NCBI RefSeq assembly: GCF_030555055.1
Contig: NZ_JAMOAO010000001.1
Location: 434,001-498,000, forward strand
DNA length: 64,000 bases
Source of the DNA: Nocardiopsis sp. YSL2
Lineage (GTDB): Bacteria; Actinomycetota; Actinomycetes; Streptosporangiales; Streptosporangiaceae
Direction of reading: 5' to 3'
The number at the start of each line of letters is the position of its first letter. Position 1 is the first letter of the stretch. The notes beneath the pieces are model-generated. The model had not been told where the DNA came from. It saw only the letters and a list, made by a program, of their open reading frames with translations, and made no database searches. This document shows, one piece after another, positions 1 through 64,000 of the stretch. Both the position numbers and the translations under genes were made by a program.

Positions 1-556
1 CGGTCAGGCCCAGGCTCTCCGCGGACTCGGCCCACGTGGGCAGTTCCTCGTCCGTGCGGTAGGTGTCCAGGACGAACTCGATGAAGTAGGTGCGGCGGCG
101 GTCACCGGTGTGGTCCTCGCGCACCCGCCGGATCTCGTTCCACCCGATGAACGTGCCCTCGCCGGGGAACCACCACTTGCGCTCCTGGAGCACGATGACG
201 CCGTCGCTGTCGGCGCTGATGCCCTGGCGGGTGATGCGCTGCGGGAGGCCGCGCAGCAGGACGATGTTGCTCCCGGGACCGACGAAGGCCATGGTCAGGG
301 CCGCGGCCGCCCACAGCGTCACCGATCCGACCGTGTAGTCCTGGCGCAGCACGTTCCACAGCAGCGAACCCAGCACCACGAGGAAGCCCGCGGTGAGGAC
401 GCCCGAGAGGTAGGCCGCCGCCATCCACATCCGCGCGTTGGGTCCGCGCAGGCTCACGTACCGGCGCAGGTGGGAGACGCTGCCGGAGGTGTGCGTGAGA
501 TCCGAGGGGAGGCCCCGCAGGACCGGGGGGTCGTCCGAGGGTTCGGGGGAAGCCAT
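1..556 (-). CDS. Partial two-TM membrane protein of unknown function
   Basis: The reading frame opens with ATG at 556 and runs off the left edge, so only about the first 185 residues are present. It begins MASPEPSDDPPVLRG. Two hydrophobic stretches follow near residues 45-70 (AAAYLSGVLTAGFLVVLGSL) and 75-100 (LWAAAALTMAFVGPG). The rest is soluble and contains GTFIGWNEIRRVRED, a pattern seen in proteins whose cytoplasmic domain has a small PH-like beta fold. I do not recognise the family. It is the last gene of the minus-strand block that starts with gap, but a large gap separates it from rbpA. Confidence is high that it is coding and low for any function. Confidence 0.6.
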   Translation of the reverse strand, partial: MASPEPSDDPPVLRGLPSDLTHTSGSVSHLRRYVSLRGPNARMWMAAAYLSGVLTAGFLVVLGSLLWNVLRQDYTVGSVTLWAAAALTMAFVGPGSNIVLLRGLPQRITRQGISADSDGVIVLQERKWWFPGEGTFIGWNEIRRVREDHTGDRRRTYFIEFVLDTYRTDEELPTWAESAESLGLT

Positions 557-680
557 GCCCCCATTGTTCCAACTCTCCGGTGTGGTCGGTGCCGCGGTGC
601 CCGTGGACCGCCGTGTCCGTCTCCGAACGATCGCACCGAAGGCCGGGCGTCGCCCGACTCGCCCCGCTAGAGTCCCGTCC

Positions 681-938
681 ATGAGGCGCAATACGAGGGA
701 GTACGACACCGAACTGCGGGTCGACGACGAGGTCGTGGTCCTGGACGGGGTGCCCTACCAGGGGCGGACCGTCCTGAGAGAGGGACCGGACGCGTTCGCG
801 CCCCTCGAGCGCTGGGCCAAGGGGGTGGCCGAGGTCCTGGGAGAACCGGTGACCTGGCGCGCCTCGCTCAAGGGCGATCTGGCCGCGCGCGGAACCGTCC
901 AGCCGGGCCCCGGCTCTCAGAACCTGCGCGCGCTCTGA
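681..938 (+). CDS. Hypothetical 85-residue protein
   Basis: A short frame starts at ATG 681 (MRRNTREYDTELRVDDE) and ends in QNLRAL. It is divergent from the membrane protein gene at 1-556, with about 125 bases between the two starts. The product has acidic and beta-rich sequence (DDEVVVLDGVPYQGRTV) followed by an amphipathic segment (LERWAKGVAEVLGEPVTW), and no membrane segment or known motif. Upstream in-frame sequence is antisense to the neighbour and is not taken as coding. No strong ribosome binding site is visible. The 3' end overlaps the convergent zinc-ribbon frame by 22 bases. Function unknown. Confidence 0.5.
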   Translation: MRRNTREYDTELRVDDEVVVLDGVPYQGRTVLREGPDAFAPLERWAKGVAEVLGEPVTWRASLKGDLAARGTVQPGPGSQNLRAL

Positions 939-1018
939 GCGCCGCACTTGGCGCACTGGAACTTGCGGTCGTCGCCGAGAATCCAGTCATGGTCGCCGCC
1001 GGTCGGGCACGTGGACAT
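917..1018 (-). CDS. 33-residue zinc-ribbon protein
   Basis: A very short frame begins at ATG 1018 and reads MSTCPTGGDHDW, then ends CAKCGAQSARRF. The two pairs of cysteines (CPTGGD and CAKCG) about 20 residues apart make a minimal zinc ribbon. GAGGAG lies 9 bases upstream of this ATG. In-frame ATG at 1027 and GTG at 1024 are alternative starts but sit too close to that site. The gene is downstream of rbpA on the same strand, beyond a strong terminator hairpin, and overlaps the 3' end of the convergent gene at 681-938. The ligand spacing and RBS support a real gene. Its role is unknown, but nucleic-acid or protein binding would suit the fold. Confidence 0.55.
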   Translation of the reverse strand: MSTCPTGGDHDWILGDDRKFQCAKCGAQSARRF

Positions 1019-1226
1019 CGACACCATCTCCTCATGAGGGGCTGTTGGGGGTGCGTGGCGATCACCCTAATTCGCTCTCGCCACACCAGTCCCGCGAATG
1101 AGGAACTACCGGTCAGCTTTCACGTCCGTGCTCGTGGCCGCGCGTGTCCGGGCCCGCGATCGGCGCCGCGGCGGCGGACCCGCCGCGCCCATGAGCGCCC
1201 ACGCCCGCCGACGCTCCCCGCACAGA

Positions 1227-1261
1227 CCGGGGCCCGTCGCGGTGAACGCGACGGGCCCCGG
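1227..1261 (-). terminator. Terminator hairpin after rbpA
   Basis: A perfect 15-bp stem, CCGGGGCCCGTCGCG with its complement, closes a 5-base loop (gtgaa). It lies 86 bases beyond the rbpA stop codon. There is no U-tract, as is common for actinobacterial terminators. I see no gene in the rest of the stretch between the zinc-ribbon start and the rbpA stop. Confidence 0.65.
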
Positions 1262-1346
1262 TGACGGGCCGGACCGGGCGGCGCCGGTCGGGTCCTCGGG
1301 CGTGTGTGGTGGATGCCGCCCGTCCCGAGCGGCGCATCCACACGCC

Positions 1347-1718
1347 CTAATTCTGGGCGGCCTTCATGTGGGCCTCCACCGCCGCACGGTCGGCGCGCAG
1401 CTTGGCCAGGGCCTCATCGAGGATGAGCTTGCCCTCCTCCTCGCTGCGGCGCTCCTTCACGTAGGCCAGGTGCGTCTTGTAGGGCTCGGTACGCGGCGGC
1501 GACGGGGGGTTCGCCTTGTCCTTGCCCGCGGGGAATCCGCAACGGGGACAGTCCCACTCGTCGGGGACCGCGGCTTCGCTCGCGAAGCTGGGCACGACCT
1601 CGTGCAAGTTCGCACAGTAGAACGGAACCCGCACGCGCGGGGCGGCCTCGCCCCGCTCCGCCTCGCCCATGGGGCCGGCTCCGACTCGGCTGCCACGGAT
1701 GGCACTGCCACTACCCAC
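1347..1718 (-). CDS. rbpA: RNA polymerase-binding protein RbpA
   Basis: RbpA is an actinobacterial RNA polymerase partner that binds the primary sigma factor and promotes open-complex formation. The 123-residue product has the expected parts: an N-terminal tail with GSAIRGSRVGAGPMGEAERGE, a central zinc-binding-like core with C at CANLHE and the pair CPRCG (near residues 77-80), a basic linker, and a C-terminal sigma-interaction domain beginning EPYKTHLAYVKERRS. Length matches the family. It follows secG on the same strand, with about 80 bases between them, as in other actinobacteria where it ends the gap-pgk-tpiA-secG cluster. A strong hairpin follows it. Identification is firm. Confidence 0.93.
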   Translation of the reverse strand: MGSGSAIRGSRVGAGPMGEAERGEAAPRVRVPFYCANLHEVVPSFASEAAVPDEWDCPRCGFPAGKDKANPPSPPRTEPYKTHLAYVKERRSEEEGKLILDEALAKLRADRAAVEAHMKAAQN

Positions 1719-1798
1719 GAAAAACTCCTTCGGCGAACTCGCTCACCGACACTCGGGCGAGCTTGACTGTGGACGGGGGGGTGCCTGCGTCTCGCCGG

Positions 1799-2035
1799 CT
1801 ACATGCCCCGGTTGATCAACAGGCCGAGGGCGACGATGGCGAGGATCCAGACGATCCCGACAGCGATGGTCATGCGGTCGAGGTTGCGCTCGACGACCGA
1901 CGAGCCCCCGAGGGAGGACATGACGCCTCCACCGAACATGTCGGACAGGCCGCCGCCCTTTCCCTTGTGCATGAGCACCAGGAAGATCAGCGCCGCGCTG
2001 AGAAGCATCACGAAGATGGACAGACCGAGGATCAC
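1799..2035 (-). CDS. secG: Preprotein translocase subunit SecG
   Basis: SecG is the small accessory subunit of the SecYEG channel in the cytoplasmic membrane. The product has two membrane spans, LGLSIFVMLLSAALIFLVLM and IAVGIVWILAIVALGLLI, joined by the conserved HKGKGGGLSDMFGGG loop. I start it at GTG 2035 (VILGLSIFV), giving 78 residues, the usual length. A longer in-frame opening to 2122 would add an unusual hydrophilic N-terminus and is disfavoured. Shine-Dalgarno-like GGTGAG precedes the GTG closely. The gene lies between tpiA and rbpA in the conserved glycolysis-secG cluster. Confidence 0.92.
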   Translation of the reverse strand: MILGLSIFVMLLSAALIFLVLMHKGKGGGLSDMFGGGVMSSLGGSSVVERNLDRMTIAVGIVWILAIVALGLLINRGM

Positions 2036-2266
2036 ACGCTCACCCGTAGCTCGACCCCGCAGCGGGGGAATGGACACCTCGGCCCCCCATTCACCACCCG
2101 TACCAGCGGCGGTGCTCGGCACCGGCCTGGCCGGTTCGGATCACGGAAGGAGGAGACCGGGGACGTTTTCGGATTTTACCGTGCCCATGGCGGCACGGGA
2201 GGGGAAACCGCGAGGCACGGAAATCCCCTCAGCGCAGTCTAGCCCGACCACGGCACTCGTCAGGCC

Positions 2267-2300
2267 CCGCCCTCCCCGGACCGCGGCCCGGGGAGGGCGG
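2267..2300 (-). terminator. Terminator hairpin after tpiA
   Basis: CCGCCCTCCCCGG and its exact complement form a 13-bp stem with an 8-base loop (accgcggc), about 15 bases beyond the tpiA stop. It would end the gap-pgk-tpiA transcript, or dampen read-through into secG. Confidence 0.65.
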
Positions 2301-2315
2301 TGTCGCAGGTCACGC

Positions 2316-3092
2316 CTACTGGTCGCCGAACCGGATGATCTTGACGAACTCGTCCGCCTTCAGGCAGGCACCGCCGACCAGGGCGCCGTCGACGTCGTCC
2401 TTGGCCATGATGCCGGGGGCGTTGCCGCCCTTGACCGAACCGCCGTAGAGCACGCGCACCGCGCCCGCGACCTCGGGAGAGTACAGCTCGGACAGGCGCA
2501 CCCGGATGGCCGCGCACACCTCCTGGGCGTCCTCGGGAGTCGCGACCTCTCCGGTGCCGATCGCCCACACGGGCTCGTAGGCCACGACGATCCGTTCGGC
2601 CTGCTCGGCCGTGATGCCCTTCAGCGCGCCGTCGAGCTGCGCCAGGACGTGCTCGACCTGGCGGCCCTGCTTGCGCACCTCCAGGCCCTCGCCCACGCAC
2701 AGGATCGGCACGATGCCGTTCTTGAACGCCGCCTGGACCTTCGCGTTGACCAGGGCTTCGTCCTCCTGGTGGTACTCGCGGCGCTCGGAGTGGCCGACCA
2801 GCACGTAACCGCAGTCCAGCTTGGACAGCATCGCGCCGGAGATCTCGCCGGTGTAGGCGCCCTTGTCGTGGGCGGAGATGTCCTGGGCGCCGTAGCCGAT
2901 GCGCAGCTTGTCGCCGTCGACCAGCGTCTGCACGCTGCGCAGGTCCGTGAACGGCGGCAGGACGACGACCTCGGCGTTGTCGTAGTCCTTGTCGTTCAGC
3001 CCGAACGCCAGCTTCTGGACCAGAGCGATGGCCTCCAGGTGGTTGTTGTTCATCTTCCAGTTGCCCGCGATCAGCGGCAGGCGCTTGGACAT
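2316..3092 (-). CDS. tpiA: Triosephosphate isomerase
   Basis: This enzyme interconverts dihydroxyacetone phosphate and glyceraldehyde 3-phosphate in glycolysis. The 258-residue product is full length. It shows the N-terminal substrate lysine in AGNWKMN, the catalytic histidine in VGHSERR, the catalytic glutamate in [11 protein letters not shown], and the phosphate-binding YGGSVKGGN near the C-terminus. The ATG at 3092 ([15 protein letters not shown]) fits the family start. It follows pgk by 66 bases that hold a strong hairpin, so the ratio of the two enzymes may be tuned at RNA level. Identification is certain. Confidence 0.97.
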
Positions 3093-3127
3093 GTGTGTAC
3101 TTCCCGTCAGGTCGGTCGGACGATGGT

Positions 3128-3154
3128 GCGGCCCGGGCGGGGCGCCCGGGCCGC
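3128..3154 (-). terminator. Intercistronic hairpin between pgk and tpiA
   Basis: GCGGCCCGGGC and its complement form an 11-bp stem with a 5-base loop (ggggc) in the 66-base gap between pgk and tpiA. It could be a partial terminator or an mRNA-stabilising structure. Without a U-tract I cannot tell which. Confidence 0.5.
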
Positions 3155-3158
3155 GGCG

Positions 3159-4343
3159 TCAGGCGAGGGCGTCGATACCGGGCAGGTCCTTGCCCTCCAG
3201 GTACTCCAGGCTGGCACCGCCGCCGGTGGAGATGTGGCCGAAGGCCGACTCGTCGAAGCCCAGCGCGCGCACGGCCGAGGCGGAGTCACCGCCGCCCACC
3301 ACGGTGAAGGCACCGGAGTCGATCAGGGCCTGGGCCAGCGCCCGGGTGCCGCCGGCGTAGGGCTCCATCTCGAACACGCCCATGGGCCCGTTCCAGAAGA
3401 CCGTCCGGGTGTCGGCGAGCTTGGCCGCGAACAGCTCCTGGCTGCGGGGGCCGATGTCCAGGCCCATGCGGTCGGCCGGGATGGCCTCGACGTCGACCGG
3501 CGCGTGGGGGGCGTCGGCGGCGAACTTCTCGGCCGCCACGACGTCGACCGGCAGGACGATCTCCACGCCCTCGCGCTCGGCCCGCTCCAGGTAGCCGCGC
3601 ACGGTGTCGAGCTGGTCGGCCTCCAGCAGGCTGGAGCCCACCTCGTAGCCCTTGGCCTTGAGGAAGGTGAAGACCATACCGCCGCCGATGAGCAGCCGGT
3701 CGGCGGTGCCCAGGAGGTTGTCGATGACGCCGAGCTTGTCGGAGACCTTGGACCCGCCCAGGACCACGGCGTAGGGGCGCTGCGGCTCGCCGGTGAGCTT
3801 GCGCAGGACCTCGACCTCGGTCAGGACGAGGCCGCCCACGGCGTGGGGCAGCTTGCCGGGCAGGTCGAAGACGCTGGCGTGCTTGCGGTGCACCGCACCG
3901 AAGGCGTCGCCGACGTAGAGGTCGGCGAGCTGGGCGAAGCGGTCGGCGAGCTCACCGCGCTCGGCGTCGTCCTTGCTCGTCTCGCCCGGCTCGAAGCGCA
4001 CGTTCTCCAGGAGCGCCACCTCGCCGTCGGCGAGCGCGGCCGAGGTGGCGCGGGCGGACTCCCCGGCGGTGTCGGCGGCGAAGGCCACGTCGGCGCCGAG
4101 CAGCTCGCCCAGGCGGGTCGCGACCGGGCGCAGGGAGTAGCGCGGGTCCGGAGCGCCCTTGGGCCGCCCCAGGTGGGCGGCGACGATGACGCGGGCGCCG
4201 CGCTCGCGCAGCTTCTCGATGATGGGCAGGGCGGCACGGATTCGGCCGTCGTCGGCGATGCGGTCGCCGTCCAGGGGCACGTTCAGGTCGGCCCGGACGA
4301 ACACGCGCTTACCGGAGACGTCGAGGTCGTCGATCGTCCGCAT
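3159..4343 (-). CDS. pgk: Phosphoglycerate kinase
   Basis: Phosphoglycerate kinase transfers the acyl phosphate of 1,3-bisphosphoglycerate to ADP in glycolysis. The 394-residue product has the N-terminal substrate motif VFVRADLNVPL, the AHLGRPKG motif, the hinge-region GGSKVSDKLGVIDNLL, the nucleotide-domain FWNGPMGVFE and the C-terminal GGGDSASAV followed by STGGGASLEYLEG. All are intact. The start ATG at 4343 (MRTIDDLDVSGKRVF) matches homologues. It lies between gap and tpiA on the same strand, as in most actinobacteria. The 290-base gap to gap is unusually long for this cluster and holds a terminator-like hairpin. Confidence 0.97.
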   Translation of the reverse strand: MRTIDDLDVSGKRVFVRADLNVPLDGDRIADDGRIRAALPIIEKLRERGARVIVAAHLGRPKGAPDPRYSLRPVATRLGELLGADVAFAADTAGESARATSAALADGEVALLENVRFEPGETSKDDAERGELADRFAQLADLYVGDAFGAVHRKHASVFDLPGKLPHAVGGLVLTEVEVLRKLTGEPQRPYAVVLGGSKVSDKLGVIDNLLGTADRLLIGGGMVFTFLKAKGYEVGSSLLEADQLDTVRGYLERAEREGVEIVLPVDVVAAEKFAADAPHAPVDVEAIPADRMGLDIGPRSQELFAAKLADTRTVFWNGPMGVFEMEPYAGGTRALAQALIDSGAFTVVGGGDSASAVRALGFDESAFGHISTGGGASLEYLEGKDLPGIDALA

Positions 4344-4511
4344 GCTGGTCTCCTCGGAAGGTCTGGGACCCGGGCGTCGGCCCGGGCGGTGGTCGGTCGG
4401 GACTGACAGGGCGGGCGGTGGCCGCCGCCCCAGGCTCCGTCGGGGGGCGGCCCGCCTGTTCCGCCGTGCGCCCGGTGGGCGACGGCGGGCTGGGCCGTGG
4501 CGTCCACGACG

Positions 4512-4546
4512 GCACCCCCTCGCGCGCGGTGCGGGCGAGGGGGTGC
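4512..4546 (-). terminator. Terminator-like hairpin between gap and pgk
   Basis: GCACCCCCTCGC and its exact complement form a 12-bp stem with an 11-base loop, about 90 bases after the gap stop. A smaller CCCGGGC stem lies near 4370-4388 just before pgk. Together they suggest that gap and pgk are only partly co-transcribed. The rest of this 290-base gap shows no gene. Confidence 0.55.
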
Positions 4547-4635
4547 GGGGTGACGGCCCACCGCAGCACGCAGTGCCCGTCCGTGGTGGGCGGGAACCGC
4601 GCCGCGGGCGTCCGTCGGGGCGGTGGCCCAGCGCC

Positions 4636-5994
<1,359 letters not shown>

Positions 5995-6975
5995 TCAGGG
6001 CACGAGCATGTCGGGCGTGAGGTTCGCCTCTGTGCCCTCGATCCCCAGATCGCTCGCCCGCTTGTCGGCCATCGCCAGCAGGCGCCGTATCCGGCCCGCG
6101 ATGGCGTCCTTGGTCAGCGGCGGGGACGACAGCTGCCCGAGCTCCTCCAGCGACGCCTGCTTGTGCGCCAGCCGCAGCTGGCCGGCGGCCACCAGGTGCT
6201 CCGGAGCCTCCTCGCCCAGGATCTCCAGTGCCCGTTCCACCCGCGCGCCGGCCGCGACCGCGGCCCGGGCGCTGCGGCGCAGGTTGGCGTCGTCGAAGTT
6301 GGCCAGCCGGTTGGCGGTGGCGCGCACCTCGCGGCGCATCCGCCGCTCCTCCCACGCCAGCACACTCTGGTGGGCGCCCAGCAGCGTCAGCAGCGCCCCG
6401 ATGGAGTCGCCGTCGCGCACGACCACCCGGTCCACCCCGCGCACCTCGCGCGCCTTGGCGTGCACCTTCAGGCGCCGCGCCGCACCCACCAGCGCCAGCG
6501 CCGCCTCCGGTCCGGGGCAGGTGACCTCCAACGACATCGACCGGCCGGGCTCGGTCAGCGACCCGTGCGCGATGAACGCGCCGCGCCAAGCCGACTCCGA
6601 GTCACAGGCCCCGCCCGCCACCACGTGCCGGGGCAGACCGCGGACCGGTCGGCCGTGGTTGTCCACCAGACCGGTCTGACGCGCCAGCGACTCGCCGTCC
6701 TTGATCACCCGGACCACGTACCGGTTGCCCTTGCGCAGGCCGCTCGGGGAGAGCACGACGACCTCGGACTCGTGCCCGAAGACCTCCGAGATGTCCTTGC
6801 GGAGCCGTCGCGCCGCGGCACCGGTGTCGAGTTCGGCCTCGATCACGATCCGTCCGCCCACCAGGTGCAGCCCTCCGGTGAAGCGCAGGATGGTGGACAC
6901 TTCCGCCTTGCGGCAGCATGGCTTGAGAATCGCCAGTCGGCTCAACTCGTCCTTCACCACGCCGGTCATCGCCAT
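5995..6975 (-). CDS. whiA: DNA-binding sporulation regulator WhiA
   Basis: WhiA acts with WhiB to trigger the switch from aerial growth to septation in filamentous actinobacteria, and is conserved in most Gram-positives. The 326-residue product has the N-terminal LAGLIDADG-like domain starting [12 protein letters not shown] with the CCRKAE segment, a linker, and the C-terminal helix-turn-helix domain containing [36 protein letters not shown]. Start ATG 6975 is preceded by AGGGGAGG at good spacing. It is the last gene of the uvrC-rapZ-yvcK-whiA cluster, here with a DUF488 gene inserted before it. Confidence 0.95.
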
Positions 6976-7176
6976 CGCCGCGAACCTCCCCTTGAACTGG
7001 CTTGCACCGGCGTCGCGCGCCTGACGCCGGTGTGCGCCGCCGCGGCCCCGCCGCGTGCGGCTGTCTCCGTGGCAGACTACGTCACCGGCGGCTTCGGGCC
7101 GACCCCTTCACGGCGTGTCGGCGAGCCACCATCCGCGCTGGCCGGGGGCCCTGTGGGCCTTCATGGGGGTGTGCGG

Positions 7177-7569
7177 TCAATTGCTCCCGTCGGCGAGCAG
7201 GTCCGCCACGTGGTCGCGCAGGACGAGCGCATGGTTGTGGTCGGTGTCGCGGGCGGCGTACAGCAGGGTGACCGGCCCCCGCCGAGCCGCCTCCAGGACC
7301 GGGTCGAGGGCTTCGGGCCGCTCCCGCAGCTCGGCGCGGTAGCGCTCGGCGAACTCGTCGAAGCGCGAGGGGTCGTGCCCGAACCAGGTGCGCAGCTCCC
7401 GGCTGGGCGCCGCCTCCTTGAGCCAGGTGACCCCCTCCAGGGCGGACTTGCGCACCCCGCGCGGCCAGAGCCGGTCCACGAGGAACAGCGCGCCCCCGGG
7501 CCCGCCGCCCTCCGGGTGCTCGCGCACCTCGTCGTAGACCCGCTCGACGTCGACACGGTGACCAGTCAT
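7177..7569 (-). CDS. DUF488 family protein
   Basis: The 130-residue product (MTGHRVDVERVYDEV) carries the family's hallmark FLVDRLWPRGVRKSAL, followed by KEAAPSRELRTWFGHDPSRFDEFAERYRAEL and a C-terminal VTLLYAARDTDHNHALVLRDHV. DUF488 proteins are small cytosolic proteins of unknown biochemical role, sometimes annotated as near-uroporphyrin-III methyltransferase neighbours. I start it at ATG 7569. A TTG at 7602 would extend it by 11 residues. It lies on the same strand 45 bases after yvcK, inside a cluster where it is not usually found. Confidence 0.85.
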   Translation of the reverse strand: MTGHRVDVERVYDEVREHPEGGGPGGALFLVDRLWPRGVRKSALEGVTWLKEAAPSRELRTWFGHDPSRFDEFAERYRAELRERPEALDPVLEAARRGPVTLLYAARDTDHNHALVLRDHVADLLADGSN

Positions 7570-7614
7570 GATGCGGGTGTGCCCGGACCGCGCCCCGGGC
7601 AATCGCCCGCACGG

Positions 7615-8589
7615 TCAGGTGGTCAGGATGCGTTCCAGGGCCGCGGCCAGCCGCTCCGGGTCGTGCCGGGGCGTACCGTCGCCCCGGTTCAGCTCGTCCA
7701 GTTCCAGACGCCCGCCCAGTCGGCGGACCACCGTCGTGAGCGGTTCGACGTCCTCCACGGTCCCCCGGTCGGCCAGCACCACGTCCACACCGAGCTTGGG
7801 CGCGTGCTCGTGCAGCACCTCCAGGTAGGTCTCCGGCCGGAAGTGGTCGGTCTCCCCGCGCTGAGGGGACAGGTTCAGCGTGACCATGCGCTGCGCACGG
7901 GTACTGACCAAGGCCTCGGCGAGTTCGGGGACCAGCAGGTGCGGCAGCACGCTGGTGAACCACGATCCGGGGCCGAAGACCACCCAGTCGGCCTCGCGCA
8001 CCGCCTTGACCGCCTGCGGACTGGCCGGGGGCTCCTCGGGAATGAGCGAGATGGACCGCACCCGGCCGCTGGTGCTGGCGCACGCCACCTGGCCCCGCAC
8101 GATCGTGGTCTCCTCGGGGCGCCGCGCATCGATCCCGGCCACCTCGGCCACGATGTCCAACGGCACCGACGACATCGGCAGGACCCGCCCGTGCGCACCC
8201 AGGAGCTGGCCGACCCAGTCCAGACCCGCCACGGAGTCACCCAGCAGCTCCCACAGCGCCACGATCAGCAGGTTGCCCACCGCGTGGCCGTGCAGGTCGC
8301 CCTCGGAACGGAACCGGTGCTGGATCACCTCGCGCCAGGTGTGGCCCCACTCGTCGTCACCGCACAGCGCCGCCAGGGCCATCCGCAGGTCGCCCGGGGG
8401 GAGGACGCCGAGCTCCTCGCGGAGCCGGCCACTGGACCCGCCGTCATCGGCGACCGTGACGATCGCCGTCACGTCGGTGGTCACCCGGCGCAGCGCGGAC
8501 AGGGAGGCGTGCAGGCCGTGCCCGCCCCCCAGGGCGACCACCCGCGGCGGGCGTCGACCCTCCTCGTCCGGTGCGGTGCTGTTCGACAT
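7615..8589 (-). CDS. yvcK: YvcK/GlmR-like gluconeogenesis factor
   Basis: YvcK proteins resemble the CofD fold, bind UDP-sugars and influence carbon flow into the cell wall. The 324-residue product starts at ATG 8589 (MSNSTAPDEEG) and contains VVALGGGHGLHASLSALR, VTVADDGGSSGRLREELG, PPGDLRMALAALC, GHAVGNLLIVALWEL and the conserved VFGPGSWFTSVLPHLLVPELAEAL. Upstream in-frame sequence to 9000 is proline/arginine-rich and antisense-like, so it is excluded. Its position between rapZ and whiA is the classical one. The gap to rapZ is about 300 bases, longer than usual. Confidence 0.93.
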   Translation of the reverse strand: MSNSTAPDEEGRRPPRVVALGGGHGLHASLSALRRVTTDVTAIVTVADDGGSSGRLREELGVLPPGDLRMALAALCGDDEWGHTWREVIQHRFRSEGDLHGHAVGNLLIVALWELLGDSVAGLDWVGQLLGAHGRVLPMSSVPLDIVAEVAGIDARRPEETTIVRGQVACASTSGRVRSISLIPEEPPASPQAVKAVREADWVVFGPGSWFTSVLPHLLVPELAEALVSTRAQRMVTLNLSPQRGETDHFRPETYLEVLHEHAPKLGVDVVLADRGTVEDVEPLTTVVRRLGGRLELDELNRGDGTPRHDPERLAAALERILTT

Positions 8590-8888
8590 GGCTCTGGTCT
8601 GCCCCCTCGTCCCGTGTGCAGCAAGCACGGACGACCGCACCGCCCACGGCGGAGCTGCGGGCACCCGCGCCCCCGGACCGCCGGCTCCCCGTCCGTGGAG
8701 GAACCGGGACCGGCGGTGACCGGGCCAATGTAAGCCAAGACGCCCCCGTTGGCGATTCGGTCCCTCCGCGGTCCATCCCGCCCCCGGCCCAGGACCCCGT
8801 TCCGGGGCCCCGGCCCGACGGGGAAGCCGAGCCGGAAGCCCTCCGCGGGGCGGCGGACCGCCGCGCACGGCGCCCCGCGTCGGGTGGG
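8590..8888. other. Non-coding gap between rapZ and yvcK
   Basis: About 300 GC-rich bases separate rapZ from yvcK. Frames that cross it are low-complexity proline/arginine/glycine sequence. I see no clear hairpin, ribosome binding site or promoter. It may hold a promoter for yvcK, but nothing can be supported. Confidence 0.4.
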
Positions 8889-9773
8889 CTATTCGCGCCC
8901 CACGTCCCGGTGCACCACGTGCACGTCGACCTCCTGGCCGCGCAACTGCTCGGCGAACTGCTCGGCCATGGCCACGCTGCGGTGCCGGCCTCCGGTACAT
9001 CCGACCGCGAGTGTCATGTAGTGCTTGCCCTCGCGCTGGTACCCGGCGATGGTCAGCTTGAGGACCTCGGCGTAGGCCTCGATCATCTCCTTGGCGCCGT
9101 CCTGGGCCAGTACGAAGTCGCGCACCGGCTCGTCGCGCCCGTCCATCGGTCTGAGGTCGGGCACCCAGTGGGGGTTGGGCAGGAAACGGCAGTCCAGGAC
9201 CAGGTCGGCGTCGACGGGCAGGCCGTGCTTGAACCCGAACGAGACGACGTTGGCGCGGGGGCGCGCCTCGTCGGTCTCGCCGAAGAACCCGATCACGCGC
9301 GCCTTGAGCTGGTGGACGTTGAGCTGTGAGGTGTCGATCACCAGGTCGGCCTCACCGCGCACCGCCAGCAGCGTCTGGCGCTCCCGGTCGATGCCGTCGG
9401 TCAGGCGCCCGTCACCCTGCAGCGGGTGCGGGCGGCGCACCCCCTCGAACCGCCGGACCAGGGCCTCGTCGCTCGCCTCCAGGTAGAGCACGCGCGCGAC
9501 GATGTCCCGCTTGCGCAGCTCCTCCACCGTGGACAGCAGGTCCTCGGTGAAGGCCAGCGAACGCACGTCCACCACCACCGCGACCCGGGGCACCGCCCCG
9601 TGCGTGCGGCCGGCCAGCTCGATCATGGTCGGCAGGAGTCCGGGCGGCAGGTTGTCCACCACGAACCAGTCCAGGTCCTCCAAGGCCCTGGCCGCCGTAC
9701 TCCGGCCCGCACCGGACATCCCGGTCACGATGACCACCTCGGGCGGCAGCTCCCCGCCCAGTTCGACCGTCAT
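8889..9773 (-). CDS. rapZ: RapZ-family nucleotide-binding protein
   Basis: In Enterobacteria RapZ controls glmZ decay. In actinobacteria the role is less clear, though the gene is conserved beside yvcK and whiA. The 294-residue product has the P-loop-like [18 protein letters not shown] (arginine where lysine is usual, as in actinobacterial members), a central DEAL-type region and the C-terminal phosphate-binding-like [21 protein letters not shown]. Start ATG 9773 overlaps the uvrC stop by 4 bases (ATGA), so translation is coupled to uvrC. Confidence 0.94.
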
Positions 9774-11791
9774 GTGTCTCCTCCCCCGTCAGTACTCTGC
9801 TGTCCCGCCGACCGGTCGGTGTCCCCTCCGGCGGGCCCTCCCGTCAGGTGCGCGTGCACGGCCTCCGCCAGCTTGGGGCCGATGCCCGGCACCGCCGCGA
9901 TCTCCTCGGCCGTGGCCGAGGCCAGTCGTTTCACCGAACCGAACTCCTTGATCAGCGCGGACCGGCGGGCCGGACCGAGTCCGGCCAGCTCGTCCAGGCT
10001 GCTGCCCGTGAGCGCCTTGGCCCGCATCTTGCGGTGGTAGGTGATCGCGAACCGGTGGGCCTCGTCGCGCACCCGCTGCAGCAGGTACAGGCCCTCCCCC
10101 GTCCGCGGCAGGATGACCGGGTCCTCGTCGTCGGGCAACCAGACCTCCTCCAGGCGTTTGGCCAGCCCGCACACGGCCACGTCCTCGATACCGAGCTCGT
10201 CCAGTGCCCGGCGCGCCGCCTCGGCCTGGGGCCGCGCGCCGTCCACCACCACCAGATTAGGGGGGTAGGCGAACTTGCCGGGTGAAGGCTCGGAGTCGCC
10301 GTGATGACCGGCGTGGTCGCCCGTCTCCCCCATCCGCGCCACCTCCCCGCTGCGCGAGCTCTCCTCCAGGTACCGGCGGAACCGGCGGGTGATGACCTCG
10401 TGCATGGCCGCGACGTCGTGCTGCTCGGCGCCGCCGGGCCCGCTGCCGCGGATGGCGAAGCGGCGGTACTCCGACTTGCGCGCCAGCCCGTCCTCGAACA
10501 CCACCATGGAGGCGACCACGTGCTCGCCCTGGAGGTTGGAGATGTCGTAGCACTCGATGCGCAGCGGCGCCTCCGGCAGGTCGAGCGCCTCCTGGATCTC
10601 GTTGAGGGCGCGCCCGCGCGTGCTCAGGTCGCCGGCGCGGTGGGTCTTGTGCCGGGCCAGCGACTCACGGGCGTTCTTGTCCACGGTCTCCATGAGCGCC
10701 TTCTTGTCCCCGCGCCGGGGCACCCTCAGGTCCACCGTCGAGCCCCGGTGCTCCGACAGCCACGACGCCACCGCCCCCACGTCCTCGGGGGCGTGCGAGA
10801 CGAGGACCTCGCGCGGGACGGCCGTGCCGGTCCCGGCGGTCTCGTCGGTGCCCTGCGAGGCCCCGTAGAGCTGCCCGAGGAAGGTCTCCATGAGCTCGCC
10901 CGGCCCGGCGTCGGTGACCTTGTCGACGACGTAGCCGCGCTGGCCGCGGATCCGGCCGCCGCGCACGTGGAAGATCTGCACGGCCGCCTCCAGGGGGTCG
11001 TCGGCCATGGCGATGACGTCGCAGTCGGTGGAGTCGGGCAGCACGACGGCCTGCTTCTCCAGGGCGGCCTTGAGCGCCTCGATGTCGTCGCGCAGCCGTG
11101 CGGCCCGCTCGTACTCCATCTCCTGGGCCGCCTCGGCCATCCGCCCCTCCAGCTGGCGGATGAAGCGCCCGGTGTCGCCGGCCAGGAAGGAGCAGAAGTC
11201 GTCCACGAGGTCGCGGTGCTCCTGCGGCGTGGCCCTGCCCACACAGGGGGCCACGCACTTGCCGATGTAGCCGAGCAGGCAGGGGCGCCCGCTGTTGCGG
11301 GCCCCGCGGAAGACGCCCGGGGAGCAGGTGCGCACGGGAAACACGCGCAGCAGGAGGTCGACGGTCTCACGGATGGCCCAGGCGTGGGAGTAGGGGCCGA
11401 AGTAGCGCACCCCCTTGCGTTTGGCGCCGCGCATCACCTGCACGCGCGGGAACTCCTCGTTCAGCGTGACGGCGAGGTAGGGGTAGCTCTTGTCGTCGCG
11501 GTACTTGACGTTGAAGCGGGGGTCGTACTGCTTGATCCAGGAGTACTCCAGCTGGAGCGCCTCGACCTCGGTGCCGACGATGGTCCAGTCCACGTCGGCG
11601 GCGGTGGAGACCATCTGCTGGGTGCGGGGGTGCAGCCCGGCGAAGTCGCGGAAGTAGGAGGACAGGCGCGACCGCAGGTTCTTGGCCTTGCCGACGTAGA
11701 TGACCCGGCCGGCCTGGTCCCGGAACCGGTACACACCGGGGGAGGTCGGGATGGAGCCGGGCGCCGGGCGCAGGTGAGGAGTCGCAGCCAT
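9770..11791 (-). CDS. uvrC: Excinuclease ABC subunit C
   Basis: UvrC makes both incisions in nucleotide excision repair after UvrA and UvrB mark the lesion. The 673-residue product has the GIY-YIG domain at residues about 14-95 ([26 protein letters not shown] in part), the [14 protein letters not shown] cysteine region, a UVR segment ([27 protein letters not shown] in part), the RNase H-like endonuclease domain ([20 protein letters not shown]) and a C-terminal helix-hairpin-helix pair ([17 protein letters not shown]). A short charged insertion follows RRYLEES near residue 450. It is divergent from the mscS-type gene. Confidence 0.96.
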
Positions 11792-11958
11792 GGCGCTATT
11801 CTCCTGGGTCCCGGTGACATCTGGCCACCCGAGGCCCCGGTGTCACAGGGCACCGTCGCGCATACCTCACCTCAAACGTCACGATTGGATTTCTCCATGG
11901 TCTAGGTTGGGCGGGTACGAACCATCTGACCGACTTGACGACAAGGGGGTCCCCGACC

Positions 11959-13119
11959 GTGACCGCCCAACAATGGATCGCGCTCGGCATCGTGATCGCC
12001 CTCGCCCTGACCCTGGTGTTCGTGGTCCACTGGCTCCTGAACCACCAGCTGGGCAAGGTCTGGCCGATGGCGCGGTACCTGGTCTCGCGTTCGGCCGTCA
12101 CCGCCTACCTCGCGGCGGCCGTGGTCGGCGCCAACCTGGCGCTGCCCAGCCCCGCCGACGTCGGGTGGAGCACCTACCAGGCCATCCAGCACCTGATGCG
12201 CATCCTCATGATCGGCACGCTGACCGGTCTGGGCATCAGCCTGGCCTACGCCGCCACGGACATGATCCTGGACCGGCTGTCGGTGTCCAACGGGGACGCC
12301 GACCGCAGGGCACGCCGCTACCAGACCCAGGTCCGTCTGCTGCGCCGGGTGGTGACCTCGGTCATCGTGGTCCTGGCGATCGCCGCCATCCTGTTCACCT
12401 TCCCCCAGGTCAAGGCGCTGGGCGCCGGGCTGCTGGCCTCGGCCGGCGTCATCGGTATCGTCGCCGGTGTGGCCGCCCAGTCCACCCTGGGCAACCTCTT
12501 CGCCGGACTCCAGCTGGCCTTCAGCGACTCGCTGCGCATCGGCGACGTGGTCGTGGTCGAGGGCGAGTGGGGCCGGGTCGAGGAACTCAGCCTCGTCAAC
12601 GTCACCATCAAGATCTGGGACGAGCGCCGCCTGGTCGTCCCGGTCGCCAACTTCACCACCACCAGCTTCGAGAACTGGACCAAGCAGGGGACGGCGATCA
12701 CCGCCAAGGTGGTCCTGCCGCTGGACTGGGAGGTCCCGGTCGCCGAACTGCGCGAGGAGACCGGCCGGCTGATCACGGCCAGCCCGAACTGGGACGGGCG
12801 CAGCTGGTCCTGCCAGGTCGTGGACATCACCGAGTCCGGCGAGGTCATGGTGCGGGTGGTGGCCACCGCCGCCGACACCGGCGCGCAGTGGAACATCGCC
12901 TGCGAGATCCGCGAGCACCTCATCGGCTGGCTCGTCGAGCACTACCCCGAGTCCCTGCCGCGCCACCGCACCGAGTTCATCACCTCCGGCGAGGATTCGC
13001 CCTACGCCGCGCAGTTCCCCACCTCCGCCTTCCGGCAGAACCCGGCCGCCCGGGCGGCCGGCGGAACCCCGCGCAACGGCTCCGCCAACCCGCCCGGCGG
13101 CGACCCCGGCGAGGCCTGA
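11959..13119 (+). CDS. MscS-family mechanosensitive ion channel
   Basis: A small-conductance mechanosensitive channel homologue of 386 residues in the cytoplasmic membrane. There are N-terminal spans near residues 4-25 and 85-105, then the pore helix region with ASAGVIGIVAGVAAQ and TLGNLFAGLQLAFSDSLRIGD, leading into the beta domain with VVVEGEWGRVEELSLV and VVPVANFTTTSFENWT, and a soluble alpha/beta tail. The C-terminus is a disordered glycine/proline stretch. I start at GTG 11959, which has AAGGGGG about 9 bases upstream. A TTG at 11935 is the longer alternative. It is divergent from uvrC and convergent with the Rieske gene. Confidence 0.9.
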   Translation: MTAQQWIALGIVIALALTLVFVVHWLLNHQLGKVWPMARYLVSRSAVTAYLAAAVVGANLALPSPADVGWSTYQAIQHLMRILMIGTLTGLGISLAYAATDMILDRLSVSNGDADRRARRYQTQVRLLRRVVTSVIVVLAIAAILFTFPQVKALGAGLLASAGVIGIVAGVAAQSTLGNLFAGLQLAFSDSLRIGDVVVVEGEWGRVEELSLVNVTIKIWDERRLVVPVANFTTTSFENWTKQGTAITAKVVLPLDWEVPVAELREETGRLITASPNWDGRSWSCQVVDITESGEVMVRVVATAADTGAQWNIACEIREHLIGWLVEHYPESLPRHRTEFITSGEDSPYAAQFPTSAFRQNPAARAAGGTPRNGSANPPGGDPGEA

Positions 13120-13149
13120 GCGGCCCGCCACACCCACCGGGCACAGCAC

Positions 13150-13180
13150 GGCGCCCGGAGCGGATTCCGCTCCGGGCGCC
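13150..13180. terminator. Bidirectional terminator between mscS-type and Rieske genes
   Basis: GGCGCCCGGAGCGG and its exact complement form a 14-bp stem with a 3-base loop (att), midway between two convergent genes. It can serve both strands. Confidence 0.75.
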
Positions 13181-13209
13181 CTCGTGCGGTACCGCACCGC
13201 CGTGCGGAC

Positions 13210-13626
13210 TCAGTCCAGGATGATGTCGGTGCCGTCGATGGTGACCGTGAACCCCTGCAGCGGCTCGGTGGCCGGACCCTTGAGCGCCTCGCCGGTGGCG
13301 ACGTCGAACTCACTGCCGTGGCACAGGCAGCCGATCACCTCGTCGACCTCCTGGACCGTGCATCCGCCGTGCGTGCAGGCGGCGCTGAAGGCACGGTAGT
13401 CGCCCTCCCGCGGCTGGGTGACCACGAGCTTGCTGTCGCTGAAGACCGCCCCGCCGCCCACGGGCACGTCCGTGGTCTGGCCGACCACCTGGCCGCGCCG
13501 GATCTCCTGCGGATCGGGCGGCTCACCGCCGCAGGCGCTCACGGCGGTCACGGTCGCCGCCGCTCCCGCCGTTCCGAGCAGGCGCCGCCTGCTCACTCCG
13601 CACCCGCACGTCCTCTGACCAGACAC
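13210..13626 (-). CDS. Tat-exported Rieske [2Fe-2S] protein
   Basis: The 138-residue product begins VSGQRTCGCG and carries a twin-arginine signal, SRRRLLGTAGAAA, that ends in a lipobox-like AVSAC, so it is probably a lipoprotein exported folded with its cluster. The C-terminal Rieske domain shows ACTHGGC and CLCHGSEFD, giving the two Cys and two His ligands plus the disulfide cysteines. I start at GTG 13626, with GTGAGGAG upstream. Longer in-frame sequence to 13770 is not supported. It stands alone, so its redox partner is not shown. Many actinobacteria have such stand-alone Rieske lipoproteins of unknown partner. Confidence 0.88.
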   Translation of the reverse strand: MSGQRTCGCGVSRRRLLGTAGAAATVTAVSACGGEPPDPQEIRRGQVVGQTTDVPVGGGAVFSDSKLVVTQPREGDYRAFSAACTHGGCTVQEVDEVIGCLCHGSEFDVATGEALKGPATEPLQGFTVTIDGTDIILD

Positions 13627-13818
13627 GACAGAACGCTCCTCACCTGCACTGGGAATCACTACGTACTGTAGTAGGTGTGGTGGGGTGTCCCGTTCGGGGG
13701 TGGTGTGAGCAACGTTTCCCCGGGCCGCGCGCGATCCTGGCCGACCCACGGAGACCGGGTAGCCCGACACAGCGGAACCCCCGGCGGCCTGCCAGGGGGT
13801 TCCGCATGTTCGGTGTGG

Positions 13819-13992
13819 TTACCTCTCCGCCCGCACCCGGGTGAGCAGCGCCATCCATTCTGGGCCGGGAACCGTGAGGTACCCGAGGTCACGGTTCTGG
13901 GTGTCCCTGATGTCCGCGCCCGCGGCGTGCTCCCGAACTTCGACACACTGCCCACCGGTGCTGCTGTAGCTGGACTTGTGCCATTCATTCAT
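13819..13992 (-). CDS. DUF397 domain protein (57 aa)
   Basis: The product reads MNEWHKSSYSSTGGQC, then VEVREHAAGADIRDTQNRD and PGPEWMALLTRVRAER. W-x-KSSYS, the central NCVEV-like segment and the DS/TQ-L motif are the signature of DUF397, a family found only in actinobacteria and nearly always paired with XRE-DUF5753 regulators (WhiJ/BldB-type loci). Its ATG at 13992 overlaps the end of the upstream regulator gene by 8 bases, so the two are translationally coupled. The biochemical role is unsettled. It is thought to act with the neighbouring DNA-binding protein. Confidence 0.88.
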   Translation of the reverse strand: MNEWHKSSYSSTGGQCVEVREHAAGADIRDTQNRDLGYLTVPGPEWMALLTRVRAER

Positions 13993-14752
13993 TGCTGAGA
14001 CCTTCCAGGATTTCGCGGGACTCCCTCGCAGGCAGGGCAGATGAGAGAGCGCCCTTGACCAGCGAAGTGAGTCGGGGGTGAGACTCATCGTCATGGATGA
14101 AGTTACCGCTGATGTGGTCGGAACTTGCCGCCATCGTTCCATCCTGCAAAGTGAAGACCAGCAACGGCGACGTGATCCCGGCAAGCACAGTGCCGTCCGG
14201 CACCAGAAGCACGATCACCCTACCCGTCGCAGCCCACGACAGCAGGTGGGATGCCTGCTCCCTCTGGGTCTCTTCGCCGAACGCTCGGATGCCCAGAACG
14301 GGGAACACCGCAGTGACCGCCAGTTCCCGTAGCTGATTCAGTCTTCCGCACCGGAGCTTCACCAGGTTGTCGATCTCGTCCGTGGTCAACAGAGGTTGAC
14401 CAGCCCGGAACACCTCGCGGGCGTACGAGGGGCATTGAAGGTACCCAGGCACCAGTACAGGGGACAGGAATTCGAGGTACCGAGCCACGATCTCGATGTC
14501 GGCCAGGCCCCGCGCCCACTCAGGGAGGGTGCTGCCGCTCGCGACCAGCCTCCACGCGGCCATGAGCCGCCCCTGTGCCTGCAGGTAGTCGTCCAGGAGT
14601 TCAGCCGTTGGCCTTTGCGGTATACCGTGCCCGTTCGCCCACCTTGAAACCGAAGCAGGCGACGCCTGGATACGCGCAGCAAGCTGCTGTTGCGTCAGCC
14701 CTTGAATCTCACGGAATCTCTTCAGAAGTTCGCTGAACGGGGGGTCGGTCAT
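13985..14752 (-). CDS. XRE-family regulator with DUF5753 domain
   Basis: The 255-residue product has an N-terminal helix-turn-helix (LLKRFREIQGLTQQQLAARI, then SPASVSRWANG) and a C-terminal DUF5753 region with YLEFLSPVLVPGYLQCPSYARE, AVTAVFPVLGI and the HLLSWAA/IVLLVPDG core. WhiJ of Streptomyces has the same plan and represses development. Many genomes carry tens of such genes. I choose ATG 14752 (MTDPPFSELLKRF). GTG 14779 is a longer alternative and neither has a good Shine-Dalgarno. It is coupled to the DUF397 gene and divergent from a pair of small genes, so the 60-base divergent gap probably contains its operator. Confidence 0.88.
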   Translation of the reverse strand: MTDPPFSELLKRFREIQGLTQQQLAARIQASPASVSRWANGHGIPQRPTAELLDDYLQAQGRLMAAWRLVASGSTLPEWARGLADIEIVARYLEFLSPVLVPGYLQCPSYAREVFRAGQPLLTTDEIDNLVKLRCGRLNQLRELAVTAVFPVLGIRAFGEETQREQASHLLSWAATGRVIVLLVPDGTVLAGITSPLLVFTLQDGTMAASSDHISGNFIHDDESHPRLTSLVKGALSSALPARESREILEGLSNE

Positions 14753-14811
14753 GAGCGGAACATTACGCTCTGCTTCCACTCCGCGTCAGGCGATTGCCGG
14801 AAGATCTCACT

Positions 14812-15105
14812 GTGTGGCGACACCCGCCTGCGCCGGGTGACGCTCGGGACATGGAAGCTCTCAGGAACCTCGGTGCGGCGTTCACGCACCGGCAGATGCT
14901 GAACTACCGACGAGACGACACCCTCGTCGTCAACGACCCGTACCTTCGCCAGCAGGTCGAGATCAACGCGTACGGCCACTGGTACCGGTGGACCGGGCCG
15001 ACCGGTCAACCCCAGCACGGCGACATCCACACGCCCGGGACCACCGTCGACACGATCATCCGCCAGTACGCCGGACTCCATGTGGACTCGGGTGGCACGT
15101 CATGA
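14812..15105 (+). CDS. Hypothetical protein beside XRE regulator (97 aa)
   Basis: The frame reads MEALRNLGAAFTHRQML and later VEINAYGHWYRWTGPTGQ and VDTIIRQYAGLHV. I place the start at GTG 14812, which has GGAAG about 9 bases upstream. TTG 14794 and ATG 14851 are possible. There is no membrane segment and no motif I recognise. It is divergent from the XRE-DUF5753 gene and overlaps the next small gene by 4 bases (ATGA). Such small proteins are frequent partners of XRE/DUF397 loci, so regulation by the neighbouring repressor is a reasonable inference. Confidence 0.65.
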   Translation: MWRHPPAPGDARDMEALRNLGAAFTHRQMLNYRRDDTLVVNDPYLRQQVEINAYGHWYRWTGPTGQPQHGDIHTPGTTVDTIIRQYAGLHVDSGGTS

Positions 15106-15263
15106 CCGAGCGGCCCCGCCGGGATGTTCCCAGGGCGACGACGCTCGCCGAGTTCGCCCGCCTCGTCCAACCCAGGCGCCCCGAACCCCCTCGGCCGACC
15201 CCCACGGTTCTCCCTCCACTTCCCAGACGACGGAGTAGGTCGAAGCGCCGGGGAGAGGACTAG
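15102..15263 (+). CDS. Hypothetical basic proline-rich small protein (53 aa)
   Basis: Starting at ATG 15102, the product reads MTERPRRDVPRATTLAEFARL and ends RRRSRSKRRGED. It is proline- and arginine-rich with one short amphipathic segment (TLAEFARLVQPR). The ATGA overlap with the preceding gene argues that it is translated. Its end overlaps the convergent phosphotransferase gene by 4 bases. I do not recognise it. Confidence 0.55.
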   Translation: MTERPRRDVPRATTLAEFARLVQPRRPEPPRPTPTVLPPLPRRRSRSKRRGED

Positions 15264-16066
15264 CCCAGCAGGTCTGCCACGTGTCGTCGCAGGGGTTCCC
15301 GAAGCTGCGGGTGGAATCCCGCGCCGATCGCCGAGGAGATCCACGATGCGCAGTAGAGCTGGGCGACCAGACCGTCGTGCCCGGCCAGTTCGTCGGCGAA
15401 CTCCGACCGGACGCGCCCAGCGGTCGGCGGGTGCGCCAGTGAGTACGTGAGCAGCGACGCGGCGTCGAACCCCACAGGCGCCAGCCCGAAGCCCTCCCAG
15501 TCGAGCACGACCAGTTCAGGGGACAGGAGGTTCGCCCAGTGCCAATCGCCATGCGAGGACTCCCACCGGAGATCCGATGTGTCCAAGTCTGGGGCGACCT
15601 TGCGCACCCACCGTGCGACGTGCTCTGCCGACCGGGACGGCCCGGCGGTAGTGGAGGAGCGGATGGTTTCATGCGAGACGTGGAGGCGTTCCCACCACCG
15701 GTCGTCCACTGCCGGTTCTGTGGTGATCGCAGGCTCGGACGACACCGCCCGCTGGTCGACGTACTCGAACAGGTGCGCGCGCACCCGGACCTGCCCGTCC
15801 TCAGGGTCGGTCGCTTCCCACTCGGTGCTGTCGGCGAGCCTGGGCATAGGAACTCGTTCGGCGAGCGCCTGCGATTCTTCGATGGCATCCGCGCGCACCC
15901 ACGACGTCTCATCGCGTACGGGGGCTACCCGGAGCCAGTAGCGGGCTCCCGCGCGGGTGGCGGTGGCGGAAACGGTGGCGTCGAGCATCCCGAGCCGCCA
16001 CGAGCCGTCGAGTTCCGCACCCAGGGCCTCCAGTGCCCGGCGGCCGTGCTGGTGGGTCATCCTCAT
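15260..16066 (-). CDS. Aminoglycoside-phosphotransferase-fold kinase
   Basis: The 268-residue product has the protein-kinase-like APH fold: the catalytic motif SSHGDWHWANLL and the metal-binding VVLDWEGFGLAPVGFD near residues 175-205, then a helical C-terminus. The N-terminal lobe lacks an obvious glycine-rich loop. Substrate cannot be read from sequence. These genes in actinobacteria often act on small molecules or have unknown targets, and resistance should not be assumed. I start at ATG 16066 (MRMTHQHG). ATG 16060 is two codons in. It is convergent with the small gene pair and belongs to the accessory patch between the Rieske gene and uvrA. Confidence 0.82.
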   Translation of the reverse strand: MRMTHQHGRRALEALGAELDGSWRLGMLDATVSATATRAGARYWLRVAPVRDETSWVRADAIEESQALAERVPMPRLADSTEWEATDPEDGQVRVRAHLFEYVDQRAVSSEPAITTEPAVDDRWWERLHVSHETIRSSTTAGPSRSAEHVARWVRKVAPDLDTSDLRWESSHGDWHWANLLSPELVVLDWEGFGLAPVGFDAASLLTYSLAHPPTAGRVRSEFADELAGHDGLVAQLYCASWISSAIGAGFHPQLREPLRRHVADLLG

Positions 16067-16351
16067 GCGCGGGCTCCTCCACGGGGTCTGTCCGGGAGGC
16101 GACGGTAGGACGAGTCCGAGGACAACACCACCAACGTCATGGGCCAGTGCTCGTGCGGTTGCGGCGAGCCGATGACGGAGCCCTGCCAGGGTTCTGTGTA
16201 GGCGTCTCCGTCTGACCTTGTTGCGACTTCCTCCGGCCGGGTCTCCGGTCGGAGGCTTTGCTGCTCGGGCGGGCGTGCACGCCACGGGCAGAGAAGACGC
16301 CTCTCGCACATTCCACGTTCCCCCGGGGACCGCCGGGCGCCCCGAACACGC
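16067..16351. other. Non-coding gap upstream of the APH-fold gene
   Basis: About 285 bases between the kinase start and the uvrA terminator. Short frames cross it but none has a ribosome binding site or sensible composition. It probably contains the promoter of the kinase gene, although no clear -10/-35 pair is visible. Confidence 0.4.
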
Positions 16352-16377
16352 GTGGCCCGGCGCGGAGGCCGGGCCAC
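16352..16377 (-). terminator. Terminator hairpin after uvrA
   Basis: GTGGCCCGGC and its exact complement form a 10-bp stem with a 6-base loop (gcggag), 16 bases beyond the uvrA stop codon. Confidence 0.7.
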
Positions 16378-16392
16378 ACCGCGGACGGGGTG

Positions 16393-19227
<2,835 letters not shown>

Positions 19228-19441
19228 CGAGTAGGACATCCTTCGGCTTGGGCGCACAGGAGACGGGCCGCGTCACGCGACGTCGGCTGGACCCGTGTGT
19301 CTTCGCGGTGTGGCGGTCGAAGGCCTCCGGCGGCCGCGCAGGGCCGCGGATCCGGGCCGTTGAGGGGCGCGGTCACAGCCGTCCGCCACCCCGTCCGACA
19401 AGACTAACGACCACCGACGTCGGTTTCTTCCAACACGGGAA

Positions 19442-19483
19442 AGTGGTGGTGCCCCGACGGCTGAGCGCCGGAACACCACCACT
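19442..19483 (-). terminator. Long hairpin after terC, overlapping the uvrA promoter
   Basis: AGTGGTGGTG pairs with CACCACCACT (10 bp), and inside it CCGGCG pairs with CGTCGG around a 6-base loop, with a 2-by-2 internal loop between the stems. On the minus strand it is followed by TTTCCC. It sits 76 bases after the terC stop and so probably ends terC transcription. Its first arm overlaps the proposed uvrA -10 box. A separate 12-bp palindrome, ACCGACGTCGGT, lies at 19413-19424. Confidence 0.6.
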
Positions 19484-19502
19484 ATAGACGAACACGTGTT
19501 CG
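19481..19502 (-). promoter_or_regulatory. uvrA promoter with LexA (SOS) box
   Basis: CGAACACGTGTTCG at 19489-19502 is a perfect 14-bp palindrome that fits the actinobacterial/Gram-positive LexA operator CGAAC-N4-GTTCG. Two bases downstream on the minus strand is TATAGT at 19481-19486, a good -10 box. No good -35 is seen, but the operator would lie between -35 and -10, the normal place for LexA repression. The gene controlled is uvrA, a classical SOS gene, with a leader of roughly 250 bases. Confidence 0.75.
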
Positions 19503-19558
19503 ATTCGGGCTGTTTTCGGGAGACGACTTCGAGGCCCCGCACCGGGAGCCGTCCGGTA

Positions 19559-20584
19559 TCAGGAGCGGTCGGCCGTGGTGTCCCTTTCCCGCGCGGCCTC
19601 CACCGCGGCACGGCGCCGATCGTCCACCCAGGACTTGACCAGGCTGCCGACGATGGTGACCGTCATGACACCGATGATGACCGTCAGCGAGGCGCCGATC
19701 CCGATGTCGATCACGTGGACACCGTTCTCGTGCAGGGCGTGCAGGATCATCTTCACACCGATGAACAGCATGATCGCCGACAGGCCCCAGCTGATGTAGG
19801 CCAGGCGGTCCATCAGGCCCGCCAGCAGGAAGTACAGCTGGCGCAGGCCCAGCAGCGCGAAGGCGTTCGCCGTGAACACGATGTAGGCGTCCTGGGTCAG
19901 ACCGAAGATCGCCGGAATGGAGTCGACGGCGAAGACCAGGTCGATGACACCGATGGCGACGATGACCATGAGCATCGGAGTGACGTGCAGGCGCTGGTCC
20001 AGGCGCACGAACATGTGCGCGCCGTGGTAGTCCTCCGTCACCGGGAAGAACCGGCCGACCAGCTTCACCGCCGGGTTCTGGGTGTAGTCGGTCTGGTGCT
20101 CATCGCCCTTGACGTGGTCGCGGACGATCTTGTACCCGGTGTAGATCAGGAAGGCGCCGAAGAGGTAGAAGACCTCGCTCCAGGCGTTGATGACCTGCGC
20201 GCCCAGGACGATGAAGACACCGCGCATGACCAGCGCGATGACGATACCGATGAGCAGGACCTCGTGCTGGTACTTCTTGGGCACCGCGAAGGCGCCCATG
20301 AGCAGGTAGAACACGAAGAGGTTGTCGATGCTCAGGCTCTTCTCGGTAATGAACCCGGCGAAGTACTCGGCTCCTGCGGCCGAACCGCCGAAGTACATCA
20401 CCCCGAAGCCGAAGACGATGGCGATGCCGATGTAGAAGGCCGCCCACCAGGCCGCCTGGCGGACCCCGAACTCCTTGGGGCCGCTCTTCTTGCTCCAGGG
20501 GTGGTCGACGATGGCCAGGTCGATGACCAGGATCACGACCATGGCACCGATCGTGGCAGCCCAGACCCACAAGGGAACGTTCAC
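19559..20584 (-). CDS. terC: TerC-family membrane protein (likely manganese exporter)
   Basis: TerC/Alx/YkoY proteins are integral membrane proteins now linked to manganese efflux and metalation of exported proteins. The 341-residue product has about nine membrane spans, beginning VPLWVWAATIGAMVVILVI, with the conserved acidic membrane motifs SLSIDNLFVFYLLM and IDLVFAVDSIPAIFGLTQD that are expected to bind metal. Start is GTG 20584, with GGAGGAG 9 bases upstream. The upstream leader contains a yybP-ykoY manganese riboswitch, which strongly supports the manganese role over tellurite resistance. Confidence 0.93.
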   Translation of the reverse strand: MNVPLWVWAATIGAMVVILVIDLAIVDHPWSKKSGPKEFGVRQAAWWAAFYIGIAIVFGFGVMYFGGSAAGAEYFAGFITEKSLSIDNLFVFYLLMGAFAVPKKYQHEVLLIGIVIALVMRGVFIVLGAQVINAWSEVFYLFGAFLIYTGYKIVRDHVKGDEHQTDYTQNPAVKLVGRFFPVTEDYHGAHMFVRLDQRLHVTPMLMVIVAIGVIDLVFAVDSIPAIFGLTQDAYIVFTANAFALLGLRQLYFLLAGLMDRLAYISWGLSAIMLFIGVKMILHALHENGVHVIDIGIGASLTVIIGVMTVTIVGSLVKSWVDDRRRAAVEAARERDTTADRS

Positions 20585-20595
20585 GGGTGGATTCT

Positions 20596-20646
20596 CCTCC
20601 GGTAGGCGCGCGCGGACGTAGTGCGCGCACGATCGAGTACCGGAGG
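20596..20646 (-). promoter_or_regulatory. Riboswitch expression platform: SD sequester for terC
   Basis: CCTCCGGTA (20638-20646), which includes the 3' strand of aptamer stem P1, is exactly complementary to TACCGGAGG (20596-20604), which contains the terC Shine-Dalgarno GGAGG. The two pairings, P1 or SD-masking, exclude each other. Metal binding that stabilises P1 would therefore free the ribosome site and turn terC translation on. GCGCGC repeats between the two strands could form the loop-closing stem. Confidence 0.7.
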
Positions 20647-20770
20647 TCTCTCCCGCCCGAGCCGACCGGGCTCGGACCGACGGAACCGGGAGTACGTCGT
20701 TGTCCTCCGTGATGACGGCACCGTCGCGACAGGGATACTCCCCTCACGTGACATGCAAGGATACCGGTAC
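20637..20770 (-). promoter_or_regulatory. yybP-ykoY (manganese) riboswitch aptamer upstream of terC
   Basis: Read on the minus strand, the leader contains the family signatures in order: GGGGAGTA (20736-20743), GTCATCAC, a GC-rich hairpin (CCGAGCCCGGTCGGCTCGGGC region) and GGGAGAGACC (ending near 20647). Closing stem P1 is GTACCGG (20764-20770) with CCGGTAC (20637-20643). The conserved GGGGAGTA and GAGAGACC loops are those that form the two-metal site in this class. Position directly before a TerC gene is the commonest setting for this riboswitch. Confidence 0.85.
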
Positions 20771-20930
20771 CTTCCGCCGATCGGCCCATACCGGAACCCC
20801 ACCAAGCATGCCAGCAGAATCCTCTCCAGGGAAGTCACCGCCACGGTGGCGTTCACCGCACCCGGGCGTTACAGACCCGCTACCGCCAGGACACACTCCG
20901 TAGGCACCGGGCCGGCGCCGGCGGCGCCAC

Positions 20931-22013
20931 TCACCCCTGCGTCACCGCCTTGTACACTGCGGCCGCCGCCTCCACGGCGTCGTCCTCGGTGGGCAGGGCC
21001 GCCGCCGCCCTGCGCGAACGCGAGCGCAGGTCCTCGGCCAGCCCCGGCTCGTCCAGCACACGTCCCACCGCCGCGGCGAAGGCGCGCGAATCGCCCGGCG
21101 GCACCATCAGCACCGTCCCGGTGTACAGGTCCGGAATACCCCCCACCCGGGTGGAGACCACGGGCAGACCCGCCCGCAGAGCCTCCATGATCACCAGCGA
21201 GGGCCCCTCCCACTGGCTCGTCAGACAGAACACGTCGGCCGCCGCCAGCAGGTCGGCCACGTCCGAACGGTGCCCGAGCATGCGCACGTCGCCGCGCAGC
21301 TCGGCCGCCGCATCGTGCAGTTCGCCCCACAACGGCCCGTCCCCCGCGATCGCGACCACCGGCTCGGGCCGCCGGTCGGCGATCAGGGGCACGGCCTCCA
21401 ACAGGGTGCCCAGGCCCTTCTGCGGCGCCAGACGGGCGATGGTCAGCACCAGCGGCCGCTCCGGCAGCACACCCAGGTCGGCCCTGGTGGCCTCGCGCCC
21501 GTTGAACGGCGTGCCCGTGGACGGCGCCGCGACCACGGCCATCCGCGCGTCGCGGGCCCCGGCGGCTCGCAGACGGCGCACCAGGTCCCCCGACACCCCC
21601 AGGACCACCTCGGCGCGCAGAGCCACCAGGCGCTCCAGCGCCGGGTAGGCCGCCGCGAGCGGCCCGCGCACCGCGGGCGGGGCGTTGTGCGCGGTCACCA
21701 CGAGCGGAGCCAACCCTGCCAGGGCGCACAGAGCGCCCGCCCGCAGACCGTGCGCGTGCACCAGGTCCGCGCCGCGGACCAGGGCACGCAGCCGCATGAC
21801 CGCCCCGGGGTCCGACCACGACGGAGACGGCCCGATCGGCACCGGAGAGAACCGCATCCCCTCCCGGGTGAACCCGAACTCCCGCTCCGCCGAAGCCGGA
21901 CCGAGCACGGCCACCCGCATCCCCCTGCGGACCAGACCCGCGCCCAGCGAGCGGACATGGCGGCCGACACCTCCAGTACTGGTCCCCACGACCAGCGCGA
22001 TCCTGCCGTTCAC
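20931..22013 (-). CDS. GT4-family glycosyltransferase
   Basis: The 360-residue product begins VNGRIALVVGTSTGGVGRHV and has the two-domain GT-B fold. The C-terminal nucleotide-sugar domain is clear: ATRADLGVLPERPLVLTIARLAPQKG in part, VAIAGDGPLW, MLGHRSDVADLLAAADVF and the EGPSLVIMEALRAGLPVV motif with the catalytic-site glutamates. It is a cytoplasmic or membrane-associated retaining transferase. Donor and acceptor are unknown. GTG 22013 overlaps the murJ-like stop by 4 bases (GTGA), so it is the last gene of a coupled envelope operon. Confidence 0.87.
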   Translation of the reverse strand: MNGRIALVVGTSTGGVGRHVRSLGAGLVRRGMRVAVLGPASAEREFGFTREGMRFSPVPIGPSPSWSDPGAVMRLRALVRGADLVHAHGLRAGALCALAGLAPLVVTAHNAPPAVRGPLAAAYPALERLVALRAEVVLGVSGDLVRRLRAAGARDARMAVVAAPSTGTPFNGREATRADLGVLPERPLVLTIARLAPQKGLGTLLEAVPLIADRRPEPVVAIAGDGPLWGELHDAAAELRGDVRMLGHRSDVADLLAAADVFCLTSQWEGPSLVIMEALRAGLPVVSTRVGGIPDLYTGTVLMVPPGDSRAFAAAVGRVLDEPGLAEDLRSRSRRAAAALPTEDDAVEAAAAVYKAVTQG

Positions 22014-23650
22014 CGCTTCCCCCTTCGACTCTCGAGTGCGCTCCTGACCCGGCCGGCGACGGCGCCCGCCGCCGCCCGGTCCACCACGGCGGCCACCACC
22101 GCGTAACCGACCAGCGCCACCGTCGCCGCCGCCACCGCGGCCCCCAGCGTCGGCCCCACACCGTCCACCGGCATGACCGGCACCAGAGCACGCCCCGCGC
22201 ACCATCCCACGACACCGCCGGCCGCCGCCGCCCCCAGCGACCGCGCCAGCCCGCCCAGGGCGGCGCGCCCGTGCGCGCGGACCACCGCCACGCACAGCAG
22301 GACGGCGGCCAGGCTCAGACCGATCGTGCTCCCCCCGCCCAGGGCCGCGATGGCCCAGCCCGGCGGGCCCGCCCACACCAGTACCACCGCGCAGACCATC
22401 ACCACCAGCCATCCGACGACCTGTGCCAGGGCGGCCGACCGGCCCCGGTGGGAGGCGAACAGGGTACGGCTCAACAGGGCCACCAGGCCGAAGCCCACGA
22501 CCCCCGGCGCGTAGGCCAGCAGGGCGCGCTCCAGGGGCAGGGCGTCCTGCTGGGCGAAGACCGCGGCCACCGGACCCGCCGCGGCGGCCAGAGCGGTGCC
22601 CAGGCCCGCGGTGACCACCACGCAGGCCCGCGCCGACCCCGAGACCAGAGCGGCGAACCGGACATGGTCCTGTTCGGCGTGCGCGACCGACAGCGCGGTG
22701 AAGGCGCTCGTGGCGATGGGCACCGCGATCACGCCGTAGGGCAGGGTGAACAGCGCCCAGGCGTAGGTGTAGAGCACGGCCGCCCCGGAACCCCCTCCCC
22801 AGTTCGCCAACGCCACCGACAGCAGCAGGCTCACCTGCATGGCCACCAGAGGCAGGAGGGAGGCCGCGGCCAGGGCCCGGACCCGCTCCCCCACCCCCGG
22901 CGGGAACGCCAGGCGCGGTCGCGGACGGACCCGCAGCCGGGCGGCGGGTCCCAGCACGGTGAGGAAGAGCGCCGACACCCCGAGCGTCGTGCCCGCCGAC
23001 AGCGTCAGCTCCGCGGCACTCGACAGGCCGCCGATGTCCTGGCGGTGGTCGGCGCCCAGGGGCACGAACGCCAGGTAGACGCCGATCACCACGAGGCTGG
23101 ACACCAGGGGCGCCAGCGCGGGAGCCAGGTAGCGGCGGTGGGACTGCAACACCCCGTAGAGCACCGCGGCCAGCCCGTAGAAGACCACCTGCGGAGCGAA
23201 CACCACCAGCATGCGCGCGGCGAGCGCGAGCAGCGCGGCGCGGTCGCATCCGGTCCCCTGGCCGAGCATGAGGGCCATCGCGGGCACCGACACCAGGGCG
23301 ATCAGGGCCGACAGCGGCACCGCCAGCACCAGCACCCAGGTGACCAGGGCCGACACCGTCCAGCGCACCTGCTCGTGGTCGCCCCGGTGCGCGGCCGCGG
23401 CGAGCACCGGCACCACCACGGCGGTCAAGGCGCCGCCGATGACGATCTCGAACAGCACGGCGGGCAACTGGTTGGCGGTGACGTAGGCGGTCCCCAGACA
23501 GGTGTCGCCGACGGTCTGGGAGAAGACCACGGTGCGACCGAACCCCGCCAGGCGGGCCCCGACGGTGACCACCGCGATGAGCACCGCGGCCGCGCCGACC
23601 CCCCGCGTCACTCCGCGACCGGGCCGGGGGCCGGGCTCACCCGCCACCAC
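22010..23650 (-). CDS. MurJ/MviN-like lipid-linked sugar flippase
   Basis: MurJ proteins flip lipid-linked saccharides such as lipid II across the cytoplasmic membrane. This product has about fourteen hydrophobic spans, starting GVGAAAVLIAVVTVGARLAGFGRTVVF, and the family features AYVTANQLPAVLFEIVIGGA, RMLVVFAPQVVFYGLAAVLYG and a YTYAWALFTLPYGVIAVPIAT region. The start is uncertain. I place it at GTG 23650 (546 residues), with GTG 23701 and GTG 23764 also open because the 5' region lies in a 51-bp tandem duplication shared with the previous gene. It is coupled to a downstream glycosyltransferase. Confidence 0.85.
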   Translation of the reverse strand: MVAGEPGPRPGRGVTRGVGAAAVLIAVVTVGARLAGFGRTVVFSQTVGDTCLGTAYVTANQLPAVLFEIVIGGALTAVVVPVLAAAAHRGDHEQVRWTVSALVTWVLVLAVPLSALIALVSVPAMALMLGQGTGCDRAALLALAARMLVVFAPQVVFYGLAAVLYGVLQSHRRYLAPALAPLVSSLVVIGVYLAFVPLGADHRQDIGGLSSAAELTLSAGTTLGVSALFLTVLGPAARLRVRPRPRLAFPPGVGERVRALAAASLLPLVAMQVSLLLSVALANWGGGSGAAVLYTYAWALFTLPYGVIAVPIATSAFTALSVAHAEQDHVRFAALVSGSARACVVVTAGLGTALAAAAGPVAAVFAQQDALPLERALLAYAPGVVGFGLVALLSRTLFASHRGRSAALAQVVGWLVVMVCAVVLVWAGPPGWAIAALGGGSTIGLSLAAVLLCVAVVRAHGRAALGGLARSLGAAAAGGVVGWCAGRALVPVMPVDGVGPTLGAAVAAATVALVGYAVVAAVVDRAAAGAVAGRVRSALESRRGKR

Positions 23651-24677
23651 CCTCAACGGACGCCTCCGGCGCGGTCCTTCCCACCCGTCGCCCACCGCCA
23701 CCCTCAACGGACGCCTCCGGCGCGGTTCTTCCCCATTGGTCGAGTCGGCGCAGGGCCGGCACACGGTCGATGCACCGGGAGAAGCTGACGCGTTCGCTGG
23801 CCAGGGTCAGTGCGACGGCGCCGCCGAGCAGGGCCCCCCGCAGCGGACGCGGCGCACGGGCCACCGCGGCCAGCCCCAGGGCCGCACCCAACGCGTTGGC
23901 CCCGGTGTCGCCCAGCATCGAGCGCTCGGCGAGGTCGTCCGGCAACAGCGCGGCGGCGGCGCCCACCACCGGCCCCAGCAGCGGCGCGGCGGGCGAGGCC
24001 AGCGCGGGTGCGGCGGCGATCAGGCACACCTTGGCCGCCCGGCCCGGACGCAGGTCGAAGAGGTTGACGAGGTTGGCGCTGGCGGCGATGAGGGCACCGT
24101 CCAGGACCGTGTCCACGAGCGGGCGCCGCAGCAGCGCGGCGGCCGCCACCCCCGTGGCACCGATACCCAGGACCTTGACCGCGCCGGTGGTGACCCGCCC
24201 GTCGGCCAACGCGCCGAGGTGGCCGCGCAGCCCGCGGGCCCGCACGGTTCCGGCCAGGTCGTCGTAGGCACCGAACGCTGCGGCCCCGGCGGCGGCCAGC
24301 GCGCTGGCCGCCCGCACCCGCGGGCCCAGACCCGGCGTGAACAGACTGGCGGCGCACACGGCCGAGGCCAGGGCGGGCCCCTCCTGGAGGGTGACGCTGC
24401 GGCCGCGGAAGTTGGACCTGAGCCAGCGGTCCCCTCCCCGGACGCCGCCGGACGGCACGGGACCGGACCGCTGCCCCGTCGGCCCCGCCCCGGCCGGCTC
24501 CGTACCGGGCCGGGTCAGCAGGGTGTAGGCGGCCTTGGCCGCGACGGCGCCCAGAGCGGCGCCCGCCAGACCCTGCAAGGCGTACCGCGGACGGGAGCCG
24601 GCCCGCTCGCGGCGCGGCCGGCCGGCACCGGCGCCGGCGCGCACCAGCCGGATCGCGTGCTCGATCACGAACGTCAC
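23637..24677 (-). CDS. MraY/WecA-like glycosyl-phosphate transferase
   Basis: The 346-residue product resembles polyprenyl-phosphate N-acetylhexosamine-1-phosphate transferases. Visible motifs are AFGAYDDLAG with the paired aspartates, KVLGIGATGVAAAALL, the ASANLVNLFDLRPGRAAK motif, and SMLGDTGANALGAALGL. Membrane spans are numerous but short and alanine-rich. An N-terminal cytoplasmic segment precedes YALQGLAGAALGAVAAKA. The C-terminus ends in two copies of GRTAPEASVEGGGG, a 17-residue repeat from a 51-bp DNA duplication. GTG 24677 overlaps the mctB stop by 4 bases. Acceptor polyprenol is inferred from the family, and the sugar is unknown. Confidence 0.78.
   Translation of the reverse strand: MTFVIEHAIRLVRAGAGAGRPRRERAGSRPRYALQGLAGAALGAVAAKAAYTLLTRPGTEPAGAGPTGQRSGPVPSGGVRGGDRWLRSNFRGRSVTLQEGPALASAVCAASLFTPGLGPRVRAASALAAAGAAAFGAYDDLAGTVRARGLRGHLGALADGRVTTGAVKVLGIGATGVAAAALLRRPLVDTVLDGALIAASANLVNLFDLRPGRAAKVCLIAAAPALASPAAPLLGPVVGAAAALLPDDLAERSMLGDTGANALGAALGLAAVARAPRPLRGALLGGAVALTLASERVSFSRCIDRVPALRRLDQWGRTAPEASVEGGGGRRVGRTAPEASVEGGGG
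23647..23733. repeat. 51-bp tandem duplication at the MraY-like/murJ-like junction
   Basis: Two copies of a roughly 36-base core (ccctcaacggacgcctcc then ggcgcggt, plus flanks) start at 23650 and 23701, exactly 51 bases apart, with one mismatch in the shared flank. The period is 17 codons, so both the C-terminal tail of the upstream gene and the frame of the downstream gene stay open. The duplication copies the candidate murJ start region too. Confidence 0.85.
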
Positions 24678-25789
24678 TCCCCGACCGTGGCCCGGCGGGC
24701 CTCGTCGTCGGGCCGCTCGGAGGCTTCGCCGTCCCCGTCCGAGTCCTCCGAACCCTCCGAACGCGGACCCGGCAGCGGTGAGGGCACGAAGCCCTCCACG
24801 CCCTCGCCCACGCCGTAGGCCGCCCCGTCGCCCTCCAGCGCCTCGGCCAGGGCCAGCACGGTGACGATGTCGCCCATCGGCCGCCCCGCGACGTCGACGG
24901 TCGCGTAGTCCGGCTCGTGGACGCGCACCTGCGCGATCAGGCCCTGGCCCCGGCCCGAACGCGTGTCCCCGGCCAGGACGGTGGGGCCCACCTCCTCACG
25001 CAGGGTCTCGGCGACCGTGGCCACCACGGTGTTGGTCCGCTCGGGGTCGCCCTCGACACCGTCGACGGAGGGCGCGACCACCAGGACGGCGTCCGCGGCC
25101 CCCGCGGGGTCGCCCTCCACGACGAGCAGGTCGGCCTCGGAGTAGGCGGACAGGACAGCGTCGGGGTCGGTTCCGTCCCCGTCGCCGGAACCCTCGTCCT
25201 CCCGGTCCCCGGACCCCTCCTCGCCGTCGGACTCCGGCCCGCTCCCGCCGTCCCCGTCACCACCGTCCCCGTCGTCGCCCTCCCCGTCGTCGCCGTCCCG
25301 GGCCAGCGCTCCGCCGATCAGCGCCGCGGACCTGGCGTAGGCCCCGCCCGCCATCTCCGCGGCCTCGGCCGAGACCTGCACCGCGAGCTCGTCGACGAAC
25401 GCCTCGTTGGCCTGGTCGGGGAACTCCTCCGTGAAGACGATCCGGCCCACGACCTCGCCCCCGGCGTCCTCGACCCGGGCGGACAGGGGCGCCGCCATGT
25501 CCTCGTCCGCGCCCGGCGCGACCACGACCGCCACCCCCAGGCCGCGCAGCCGGTCCTCCAGCAGGTCCTCCGCCGCCGCCTCCGACAGCTCGTCGGCCCC
25601 CTCGTTGACGCGCTCGGCCTCGTCGCGCTCCAGACGCAGCTCCTCACTCTGGCCGCGCAGGTCGTCCGTCTCCGACTGCAGGGTGCTGAGCAGCGGGTCC
25701 TGGAGCATGGTCGTGCCCAACGCCAGGCCCACGGTCAAAGCGAGGAACACAGCGATGATGGACACCAGGTGATAGCGGAAATCGATCAC
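24674..25789 (-). CDS. mctB: MctB/SteB-type copper transporter-family protein
   Basis: The 371-residue product starts at GTG 25789 (VIDFRYHLVSIIAVFLALTVGLALGT) with one N-terminal membrane span, then a coiled coil (residues about 35-80, QSETDDLRGQSEELRLERDE) and a periplasmic domain. In Mycobacterium MctB limits copper accumulation. In Streptomyces the same gene next to steA takes part in division. The catalogue name copper transporter is broad. An acidic glycine/aspartate tract at residues about 165-210 interrupts the periplasmic domain. The GTG overlaps the steA stop by 4 bases, so the two are coupled. Confidence 0.88.
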   Translation of the reverse strand: MIDFRYHLVSIIAVFLALTVGLALGTTMLQDPLLSTLQSETDDLRGQSEELRLERDEAERVNEGADELSEAAAEDLLEDRLRGLGVAVVVAPGADEDMAAPLSARVEDAGGEVVGRIVFTEEFPDQANEAFVDELAVQVSAEAAEMAGGAYARSAALIGGALARDGDDGEGDDGDGGDGDGGSGPESDGEEGSGDREDEGSGDGDGTDPDAVLSAYSEADLLVVEGDPAGAADAVLVVAPSVDGVEGDPERTNTVVATVAETLREEVGPTVLAGDTRSGRGQGLIAQVRVHEPDYATVDVAGRPMGDIVTVLALAEALEGDGAAYGVGEGVEGFVPSPLPGPRSEGSEDSDGDGEASERPDDEARRATVGE

Positions 25790-26991
25790 GTCAACAGCCC
25801 CGTCAACCAGTAGGAGAACGCGTCCCAGCGCGCCGCGAGAAACGTGAGGTAGACCTGCCCGGCGGGCGAGCTGTAGGCGGCGACGACGATCGTGAACAGG
25901 GACGCGGCCACCAGCAACAACAGCGCCCACGGCGAGATCCGGGAGCGGTACAGGCGGCTCACCCCCTTGGCGTCCACGAGCTTGCCGCCCACCCGGAGCC
26001 GGGTGAGGAAGGTACTGGCCATACCGGACCGGCCCTTGTCGAGGAACTCCTCCAGCGTGGCGTGCGTGCCCACCGCCACGATCAGGGCCGCACCCGAACC
26101 GTCGGCGAGCATCATCGCCACATCCTCGCTCGTGCCGGTCGCGGGAAAGACCACCGCGGTATGGCCCAGGGCGGTGAGCCGCGGCATCCCGGGCGCCCGC
26201 CCGTCGCGGTAGGCGTGCACGACCAGCTCGGCGCCGCTGGTCAGCGCCTGGTCGGAGACCGAGTCGAAGTCGCCGACGATGATGTCGGGCCGGTACCCGG
26301 CCTCCATCACCGCGTCGGCGCCCCCGTCCACGGCGACGATGACCGGATGGAACTCGCGGATGTAGGGCCGCAGCGCGGCCAGGTCCTCCCGGTAGTGGTA
26401 CCCGCGGACCACGATGAGGACATGGCGGCCCTCCATGTCGGTCTCGATGGCCGGGATACCGATCCCGTCCAGCAGCAGATCGCGCTCGCGCTGCAAATAG
26501 GCCATCGTGTTGGCGGCGAAGGCCTCCAACTGGGTGGCCAGGCCCGCCCGGGCCTCGGTCATGGCCGACGCCACCGACTCCGGGGTCTGGATCCGGCCGA
26601 GCGCCACCGGTTCGTCGCCGCGGTAGAGCCCCCCGCCGTCCAGACGGAGGCGTTCGCCGTCGCGGACCCGGACGAAGACCTCCGGGTCGACCTCGTCCAC
26701 CAGGGGGATGCCCGCCTCCACCAACAACTGCGGCCCCTGGTTGGGGTAACGGCCGCTGATACCGGGAGCGACGTTGAGCACCGCCGACACCCCGCAGTCG
26801 ACCAGGGCCTCGGCACTCACCCGGTCGAGGTCGACGTGGTCGATGACCGCGATGTCGCCGGGGCGCAGCCGTTTGGTCAGGTTCTTGGTGCGGCGGTCCG
26901 AGCGGACGGGTGCGACCAGCCCGGAGGGAGCGTCCGCCCGAGTGCGACGGAACCGCATGACTGTGGCGCTGAGCGCGTCCGATACCTTCAT
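25786..26991 (-). CDS. steA: Putative cytokinetic ring protein SteA
   Basis: SteA homologues localise to the division ring in Corynebacterium, working with SteB/MctB. The 401-residue product has an N-terminal region (DRRTKNLTKRLRPGDIAVIDH), a thiamine-pyrophosphokinase-like core (VAVDGGADAVMEAGYRPDIIVGDFDSVSD) and a C-terminal hydrophobic span (ISPWALLLLVAASLFTIVV). Start is put at ATG 26991 (MKVSDALSATVM). TTG 27015 is the longer choice. The cluster recN-steA-mctB is conserved in actinobacteria. Its gap to recN is about 180 bases, so it may have its own promoter. Confidence 0.9.
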   Translation of the reverse strand: MKVSDALSATVMRFRRTRADAPSGLVAPVRSDRRTKNLTKRLRPGDIAVIDHVDLDRVSAEALVDCGVSAVLNVAPGISGRYPNQGPQLLVEAGIPLVDEVDPEVFVRVRDGERLRLDGGGLYRGDEPVALGRIQTPESVASAMTEARAGLATQLEAFAANTMAYLQRERDLLLDGIGIPAIETDMEGRHVLIVVRGYHYREDLAALRPYIREFHPVIVAVDGGADAVMEAGYRPDIIVGDFDSVSDQALTSGAELVVHAYRDGRAPGMPRLTALGHTAVVFPATGTSEDVAMMLADGSGAALIVAVGTHATLEEFLDKGRSGMASTFLTRLRVGGKLVDAKGVSRLYRSRISPWALLLLVAASLFTIVVAAYSSPAGQVYLTFLAARWDAFSYWLTGLLT

Positions 26992-27174
26992 CGCAGGAAT
27001 ACTGTCAGAACTCAACTACGGTGAGTCACAACAGCTGATCGGTCGGCGTGTTAGACACTCCTCCACCGCCGCGGAGCGACTCCGGCGCCCCCGCGAGCCC
27101 ACCAGCGCACCCGCAGCGACCTCCCACCACCCCTACCCACCCGCACCCGGCGCCTACACCCGCGCGGGCGGCGC

Positions 27175-28884
27175 TCAGGCCGCGGGGTAGGCGCGCTCGG
27201 GGTCGGCGTTGCCGAGCAGCTCCTCGGCGTGGGCGCGACCCAGCTCGGAGTCCTCCAGCCCGGCCAGCATCCTGGACAGCTCCCGCACCCGCCCGTCGCG
27301 GTCCAGACGGACCACACCGCTCTCGGTCACCAGGCCCTCAGTGGACTTCTCCACCACCAGGTGCGCGTCGGCGAACGCCGCGACCTGCGGCAGGTGGGTG
27401 ACCACGATGACCTGGGCCCGCTGGGCCAACCGGGCCAGACGCCGACCGATCTCCACGGCCGCCTTGCCGCCCACCCCGGCGTCGACCTCGTCGAAGACGA
27501 ACGTGGGAACGGGATCGGCCCCGGCGAAGACGACCTCGATGGCCAGCATCACCCGCGAGAGCTCACCGCCCGAGGCACCCTTGTGCAGGGCCAGCGGCGG
27601 AGAACTGGGGTGGGGCGCCAGCAGCAGCTCCACCTCGTCACGGCCGTGCTGACCGAACTCCTCACCCGTCTGGATGCGCACGCTGACACGGGCATGCGGC
27701 ATCGCCAGCGCCGTGAGCTCCTCGGTGACCGCCGAACCGAACCGCTCGGCCGCCTCGGTACGGATCCGGGTGAGCTCCTGAGCGGAGGACTCCAACCGCT
27801 CGTGCAGGTCCTCCGCCTCGGCGCGCAGGACCTCGATCCGCTCGTCGTCCCCCTCCAGGTTGGCCAGCCGCTTGGCGGCGTTCTCGGCCCAGGCCAGGAC
27901 GTCGTCGGTGGTCGCACCGTACTTGCGCGAGAGCTGGGTCAGCAGCGCACGGCGCTCCTGGACGGCCGCCAGGCGCGCCGGGTCGGCGTCGACCGACTCG
28001 GCGTAGGAGGCCAGCTCCGTGGCCGCGTCGGTGAGGATGTAGGAGGCCTCGTCCAACCGGTCGCCGATGGAGGCCAGGTCCGGGTCGTGCTCGCGCACCG
28101 CCGACACCGCCTGGCGCGCCGCCGACAGCAGGGCGGCCACGTCGACCTCCACGTCCGAGGCGGGGTCACCCGCCAGCGCCTCGTGGGCGGTGGTGGCGGC
28201 GACCCGCAGGCCGTCGGCGTGGGCCAGCCGGGTCTCCTCGGCCAACAGCTCGGCGTCCTCACCCGGCTGCGGCTCCGCCGCGGTGATCTCCTCCACACCG
28301 AAACGCAGCATGTCGGCCTCCTGCGCGCGCTCGCGCGCCCGCTCCACCAGCTCCTCCAGCTCCGTCGTGACCTCGCGGTGGCGGCGATAGGCCACGGAGT
28401 ACTGCTTCAACGCCTTGTGCAGCGCCTCCCCCGCGAAACGGTCCAGGGCCGAGCGCTGGCGGTCGGTGCGCAACAGGCGCTGCTGGTCGGACTGGCCGTG
28501 CACGGCCACGAGGTCGTCGGCGAGATAGGCGAGCAGGCTCACCGGGGCCGAGCGCCCGCCCATGGTGGCGCGCGAACGCCCCTCGGCCGAGACCGCACGG
28601 GTGAGGATGAGGACGTCGTCCTCGATGTCGCCGCCCGCGTCCAGCACACGCGTGGCCACACGGCCGCCCTCGGGGACGGTCAGGCGCCCCTCGACGACCG
28701 CGCGGACGGCGCCGGGGCGGACCCGCTGGGGGTCGGCACGCCCTCCGAAGAGCAGCCCGAGACCGGTGACGACCATGGTCTTTCCCGCACCGGTCTCACC
28801 GGTGACGACGGTCAGCCCCGGTGACAACTCCAGTACGGCGTCGTCAATGACTCCGAGTCCCTTGATGCGGACTTCTTCGAGCAC
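27175..28884 (-). CDS. recN: DNA repair protein RecN
   Basis: RecN is an SMC-like ATPase that acts in double-strand break repair. The 569-residue product begins LEEVRIKGLGVIDDAVLELSPG and has the Walker A GETGAGKTM at about 30-38, a long heptad-rich coiled-coil middle (residues about 150-370), the signature LHKGASGGELSRVMLA and Walker B VPTFVFDEVDAGVGGKAA, then the D-loop/H region VIVVTHLPQVAAFAD. Start is GTG 28884 with AGGAGAGGG upstream. It lies in the tlyA-nadK-recN series. No LexA palindrome is visible in its short upstream gap, so SOS control would have to come from further upstream. Confidence 0.96.
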   Translation of the reverse strand: MLEEVRIKGLGVIDDAVLELSPGLTVVTGETGAGKTMVVTGLGLLFGGRADPQRVRPGAVRAVVEGRLTVPEGGRVATRVLDAGGDIEDDVLILTRAVSAEGRSRATMGGRSAPVSLLAYLADDLVAVHGQSDQQRLLRTDRQRSALDRFAGEALHKALKQYSVAYRRHREVTTELEELVERARERAQEADMLRFGVEEITAAEPQPGEDAELLAEETRLAHADGLRVAATTAHEALAGDPASDVEVDVAALLSAARQAVSAVREHDPDLASIGDRLDEASYILTDAATELASYAESVDADPARLAAVQERRALLTQLSRKYGATTDDVLAWAENAAKRLANLEGDDERIEVLRAEAEDLHERLESSAQELTRIRTEAAERFGSAVTEELTALAMPHARVSVRIQTGEEFGQHGRDEVELLLAPHPSSPPLALHKGASGGELSRVMLAIEVVFAGADPVPTFVFDEVDAGVGGKAAVEIGRRLARLAQRAQVIVVTHLPQVAAFADAHLVVEKSTEGLVTESGVVRLDRDGRVRELSRMLAGLEDSELGRAHAEELLGNADPERAYPAA

Positions 28885-28969
28885 CGGTCCCTCTCCTGAT
28901 CGTCGACACCACTAGCGTTCACCCGCGCACACGCACGCGGACACGGCCCGGTGGGACTCACGGCCCCGC

Positions 28970-29896
28970 TCACCGGCCCGGTTCGACCCTCCCGCGCCAG
29001 CCCGCGACCGGCAGACCGAACTTGGCCACCAGCCGGTCGGTGAACGGCGCCCGGTGCAGCCGGGCCAGCCGGACCGGCGTATCGGCACGGGTGATCTCGA
29101 TTCGTGCCCCTGCGGGCAATTCGACCATACGTCGTCCATCACACCAGAGCACGCCCGGCGCCGTGTCGGGCAGCACCTCCAGCGCCACCGTGGCGTGCGG
29201 CCCCACGACCAGGGGCCGGGCGAACAGGGCGTGCGCGCTGAGCGGGACGACCATCAGCGCCTCCACGTCCGGCCAGACCACGGGACCGCCCGCGGAGAAG
29301 GCGTGCGCGGTCGAGCCGGTCGGGGTCGCGCACACCACCCCGTCACAGGCCCACCGGGACAGCGGACGCCCGTCGATCTCCAGGACGGCCTCGACGATGC
29401 GCCGCGACTCGCCCTTCTCCAGGGTGGCCTCGTTCAGCGCCCAGGTGCGCACCGTGGGAGTGCCCTCTGCGCGGCCCCCGTTGAAAACGGCCACGTCGAG
29501 GGTCATGCGCTCCTCGACGTCGTAGTCGCGGTCCACCACACTGCGCACCGTGGCACCCAGGTCCTCGCGCTCGGCCTCGGCGAGAAAGCCCACGTGGCCC
29601 AGATTGACACCGAGCAGGGGCGCCCCGGCCGGCCGGGCGAGCTCGGCGGCCCGCAACAGCGTGCCGTCCCCGCCCAGGACCATGACCAGCTCGACACCCT
29701 CGGCGGCCTCGGCCGGCTCGACCGCCTCGACGGGGGTCAGAGCACAGCCCGCGGCCGCCAGCTCCTCGATCTCGCCCTTGAGCATGCGCACGGTGAGCCC
29801 GGCACGGGTCAGGCTCCTGTGGACCAGATCGGCGCTGCGCAGAGCCGCGGGCCGACCCGTGTGCGCCAGCAGAAGGACACTGCGTCCGCTGGTCAT
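28970..29896 (-). CDS. nadK: NAD kinase
   Basis: It phosphorylates NAD to NADP using ATP or polyphosphate. The 308-residue product contains the diacylglycerol-kinase-like fold motifs: MVLGGDGTLLRAAEL, LGVNLGHVGFLAE, the NE of WALNEATLEKG, and the conserved CDGVVCATPTGSTAHAFSAGGPVV. Start ATG 29896 has AAGGGG about 7 bases upstream. The gene sits between tlyA and recN, the usual order in actinobacteria including mycobacteria. Identification is firm. Confidence 0.96.
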   Translation of the reverse strand: MTSGRSVLLLAHTGRPAALRSADLVHRSLTRAGLTVRMLKGEIEELAAAGCALTPVEAVEPAEAAEGVELVMVLGGDGTLLRAAELARPAGAPLLGVNLGHVGFLAEAEREDLGATVRSVVDRDYDVEERMTLDVAVFNGGRAEGTPTVRTWALNEATLEKGESRRIVEAVLEIDGRPLSRWACDGVVCATPTGSTAHAFSAGGPVVWPDVEALMVVPLSAHALFARPLVVGPHATVALEVLPDTAPGVLWCDGRRMVELPAGARIEITRADTPVRLARLHRAPFTDRLVAKFGLPVAGWRGRVEPGR

Positions 29897-30085
29897 CGCC
29901 GTCCCCTTACGTTCACTCCCCTGCCGGGGAGCCTGAGTGCTGACCGGGAAGCCTCGCGCTGACCCGGCCGGGTCACGTTACCGGACACCCCGGACACGCC
30001 GCCACGCTCACCAGGGCCACGTCCACGGGCCCCACCCCCGTCGCGCCAGGCCCCGGCGCGACGGGCGGCATCCACGGAACACGCC

Positions 30086-30886
30086 CTAGCGTGGCCCCTC
30101 CTCGATGGCGCGGGCGAGCGCGTCGGGGTCCAGCGCCGACGCGTCGGCACGCATCCACAAGAAGTACTCGACGTTGCCCGAGGGGCCCGGGAGCGGGCTG
30201 GCCGCCACGTCGACGGTGCCCAGCCCCAGGGTGAGCGCGTGGGCGGCGACGTCGGCCACGGCCTCGGCGCGCAGCGCGGGCTCACGGACCACGCCCCCGG
30301 CGCCGACCCGCTGCTTGCCCACCTCGAACTGGGGTTTGACCATGAGGACGAAGTCGGCGTCGGCCGCCACGCAGTCCCTCAGTGGCCGCAGGACCAGCTT
30401 GAGGGAGATGAACGACAGGTCGCCCACGACGAGGTCGGGACGCGGCTCACCGATCTGCTCGGCCGTGAGCTCCCTGACGTTGACGCGCTCCATGACACGG
30501 ACCCGGTCGTTGCTGCGCAGCGCCCAGGCCAACTGGCCGTAGCCCACGTCGACAGCGGTGACGTGCGCGGCGCCGCGGCGCAGCAGCACGTCCGTGAAAC
30601 CGCCGGTGGAGGCACCGGCGTCCAGGGCCCTGCGTCCGGACACGTCCAGCGAGAACGCGTCCAGGGCCCCGATGAGCTTGTGGGCGCCGCGCGAGACATA
30701 GGAGGGTTCGTCCGCGGGCGTGCGCACGACGATGGGCTGGTCGGTGCCGACCTGGGTCGCGGCCTTGGACGCGATGATCCCGGCGACGCGGACGAATCCG
30801 CTCTCGATGATCTCGGCCGCGTGGCCCCGGGAGCGTGCGTGACCGCGGCGGACCAGTTCCGCGTCGAGCCGAGTTCGTTTTGCCAT
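30086..30886 (-). CDS. tlyA: TlyA-type rRNA 2'-O-methyltransferase (hemolysin A family)
   Basis: TlyA methylates ribose hydroxyls in 16S and 23S rRNA in mycobacteria, and its loss gives capreomycin resistance. The 266-residue product has an N-terminal S4 RNA-binding domain (RTRLDAELVRRGHARSRGHAAEII), then the FtsJ-like methyltransferase with DAGASTGGFTDVLLRRGA as the SAM motif and VVGDLSFISLKLVL. Start ATG 30886 is preferred over TTG 30895. It is followed by nadK and recN on the same strand, and preceded within 39 bases by a 58-residue gene. Whether it methylates both subunits here is an inference from family. Confidence 0.94.
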   Translation of the reverse strand: MAKRTRLDAELVRRGHARSRGHAAEIIESGFVRVAGIIASKAATQVGTDQPIVVRTPADEPSYVSRGAHKLIGALDAFSLDVSGRRALDAGASTGGFTDVLLRRGAAHVTAVDVGYGQLAWALRSNDRVRVMERVNVRELTAEQIGEPRPDLVVGDLSFISLKLVLRPLRDCVAADADFVLMVKPQFEVGKQRVGAGGVVREPALRAEAVADVAAHALTLGLGTVDVAASPLPGPSGNVEYFLWMRADASALDPDALARAIEEGPR

Positions 30887-30925
30887 GGTTACCAAGGATA
30901 TCGGGGTCGGTGGACACCGCGGGGG

Positions 30926-31102
30926 TCAGGAGCTCTGCGCACCCTGTCCGAGCGCGCCGAGGACACCGGACAACTCCTGGTGCAGGGAGTCGAAGACCTC
31001 CACGTGCTCGGCCGTGGGCCGCGCGTCCAGGCCGGCCAACCGCTCCCGGGTGCTGCTGAGTGTCTGCTCGGCCAGCCGCGCGGCCTCGTCCTCGGTGTCC
31101 AT
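30926..31102 (-). CDS. Small conserved hypothetical protein (58 aa)
   Basis: The product reads MDTEDEAARLAEQTLSS, then TRERLAGLDARPTAEHVEVF and DSLHQELSGVLGALG. It is helical and acidic with no cysteine or membrane span. GGGGAGAGC lies just upstream of ATG 31102. It lies 31 bases after the phasin-like gene and 39 before tlyA, an arrangement typical of an operon. Small proteins of this kind are regular neighbours of tlyA in actinobacteria. Function unknown. Confidence 0.75.
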   Translation of the reverse strand: MDTEDEAARLAEQTLSSTRERLAGLDARPTAEHVEVFDSLHQELSGVLGALGQGAQSS

Positions 31103-31133
31103 GCTCTCCCCGTGGTCGTGCTCTGCTGGGACT

Positions 31134-31940
31134 CTACTTCTTCGTCGGGCCCTTGCCCGTGGAACCCTTGGCCTTCGCGGTGCGCTTGGGCGCCGAACGG
31201 GCGCGGGAGGACTTGGCGGCCGTGCGCGGCTTGCTGCGCGAGGTGGTCTTGCGGGGCGCGGCCGCGCGCTCCCCCTGCTCGGCGCCGACGCCCTCGCCCC
31301 CGGTGGGGGTCTCCGACGCCTCCGACGCCGACCCGGCGCCGGACTCGGACTCGGACCCGGTGCCCGCTCCTGCGTCCTCACCGGCGTCCTCGCCGGCGGG
31401 CTCCGCGGCGGAGTCGGCGGCACCGGCCTCGGCACCGGTGGCGGCGCCGCCCGGAGCGGCGTCCCCGGAGCCGTCGGGGTCCGCGGCCGTGGCGGCGCGC
31501 TCCGCCGGCCGCGCCTGCGCTCCGGACGCCCCGCCGACCACCGCGCCCGCGGCGGCCACCACCGGAACCTCGCCCACCGGGACCCTGTCGGCCATGTGCC
31601 GCGCGGCCAGCCGCCGCTCCAGCTCGGCCACCCGGCGGACCACCCGCTCGTACTCGGTACGCGGCACGACGTCCATCCGCTCCAACTGGTGCGCGACCTC
31701 CGAACGCACCAGGTCGGCGATGGCCGTCCGGTTCGCCTCGTTCGTCGCGATCAGCTCCCCGGCCAGAGCCTGGATGCTCTGCCCCACACGTGCGGGCAGC
31801 GCCTCCTGCCCGGCAGCGGGAGCGCTGGCCCCCCCGTTGGCCTTCAACAACGCCTTGGCCGCCGCGACGGCCTCCTTGCGTGACAGCTCGGTGAGGCCAC
31901 TGGTGGCATCGAAATAGGTGCGTACCGCGTCGACGACCAT
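31134..31940 (-). CDS. Phasin-like protein with disordered basic tail
   Basis: The 268-residue product has a helical N-terminal third, VVDAVRTYFDATSGLTELSRK with a later AERRL-type amphipathic run, resembling proteins annotated as PHA-synthesis regulator/phasin. A long alanine/glycine/glutamate-rich disordered stretch follows, and a lysine/arginine tail ends GPTKK. ATG 31940 has AAGGAG about 10 bases upstream, and the frame further upstream to 32021 is not needed. Real granule binding is unproven. A role with nucleic acid or as a structural protein is also possible because of the basic tail. It heads the tlyA run. Confidence 0.75.
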   Translation of the reverse strand: MVVDAVRTYFDATSGLTELSRKEAVAAAKALLKANGGASAPAAGQEALPARVGQSIQALAGELIATNEANRTAIADLVRSEVAHQLERMDVVPRTEYERVVRRVAELERRLAARHMADRVPVGEVPVVAAAGAVVGGASGAQARPAERAATAADPDGSGDAAPGGAATGAEAGAADSAAEPAGEDAGEDAGAGTGSESESGAGSASEASETPTGGEGVGAEQGERAAAPRKTTSRSKPRTAAKSSRARSAPKRTAKAKGSTGKGPTKK

Positions 31941-32140
31941 GATCACGTGCTCCTTGATGGGACGCAGGAGAGGAAGGAAGGGCGCAGCAAGGGAGGGGCC
32001 ACTACGCAGTGGGGGGTTCACGGGCCAACGCTACCGGTCCGGGACGCCTGTGACACGCGAACCCCCAAGGGCACCCCATTCGTCCCGGTTGCCCCGCACA
32101 CGACCGGACCCCGCCCGCCGGGTAGGGCATGATGTTGCCC

Positions 32141-32491
32141 ATGAGCAGTATCGACGCCTGCCTCGCCGGGATCGCCAAGCTGAACGAACGCATCCTCGAA
32201 CAGCCCCCGGAGGAACGCCGCAAGCACATCCGGGAGCGTTCGGTGAGCGTGCGCGTACCCGACCTGGACACGGTGTTCGACATGCGACTGACCCGGGAAG
32301 GCCTGGTCGGCCTCACCCACCGCCCCGACGGCACACCCGCACCCAGGGCCCAGGTCGTCGTCACCGTGGACAGCGACGACCTGGTGGAACTGGCCGAGGA
32401 GCGCATGGACTACGCCAGAGCGCTGTTCACCCGCCGGGTCCGGGTGGACGCCAGCGTCAGCGACCTGCTGCGCATGCGCAAGCTGATCTGA
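32141..32491 (+). CDS. SCP2 sterol-binding domain protein
   Basis: The 116-residue product (MSSIDACLAGIAKLNERI) matches small actinobacterial SCP2-fold proteins, with the alternating hydrophobic pattern VVVTVDSDDLVELAEERMDYARALF and C-terminal VDASVSDLLRMRKLI. The fold binds hydrophobic ligands, probably lipids. The ligand is unknown. I start at ATG 32141 by comparison with relatives; ATG 32129 and 32132 are three and four codons upstream, and AGGG before 32132 gives some support for that start. It is divergent from the phasin-like gene with about 200 bases between them. Confidence 0.78.
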   Translation: MSSIDACLAGIAKLNERILEQPPEERRKHIRERSVSVRVPDLDTVFDMRLTREGLVGLTHRPDGTPAPRAQVVVTVDSDDLVELAEERMDYARALFTRRVRVDASVSDLLRMRKLI

Positions 32492-32554
32492 GCCCGCCCC
32501 ACCGACCGGGCCGTGCGCGGACGACGGCTCCACCGCTCCAGGTAGTTTTCTGTG

Positions 32555-33844
32555 ATGCCACGCCAACCACTCGAACTGGCTCCCTTCCGCGGCCTGCGCT
32601 ACACCGACCTGGACATCGACCGCGCCCTGGACTCGGGTGAACTGGAGGTCGCCAACCTCCTGGCTCCGCCCTACGACGTCCCCGGCCCCGAGGAGACCAG
32701 GGAACTCCTGCGCTCGGACCCCCACAACGCCGCCTACCTCACCGTCCCCTACCAGCTCAACCTCACGATGCCGGGCAACCGCAGCGGGACTCCGGCACGA
32801 TTCATCTACGACAAGGCGGCCGCGCGGCTGCGCTCATGGATCGACGACGGCGTACTGGCCCAGGACGAGACCCCCGCGCTCTACGTCTACGAACAGGTCA
32901 CCGCCGCAGGCGACCACCAGCGCGGACTGGTCGGAGCCCTACGCCTGCCCGAGAAGGAATCCGGCCCCGTCCGCGGCCACGAGAGCGTGAGCCAGGGCCC
33001 GGTGCTGGACCGCATGTGGCTGATGCGCGCCACCCGCGCCAACCTCGAACCGATCTTCCTGCTGTACCGGGGCGGAAACGGCGCCGCCTCACGCATCACC
33101 GAGTCAGCCGAGCACCACGGCGACCTGCTCGTGGACACGCGCACCTCCGACGGGACCACCCACCGCCTGTGGGCGCTGCCCTCGACGGACGCACACGCCG
33201 AGATCAGCGCCGACCTGGCCGAGCGCACGGCACTCATCGCCGACGGCCACCACCGCTACGACGCCTACCAGGCCGTACGCGAACACGACCGGGACCCCGG
33301 CTGGGATTACGGTCTCGCCTTCCTGGTCGACAGCGAGGCCCACCCCCCGCGCCTCGGCGCGATCCACCGGGTCCTGCCCGGGCTCGACACCGCCACGGCG
33401 ATCGCGGCCGTCCGGGAGATCGCCACCGTGGACACGCTCGCCGACCGCGCCCTGCCGGAGCCGGCGCCCGAGCCCTCACTCGTCCTGGTCGCACCCGACG
33501 GCACCGCGCACCTGGTCCACGACTTCGACGAGGCCGCGCTGGAGCGCGCCATGCCCCACCGATCGGCCGACTGGCGCCACCTGCCCACCGCGATCCTGCG
33601 GGAAGTCCTGCTGCCCCTGTGGGGCTACCAGGACGACCGCCCGGTCCGAATGATCCACGACGACCCCGACGAAGCCGTCCAGGCCGCCCGCGACACCGCG
33701 GGCACGGCCGTGCTCGTCCCTCCGATGAGCGTCGAGCACGTGTACTCGATCGTCGAGCGCGGAGAGCTCACCCCGCGCAAGTCCACCTCCTTCGGCCCCA
33801 AACCGCGCTCCGGCCTGATCATGCGCGTCCTCGACCAGCCCTGA
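32555..33844 (+). CDS. DUF1015 family protein
   Basis: The 429-residue product belongs to the widespread DUF1015 (HTH-3/phosphatase-associated) family. Characteristic stretches are FRGLRYTD, LLAPPYDVPGPEE, ADGHHRYDAYQAVREHDRD and RKSTSFGPKPRSGLIMRVLD, with a conserved His-rich DGHHRYD motif. It is cytosolic, and its enzyme activity is unknown. Start is ATG 32555, one codon after GTG 32552. It follows the SCP2 gene by about 60 bases on the same strand and precedes a HAD hydrolase, as in many actinobacterial genomes. Confidence 0.9.
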   Translation: MPRQPLELAPFRGLRYTDLDIDRALDSGELEVANLLAPPYDVPGPEETRELLRSDPHNAAYLTVPYQLNLTMPGNRSGTPARFIYDKAAARLRSWIDDGVLAQDETPALYVYEQVTAAGDHQRGLVGALRLPEKESGPVRGHESVSQGPVLDRMWLMRATRANLEPIFLLYRGGNGAASRITESAEHHGDLLVDTRTSDGTTHRLWALPSTDAHAEISADLAERTALIADGHHRYDAYQAVREHDRDPGWDYGLAFLVDSEAHPPRLGAIHRVLPGLDTATAIAAVREIATVDTLADRALPEPAPEPSLVLVAPDGTAHLVHDFDEAALERAMPHRSADWRHLPTAILREVLLPLWGYQDDRPVRMIHDDPDEAVQAARDTAGTAVLVPPMSVEHVYSIVERGELTPRKSTSFGPKPRSGLIMRVLDQP

Positions 33845-34087
33845 CCGGCCACCGCCTTCCACCTCGCCGAACACCGACCGTCCCGACCCCTACCGCTCCG
33901 CCCTCCTACGCGGTTCCCCACCCGGACCGCACCCGGTGGGTCACCTACCGCACCGCGCACCAGCCCGCCCAGCCTGCCGTGCGACGCAGCGCACACCCCA
34001 TGCCGCGTCCCGGCGTCGGCCGCGGGGCGGTGCGAGCCCTAGCCTGGAGAGCGAACCCGTCCGCCACGCGAAAGTGGGCCTTCCACC

Positions 34088-35095
34088 ATGTCGCTGCTCG
34101 CCGCAGACCGCCCGCTCAACGAGCTGTACGACGCGATGCTCCTGGACCTGGACGGAGTGGTCTACATCGGCCCGAACGCCGTCCCCGCAGCGCCGGAGGC
34201 CGTGGGCAAGGCGCGGGCCGCGGGCGCACGCGTGGCGTTCGTGACCAACAACGCGGGCCGGACGCCCGCACGTATCGCCGAGCAGCTGACCCACCTGGGT
34301 GTGGCGGCCGCACCCGAGGACGTGGTGACCTCCGCCGAGGCCGCCGCCCGACTGGTCAGCACACGCTTCCCCACGGGTTCGGACGTGCTGGTGGTGGGCG
34401 ACACCGGTCTCCGCCAGGCGGTACGCCGCATGGGCCTGCGCCCCGTGACGGTGGCCACCGCATCGGTGGTGGCCGTCGTGCAGGGCTACACACCGCGCAT
34501 CGCGCGGGACCTGCTCGACCAGGGCGCGCTCGCGGTCGCACGCGGCGCCTTCTACGTGGCGAGCAACGCCGACGCCACCGCACCCTCCGAGCAGGGCATC
34601 ACACCGGCCAACGGTTCGTTCGTCCGCGTGATCGCCCACGCGACGGGCGTGGAACCGGTGGTGGCGGGCAAGCCCATGCGCCCCCTGCACGAAGAGGGCA
34701 TGCTGCGCACCGGTGCCCGCAACCCGCTGATCGTCGGAGACCGGCTGGACACCGACATCGAGGGCGCCACCACGCACGGCGCCGCCGGCATGCTCGTGCT
34801 GTCCGGAGTGGCCACCGCCGCGGACGCGCTGGCGGCCCCCGCACACCAGCGCCCCCGCTTCCTGGCGTGGGACGTGTCGGGCATGAACGAAACGCACCCG
34901 GCCGTGCTGATCGACGGATCCCGCACCCGCTGCCGCGGATGGACCGTCACGGCCGCGGACGGCACAGTGCGGTTGGAGGGCTCCGGCGACCGGCTCGACG
35001 GCCTGCGCGCCCTGTGCGCAGCGGTGTGGGCGCACACCTCGGTGGACCCGGCCGGCCCGTCCGCACGAGCGGCCCTGGCCCTGCTGGGCTGGTGA
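34088..35095 (+). CDS. HAD-IIA family sugar-phosphate/nucleotide phosphatase
   Basis: The 335-residue product is of the NagD/p-nitrophenylphosphatase type. Motif I is AMLLDLDGVVYIG, motif II VAFVTNNAGRTP, motif III the lysine of VAGKPMRPLHEE, and motif IV IVGDRLDTDIEGA. A C-terminal extension after the HAD core (residues about 260-335) with WTVTAADGTVRLEG has no motif I know. Substrate is not readable from sequence. It is the third gene of a plus-strand run and is convergent with the SSB-like gene with 11 bases between stops. Confidence 0.9.
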   Translation: MSLLAADRPLNELYDAMLLDLDGVVYIGPNAVPAAPEAVGKARAAGARVAFVTNNAGRTPARIAEQLTHLGVAAAPEDVVTSAEAAARLVSTRFPTGSDVLVVGDTGLRQAVRRMGLRPVTVATASVVAVVQGYTPRIARDLLDQGALAVARGAFYVASNADATAPSEQGITPANGSFVRVIAHATGVEPVVAGKPMRPLHEEGMLRTGARNPLIVGDRLDTDIEGATTHGAAGMLVLSGVATAADALAAPAHQRPRFLAWDVSGMNETHPAVLIDGSRTRCRGWTVTAADGTVRLEGSGDRLDGLRALCAAVWAHTSVDPAGPSARAALALLGW

Positions 35096-35106
35096 CCCCG
35101 GCCCGC

Positions 35107-35949
35107 TCACCGGCGCACCTGCCCGCGCCCGGACCGTACAGTGCGGACCAGCGCCGCACTCCGGACCTCCACCTCGTGAACGCTCCGCACACCGTCGAAC
35201 CCCCGCCAGGTACGACGCCTGAGCGCTCCTGACATCCGCACCACGTCACCGAGTCGCCACTCCCGCACCTCGTCGTGGACCCACGCGTCGAAGCTGACAC
35301 AGGTGACGGAGTCGACCCGCCTGCCGCGGAACCGCGTGTCCGGTGGCCTGGACACGCAGATCCGCCAGGTCACCAGCCGATCACCGCTGGGCAGGTCCCG
35401 GACGACCGGTGCAGCCGTCACCCGGCCCACCAGCACGATCTCGTTGAGGTGCTCGTCCTCGGGCACAGCGGCTCCATCCGCCTCCGGGGACCCCACGACC
35501 GCCCTCGGCCCCTCGGCCGTCGGGGACTCCTCACGCCTGCCCTCCTTCGTCGGCTTCGTCGATCCCGCGGGGGCGCGGGACGAGGCCCTCTTCGACGTGC
35601 CCGCTGTTCCCCCGGCTCCCGACGGCCGTGAAGCCGTGCCGCGCCCGGACGCGCCCACCGTCCCGGGCGTCCCCGCGGCCTCCGAGCTCCGCGCCCGACC
35701 GTCCGTGCTCTCGGTGGACGGGGGCGCCTGCGCCCCACCGGGGCCGGTCGGTACCCCGGATCGGCCCCTCGGGCGGGACGGGCGGGTGCGCCGGGGCGGG
35801 CGGGCACCCGCGGATTCGGTGGCCGGTTCCGACGGACTCGACCGAGCGCCCCGCCCGGAAGCATCCGTCCCCGGGATCCGGACCGGCGCGGCGACGGGCT
35901 CCGGCGTCGATGCGCGGCGCTCAGGAGCCGCGGTGGTGGTGTGCTGCAT
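35107..35949 (-). CDS. SSB-like OB-fold protein with disordered N-terminal half
   Basis: The C-terminal 115 residues form a single-stranded-DNA-binding-like OB fold: NEIVLVGRVTAAPVVRDLPSG, LVTWRICVSRPP, VSFDAWVHDEVREWRLGDVVRMSGALRRRTW in part. The first 165 residues are low-complexity proline/serine/glycine/arginine. Housekeeping SSB has the opposite layout, with an N-terminal OB fold and acidic C-terminal tip, and here the C-terminus is basic (SGRGQVRR). ATG 35949 has GGAGGG at good spacing. It is divergent from the MBL-fold gene. It is probably an accessory SSB-like protein, and DNA binding is inferred. Confidence 0.82.
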   Translation of the reverse strand: MQHTTTAAPERRASTPEPVAAPVRIPGTDASGRGARSSPSEPATESAGARPPRRTRPSRPRGRSGVPTGPGGAQAPPSTESTDGRARSSEAAGTPGTVGASGRGTASRPSGAGGTAGTSKRASSRAPAGSTKPTKEGRREESPTAEGPRAVVGSPEADGAAVPEDEHLNEIVLVGRVTAAPVVRDLPSGDRLVTWRICVSRPPDTRFRGRRVDSVTCVSFDAWVHDEVREWRLGDVVRMSGALRRRTWRGFDGVRSVHEVEVRSAALVRTVRSGRGQVRR

Positions 35950-36194
35950 GTGCGTGGACCCTCCAGGACTCGGAAGCGGCAGAACCGGCGCACCGCGCGG
36001 AGAGGGCACGGATCCGAGCCGTGGGTGGAGGGCGTGTGCGCTGATTCCAGGATCATCGGAGGCCGCCGGAAGGACAAGGCCGAACGTTGCGGCTGTGGAC
36101 AACGGCGGCCCCCCGACCCCGGCTGTGGAGACTCGGATGTCCTAGAGTCGGATTCGGTCACCCGGTGACCGGCGGACGACCGAGGAAGACAGGG

Positions 36195-37199
36195 GTGCTC
36201 ACAGTGCACGACGACGTGGACGTCAGCCGTCCGCCCGAGGGAATCACCCCTCTGGGCGACGAGATCTTCGCCATCGACACCATGCTCGCCGGATACGCGG
36301 GGGTCGTGTCCAGCTACCTCATCCGCTCGGAGCGGCCGTGCCTGATCGAGGTGGGCACCGCCGGTTCGGCACCGGTCCTGCACAAGGCCGTCACCCGGCT
36401 CGGCCTGGCGCCCGAGGACCTCGCCACCATCGTCGTCACCCACATCCACCTCGACCACGCGGGTGGCACCGGCGACATGGCCGCCCTGTTCCCCAACGCG
36501 GAGATCGTCGTCCATGAGCGCGGCGCCCGGCACCTGGCCGACCCCAGCCGCCTGATGAGCAGCGCCGCCATGGTGTGGGGCGACCGCCTGGACGTCCTGT
36601 TCGGCCGGATGTCCCCCACCGAGGCCGCCCGGATCCGTTCCGTGGCCGAGACCGGGGAGATCGACCTCGGCGCGGGCCGCAAGCTCGTGTCGCACTACGC
36701 GCCCGGCCACGCCAAGCACCACATGGGCCTGGTCGACACCCTCACCGGGGACCTGTACGTCGGTGACGCCCTGGGCGTATACAACCCGCTCACCGGCGAC
36801 GTGCGCCCCGCGACACCGCCGCCGGACTTCGACCTCGACGCCTGCCTGCGCACACTGCGCCTGTTCGGCGACATCGACGCCCAGCGGCTGATGTTCTCCC
36901 ACTTCGGTGCCGTCGACACCGTCGGGGAGACGATCGACCGGGCCGAGTCGGAGCTGCGGCTGTGGGTGGAGACCGTCCGGGAGTCGCACGGCACCCAGGG
37001 CGACCTCGACCACGCGGTCGCCATGGTCCGCGACAAGGTGGTCTCCCGGTACAAGCCCCTTCCGGAGGACGCCTCGAAGGACGCGGCGGCGGTGCTGGAC
37101 ATCCTCGCCGGGCCCGAAGCCAACGTGTCGGGCATCATGCACTGGCTGGACCGGCTGGCACAGGAGCAGGCCGCGGCGGTCGGCGACCCGCGAAAATAG
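36195..37199 (+). CDS. MBL-fold metallohydrolase
   Basis: The 334-residue product has the metallo-beta-lactamase fold: the zinc motif VVTHIHLDHAGGTGD, a second-ligand HYAPGHAKHHMGL, DLYVGDALGV and MFSHFGAVD. Related proteins act as hydrolases of glyoxalase II or lactonase type, and the substrate is unclear. A helical C-terminus follows the MBL core. Start GTG 36195 has GAGGAAG upstream, and GTG 36204 is another choice. It is divergent from the SSB-like gene and followed 37 bases later by a GNAT gene. Confidence 0.87.
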   Translation: MLTVHDDVDVSRPPEGITPLGDEIFAIDTMLAGYAGVVSSYLIRSERPCLIEVGTAGSAPVLHKAVTRLGLAPEDLATIVVTHIHLDHAGGTGDMAALFPNAEIVVHERGARHLADPSRLMSSAAMVWGDRLDVLFGRMSPTEAARIRSVAETGEIDLGAGRKLVSHYAPGHAKHHMGLVDTLTGDLYVGDALGVYNPLTGDVRPATPPPDFDLDACLRTLRLFGDIDAQRLMFSHFGAVDTVGETIDRAESELRLWVETVRESHGTQGDLDHAVAMVRDKVVSRYKPLPEDASKDAAAVLDILAGPEANVSGIMHWLDRLAQEQAAAVGDPRK

Positions 37200-37236
37200 T
37201 GTGCGCGGCGGCGGGAGGCTCACCTAGCCTCGGCGC

Positions 37237-38175
37237 ATGACGATTCAGATCCGTGCCCTGGACCGCGATGACATCCCCGCCGCCTTCGCCCTCGTCCACG
37301 CGTCCTTCCCGAGCATGGTCCTCACTCAGGAGGCGATGCTCTGGCGCCACGACCGCGAGCGGGCCGACGCGGACCGCACGACGCTGGTCGCGGTGGACCG
37401 CGGCGGCGCGGTGGTCGGCTTCGTCCGCACCCGTGTCCGCCGGCGCGAGGGCGAGGAGCCCTCGGGGATCACGTACCTCATGTCGGTCGACCCGGCCCAT
37501 CGCGGCACGGGTGTCGAGGACCGCCTGTTGGAGGCGGCCGAACGCGGTCTCGTGGAGGCGGGAGCCGTCGCGCTCCGCGTGGCCGCCGCCGACGAGGCGG
37601 TCCAGCACGGCGGCCCGGAGCTGCGCCGGGTGCTCGGGGAGCACGGATACGAGCTGTCCGAGTCCGATGCCGTCCTCGGACTGGACCTGGAGGACCTCCC
37701 CGACGTGCCACCGGCTCCGTCCGGCGCCGCGCTGTGCGCGTGGGCGGAGTACGAGGGCGATCCTCGCACGCTGTACGACCTCGACCGGATCACCGGTGAG
37801 GACGAGCCCGGGGCGGTCTCCGGGGCGCTCCCACGCTACGAGGACTGGTACCAGGACGTCTGGCGGCACCCGCTCTCCGACCTCGACCTGAGCCTGGTGC
37901 TGCTGTTGGACGGCACTCCGGTCGCGTTCACCCGGTACCACTCCGACGGCGGCACCCGTCTGGAGTCAGCGATGACGGGAACCCTGGGCGAGTACCGGGG
38001 TCTCGGCCTGGCCGGCTACGCCAAGACCGTCGCTCTGCACCGGGCCCGGGACCGGGGCTTCACCCGGGCCTTCACCGGCAACAGCCTGGTCAACGAGCCG
38101 ATGCTCGCGATCAACCGGAGGCTGGGCTACCAGCCGTTGGGAACCGAGGACCTCTACATCCGGCCCTCGGGATAG
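37237..38175 (+). CDS. Tandem GNAT acetyltransferase-fold protein
   Basis: The 312-residue product has two GNAT-like halves. In the first, VGFVRTRVRRREGE and MSVDPAHRGTGVEDRLLEAAER carry the acetyl-CoA-binding motif A. In the second, AMTGTLGEYRGLGLAGYAKTVALHRARDRGF and NSLVNEPMLAINRRLGYQP do. Two-domain GNATs are common in actinobacteria (MshD has this plan), but the substrate cannot be read here, and mycothiol synthase is possible but not supported by specific residues. It is the second gene after the MBL-fold gene on the plus strand, convergent with a Nudix gene. Confidence 0.85.
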   Translation: MTIQIRALDRDDIPAAFALVHASFPSMVLTQEAMLWRHDRERADADRTTLVAVDRGGAVVGFVRTRVRRREGEEPSGITYLMSVDPAHRGTGVEDRLLEAAERGLVEAGAVALRVAAADEAVQHGGPELRRVLGEHGYELSESDAVLGLDLEDLPDVPPAPSGAALCAWAEYEGDPRTLYDLDRITGEDEPGAVSGALPRYEDWYQDVWRHPLSDLDLSLVLLLDGTPVAFTRYHSDGGTRLESAMTGTLGEYRGLGLAGYAKTVALHRARDRGFTRAFTGNSLVNEPMLAINRRLGYQPLGTEDLYIRPSG

Positions 38176-38219
38176 GGGCCCGGACCCGTCCGGCCCACCG
38201 CGCGTCCGCCGCACACGCC

Positions 38220-38639
38220 CTAGAAAGGTGCCCCGGGCAGACCCAGTTCGCGGAGCAGATGGGCGTAGATGCCGTCCCGCCAGGACAGGTCCTCCGGCAG
38301 GGTGTCGAACACCCGCACGTCGACGGTCTCAAAGTCACCGGTGATGGGCGTGAGCGCGCTGACCCGCGCCTGGGTGACGACGGTGACGTGTCCACTGGAC
38401 AGGACGTAGTGGCCGACGACCCGGACGTCGTCGAGCGTGGCGCCGGCCTCTTCGAGTGCCTCCCTGCGCGCGGTGTCCTCCACCGACTCACCGGGCTCGG
38501 TGTGCCCGCCCGGGAACTCCCAGGCCCGGTCGCGGTGGCGGACCAGCAACGGCCGACCGCCGAGGAAGGTCAGGCACACCACCGACTCGTGGGCCGGTGG
38601 CAGGGAGTCCAGACGCACGACCGCGCCGCCGAGCGGCAC
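38220..38639 (-). CDS. Nudix hydrolase
   Basis: The 139-residue product contains a full Nudix box, GGHTEPGESVEDTARREALEEAG in shortened form (G-x5-E-x7-REALEEAG), preceded by WEFP. It hydrolyses a nucleoside diphosphate linked to another moiety. The substrate is not determined by the box alone. Start is GTG 38639. It lies 32 bases after the TPR gene on the same strand, so it may be co-transcribed with it, and it is convergent with the GNAT gene. Confidence 0.9.
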   Translation of the reverse strand: MPLGGAVVRLDSLPPAHESVVCLTFLGGRPLLVRHRDRAWEFPGGHTEPGESVEDTARREALEEAGATLDDVRVVGHYVLSSGHVTVVTQARVSALTPITGDFETVDVRVFDTLPEDLSWRDGIYAHLLRELGLPGAPF

Positions 38640-38671
38640 GGGGCCGCCCGGCGACGCGTCATTCGGTGCGC

Positions 38672-40135
38672 TCAGTCCCGTTCCCGGGGAGCGGGTCCGG
38701 GCTCCGGGCCCTCGTCCCCCTCGGATTCGGAGGGCTCCTCGGCGTCGGTCCAGACGATGCCGTCCTCGATGTCGATGTCGACCAGCTCCACGCCCTCCAG
38801 CGCGGCCAGCCGCTCGTCGGCGTCGGTGACGCCCTCGCTGTCCACGGAGGACGCGCGTGCGAAGTACTCGCGTGCGTCCTCCTCGCGACCGAGCTCCTCC
38901 AGGACGTCGGCGTAGGCGTAGAAGAGGCGGGCCACCCAGGGACGGGCGCGCCGCTCCTTCAACTCGGGAACCTGGAGTTCGGCCAGGGCCGCCTTGGGGT
39001 CGCCCATGTCGCGACGCGCCCCCGCCGCCACGATGCGCAGCTCGATGCGGTCGGCGGCGTCGAGCTGTTCCGCCGCCGGATCATGGGCGATCTCCAAGGC
39101 GCGCTCGGGGCGGCCGAGCCCGCGCTCGCTGTCGGCCATGATGGCCAGGAAGTTGTCCCGGCCGCTCATGCGCCGTGCGGCGCGCAGGTCCGAGAGCGCC
39201 TCCTGCCACTTGCCGACGGTGTAGGCGGCCACACCCGAGGCCTCACGCACGCTGGGCAGCCGCGACGCCTTGCGACGGGCGTAGACGGCGTGCGCGTAGG
39301 CCCGCTCGGGGTCCTCGTCCACGAACATGCCGGCGGCGACGATGTGCTTGCCGACGAGTTCGGCCAGCGACTTCGGCAGGGAGTTGAGGTCGCGCTTGGT
39401 GTCCGGGTCCACCTGCGAGAAGCTGGCCTCGTCCGGAAGCGGCGGAGCGACGTCCGCGGGGTCGCGGTCCTCACGCGGACGCCGCCTCTCGCGGTCGTCA
39501 CGGAAGCCGCCACCGCCACGACGGTCGTCACGGCCACGGCCGCCCCGGTCGTCCCGGCCCTGGAAGCCTCCGCGGTTGTCGCGGCGGTCGTCGCGCCCGC
39601 GAGACCCGCCACGGTCGTCACGACGGTCACGATCGTCACGACCACGCGAACCACCGCGGTCATCACGACGGGGGAATCCGCCTCGATCACCCCGAGGGGC
39701 CCCACCGCGGTCGTCGCGGCCCTGAAAGCCCCCACGGTCGTCGCGGCCACGTACCCCACCGCGCTCGTCACGACGGTCATCCCGGCCACGGGGCGCGCCA
39801 CGGTCACCACGGCGGTCGAAGCCGCCACGGCGCTCATCACGACCGCGGTCACCGCGGTCGTCCCGGCCCTGGTACCCGCCTCGGTCGCTCCGAGCACGGG
39901 GGCCGCCGCGGTCGTCGCGTCGGTCACGATCATCACGACCGCGGTATCCGCCACGGTCATCGCGACCGCGGCCTCGTTCCCCTCCGCGGCCTCTGTCGTC
40001 TCTGCCACCGCCGTAGCCGGACCGGGAGCGGGGTGCATCGCCTCGTCCCCGACCGTCGGGTGCCCCGGAGCGGCCACCGCTACGGTCGTTAGCTCCGGAG
40101 TCCTCGCGGTCTCCCGATCGGCTGTCCTCAGTCAT
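38672..40135 (-). CDS. TPR protein with long RG/RGG-rich domain
   Basis: The 487-residue product has two parts. Residues about 20-225 are a run of DDRGG, RGRDDR, GGFQGRDDRGG-type repeats with hardly any hydrophobic residue, like eukaryotic RGG RNA-binding domains. From about residue 240, LAELVGKHIVAAGMFVDED and the later helical pairs (ASGVAAYTVGKWQEALSDLRAA, ALEIAHDPAAEQ, YADVLEELGREEDAREYF) make tetratricopeptide repeats, ending in an acidic tail. ATG 40135 follows a hairpin and T-run. A repeat-rich RG region suggests RNA binding or condensate formation. It lies directly beyond the rRNA operon. Confidence 0.88.
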   Translation of the reverse strand: MTEDSRSGDREDSGANDRSGGRSGAPDGRGRGDAPRSRSGYGGGRDDRGRGGERGRGRDDRGGYRGRDDRDRRDDRGGPRARSDRGGYQGRDDRGDRGRDERRGGFDRRGDRGAPRGRDDRRDERGGVRGRDDRGGFQGRDDRGGAPRGDRGGFPRRDDRGGSRGRDDRDRRDDRGGSRGRDDRRDNRGGFQGRDDRGGRGRDDRRGGGGFRDDRERRRPREDRDPADVAPPLPDEASFSQVDPDTKRDLNSLPKSLAELVGKHIVAAGMFVDEDPERAYAHAVYARRKASRLPSVREASGVAAYTVGKWQEALSDLRAARRMSGRDNFLAIMADSERGLGRPERALEIAHDPAAEQLDAADRIELRIVAAGARRDMGDPKAALAELQVPELKERRARPWVARLFYAYADVLEELGREEDAREYFARASSVDSEGVTDADERLAALEGVELVDIDIEDGIVWTDAEEPSESEGDEGPEPGPAPRERD

Positions 40136-40160
40136 CCAACCCGTCCGTCAACATTCAAAA

Positions 40161-40188
40161 GCGCTGCCACCTTGACTGGGAGCAGCGC
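40161..40188 (-). promoter_or_regulatory. Hairpin with T-run in the TPR gene leader
   Basis: GCGCTGC and GCAGCGC form a 7-bp stem around a 14-base loop, and on the minus strand the 3' arm is followed by TTTTG. It ends 25 bases before the TPR start codon. It could be an attenuator for that gene or a second safety terminator behind the rRNA operon. The surrounding 250 bases (40136-40386) show no gene. A weak TACTAT -10 lies just upstream of the hairpin. Confidence 0.4.
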
Positions 40189-40386
40189 GTCATAGTATTC
40201 GTCCCCCCACCTTACGACATGGCGCGGCTCCTCACCGCCACCCCGCCAGTGGGGACTCTCTCCGCAGGCGACGACACCGGTTGTCGGTGGGCCGGTGGCC
40301 CGCCCCCGACCACACCCACCCCGCAACCACCCGGCTTCCAGCACCAACCCCCGACCAGCCGTTCACAAACGCACAAACCCAGACAC

Positions 40387-40425
40387 AAAAAAAGGGGAGG
40401 AACCGTCAAAAGACGACCCCTCCCC
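40387..40425 (-). terminator. Rho-independent terminator of the rRNA operon
   Basis: GGGGAGG pairs with CCTCCCC around a loop that can form a short inner stem, and on the minus strand the stem is followed by seven Ts (40387-40393). It lies 10 bases beyond the 5S gene. Confidence 0.9.
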
Positions 40426-40434
40426 CAAGAAAAA

Positions 40435-40551
40435 CCGTGGCAGCAACCTACTCTCCCACCCCACCACAGGGCAGTACCATCAGCGCAAGGAGACTTAACG
40501 ACCGGGTTCGGAATGAGACCGGGTGTGACCCTCCCACCATAACCACCACGG
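40435..40551 (-). rRNA. rrf: 5S ribosomal RNA
   Basis: A 117-base gene lies 120 bases after the 23S gene. The complementary ends CCGTGG and CCACGG form helix I, and the conserved core GTCATCAGCG-like and CCGAACCCGG-type segments are present when read on the minus strand. End positions are set from the terminal helix, so they may be off by one or two bases. Confidence 0.95.
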
Positions 40552-40670
40552 AAACCAACACCCATCCACGACCACGACCCACACCCCACCAACCGGCAAG
40601 GGGATCACAGCCACAACGGGAAAACCGTAGATCATGTGAAAAATATGCGCGAGCACCCAATTATCTGCAG

Positions 40671-45645
<4,975 letters not shown>

Positions 45646-45800
45646 GGTCATACAACCCTGTCCCGGCCACCGTGAACGGGGCCTGGGCGGGTAAACCTAG
45701 AAGTAATCCTGACCGACCATCTTCCGATGGCCAATCAAAGGAACCCTTCACACCGAAGTGTGACGGGGCCAAAACAAACATGGCTTAAAGAAAATCAAAC

Positions 45801-45826
45801 ACGCGCTGTTGAGTTCTCAAGAAACA
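45801..45826 (-). promoter_or_regulatory. rRNA leader boxA antitermination element
   Basis: Minus-strand TTTCTTGAGAACTCAACAGCG matches the actinobacterial rRNA boxA consensus, about 160 bases upstream of 16S. It recruits the Nus antitermination complex. A second, shorter copy is in the 16S-23S spacer. Confidence 0.85.
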
Positions 45827-45917
45827 ACCGCTCATCCCGTACAAGCTCCGAACCGTTTGACCGGCCGGTGTGCTCTTCCGTGGAAGGCTGTCTGCGTTTC
45901 CGCTTCGTTGTGTCTTT

Positions 45918-45946
45918 ACTTTATCAGGTGTTCCGTGTTCCGCCAA
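45918..45946 (-). promoter_or_regulatory. Candidate rRNA promoter (proximal)
   Basis: TTGGCG (45941-45946) and TAAAGT (45918-45923) are separated by 17 bases and lie upstream of boxA. Matches to TTGACA/TATAAT are moderate. Confidence 0.5.
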
Positions 45947-46104
45947 ATCGGCGGTTTCGGAGCAATTGATCGGGGTAAAGCCCGTTCTGCTTCGTTGGGC
46001 CCGGCGAATTCGCCGGGCTTTTAAAGCAACTCCCCGAGCCTACCGGAACCGAATCAGTGCTCGGACCGGTGTGCCTGGAAAAGTGTCTGTGCGCCGCGGC
46101 ACGT

Positions 46105-46129
46105 TCACATGGTTCGAAACCCCATGTGA
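46105..46129. repeat. Inverted repeat in the rRNA leader
   Basis: TCACATGG and CCATGTGA, exact 8-bp arms, flank 9 bases (ttcgaaacc) containing the palindrome TTCGAA. It is 60 bases downstream of the distal rRNA promoter. It could be an RNA hairpin in the leader or an operator. Confidence 0.6.
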
Positions 46130-46190
46130 TCGCAGGCCGGTACCGAGTCGACTCATCAGAGCCGCTCGCCGTCCCTTGGCGACTCGACCC

Positions 46191-46219
46191 ACTCTAGTCT
46201 GATGCTGAGCAGACGTCAA
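46191..46219 (-). promoter_or_regulatory. rRNA promoter (distal)
   Basis: TTGACG (46214-46219) and TAGAGT (46191-46196) with a 17-base spacer form the best sigma-70-type promoter in the window. It is about 550 bases upstream of 16S and directly downstream of the tyrS terminator. Actinobacterial rRNA operons commonly have several tandem promoters over this distance. Confidence 0.7.
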
Positions 46220-46469
46220 GCTAGAGCCCGGAGCGGGGCTACTCCCCGCGATCCGGGACCTCGGCGCCCCCGTGGGGCGGCTTGTCGGTCTCCCGACGGG
46301 CGCGATCCGCACACCGGGATCGCGTGTTCGCGTCGGCTCTCGTGTCTGTCAACGAGCGTCATTCCCTCAGGATTCCCCCTCGAAACACGCAAGTCACGGC
46401 AAAGTGTCTCCGCCGGGACCGCTCCTGCCGAGCGCGGCACCGACGGGCCGGCCCCACTCCCCCGGATGA

Positions 46470-46509
46470 CGGCGGGGTCGGTGCACTCGCTGGTGCACCG
46501 ACCCCGCCG
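46470..46509 (-). terminator. Terminator hairpin after tyrS
   Basis: CGGCGGGGTCGGTGCAC and its exact complement make a 17-bp stem with a 6-base loop (tcgctg), 20 bases beyond the tyrS stop. It insulates tyrS from the rRNA promoters that follow. Confidence 0.8.
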
Positions 46510-46528
46510 GTCGGACGTGCGCTCAGGG

Positions 46529-47830
46529 TCAGCCGGTGAGGATGACGCCACCGATGTTGCGCTTGCCCTTGCGCAGCACCACGAAGCGGTCCTGGAGCAG
46601 GTCCTCGGTGGTCAAACGCGCCTCCACGTTGGTGACCTTGACGTTGTTCACGTAGGCACCGCCCTCCTGGATGGCCCGTCGGGCGGCGGACTTGCTCGGC
46701 GTCAGACCGGACTGAGCGAACAGGTCGGCGACCGACGGCAGGTCCGCCACCGATCCGTCGTGCTCGGTCCTGGGCACCTCGGACAGCGCCGCGTCCAGCG
46801 TGCGCCCGTCCAGTTCGGACAGGTCCGCGCGCCCGAAGAGGGCCAGACTGGCCTCGACCGCCTTGCGGCACTCCTCATTGCCGTGCACCAGTGTGGTGAG
46901 GCCTTCGGCCAGGGCACGCTGGGCGGCACGGGCCTGCGGGCGCTCCTGCGTCTGGCGCTCCAGGTCCTCGATCTCGGACTGGCCGAGGAAGCTGAACACC
47001 TTGAGGTAGCGCACGACGTCCCGGTCGTCGGCGTTGAACCAGAACTGGTAGAACGCGTACGGCGAGGTCATGTCGGGGTCGAGCCAGACGGTACCCGTCT
47101 CGGTCTTGCCGAACTTGGTGCCGTCGGCCTTGGTGAGCAGGTTCGTGGTCAGGGCGTGCGCCTGGCCGTGCGGCTCGTTGCCGTCCATCCGGCGGACCAG
47201 GTCCAGGCCGGCCGTGATGTTGCCCCACTGGTCCGAGCCGCCGGTCTGCAGGGTGCACCCGTAGCGCCGGTAGAGCTGGACGTAGTCGAAGGACTGCAGC
47301 AGCACGTAGCTGAACTCGGTGTAGCTCATGCCCTCGCCGTCGAGGCGGCTGCGCACGGTCTCGCGGGCGAGCATCTGGTTGATGCTGAAGTGCTTGCCCA
47401 CGTCGCGCAGGAGCTCGATCGCGTTGATCTCGCCGAGCCACTCACGGTTGTTGGCGAGGATCGCGTCGGTCGGCTCGGGCTGCTCGCCCTCGGGAGTGAA
47501 GCGCAGGAACCTCGAGAGCTGTCCGGCCAGGTTGCCCACCCATCCCTCGACCGTGTCCACCGTGTTCAGCTGGCGTTCGGCCGACGGCTTGGGGTCGCCG
47601 ATGAGCCCGGTGCCTCCGCCGACCAGGGCGATCGGACGGTGCCCGGCCTGCTGGAAACGGGCCAGGGTGAGGATCTGGGTGAGGTGGCCGACGTGCAGGC
47701 TGCCCGCCGTGGGGTCGAATCCGCAATACAGGGTGATCGGACCATCGGCGAGCGACTTGCGGAGCGCGTCAATGTCGGTCGTCTGCGCGACCAGGCCGCG
47801 CCATTGGAGTTCGTCGATGATGTCGGTCAC
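46529..47830 (-). CDS. tyrS: Tyrosyl-tRNA synthetase
   Basis: This enzyme charges tRNA-Tyr with tyrosine. The 433-residue product shows the class I HIGH-type motif in SLHVGHLTQIL, the tyrosine-binding LYCGFDPTAG, the YVLLQSFDYVQLYRRYG and GGSDQWGNITAGLDL segments, the KMSKS-type LLTKADGTKFGKTE, and a C-terminal S4 domain (SKSAARRAIQEGGAYVNNVKV). GTG 47830 has AGAGAG 7 bases upstream. The earlier frame to 47899 is not used. It lies immediately upstream of the rRNA operon on the same strand. Confidence 0.97.
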   Translation of the reverse strand: MTDIIDELQWRGLVAQTTDIDALRKSLADGPITLYCGFDPTAGSLHVGHLTQILTLARFQQAGHRPIALVGGGTGLIGDPKPSAERQLNTVDTVEGWVGNLAGQLSRFLRFTPEGEQPEPTDAILANNREWLGEINAIELLRDVGKHFSINQMLARETVRSRLDGEGMSYTEFSYVLLQSFDYVQLYRRYGCTLQTGGSDQWGNITAGLDLVRRMDGNEPHGQAHALTTNLLTKADGTKFGKTETGTVWLDPDMTSPYAFYQFWFNADDRDVVRYLKVFSFLGQSEIEDLERQTQERPQARAAQRALAEGLTTLVHGNEECRKAVEASLALFGRADLSELDGRTLDAALSEVPRTEHDGSVADLPSVADLFAQSGLTPSKSAARRAIQEGGAYVNNVKVTNVEARLTTEDLLQDRFVVLRKGKRNIGGVILTG

Positions 47831-48016
47831 TGTGTTGCTCTCTGTTGTGTAGGCGGGCCCGTGGCCCGATCTGCCTAGCATTCTAGGCCGGGCGCCCACG
47901 GCGGATCATGCGGCTCTGCTCCACGCTATCGGCTGCCCCGAACACCGGTCACACGTGTGCCGCCCCACCGGGACCGGCTGCGCCCGAGCGGCTCCCCTTC
48001 GCCTTGGGGCAGGGCC

Positions 48017-48054
48017 TTGACCGCGTTGGCTAATGGACATAGCTTTATGGCTAT
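48017..48054 (+). promoter_or_regulatory. Promoter and candidate operator of the hydrolase-tetR operon
   Basis: TTGACC (48017-48022) and TAGCTT (48040-48045) are 17 bases apart. ATAGC and GCTAT (48039-48043 and 48050-48054), 6 bases apart, form an inverted repeat over the -10 element. An operator for the TetR-family product two genes downstream is a reasonable inference. Confidence 0.5.
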
Positions 48055-48083
48055 AGAAATTAACCAGTGCCGGGGAGACCTCC

Positions 48084-48893
48084 ATGCACCACCTCAACCG
48101 ACCCCACGGGCGGATCGCCTACGACCTCTTCGGAGCCGAGAACGATGGAAGCCTGGTGGTCTGCGTGCCGGGCATGTTCGACCACCGAGCCTCCTTCCGT
48201 CTCGTCGGCGAACGGCTGGCCGACGCCGGACACCGGGTGGCCGTGATGGACCTGCGCGGGCACGGCGACAGCGACGCGACGTTCGAGGCCTACACCAACC
48301 GTGCCGCCGCCACCGACGCGATCGCCCTCGCCGAGGAACTCGGCGGTCGCGACGTGGTCATGATGGGCAACTCCTTCGGCGGGGCGGCCATCACCATCGC
48401 CGCGTTGGAGCGCCCCGACCTCGTCGCGGGCATCGCCCTGCTCAGCCCGTTCCTGCGCACCGCCCCCACGGGTCCCGTCATGAGCCTCCTCCTGCGGATC
48501 CTGGTCGCCCGCCCCTGGGCTCCGTGGACCGTGGCCGCCGTCTACGACAACCTGCACAAGGGACGCGTCCCCGAGGGCCACCGGGAGCAGAAGGCCCGCA
48601 TCGTGGCGATGCTGCGGCCCGCCGACCGCCTGCGGGCGGTGCGGGCGACCATCTTCGGGCCCAACGAGCAGGTCCTGACCGCGCCCGGGCTCAGGGCCAG
48701 GGCGCTGGTCATGGTGGGCGAACTGGACCCCGACTGGCCGGACCCGCGCGCGGAGGCGGAGTGGGTGGCCTCGGTGGTCGCCGGCACGGTCGAGATGGTC
48801 CCCGGGAGCGGGCACTACGCGCAGTCGCAACGGCCAGATGTCGTCGCCGCCGGCGTGCTGCGGCTGATCGCGGAGGTCGGCGCCGATGCCTAG
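48084..48893 (+). CDS. Alpha/beta hydrolase
   Basis: The 269-residue product has the alpha/beta hydrolase fold with VVCVPGMFDHRASF, the MDLRGHGDSD strand-helix, the nucleophile elbow GNSFGG, a later acidic residue in VGELDPDWPDPR and the catalytic histidine in PGSGHYAQSQRP. The substrate is unknown. GGAG lies 8 bases before ATG 48084. Its stop is overlapped 8 bases by the next gene, a TetR regulator, so the pair is a self-regulated operon. Confidence 0.88.
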   Translation: MHHLNRPHGRIAYDLFGAENDGSLVVCVPGMFDHRASFRLVGERLADAGHRVAVMDLRGHGDSDATFEAYTNRAAATDAIALAEELGGRDVVMMGNSFGGAAITIAALERPDLVAGIALLSPFLRTAPTGPVMSLLLRILVARPWAPWTVAAVYDNLHKGRVPEGHREQKARIVAMLRPADRLRAVRATIFGPNEQVLTAPGLRARALVMVGELDPDWPDPRAEAEWVASVVAGTVEMVPGSGHYAQSQRPDVVAAGVLRLIAEVGADA

Positions 48894-49479
48894 GGCGGGA
48901 CTCACCTCGCGCGTGGTGGCCGAGGAGGCCGCCCGGTTGTGCGATGAGGAGGGGTTCGACGCGCTGACGCTGGCCTCGCTCGCCAAGCGGGTGGGTGTGG
49001 CCGCGCCCAGCCTGTACAAGCACGTCGACGGACTGGCCGCCCTGCGCCGTGAGGTCGCTCTCATGGGCATGGCCGAACTGAACGAGGTACTGCGCGGAGC
49101 CGCCGTCGGACTGGCCGGGGCACCGGCCCTGCGAGCGGTGGCCGACGCCTACCGGCGCTACGCCCGCGCCCATCCCGGGCGCTACGCCGCGCTCCAGCAC
49201 GCGCCCCGAGCCGATGACGAGGAGGCGCGACGGGTCGCCGCGGGCCCGGTCTCGGTGCTGGCGGCCGTTCTGCGCGGCTTCGGCGTCGGGGACGACCAGT
49301 CGGTGCACGCCATCCGGGCGCTGCGCAGCGCGCTGCACGGGTTCGTCCACCTGGAGGCCAACGGCGGATTCGCCTTGCCCGAGGACCTGGACGAGAGCTA
49401 CCGGCTGCTGGTGGAGGGATTCGTGCGCGCCTTCGAGGGCTGGCCCACCGGCGCCGCGTCACGGACCGGACACACCTGA
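48886..49479 (+). CDS. TetR-family transcriptional regulator
   Basis: The 197-residue product has the N-terminal helix-turn-helix (AARLCDEEGFDALTLASLAKRVGVAAPSLYKHVDG in part) followed by a C-terminal domain of the WHG type (ALHGFVHLEANGGF). It represses or activates in response to a ligand, possibly the substrate of the hydrolase encoded just upstream. Start ATG 48886 overlaps the hydrolase stop. The start region MPRAGLTSRVVAEEAARL is standard for the family. Confidence 0.88.
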   Translation: MPRAGLTSRVVAEEAARLCDEEGFDALTLASLAKRVGVAAPSLYKHVDGLAALRREVALMGMAELNEVLRGAAVGLAGAPALRAVADAYRRYARAHPGRYAALQHAPRADDEEARRVAAGPVSVLAAVLRGFGVGDDQSVHAIRALRSALHGFVHLEANGGFALPEDLDESYRLLVEGFVRAFEGWPTGAASRTGHT

Positions 49480-49501
49480 ACGAGGAACGGGAGAGGTACC
49501 C

Positions 49502-49727
49502 ATACCGGCCGGGCACTTCGGCATCGCGGGCACGGTCAGGGCGTGGCGACCGGCGCTGCCCATGGGCGCACTGCTGGTCGCCGCCCAGCTCCCGGACGTG
49601 CTCTTCCTTCCCCTCCCGCCGGCGGGCGCGGACCTGGAGCCCGCCGAACCGCGGCCGCGCCTGGGCCCACAGCGCGGGAATCACCCTGCTGCTGGTGGGA
49701 TCGCTGGTCTTCGACGTCACCGCGTGA
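49502..49727 (+). pseudogene. Decayed small membrane-protein gene
   Basis: Frame 1 reads PAGHFGIAGTVRAWRPALPM, then GALLVAAQLPDVLFLPLPP, and is preceded by GGGAGAGG. The codon in the start position is ATA (49502-49504), not ATG. From about 49655 the sequence resumes in another frame as AWAHSAGITLLLVGSLVFDV and ends TA-stop at 49725-49727. This pattern, a lost start plus a frameshift/internal deletion, is that of a degraded integral membrane protein gene of the type starting MPAGHFG. The identification of the family is from memory. Confidence 0.6.
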
Positions 49728-49844
49728 GCGGTGACGACACCGTGCCCACAGGCACGGTTTCCGTCACCGGTGGTCATGGTCCAAGCTTGAGGTGCCGGAA
49801 CGGCCCCCGCCCGCGCGGATCGAACAGCAGTGTTGGAGTCCTCC

Positions 49845-50543
49845 ATGCCCAAGAAGCCATCCCCCCGAGGCACGAGCCTCGTCGCCACCGTGGTCGGTGT
49901 CCTCGCCGCCGCGGCGTTCGTCCTCTACCAGTTGGGCGTCATCGACCTGGAGGGCCTGGACACCTCCGCAGGCGACGCCCCGTCCAGCGACGCCGCGGCC
50001 TCGGCCTCCGATACCGACCAGGCGTCGGCGTGGTTGGACGAGATCCGCATCGAGGAAGAGGAGGACCCGCCCGGCTACGACCGGGCGATGTTCCCGCACT
50101 GGAGCACGGTCGGGGACGGCTGCAACACCCGGGAGACGGTCCTGGCCCGGGACGGCCGTGACGTGGAGGCCGACGACGAGTGCCGGGCGGTGTCGGGCTC
50201 CTGGGACAGCGTCTACGACGGCGAGAGCTTCACCGACGCCGGCGACCTGGACATCGACCACATGGTGCCGCTCAAGGAGGGCTGGCGCTCGGGTGCGCAC
50301 GCCTGGACCACCGAAGAGCGGGAACAGTTCGCCAACGACCTGGAGCGTTCGCCCCAGTTGTGGGCGGCGAGCGCGTCCAGCAACCGCTCCAAGGGCGATG
50401 CCGACCCCTCGGACTGGATGCCGCCGAGCGAGGACTTCCACTGCGAGTACGTCGCGGCGTGGATCGAGGTCAAGCACGAGTGGGACCTGACCGTGGACCC
50501 CGATGAGGAGGCGGCGCTGCGCGAGGTACTCTCCGGCTGCTGA
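49845..50543 (+). CDS. Secreted/membrane-anchored HNH endonuclease-family protein
   Basis: The 232-residue product opens MPKKPSPRGTSLVATVVGVLAAAAFVLY, a positively charged start with one membrane span or signal anchor. The extracellular part contains DLDIDHMVPLKEGWRSGA, ASSNRSKGDADPSDWMPP and a helical end CEYVAAWIEVKHEWDLT, the layout of the DUF1524/HNH nuclease families. Related proteins are exported nucleases in streptomycetes. ATG 49845 has GGAG about 8 bases upstream, and GTG 49830 is an alternative. Nuclease activity is inferred. Confidence 0.85.
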   Translation: MPKKPSPRGTSLVATVVGVLAAAAFVLYQLGVIDLEGLDTSAGDAPSSDAAASASDTDQASAWLDEIRIEEEEDPPGYDRAMFPHWSTVGDGCNTRETVLARDGRDVEADDECRAVSGSWDSVYDGESFTDAGDLDIDHMVPLKEGWRSGAHAWTTEEREQFANDLERSPQLWAASASSNRSKGDADPSDWMPPSEDFHCEYVAAWIEVKHEWDLTVDPDEEAALREVLSGC

Positions 50544-50551
50544 GTCCCCCT

Positions 50552-50580
50552 GGCCGGTCGCGCGGACTCCGTGACCGGCC
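50552..50580 (+). terminator. Hairpin after the HNH gene
   Basis: GGCCGGTC and GACCGGCC form an 8-bp stem with a 13-base loop, 9 bases after the stop codon. Another stem, GCCCCGGTC with GACCGGGGC (50664-50687, 6-base loop), lies beyond it and would serve the convergent gene that ends at 50709. Confidence 0.55.
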
Positions 50581-50708
50581 CGGACCCGACCGTCCCCGGC
50601 AGGTAGGGCCGATACGGTCCGGTCCCGCCCGCCCAGGGGATCGGTCGGGAGTGGCCCCGTCCCGCCCCGGTCACCCAGGACCGGGGCCGGGGCCGGTGCG
50701 GCTTCCGG

Positions 50709-51206
50709 TCAGCTCGCGCCGATCCCGCGCGCGGTGGCCAGGAGTTCGTCCGTGCCGAGGAGTCCGAAGGCGTCACGGACCTCCACAGCGACACCCGCTT
50801 CGGGGCACCAGAAGGCCTCCGTCTCGCCGTGCAGGCCCCGGACCCCGTTGTTGTCGAACTCGCTGAGCGCCCAACTGTCCGGTGAGCGCTCGTGGTACTC
50901 GGTGAGGAACTCGCGCACGGCGGACAGGTCGGCGAGTCGCGGGCCCCGGAGCACGAGGACCTGGAGGACGACCTGTGCGCCCCCGCCCTCCAGGGCCCGC
51001 TCCCACACGCGTGTGGAGAAGGACACGTCCTCCCATTCGTAGCTGAAGTCCGCGACCTCGGTCCGTTCGTCGATCTGGTCGGGCAGGTGCCCGATGGCGA
51101 AGCCGTCCAACTCTCCCCCTCGCGGGTCGGTGGCGGCCGCGGCCGCCGTGAGTACGAACACGAGCGCGGTGGCCAACGCCACCATGGCCCACCGGACAAC
51201 GAACAT
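50709..51206 (-). CDS. Secreted hypothetical protein
   Basis: The 165-residue product begins MFVVRWAMVALATALVFVLTAAAAATD, a Sec signal peptide. The mature part is acidic, with LDGFAIGHLPDQIDERTEV, FSTRVWERALEGG and FDNNGVRGLHGETEAFWCPEAGVAVEV, without a motif I know. It contains one cysteine. The start at ATG 51206 lies close behind GGGGGTG. It is convergent with the HNH gene and followed upstream by lhgO on the same strand with about 120 bases between. Function unknown, and exported. Confidence 0.7.
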   Translation of the reverse strand: MFVVRWAMVALATALVFVLTAAAAATDPRGGELDGFAIGHLPDQIDERTEVADFSYEWEDVSFSTRVWERALEGGGAQVVLQVLVLRGPRLADLSAVREFLTEYHERSPDSWALSEFDNNGVRGLHGETEAFWCPEAGVAVEVRDAFGLLGTDELLATARGIGAS

Positions 51207-51325
51207 GGTCACCCCCGACGGTGGTCGCGGGCCCCTCCCGGACCACCTGCCTTCCATGTTCCGCGGAGTCGGAGGCCAGTTCCAGAGTGGTCTGCGGCCT
51301 GTGGACAACCCTGCTCCGACACACC

Positions 51326-52543
51326 TCAGCGGGGAGGAACGTGTGTGTCGGCGAGGTACTCGGCGATGGCGAGCGCGGAGGTCGCGGCGGGCGAGGGGGC
51401 GTTGCGCACGCACGCCACACGACCGTGGGTGTCCACCCGGAAGTCGTCGACCAGTGAGCCGTCACGCCCCAGGGCCTGGGCCCGCACACCCGCCTCCGCC
51501 GGACGCAGGTCGGCGCCGGTGATCTCCGGCAGCAGCCGACGCGCCTGCCGGGCGAACGCCGTCCGCGAGGCGGAGACCAGGGACTCGCGCATACCGGTGG
51601 CCCAGTGCCGGCGCGCCAGCCGCCAGAAGCCCGGCCAGGCGAGGGTCTCGGCGAACTCGCCCCTGTCCAGGTCCCGGAGGCGGTAGCCCTCGCGCGCCGT
51701 GGCGAGCACGGCGTTGGGACCGGCCATGACCTCGCCGTGGACGTGCCGGGTCAGGTGCACGCCCAGGAAGGGGTACTGCGGGTCGGGCACCGGGTAGATC
51801 AGCCCCCGCACGAGGTGGCGGCGTTCGGGGACGAGTTCGTGGTAGTGCCCGCGGAAGGGGACCACGCGCGGGTCGGGTCCGGCTCCCGCCATCCTGGCGA
51901 GCCGGTCGCTCTGCAGGCCGGCGCAGGCCACGAGCCGGTCGAAGCGGTGGATGTGCCGTTCCCCGCGCGGGTCACCGGTGAGAACGCGCACCGCGTCGTC
52001 CTGCTGTCGCAGGTCCAGGACCGGGTTGTCGAGCAGGACCCGCCCGCCCGAACGGCGCACGTCGTCGGCGAGTTGCTCGGCGACGGCCACGAAGTCGGTG
52101 ACGGCGGTCGTGGGCGAGTGGAGGGCGGCGACTCCGGCGGCGTACGGCTCGATGTCGCGCAGGCCCTCGGGGCCGAGCCGGGTGACGCCGGGCACGCCGT
52201 TCGCCTTGGCACGGCGCTCGATGTCGTCCAGCCGGGCCTCCTCCTCGGCGTCGAGGGCGACGACGACCTTGCCGACCTCGTCGTAGGGGAGTCCGTATTC
52301 GGCGCAGTAGTCGCGCAGCAGGCCGACGCCACGGCGGCACAGGGTGGCTTTGAGGGAGCCCGGCTTGTAGTACAGGCCCGCGTGGACGACCCCGCTGTTG
52401 TGTCCGGTCTGGTGGGCGGCGACCCGGTCCTCCTTCTCCAGGACGGTGACGCGGGTGCCGGGGCGTTGGAGGAGGATCCGGCGGGCCAGGGCGAGGCCGA
52501 CGATGCCCGCGCCGACGACGCCGATGTGTTCGCTGCTGCGCAT
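51326..52543 (-). CDS. lhgO: L-2-hydroxyglutarate oxidase
   Basis: LhgO oxidises L-2-hydroxyglutarate to 2-oxoglutarate with FAD, delivering electrons to quinone or oxygen. The 405-residue product has the FAD-binding GVVGAGIVGLALARRIL, then VLEKEDRVAAHQTGHNSGVVHAGLYYKPG in part, a central GVAALHSPTTAVTDF, and VVPFRGHYHELV, with a C-terminal ALGRDGSLVDDFRV. It clears metabolic by-product 2-hydroxyglutarate. Start ATG 52543 suits the family. No partner gene is beside it. The adjacent DUF742 gene is separated by about 95 bases. Confidence 0.92.
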   Translation of the reverse strand: MRSSEHIGVVGAGIVGLALARRILLQRPGTRVTVLEKEDRVAAHQTGHNSGVVHAGLYYKPGSLKATLCRRGVGLLRDYCAEYGLPYDEVGKVVVALDAEEEARLDDIERRAKANGVPGVTRLGPEGLRDIEPYAAGVAALHSPTTAVTDFVAVAEQLADDVRRSGGRVLLDNPVLDLRQQDDAVRVLTGDPRGERHIHRFDRLVACAGLQSDRLARMAGAGPDPRVVPFRGHYHELVPERRHLVRGLIYPVPDPQYPFLGVHLTRHVHGEVMAGPNAVLATAREGYRLRDLDRGEFAETLAWPGFWRLARRHWATGMRESLVSASRTAFARQARRLLPEITGADLRPAEAGVRAQALGRDGSLVDDFRVDTHGRVACVRNAPSPAATSALAIAEYLADTHVPPR

Positions 52544-52639
52544 GGCCGCACGCTAGCAACCCGGGCGGCGTCCAGGGGCGGTCGGGGCCGGGCGGTCGGA
52601 TGCGGGCCCGGCCCCGGCCCCGGCTCGGGGCGCCTGGGA

Positions 52640-53101
52640 TCACAGCGAGCGCAGGCCCACCAGGACCGCGTGCAGGATGTCCTGGCGCTCCAGCGGCCGG
52701 GAGGGTCCGCAGCGTTGGAGGGAGCCGTCGGCGATCATCCGGGCGACGATGGTCCTGACCTGGCCCATCGGCAGGCGCACCTCCGCGGCGAGTTCGGCGA
52801 GGGTGCGTGCGCGCACGGCGCCCAGCAGGATGGTCTCGCGTTCGGGACGGAGCGCTTCGCGTTCTCCGGGCATCCGGGCGGCGACGACCAGCGTGAGCAT
52901 GTCCAGGTCGTCCTGTGGCTCGGTCGCGTCCACCGTGGAGCACTCCGCGGCTCCCGCGTCCACGGCGTAGGGGCGCAGGAACCGTTCCGCCTCCTCCTCG
53001 CCGGCGTCCGTGGGCGGTTCCGAGTGCCGTGGCGCCACCGTCGGCGGCGGTTCGGGAATCCGGCCCACGACGTGTCGGGCCCGGGCGCCGTCACCCCTCA
53101 T
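52640..53101 (-). CDS. DUF742 conservon protein (CvnC-like)
   Basis: The 153-residue product has a variable N-terminus, then the DUF742 core: FLRPYAVDAG, DMLTLVVAARMP and a helix-turn-helix-like TLAELAAEVRLPMGQVRTIVARMIADG, ending VLVGLRSL. In conservons this is the third member and probably binds the roadblock protein or DNA. ATG 53101 overlaps the kinase stop by 11 bases, with GGAGG upstream. This locus has no roadblock or GTPase gene beside it, unlike the complete conservon 5 kb away. Confidence 0.88.
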   Translation of the reverse strand: MRGDGARARHVVGRIPEPPPTVAPRHSEPPTDAGEEEAERFLRPYAVDAGAAECSTVDATEPQDDLDMLTLVVAARMPGEREALRPERETILLGAVRARTLAELAAEVRLPMGQVRTIVARMIADGSLQRCGPSRPLERQDILHAVLVGLRSL

Positions 53102-56100
53102 CGTGCGCCTCCGATGGTGTGTCGGGAGAGAGGACACGGCCGAACCCGTCGGGTGGGGTGGGCCATGCCGTCCCCGGTTCGTCGAGCGGATACCGATGGT
53201 CCTGCGCCGGGTCCGTCCGTGCCGGGTCGGAGGAGGAGGTCTGGGGGTCGTGCGGCCACCCGGGGTGCCCGGAGTCGGGCGGTGCGACCGCCGCGTGCCC
53301 GTCCGTGGGCGCCGCGGAGGCCTGAGGCACGCGCTTGGGCAGCGGCGCCCGGGGCTCGGCGGAGGGGTCGGGCCGCTGGTGGGGCGCACCGGGTGCCGCG
53401 CCTTCGGGCGCGACGGGGCCGTGGTGCGCCGGGGGGACCCGGGGGCCGCTGGAGGACACCGGGGGCGGCCCCTCCCCCGGCCACGCGGTGTGGGCCGGCG
53501 CCTCCGGCGGCTGGTGCGCGCCGTGTCCCTTCCACGGCTGGGGCTGGGAGAGCGCGACCAGGGCATCGAGGTCGCTCCGCGGGGCACCGTGTCCGGGGGC
53601 GTTCGGTGCCGGCCCGCCCTCACCCCCACCCCATGACCGGCCGGGAAGGGGCCGGTCGCCCGGCCAGGGGGATCGGCCGGGGTCCCCCGGGGGGCCCGAA
53701 CCGTCCGGCCCGGGCACGACCGGCCACTGTGGTCCGGTCACCGGCACCTGGGGCGCGTCGGCCGCCCCCGGGTGCTCCGGTCCGGGGACAGGGCCGCGCC
53801 CCTGGTCCACCGGTCGCTGCGGGCCCGTCACCGGTGTGCCCGGCGGTCCCCCGCCCGGGCGACCGGTGTGCTCCGAACCCCCCGGCACCTCCTCGCCGAC
53901 CCGGCCCACGTGCGGCAGGGGGCCGGTCGCCGGCAGGGGGCTCTGCGGACCGGTCCTGGACACCGGCTCCGGATGACCACCCGGCGGCCCGAACGCCTCC
54001 GGGCCCCCGCGGACGCTCTCAGCGCCCTGCCCCAGGCGCTGCTGCGGACCTGTCACCGGCGTCCCGTCGCCCGGCCGCTCGGCGGGCGCGCCGTGGACGG
54101 AGACGTGGGGGCCGCTGGTGGGCCGGGACGCGACGGGCGTCCGCGGTCCGCCGCCCGGTGCCGTGGCGGGGACGGCGACAGGGCTCTCCACGGGTTCGAG
54201 CAGGGCCTCCGGAAGGAGCGCCGTGGCCCTGGTCCCGCCGTAGGAGGAGGGCCGCAGCCACACGCGGATGCCGTGCCGCTCGGCCAGCCGGGCCACCACG
54301 AACAGTCCCAGGCGCGGGTCCTCCGGCAGCTCCATCACGTCGAACTCCGGCGGCTGGGTGAGCGTGCGCTCGGCGGCCGCGTAGCCGTGCTCCGACATCC
54401 CCAGACCGCGGTCCTCCACCTCCACTGTGAGCCCGCCGACCACCGGCGCGCAGCTGACGTCCACCGGAGCGCCCGCCGGGGAGAACTGGGTGGCGTTCTC
54501 CACGAGTTCGGCGAGCAGGTGGACGACGTCGGCGACCGCCTGGCCGTGCATGAGGACACGGGGCGCGGAGGTCAGGCGGACTCGGTCGAAGTCCTCGGTC
54601 TCGGCGATGGCGGCGCGCAGCACGTCCACGAGGGGGCGCGGCTGGCGCCACCGGCGCACGGACTGGCCACCGCCCAGGATGATGAGGTTGTCGGCGTAGC
54701 GCCGCGCCCGGGTGGCCAGGTGATCGAGGCGGAAGAGTCGGCGCAGCGCCTCGGGGTCCTGTTCGTTGTACTCGATCTCGTCGAGCAGGCGCAGCTGTCG
54801 CTGGACCAGGTTCTGGTTGCGGAAGGCGATGCCCAGGTAGGCGCGGTTGGCGCCGCGGCGGATCTCCGCCTGGCGCACGGCCGCCTCGACGGCGGTCAGC
54901 TGGGCGGAGTCGAACGCCTCCGCGACCTGCCCGATCTCGTCCCTGCCGATGTCGTCGAGCGGGGGCAGCTCCTCCTGGACGTCGACCTTCTGTCCCCGCT
55001 GGGCGCGGTCGACGATGTCGGGCAGGTCGTCGTCGCGGTCCAGGATCTGCGAGCGCAGCCGTACGAGGCGGTCGGTCAGCCGGCGCGAGGACCGGCCGAC
55101 CACGGCGATGGCGGCCACCCCGCCGGCGAGCGTGGCCACCGCGGCGGCCACGCCGAGGGCCACGCGCAGCAGTGCGGCGCTCCAGGCCAGGTCGACCGTG
55201 CGCTCGGCCTGGGCCTGGGCGAGCGTGTCCAGACTCCGCACCGAGGAGGCCGAGGACCCGTACCACGCGGCGGCGCCCACGCCGACCTCGGTGTTCCACT
55301 CGGCGTCGGGTTCCCCGACGGGCGGCGGGCCCTCCTCGGGGTCGCGCTCGACGATGGGGGGACGGGTGACGACCTGGCGGCTGAGCTCCTCGGCCCGTGA
55401 CCAGTTCTCCCGGCCGGTCAGCGCCTCGTAGCGCTGTCGGAGCGAGGGGTGCAGGGTCGGGGCGACCGTGGAGAGCGTGGAACGGTAGGAGGCGGTGAGG
55501 TAGGTGAAGTGCGCGGTCTCCTCGTAGCTCATCTCCCCGCTGGCGATGACCCCGGCCAGCAGCGCGTCGGCCGTGGCGTAGTCGGCGTGGGCGCCCATGA
55601 GTTCGCGGGTCAGGACCGCGTCGGTGAGGTTCTCTCCCCCGTCGGTGGTGTGGACGAGGGCGGTGATGGCCGAGCGGGTGCCGCCGATCAGGTCCCCGTA
55701 GCGCAGGAGCGCCTCCGCGCGGTCGACGGCGAGGTCGTCGACCAGGTCCCGCGTCTCGGCCAGGGCGTCGGGCGCGGCGGCGACGACGGCCGCGCTGCGG
55801 TCGACCTCGTCGTCCTGGGCGCCGCGCAGCCGTGCGGCCAGGGACACGGCGTCGGCCAGCGCCGCGTCGGTGCTCTCGCGCTGCTCCCGCAGGGCCGGCC
55901 CGATCTGCTCGCCGGTGTCCTCCTTCTCGCTCCGGCCCATGTGGACCAGGGTGTCGCGGCGTTCGTCGCGCAGTTCGGTCGCGGCTCGGGAGAAGATCTC
56001 CGTGCCCTCGGCGGCGCGCCCGACGTCGCCCATGAGTTGGACCGCCCGCACGGTGCCGACGGACGCCACGACGAGCCAGAGCGCGAGGAAGCACAGGCTC

Positions 56101-56165
56101 GGAATCAGCACGATACGGGTGAGCTGACCGCGGATCGTGGACGCGTTGTCGCGGTTGGTGCGCAT
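53091..56165 (-). CDS. NIT-domain sensor histidine kinase (CvnA-like)
   Basis: The 1,024-residue product has a transmembrane start (IVLIPSLCFLALWLVVASVG), an extracytoplasmic NIT-type helical domain to residue about 320, a second span, a HAMP domain, the dimerisation segment LVQRQLRLLDEIEYNEQDPEAL with LDHLATRARR, and an ATPase with N-box VVHLLAELVENATQFSP, G1 VEDRGLGM and G2 RLGLFVVARLAERHG. The last 350 residues are proline-rich and low in order. It reads extracellular signals and passes information to small regulators. The gene is coupled to the DUF742 gene. Confidence 0.9.
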   Translation of the reverse strand: MRTNRDNASTIRGQLTRIVLIPSLCFLALWLVVASVGTVRAVQLMGDVGRAAEGTEIFSRAATELRDERRDTLVHMGRSEKEDTGEQIGPALREQRESTDAALADAVSLAARLRGAQDDEVDRSAAVVAAAPDALAETRDLVDDLAVDRAEALLRYGDLIGGTRSAITALVHTTDGGENLTDAVLTRELMGAHADYATADALLAGVIASGEMSYEETAHFTYLTASYRSTLSTVAPTLHPSLRQRYEALTGRENWSRAEELSRQVVTRPPIVERDPEEGPPPVGEPDAEWNTEVGVGAAAWYGSSASSVRSLDTLAQAQAERTVDLAWSAALLRVALGVAAAVATLAGGVAAIAVVGRSSRRLTDRLVRLRSQILDRDDDLPDIVDRAQRGQKVDVQEELPPLDDIGRDEIGQVAEAFDSAQLTAVEAAVRQAEIRRGANRAYLGIAFRNQNLVQRQLRLLDEIEYNEQDPEALRRLFRLDHLATRARRYADNLIILGGGQSVRRWRQPRPLVDVLRAAIAETEDFDRVRLTSAPRVLMHGQAVADVVHLLAELVENATQFSPAGAPVDVSCAPVVGGLTVEVEDRGLGMSEHGYAAAERTLTQPPEFDVMELPEDPRLGLFVVARLAERHGIRVWLRPSSYGGTRATALLPEALLEPVESPVAVPATAPGGGPRTPVASRPTSGPHVSVHGAPAERPGDGTPVTGPQQRLGQGAESVRGGPEAFGPPGGHPEPVSRTGPQSPLPATGPLPHVGRVGEEVPGGSEHTGRPGGGPPGTPVTGPQRPVDQGRGPVPGPEHPGAADAPQVPVTGPQWPVVPGPDGSGPPGDPGRSPWPGDRPLPGRSWGGGEGGPAPNAPGHGAPRSDLDALVALSQPQPWKGHGAHQPPEAPAHTAWPGEGPPPVSSSGPRVPPAHHGPVAPEGAAPGAPHQRPDPSAEPRAPLPKRVPQASAAPTDGHAAVAPPDSGHPGWPHDPQTSSSDPARTDPAQDHRYPLDEPGTAWPTPPDGFGRVLSPDTPSEAHDEG

Positions 56166-56372
56166 GGTCCCCTCCAGCCTGAGCGGGTACCGGGCGCGTC
56201 CTCGGAGGAGGCCCGGAGGCTCGTGGTCGTGTCGAGGCTATCGAAAAAACATTGCCGTACGCTGTCGAACGATCACAAGTAGTTATGCGTCGTTGGAGAC
56301 GACGCTGACGCACCGTGTGCTAAGCGACATCACACCGCGTCGAACGCGCAGGTCGTACCGGCCACAGCACGA

Positions 56373-56399
56373 AGGGCCGCCCGTGGAACGGGCGGCCCT
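56373..56399 (-). terminator. Terminator hairpin after the CbiX-like gene
   Basis: AGGGCCGCCCGT and its exact complement form a 12-bp stem closed by a 3-base loop (gga), 32 bases beyond the stop at 56431. The 200 bases on to the next gene start hold the likely promoter of the sensor kinase gene, including TTCGACA and CGATAGC, which are not convincing. Confidence 0.75.
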
Positions 56400-56430
56400 C
56401 GGTGACGGGGGGAGTCGGCGTGTCGCGTTC

Positions 56431-57348
56431 TCAGGACTCCGGCCGGTGCCGGGAGCCGACGGGCGCCGGAAGCTCCTCGGCGGTCGGCGGCTGTTCCACG
56501 CCGAGCGAGTTCAGGACCTCGGCGTAGCGCAGGGCGGCGATCTTGCCCAGCAGGCTGTCGGCGCCCAGCGGGGCGCCGAGGCGGGCGCCGAACCGTGCGG
56601 CCAGGTCCTCCAGCTCGGCGGTGCGCAGCTCCGGGCCCAGCGCACTGGGCGCGATGACCGGCCGCTGGCAGCCGCCCTGCCGCAGCTGGCCCAGGACCTG
56701 CTCGACGGCGGCCGGTGTCTCCAGGTCGGCGGGCAGCACGGTCAGACCGAGGCGGGCGGCCAGCAGCACGGCGGACACACCGGCGGCGCCGGCGGCGGCC
56801 TCACCGCCGACCGCGCCCACGACGACGCCGTCCGCCATCGTGTTGTTGCGCGCCACCACACTGATCAGGCGCATGCGGTCGGCACGGACGAACCCGGCCT
56901 CGGCCAGGCGCAGGTGCAGGACCTCGGCGAGCATCGGGTGCGGTCCCAGGCCCTCGGTGACGCGCACGTCGGCGCCGGCCCGGGAGACGGCCGACTCGAT
57001 GGCGGCGGACATCGCGGCGTGCGGTGCGGTGACCAGGGGGACGACCACTCCGGCCAGGGGACGGTCGTCGGACCGCTCCAGCCCGGTCAGGGCCTCGTCC
57101 AGGGTCTGCTCGTCACCCTCGATGTGGCCGTGGCGGATGGTGACCTCGGGACGGTAGGCCCGCACCAGGTCGGCCATGCGCTCACCGATCGACCCACCGT
57201 CGGCGTCCCTGGCCTGTTCGGCCGTGCCCGGGACCGCCATGATCAGTGCGGGCGTCCCGAACCAGTTGTCGAAGGACAGAGGGTTGCGGTGTCGGCCCGA
57301 ACGCCGCTTGGGCAGTTCACGTGGAGGAAGTCGATCAGAGTTTCGCAT
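56431..57348 (-). CDS. CbiX/SirB-like protein
   Basis: The 305-residue product aligns by eye with the sirohydrochlorin/cobalt chelatase fold: two similar halves, each of the type TPALIMAVPGTAEQARD and VVVPLVTAPHAAMSAAIESA, with GLGPHPMLAEVLHLRL. The N-terminal chelatase histidine that should sit in an LLAHGSR-like motif is replaced here (MAVPGTA), while H in the second half (APHAAM, GPHPM) remains. It may not be a working chelatase. It lies between two conservon loci on the same strand. Start ATG 57348 has no clear ribosome site. Confidence 0.7.
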   Translation of the reverse strand: MRNSDRLPPRELPKRRSGRHRNPLSFDNWFGTPALIMAVPGTAEQARDADGGSIGERMADLVRAYRPEVTIRHGHIEGDEQTLDEALTGLERSDDRPLAGVVVPLVTAPHAAMSAAIESAVSRAGADVRVTEGLGPHPMLAEVLHLRLAEAGFVRADRMRLISVVARNNTMADGVVVGAVGGEAAAGAAGVSAVLLAARLGLTVLPADLETPAAVEQVLGQLRQGGCQRPVIAPSALGPELRTAELEDLAARFGARLGAPLGADSLLGKIAALRYAEVLNSLGVEQPPTAEELPAPVGSRHRPES

Positions 57349-57503
57349 ACCAGGATTCAGATGAGAGGCGGATGGGGTGCCCAGTTCACAGCTTTGTTCA
57401 CTGCCGCGACATTGTAGCGTTCAACACCACATTTCCGGGCGCATCCCCCGAACGTATACCCGGGTACGGCCCCGGTGCGGCGGCGGGGCACCGCCCGGAC
57501 GGG

Positions 57504-58106
57504 TCACCCCGTCATGGCGGGACTCCGGCTGCGGATCACGTGGGTGACCAGTTCGACCAGCACGTCCCGGCACGAGTCGCGGTCGCGGGCGTCGGCCATC
57601 ACGACCGGGACCGCGGCGGGGATGTCGAGCGCCTCGCGCACTTCGGCCGCCTCGTAGGGCTCCGAGCCGACGAACCGGTTGACCGCGACGACGAACGGCA
57701 GCCCCTGGCGTTCGAAGAAGTCCACCGCGTGGAAGCACGTGTCCAACCGGCGGGTGTCGGCCAGCACGACGGCGCCGAGAGCGCCCGAGGCGAGTTCGTC
57801 CCACATGAACCAGAAGCGGTCCTGCCCCGGTGTGCCGAAGAGGTAGAGGACGATGTCGTCGTTGATCGTGATGCGCCCGAAGTCGAGCGCGACGGTGGTG
57901 GTGCGCTTGCTCTCCACCCCGCCCAGGTCGTCCACCCCGTAGCTGGCCTCGGTCATCACCTCCTCGGTGCTCAGCGGGGTGATCTCGCTGACCGAGGCCA
58001 CGAGGGTGGTCTTGCCGGCGCCGAATCCCCCGGCGACGATGATCTTGACGGCCTGGGGGATCGCCTCCTGCGTTCCCGGGCCGGTCTCAGAGTCTGCGGA
58101 TGCCAT
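57504..58106 (-). CDS. Conservon GTPase (CvnD-like)
   Basis: The 200-residue product is a small GTPase-like protein of the prokaryotic MglA/Ras-like type, the fourth member of conservons. It shows the P-loop GGFGAGKTTLVASVSE, the switch region VESKRTTTVALDFG, the G3 motif GTPGQDRFWFMWDEL and a degenerate G4 (VVAVNRFVG, not NKxD). The partner roadblock protein is encoded two genes upstream. ATG 58106 overlaps the DUF742 gene by 20 bases, coupling them. Confidence 0.92.
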   Translation of the reverse strand: MASADSETGPGTQEAIPQAVKIIVAGGFGAGKTTLVASVSEITPLSTEEVMTEASYGVDDLGGVESKRTTTVALDFGRITINDDIVLYLFGTPGQDRFWFMWDELASGALGAVVLADTRRLDTCFHAVDFFERQGLPFVVAVNRFVGSEPYEAAEVREALDIPAAVPVVMADARDRDSCRDVLVELVTHVIRSRSPAMTG

Positions 58107-58581
58107 CGAGTACCGCCTGAAGTACTTTCTTCTCGGGGAGTCGGGTCACGGGCACGGCCGCCCGCGTGCGTACGTCGCCCTCGGCGACGAGGTCGCCCAG
58201 GAGCACTTTGACGACCGTCAGGGGCATGTCGAGTCGTGCGGAGACCTCCGCGACGGAGATCGGCCTGTGGCACAGCCGCAGGATCTCCTTGTACTCGGGT
58301 TCCAGGTGGTGCTCCTGCCGGTCCTTGGCGGCCACCACGATCGTGATCATGTCCAGGGACGGGCCCGCGGATCGGGGCCGCGTCCGCCCCCGGGTCAGGG
58401 TGTAGGGACGCACGAGGGGCTCGGAGGGCGCGTCCCCCGGCGCCACGCCCGCGGCGGGTCCCTCGGACGTGGGATGGCCCCCGCCGCGGCGCCGGAAGGA
58501 CGCGGGGCGCCCGCGCGCCGCTCCTCCCGCCGCCTCCACCGCTCCGGCCCAGGCGGTTCCCGGCCGTTCCCAGGGGTTCAC
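58087..58581 (-). CDS. DUF742 conservon protein (CvnC-like)
   Basis: The 164-residue product has a disordered N-terminal third and the DUF742 core LVRPYTLTRGRT, DMITIVVAAKD, ILRLCHRPISVAEVSARLDMPLTVVKVLLGDLVAEG and a C-terminal VLQAVLDGIRRL. It is the third protein of the complete conservon. Start GTG 58581 overlaps the preceding stop by 4 bases (GTGA) and its end overlaps the GTPase gene by 20 bases. Confidence 0.92.
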   Translation of the reverse strand: MNPWERPGTAWAGAVEAAGGAARGRPASFRRRGGGHPTSEGPAAGVAPGDAPSEPLVRPYTLTRGRTRPRSAGPSLDMITIVVAAKDRQEHHLEPEYKEILRLCHRPISVAEVSARLDMPLTVVKVLLGDLVAEGDVRTRAAVPVTRLPEKKVLQAVLDGIRRL

Positions 58582-59003
58582 GACCCCGCCCCGCCCATGG
58601 CGGTGAGGTGGCCGGAGCGGCGTGGTGCGGCCGTGAGGAACTGACCCACGCGCTTGACGCGCAGGTTCATCTCGTAGGCGACCAGGCCCACGTCGGCGTC
58701 CTCGGTCGCCAGCACCGCCAGGCAGGCCCCCGTACCCGCGGCGGTGACGAAGAGATAGGAGTGCTCCATCTCCACCACGGTCTGGCGGACCTCGCCTCCG
58801 CCGAAGTGGCGGCCGGTCCCCCGGGCCAGGCTCTGGAAGGCCGACGCCACCGCCGACAGGTGCTCGGCGTCCTGGGAGGAAAGTCCTCGCGAACCGCCCA
58901 GGAGCAGGCCGTCCGACGACAGGACGATCGCGTGTGCGGCTCCGACGACCCGGTCCACCAGGTCGTCCAGGAGCCAGTCAAGGTTGTCCGCGGCCCCGCT
59001 CAT
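58578..59003 (-). CDS. Roadblock/LC7-domain protein (CvnB-like)
   Basis: The 141-residue product begins MSGAADNLDWLLDDLVDRVVGA and has the roadblock fold: HAIVLSSDGLLLGGSRGLS, DAEHLSAVASAFQSLARG, VVEMEHSYLFVTAAGTGACLAVLA and DVGLVAYEMNLRVKRVG. In conservons it is a GTPase-interacting protein that links the sensor to the small GTPase. I start at ATG 59003, and ATG 59012 also has a ribosome site in range. It lies directly behind the sensor kinase gene. Confidence 0.92.
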   Translation of the reverse strand: MSGAADNLDWLLDDLVDRVVGAAHAIVLSSDGLLLGGSRGLSSQDAEHLSAVASAFQSLARGTGRHFGGGEVRQTVVEMEHSYLFVTAAGTGACLAVLATEDADVGLVAYEMNLRVKRVGQFLTAAPRRSGHLTAMGGAGS

Positions 59004-59013
59004 TCCCACCATC

Positions 59014-61641
59014 TCAGTCGCTCTCTCCCCTGCGGTCGTCGGTGCTGACACCGACCTGGTCACTGCTGTGCTCCCGTCCGGTCTCCTCGGCGTCCGCGGC
59101 ACGCCCCCTCCTGGTGCCCGCGCTGAACGCGTCCATCATGCGGCGCGCGTCCTCGGGGCTCCGCTCGGTGGCGGCCGTCCGCTCGTGTGGGTCCGGGTCG
59201 GCCGGTGCCCACGCGGCGTCGTGCTTGAGCTGGGGCGCGAGGCTCGCCTGGCGTCTGCGGCGCGGCAGCCCGGGGCGGTCCGGTCGCGCCCCGACCCTGC
59301 CGGGAAGCGTGTGGTCGGGGGTCTCCCGCGAGGTCATGGGGGTGTCGGCGGGGGCTGGGGTGTCCTCGGTGGCGCCGAGTGGGCGGGGGCCGGCGCCCGT
59401 GTCGGTGGTCAGGTCGGGGACCTGGCGCAGCAGGGGGCCGGTGCGGCGCTCCGCCGCGGGCCCGTCCCCACCCGGCGCGGGCACCGGGCGCAGCAGGGCG
59501 CGCGAACCGCGCGGGGTGTCCTCGGGGGAGAGCACGTCCCGGGCCCGGCGCCCGGGGGACGCCTCACGGGAGTCCCGCTGTTCCAGCAGTTCCTGGCGTG
59601 CCAGCGCCGCGATCCGGGGGCGCTCGGTTCCGGGCCCGGGCTGGGCGGCGATCAGCGCGGAGGGGATGAGCACGGCGGCGCGGGTGCCTCCGTAGGGAGA
59701 GGGGCGCAGCTGCACCTGGATGTCGTGCTTGGCGGCGAGGCGGGCGACGACGAACAGGCCGAGCTGGGCGTCGGTGCCCGGCACCATGACGTCGAACTCG
59801 GGCGCCTCGCTGAGCGTGGTGTTGGCCCTGGCCAGGGCGTCCTCGGCCATGCCCAGGCCGCGGTCCTCGATCTCGACGGCCATGCCCTTGGGCACCGTCT
59901 CGGTGACGATGGTGACCTCGGTGTGCGGCGGCGAGTAGGCGGTGGCGTTCTCGACCAGCTCGGCGATCATGTGGATGACGTCGGCGACGACGGCTCCGGA
60001 CAGGGACAGGTCGGGAACCGACACCAGCCGGACGCGGGCGTACTCCTCGGTCTCGGAGATGGCGCCGCGCAGGATGTCGACGAATGGGATGGGGTGGCGC
60101 CAGCGGCGGCCCGGCTGGGCGCCGCCGAGGATGATGAGGTTCTCGGCGTGGCGGCGCCCGCGGGTGGCCAGGTGGTCGAGCTGGAAGAGGCTCTCCAACA
60201 GGTCGGGGTCGTCCTCCTCGCGCTCGATGCGGTCCAGGAGCTGGATCTGCCGTTGCACGAGCGACTGGTTGCGGTGCGCGATGCCGAGGAAGACGCGGCT
60301 GACACCCGCACGGATGTCGGCCTGCTTGACGGCGGCGCCGACGGCGGTGCGCTGGGCGATGTTGAAGGCGTCGGCGACCTGGCCGACCTCGTCGTCGCCG
60401 TGGTCGAGCTGCTTCATCTCGGTGTCGAGGTCGACGCTCTCCCCCGCCTCCAGCCTGCGCACGATGCGCGGCAGGTCGGTGCGGGCGGTGCCCAGGGTGT
60501 CGGCGCGCAGCCGCGCCAACCGGTAGGTGAGCCGACCGACCGAGTGCGCGGCCACGCCGTAGGCGACGGTGCCCGCGAAGAGCGAGGTGATGCCGCCGCC
60601 GAGCGCGAGCGAGAACATCCAGGTGCTGGCGGAGTCGGTGGCGTCCACGACGGAGGCGGCCCGGTCGGCGGTGATGGCGCTCAGGTCGGAGTTGACGGCG
60701 TCGGCCGCCTCGCGCCAGCCGGCGAGCCCGCCGGGCGGCGCGGAGCCGCGCTCCAGTTCACCGGTGACCGGGTCCACGGCCACTTCGGCCTCGTGGCGGG
60801 CCAGGGTGGCGGCCATGGCCAGGGCGTCCTGCCAGGGTTCTCCGGCGGCGAGGGTGACGGGTGTGGGGACCTCCGCGGTCGCCTCCGTCGCTCCGGTGTC
60901 GGGCTCGCCCGCCGGACCGACCGGTTCGACCTCGGCGGCCGGCGCCGCGTCGCTGGTGTGGACGGTCTCGACGCGGTGGCGGGCGTCGGCGGTCAGCGCG
61001 GCGATCTCGGTCTGGTCGGCGCGGGTGAGCGAGTTCCGGGCCAGGACGGAGGCGACGACGGCGTCGGCGTGGCTGAAGCTCTCCTGCGCCCACATCAGGT
61101 CGGTGGTGGCGGAGGCCTCGGCGGAGGCGGTCCCGTCGTCGAGGGCGCGCGCCGTCCCGGCGTACAGGCGGATGCCCTGGTGGATCGCGGTGGTGTAGGC
61201 CAGCAGGGTGGCCTCGGCGTCCCCGGGGGCGGTGAGGTTGTCGGCGCGCAGTTCCTCGGCGGCCCTGAGGGAGTCGAGGAAGTCCTCGGCCAGCGGGGCG
61301 GTGGCGGGATCGTCCTGGTCACCGAGGTCGTCGGCCAGTGACCGCAGGTCGGCGACGGCGAGGTCGGTACTCCTGCCCGCCTCGGCCAGCGCGTCGCGAC
61401 GGTCGCCGGAGGGGGCCGCCAGGTACGCGACGCCGACCCGGCGCTCCTCCTGGAGCAGCGTCAGCAGCTCGGCGAGCTCGATCCCCGCCCGGCCCTCGCT
61501 CAGGGCGGCGCGCAGTGAGACGGCCTGGGCCAGCGTGGCCGCGCTGATGACGACGAACAGCACCAGGAAGGTGATGCTGGGGATCAGCACGATCCGGTTG
61601 AGCTGGGCCCTGATGCCGCGGTTTCCCGCCGGCTGCCTCAT
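59014..61641 (-). CDS. NIT-domain sensor histidine kinase (CvnA-like)
   Basis: The 875-residue product from ATG 61641 (MRQPAGNRGIRAQLNRIV) has a first span IVLIPSITFLVLFVVISAA, a large extracytoplasmic NIT-like domain to about residue 320, a second span (FSLALGGGITSLFAGTVAYG), a HAMP-like linker, LDHLATRGRRHAENLIILGG and an ATPase with IHMIAELVENATAYSPP, VEIEDRGLGMAEDAL, and LGLFVVARLAAKHDI. The C-terminal 250 residues are proline/arginine-rich. It senses an unknown signal, and with the roadblock, DUF742 and GTPase proteins encoded downstream makes a complete conservon. The start has no good ribosome site and depends on coupling or a leader. Confidence 0.9.
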   Translation of the reverse strand: MRQPAGNRGIRAQLNRIVLIPSITFLVLFVVISAATLAQAVSLRAALSEGRAGIELAELLTLLQEERRVGVAYLAAPSGDRRDALAEAGRSTDLAVADLRSLADDLGDQDDPATAPLAEDFLDSLRAAEELRADNLTAPGDAEATLLAYTTAIHQGIRLYAGTARALDDGTASAEASATTDLMWAQESFSHADAVVASVLARNSLTRADQTEIAALTADARHRVETVHTSDAAPAAEVEPVGPAGEPDTGATEATAEVPTPVTLAAGEPWQDALAMAATLARHEAEVAVDPVTGELERGSAPPGGLAGWREAADAVNSDLSAITADRAASVVDATDSASTWMFSLALGGGITSLFAGTVAYGVAAHSVGRLTYRLARLRADTLGTARTDLPRIVRRLEAGESVDLDTEMKQLDHGDDEVGQVADAFNIAQRTAVGAAVKQADIRAGVSRVFLGIAHRNQSLVQRQIQLLDRIEREEDDPDLLESLFQLDHLATRGRRHAENLIILGGAQPGRRWRHPIPFVDILRGAISETEEYARVRLVSVPDLSLSGAVVADVIHMIAELVENATAYSPPHTEVTIVTETVPKGMAVEIEDRGLGMAEDALARANTTLSEAPEFDVMVPGTDAQLGLFVVARLAAKHDIQVQLRPSPYGGTRAAVLIPSALIAAQPGPGTERPRIAALARQELLEQRDSREASPGRRARDVLSPEDTPRGSRALLRPVPAPGGDGPAAERRTGPLLRQVPDLTTDTGAGPRPLGATEDTPAPADTPMTSRETPDHTLPGRVGARPDRPGLPRRRRQASLAPQLKHDAAWAPADPDPHERTAATERSPEDARRMMDAFSAGTRRGRAADAEETGREHSSDQVGVSTDDRRGESD

Positions 61642-61670
61642 CAGTTCGTTGGGCGTGCGAACCCCGGCCG

Positions 61671-61937
61671 TCAGACCGGAGCGGAAACGCCCGTCTCCTT
61701 CCCCGTGGTGTACGCGTAACCGTCCGGGCGCTGGAGCAGGCGACCGCGCCCGTGGCCGATCCCGGCCCGCCCGGCGTCGGCGGTGGTGTCGGCACCGCCC
61801 CCGGCCCTGACGAGCACCCGTCCGGTGTGGGAGCCCTTCCGCTTCCGCTGGGGGTGGTCCGACGACGCGGATTCCAGAGCAGGCCGCTGAGGAAGCCCGG
61901 CCCGCTGGGTCTTCGGTCCTGTACGCAACGTAGCCAT
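61671..61937 (-). CDS. Uncharacterised 88-residue frame upstream of the conservon
   Basis: The frame starts ATG 61937 (MATLRTGPKTQRAGLPQ) and ends VSAPV 30 bases before the cvnA start. It has AAGGAGGTGA 5-7 bases before the ATG, the best Shine-Dalgarno in the window, and third positions are mostly G or C, as in genes. The product is basic and polar, rich in R, G and P, with no membrane span or motif I know. It may be a real small protein, or a translated leader that delivers ribosomes to cvnA, which lacks its own site. Confidence 0.55.
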   Translation of the reverse strand: MATLRTGPKTQRAGLPQRPALESASSDHPQRKRKGSHTGRVLVRAGGGADTTADAGRAGIGHGRGRLLQRPDGYAYTTGKETGVSAPV

Positions 61938-62205
61938 CAAGGTCACCTCCTTCCAGATGATGACTGGATCTGGTAACGGCGTCCCCGGACACATGGGCTG
62001 AAGGCCCGGCCCTTCAGAACCGGGATCCCGTTACAGGAGAGGCCGCGTAGTGCCCGCAGTTTCTGGACGCTATCGCACTCCCAGCACGGGCGCGGGGGGA
62101 TTGGCGAAATGAGGGCGCGCCCGCCGTGGACATGCCCGACATGCACGTAGGGGCAGGCGCGGGGCACGCGTTCGGGGGCCTTCCGCACACGAGGGGCGCG
62201 AACAC

Positions 62206-62240
62206 CACAGGCGCGCACCCGAGGTGGGTGCGCGCCTGTG
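62206..62240 (-). terminator. Terminator hairpin after argH
   Basis: CACAGGCGCGCACCC and its exact complement form a 15-bp stem with a 5-base loop (gaggt), 82 bases beyond the argH stop. The 270 bases from here to the conservon leader show no other gene and must hold its promoter; a TGCGATAGC element near 62070 is a weak -10 candidate. Confidence 0.8.
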
Positions 62241-62321
62241 CGGCGGTCCGGTCACGAGCCGGGCTGAGGCGTGCGGACGCCCGCGCCGGGGCGCGGCATC
62301 CACCGGACACGTGCTCCCGTG

Positions 62322-63857
<1,536 letters not shown>

Positions 63858-64000
63858 CTACCTGGCGGTGCGCCGATCGCGTCGGCCGGCGATCCTGCCC
63901 GGCATGGCGAACACGTCGATGAACCCGCGGGCGGCGCTCTGGTCGTAGGTGTCGCCGGTGTCGTAGGTGGCCAGGTCGAAGTCGTAGAGCGCGCTCTCGC
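63858..64000 (-). CDS. argG: Argininosuccinate synthase, C-terminal end (partial)
   Basis: The frame enters from the right edge and ends at the TAG 63858-63860. The visible 47 residues read [20 protein letters not shown], then [18 protein letters not shown] and RRTAR. They match the C-terminal end of ArgG ([22 protein letters not shown]). The order argG-argH fits an arginine operon. Only the tail is present, so nothing can be said about the active site. Confidence 0.85.

Follow-up and report, generated by a model that had tools for sequence, protein, structure and literature searches.

The stretch of DNA analysed here, called the window below, comprises 64,000 nt of Nocardiopsis sp. YSL2 (positions 434,001-498,000 of the forward strand of contig NZ_JAMOAO010000001.1, assembly GCF_030555055.1). 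On its minus strand lies terC (19559..20584), which starts with a GTG at 20584 and codes for a TerC/Alx family membrane protein of 341 aa. The assignment to terC in the original prediction was borne out by the matches to PF03741 (173.5 bits) and to the NCBIfam family TIGR03718, R_switched_Alx (354.9 bits for a cut-off of 246.4). The gene is involved with metal homeostasis, and its product would be a Mn2+ exporter or a metal-loading protein; in the passages of PMC13274385 devoted to Mn exporters, TerC proteins are named together with MntP, UPF0016 and P-type ATPase proteins. The same genome carries a second TerC gene (L116, G000:C1:1807149-1808117), which is 48% identical. The next large gene 3′ of terC is uvrA (16393-19257), on the same strand and about 300 bp off, and an rRNA operon (16S, 23S, 5S) occupies positions 40435-45645 of the minus strand.

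The terC aptamer and its relatives

The leader motifs lie 61 to 159 bases 5′ of the GTG. They were compared in a set of 112 leaders. Named genomes contributed 41 TerC loci, the window's genus 30, and other genera 40 stretches chosen by hand among search hits; the last member was the window, whose leader is the same locus as L042, one of the 30 genus loci. The same motif order was parsed in 104 leaders, duplicates included, representing 86 distinct aptamers; L002 presented a GGGGAGTA one G shorter. A covariance model, R1, was built from the alignment A1, which held 53 actinobacterial terC leaders of the 54 listed (L032, from a gammaproteobacterium, was left out) and excluded the window's genus. 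R1 recovered two of the eight unparsed leaders (L034 and L096) and gave no match up to E 1 in the other six (L038, L039 and L102-L105). By eye, the DNA 5′ of L102-L105 looked coding-like. The Modestobacter record of L034 (122-2589) harbors two TerC-like genes in tandem, and the R1 match precedes only the first.

In the window, R1 matched positions 20640..20747 of the minus strand over its full length (model 1-105 of 105) with 92.2 bits and an E of 1.9e-18. When the whole genome was searched, the terC leader stood at E 1.1e-16 and the runner-up place at 21.6 bits (E 0.99), and no R1 match was found near the second TerC gene. Outside the phylum, R1 matched L032 (51.7 bits) and the E. coli alx leader (43.2 bits, E 2.2e-7). 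The E. coli mntP leader gave no match up to E 1 with default filters, and 21.5 bits (E 0.0035, third rank in 21 kb) with the filters off. The yybP-ykoY class originally proposed for this leader agrees with its homology to alx and to L117, a locus that exceeds the cut-off of the Rfam model RF00080. This homology places the leader among the genuine Mn2+ riboswitches of the alx type, with Mn2+ as the predicted ligand. In L032 (1349-1470), a record named Chromohalobacter, the TerC leader was actinobacteria-like and carried a P2-like hairpin, possibly as a result of horizontal transfer.

The secondary structure was assessed by covariation in A1, where 90.4% of 1598 cells were paired, against 40.1-53.3% when the partners were slid by 1-3 columns, a comparison in which the structure has the advantage of having been drawn by hand from the same sequences. 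Changes on both sides were observed in 21 of the 31 base pairs, and none of 500 shuffles reached any of the five measures. The parsing pattern required GGAGTA, the L3 pattern and GACC, so that their invariance in A1 is partly by construction, and did not force the varying pairs of P1.1, P1.2, P3 and P4. The helices P1.1, P1.2, P3.1, P3.2 and P4 followed one another in this order, and each of the five displayed pairs changed on both sides.

All these parts could be placed on the minus strand of the window. The 5′ strand of P1.1, GAGG (20742..20745), pairs with CCUC (20643-20646) in only four pairs; in the alignment this first helix was paired in 92.8% of cells. It overlaps GGGGAGTA (20736..20743), a motif also found in alx and mntP, whose GGAGTA (20741-20736) forms the 5′ side of L1. 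The P1.2 strand UCCC (20732..20735) has GGGA (20654-20651) as its partner, and all four pairs were formed in 53 of 53 sequences, two of them with changes on both sides, in exchanges of UA to CG and of CG to UA. P3.1, the third helix of the count, joins CGACGGUG (20719..20726) to 20678-20685, with both-sided changes in seven of its eight pairs; in the window its two inner pairs are U-U and G-U. L3 (CCGUCAUCACGG, 20707..20718), aligned with the alx L3, includes GTCATCAC (20716-20709), and its CGG (20709-20707) pairs with 20687-20689. The invariable adenosine of L3 is also present, namely that of GUCA at 20713. A20713 is the presumed metal ligand, on the basis of PMC6754395 and of residue numbering. 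The hairpins P3.2 (20691..20706) and P4 (20656..20676, UCCGAGC/GCUCGGG) were the fourth and fifth helices of the count. After P4 comes GGGAGAGACC (20645..20654), which joins the 3′ strand of P1.2, the 3′ side of L1 (GAGA) and the CC that opens the 3′ strand of P1.1. The sequence GAGACC is common to the window and to the E. coli alx and mntP leaders, all of which also present the L1 motif GGGGAGUA opposite to it, and it appears in the X. oryzae construct described in PMC6754395. The three motifs of the original prediction, GGGGAGTA, GTCATCAC and GGGAGAGACC, were thus found in the announced order and strand. A further pairing inside the aptamer, GGGAGUA/UACUCCC, was considered and dropped, GGAGUA being the L1 strand of the covarying structure and UACUCC lying within P3.2.

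The ribosome-site mask and the proposed switch

Downstream of the aptamer, the stretch TACCGGAGG (20596..20604) covers the ribosome site GGAGG (20600-20596) of terC. The strand able to pair with it is CCTCCGGTA (20638..20646), composed of the 3′ strand of P1.1 and its extension, which is complementary to TACCGGAGG along nine bases and, via its first four, to GAGG. This complement was exact as first reported, and both stretches were paired with each other in the free fold. The original prediction had also stated that P1 and the mask exclude each other. The exclusion itself was conserved in relatives: when the best helix with the region that follows was sought, its start coincided with the initial C of the 3′ strand of P1.1 in 93 of 104 leaders. 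What had to be revised was P1, which is the short GAGG/CCUC helix and not the stem first noted. The best-helix search placed the start of the mask elsewhere in 11 of the 104 parsed leaders; in 30 of the loci (L042-L071) it covered 90 nt and not the distance up to a known start. Moreover, the extension of the mask past its five core bases (mean of 3.24 vs 2.78 in 55 distinct cases) was greater than in all 5000 shuffles, in a test for which a ribosome-site candidate was present in 102 of the 104 leaders.

Folding of the leader with and without the P1 constraint, which had been suggested as a check, gave a ribosome-site openness in the window of 0.00 in the free model and of 0.26 with P1.1 and P1.2 forced, the masked state being favoured by 10.8 kcal/mol. 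Similarly, in 68 of the 104 leaders (all except L042-L071, L035, L037, L040, L041, L028 and L036) the median openness went from 0.004 to 0.25, with increases above 0.1 in 55 of them. Four of the 68 were less open with P1.1 forced (L031, L074, L088 and L110); for L088, as for L030, the openness values are meaningless, no ribosome-site string having been found.

Taken together, these data make it very probable that the terC leader is a yybP-ykoY Mn2+ riboswitch that turns translation on, in which the 3′ strand of P1.1 doubles as the ribosome-site mask; that it binds Mn2+ and responds in this sense is predicted. Without Mn2+, the 9-bp CCUCCGGUA/UACCGGAGG helix would form and hide the ribosome site. 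In the presence of the metal, L1 would be docked onto L3 and P1.1 kept closed during RNA synthesis, which would expose the ribosome site and allow TerC to be produced at high Mn2+. Translation is expected to be on with Mn2+ because closing P1.1 occupies the one strand able to mask the ribosome site, and the gap of 10.8 kcal/mol suggests that the RNA would have to enter the open state co-transcriptionally, with the bound metal keeping it there. Comparable steps have been described in other members: the stabilization of P1.1 by Mn2+ was measured in X. oryzae (PMC6754395), a co-transcriptional role for P1.1 is described in PMC11087558, and the ribosome site of mntP is reported to be freed by Mn2+ (PMC11647493). 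One nine-base strand would either close the aptamer or hide the ribosome site, a choice with comparative support across many genera.

It is conceivable, and a possibility to be taken seriously even if we do not expect it, that the mask works largely via Rho, with the untranslated terC mRNA being terminated and Mn2+ rescuing both translation and transcript. Such a mechanism is described for E. coli mntP in PMC11647493, and no intrinsic terminator-like site was found in 20400-20940, so that control at the transcript level would require Rho. Such a role for Rho would complement the translational switch more than supplant it.

Ligand, architecture and limits of the aptamer

The distribution of the aptamer was surveyed in 246 genomes of the phylum, in which R1 matched at least 51 (the window's own included) and RF00080 at least 10, with a single one shared (G175); these counts are lower bounds, given the strict filters and the 16 (R1) or 10 (RF00080) first-look candidates scored per genome. 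A single RF00080 match of the phylum passed the cut-off, L117, with 49.1 bits (38.5 bits with R1). R1 matched 8 of the 11 RF00080-found loci in overlapping places (L117, L118, L119, L122, L124, L125, L126 and L127), with E values between 2.9e-6 and 0.025, of which four were weak (0.011-0.025), which indicates that both models describe one family. Downstream of the RF00080-found loci (L117-L127), GDT1, MntP, Na_Ca_ex or TerC genes were present where checked. For R1, 29 loci were fetched besides the window's own (L128-L156), and the genes following them coded for TerC in 16, for a P-type ATPase in nine (L132, L134, L138, L143, L145, about 500 nt away, L147, L152, L153 and L154), for Na_Ca_ex in one (L149) and for GDT1 in one (L156), with a contig edge downstream in two (L130 and L144). 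Na_Ca_ex does not figure in the passages of PMC13274385 on Mn exporters.

The nine P-type ATPase genes bear on the identity of the ligand, as the main one of the P2-less form might be another metal (Ca2+ along with Mn2+), or the RNA might also report pH. In the three of these ATPases scanned with NCBIfam, the best match was of the Ca2+ PMR1 type, below the cut-off and in proteins cut by the end of the locus, and PMC13274385 associates the product of alx with alkaline pH. Against this, the L1 and L3 of the window align with those of alx, reported as Mn-sensing (PMC9603457), and the gene belongs to the TerC/Alx metal-homeostasis family, so that we consider a different main ligand unlikely and retain Mn2+.

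The segment between P1.2 and P3.1 measured 3-8 nt in 103 of the 104 leaders (5 nt in the window) and 29 nt in L032, long enough, as judged by eye, to hold a hairpin. Therefore, P2 is missing and the helices meet in a three-arm junction; in the window, as in the alignment of alx, P2 and the four-way junction are absent. P2 was not treated as class-defining, since by sequence alx is devoid of it and a three-way junction has been published for a streptococcal member, the mgtA aptamer (reviewed in PMC9495176). L1 and L3 were separated by 15-20 nt in the strong R1 loci (L034 and 27 loci from the phylum sample) and by 24-36 nt in the nine RF00080-found loci measured.

Both groups also differed in the T-runs on which a transcriptional attenuator would depend, with the 3′ part of the leader acting as a terminator, a common arrangement in yybP-ykoY switches. 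Ten of the 11 RF00080-found loci could be anchored, and in eight of these the 90 nt that follow GAGACC contained five consecutive T. The same was true of none of the 28 strong R1 loci and of four of the 104 parsed terC leaders, the window not being among them, a difference to which G+C content may contribute. Exceptions to this rule were alx, which has no P2 and yet a T-run (by eye), and L032 and mntP (by eye), which possess P2 but lack five consecutive T over the next 90 nt. Since 20400-20940 is also free of terminator-like sites, attenuation is a highly improbable account of the terC leader. Based on these contrasts, the P2-less leaders of terC and P-type ATPase genes could form a distinct branch in Actinomycetota, wired to translation and not to termination, with its own selectivity (Mn2+ with Ca2+) and invisible to today's Rfam, a proposal that we advance as speculative.

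The lower limit of the aptamer differed from the original prediction, in which the 7-bp stem GTACCGG/CCGGTAC closed the structure and would act as the switching P1. In the window, the two 7-mers do complement each other exactly, with GTACCGG at 20770-20764. A 6-nt upstream partner was found in only 5 of the 87 distinct upstreams, at the same offset in L014, L042 (the window's locus), L044 and L053 and elsewhere in L043; the stem would leave 18 nt between itself and P1.1, and covariation favours the conserved P1.1, GAGG (20745-20742) with CCUC (20646-20643). GTACCGG also adjoins TATCCT (20758..20763), a candidate -10 box suggested by position conservation, a weak criterion. At its offset, TANNNT was shared by 16 of the 31 distinct genus upstreams, and at about this place it was enriched, occurring in 18 of those 31 vs 2.9 expected and, outside the genus, in 24 of the 56 distinct upstreams vs 6.3 expected; at another offset (-39) it was present in 10 of the 31 genus upstreams. 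A scan of 20400-20940 for consensus sigma-70-like promoters found none. In C. glutamicum, the 5′ end observed for terC lies 6 nt inside the Rfam yybP-ykoY match (PMC3890552). On account of the TANNNT enrichment and of this 5′ end, the transcript is likely to start near 20751, after GTACCGG, which is probably untranscribed. Switching by the GTACCGG stem is therefore hardly credible, and the original closing stem was replaced by GAGG/CCUC.

The covariance search suggested in the original prediction had a divided outcome, positive for R1 and empty for the current Rfam model. RF00080 (Rfam 15) gave no match at the gathering score in the window; with the limit relaxed to E 10, the segment 20540-20930 was still without one. 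The whole genome likewise had no match, and in 17 of the 41 named-genome loci it produced a single partial match (L024, 25.9 bits). The gathering score is a threshold of detection and not a defining trait. In fact, the E. coli K-12 controls, the alx and mntP leaders (at L112:6376-6501 and L113:3462-3558), behaved in the same way: alx was missed by RF00080 even at E 1, while mntP reached 41.6 bits for a cut-off of 45, so that neither appears at gathering. Both leaders are reported as Mn-sensing riboswitches (PMC9603457; for mntP also PMC11647493). Consequently, the RF00080 null says little about the window leader, and the current model seems weak for alx-type forms, that of E. coli included, meaning that annotation by it under-calls alx-type control in Actinomycetota. 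The idea of chance motifs in GC-rich DNA beside a fixed ribosome-site hairpin, to which the empty Rfam scan and a leader folding energy no better than that of shuffles (z -0.94) would be congenial, can practically be discarded before an E of 1.9e-18 from a model of other genera and 21 pairs changed on both sides.

Comparison with known systems

It was already known that this class exists, that it precedes terC and that it occurs in actinobacteria (C. glutamicum). The present analysis adds that P1 is another helix than first noted, that P2 is missing, that the mask is conserved and that the current Rfam misses the alx-type form. The RF00080 model includes the P2 helix and does not reach the window leader, which is devoid of it. 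The streptococcal mgtA aptamer, compared by its description in PMC9495176, has a three-way junction as in the window and precedes a P-type ATPase gene, a gene type also found after R1 matches, and it is said there to bind Ca2+ too. The C. glutamicum cg2157 terC leader, likewise compared by description, is actinobacterial as that of the window and scored 49.13 bits with an older Rfam yybP-ykoY model (PMC3890552).

The E. coli mntP leader, a translational ON switch, shares L1, P1.2, P4, GAGACC and the ribosome-site logic with the window (PMC11647493 for the switch), and differs from it in the presence of the P2 helix (by eye and in the Rfam alignment), in a weaker R1 match and in the family of the downstream gene. 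In the E. coli alx leader, the P4 region is longer and a seven-T run lies about 60 nt after GAGACC (by eye), whereas the window has the 9-bp ribosome-site mask and no T-run. Both leaders are alike in P1.1, in L1 with GGGGAGUA, in P1.2, in L3 with UCGUCAU-ACG, in P3, P4 and GAGACC, in offering no room for P2 and in preceding a gene of the TerC family.
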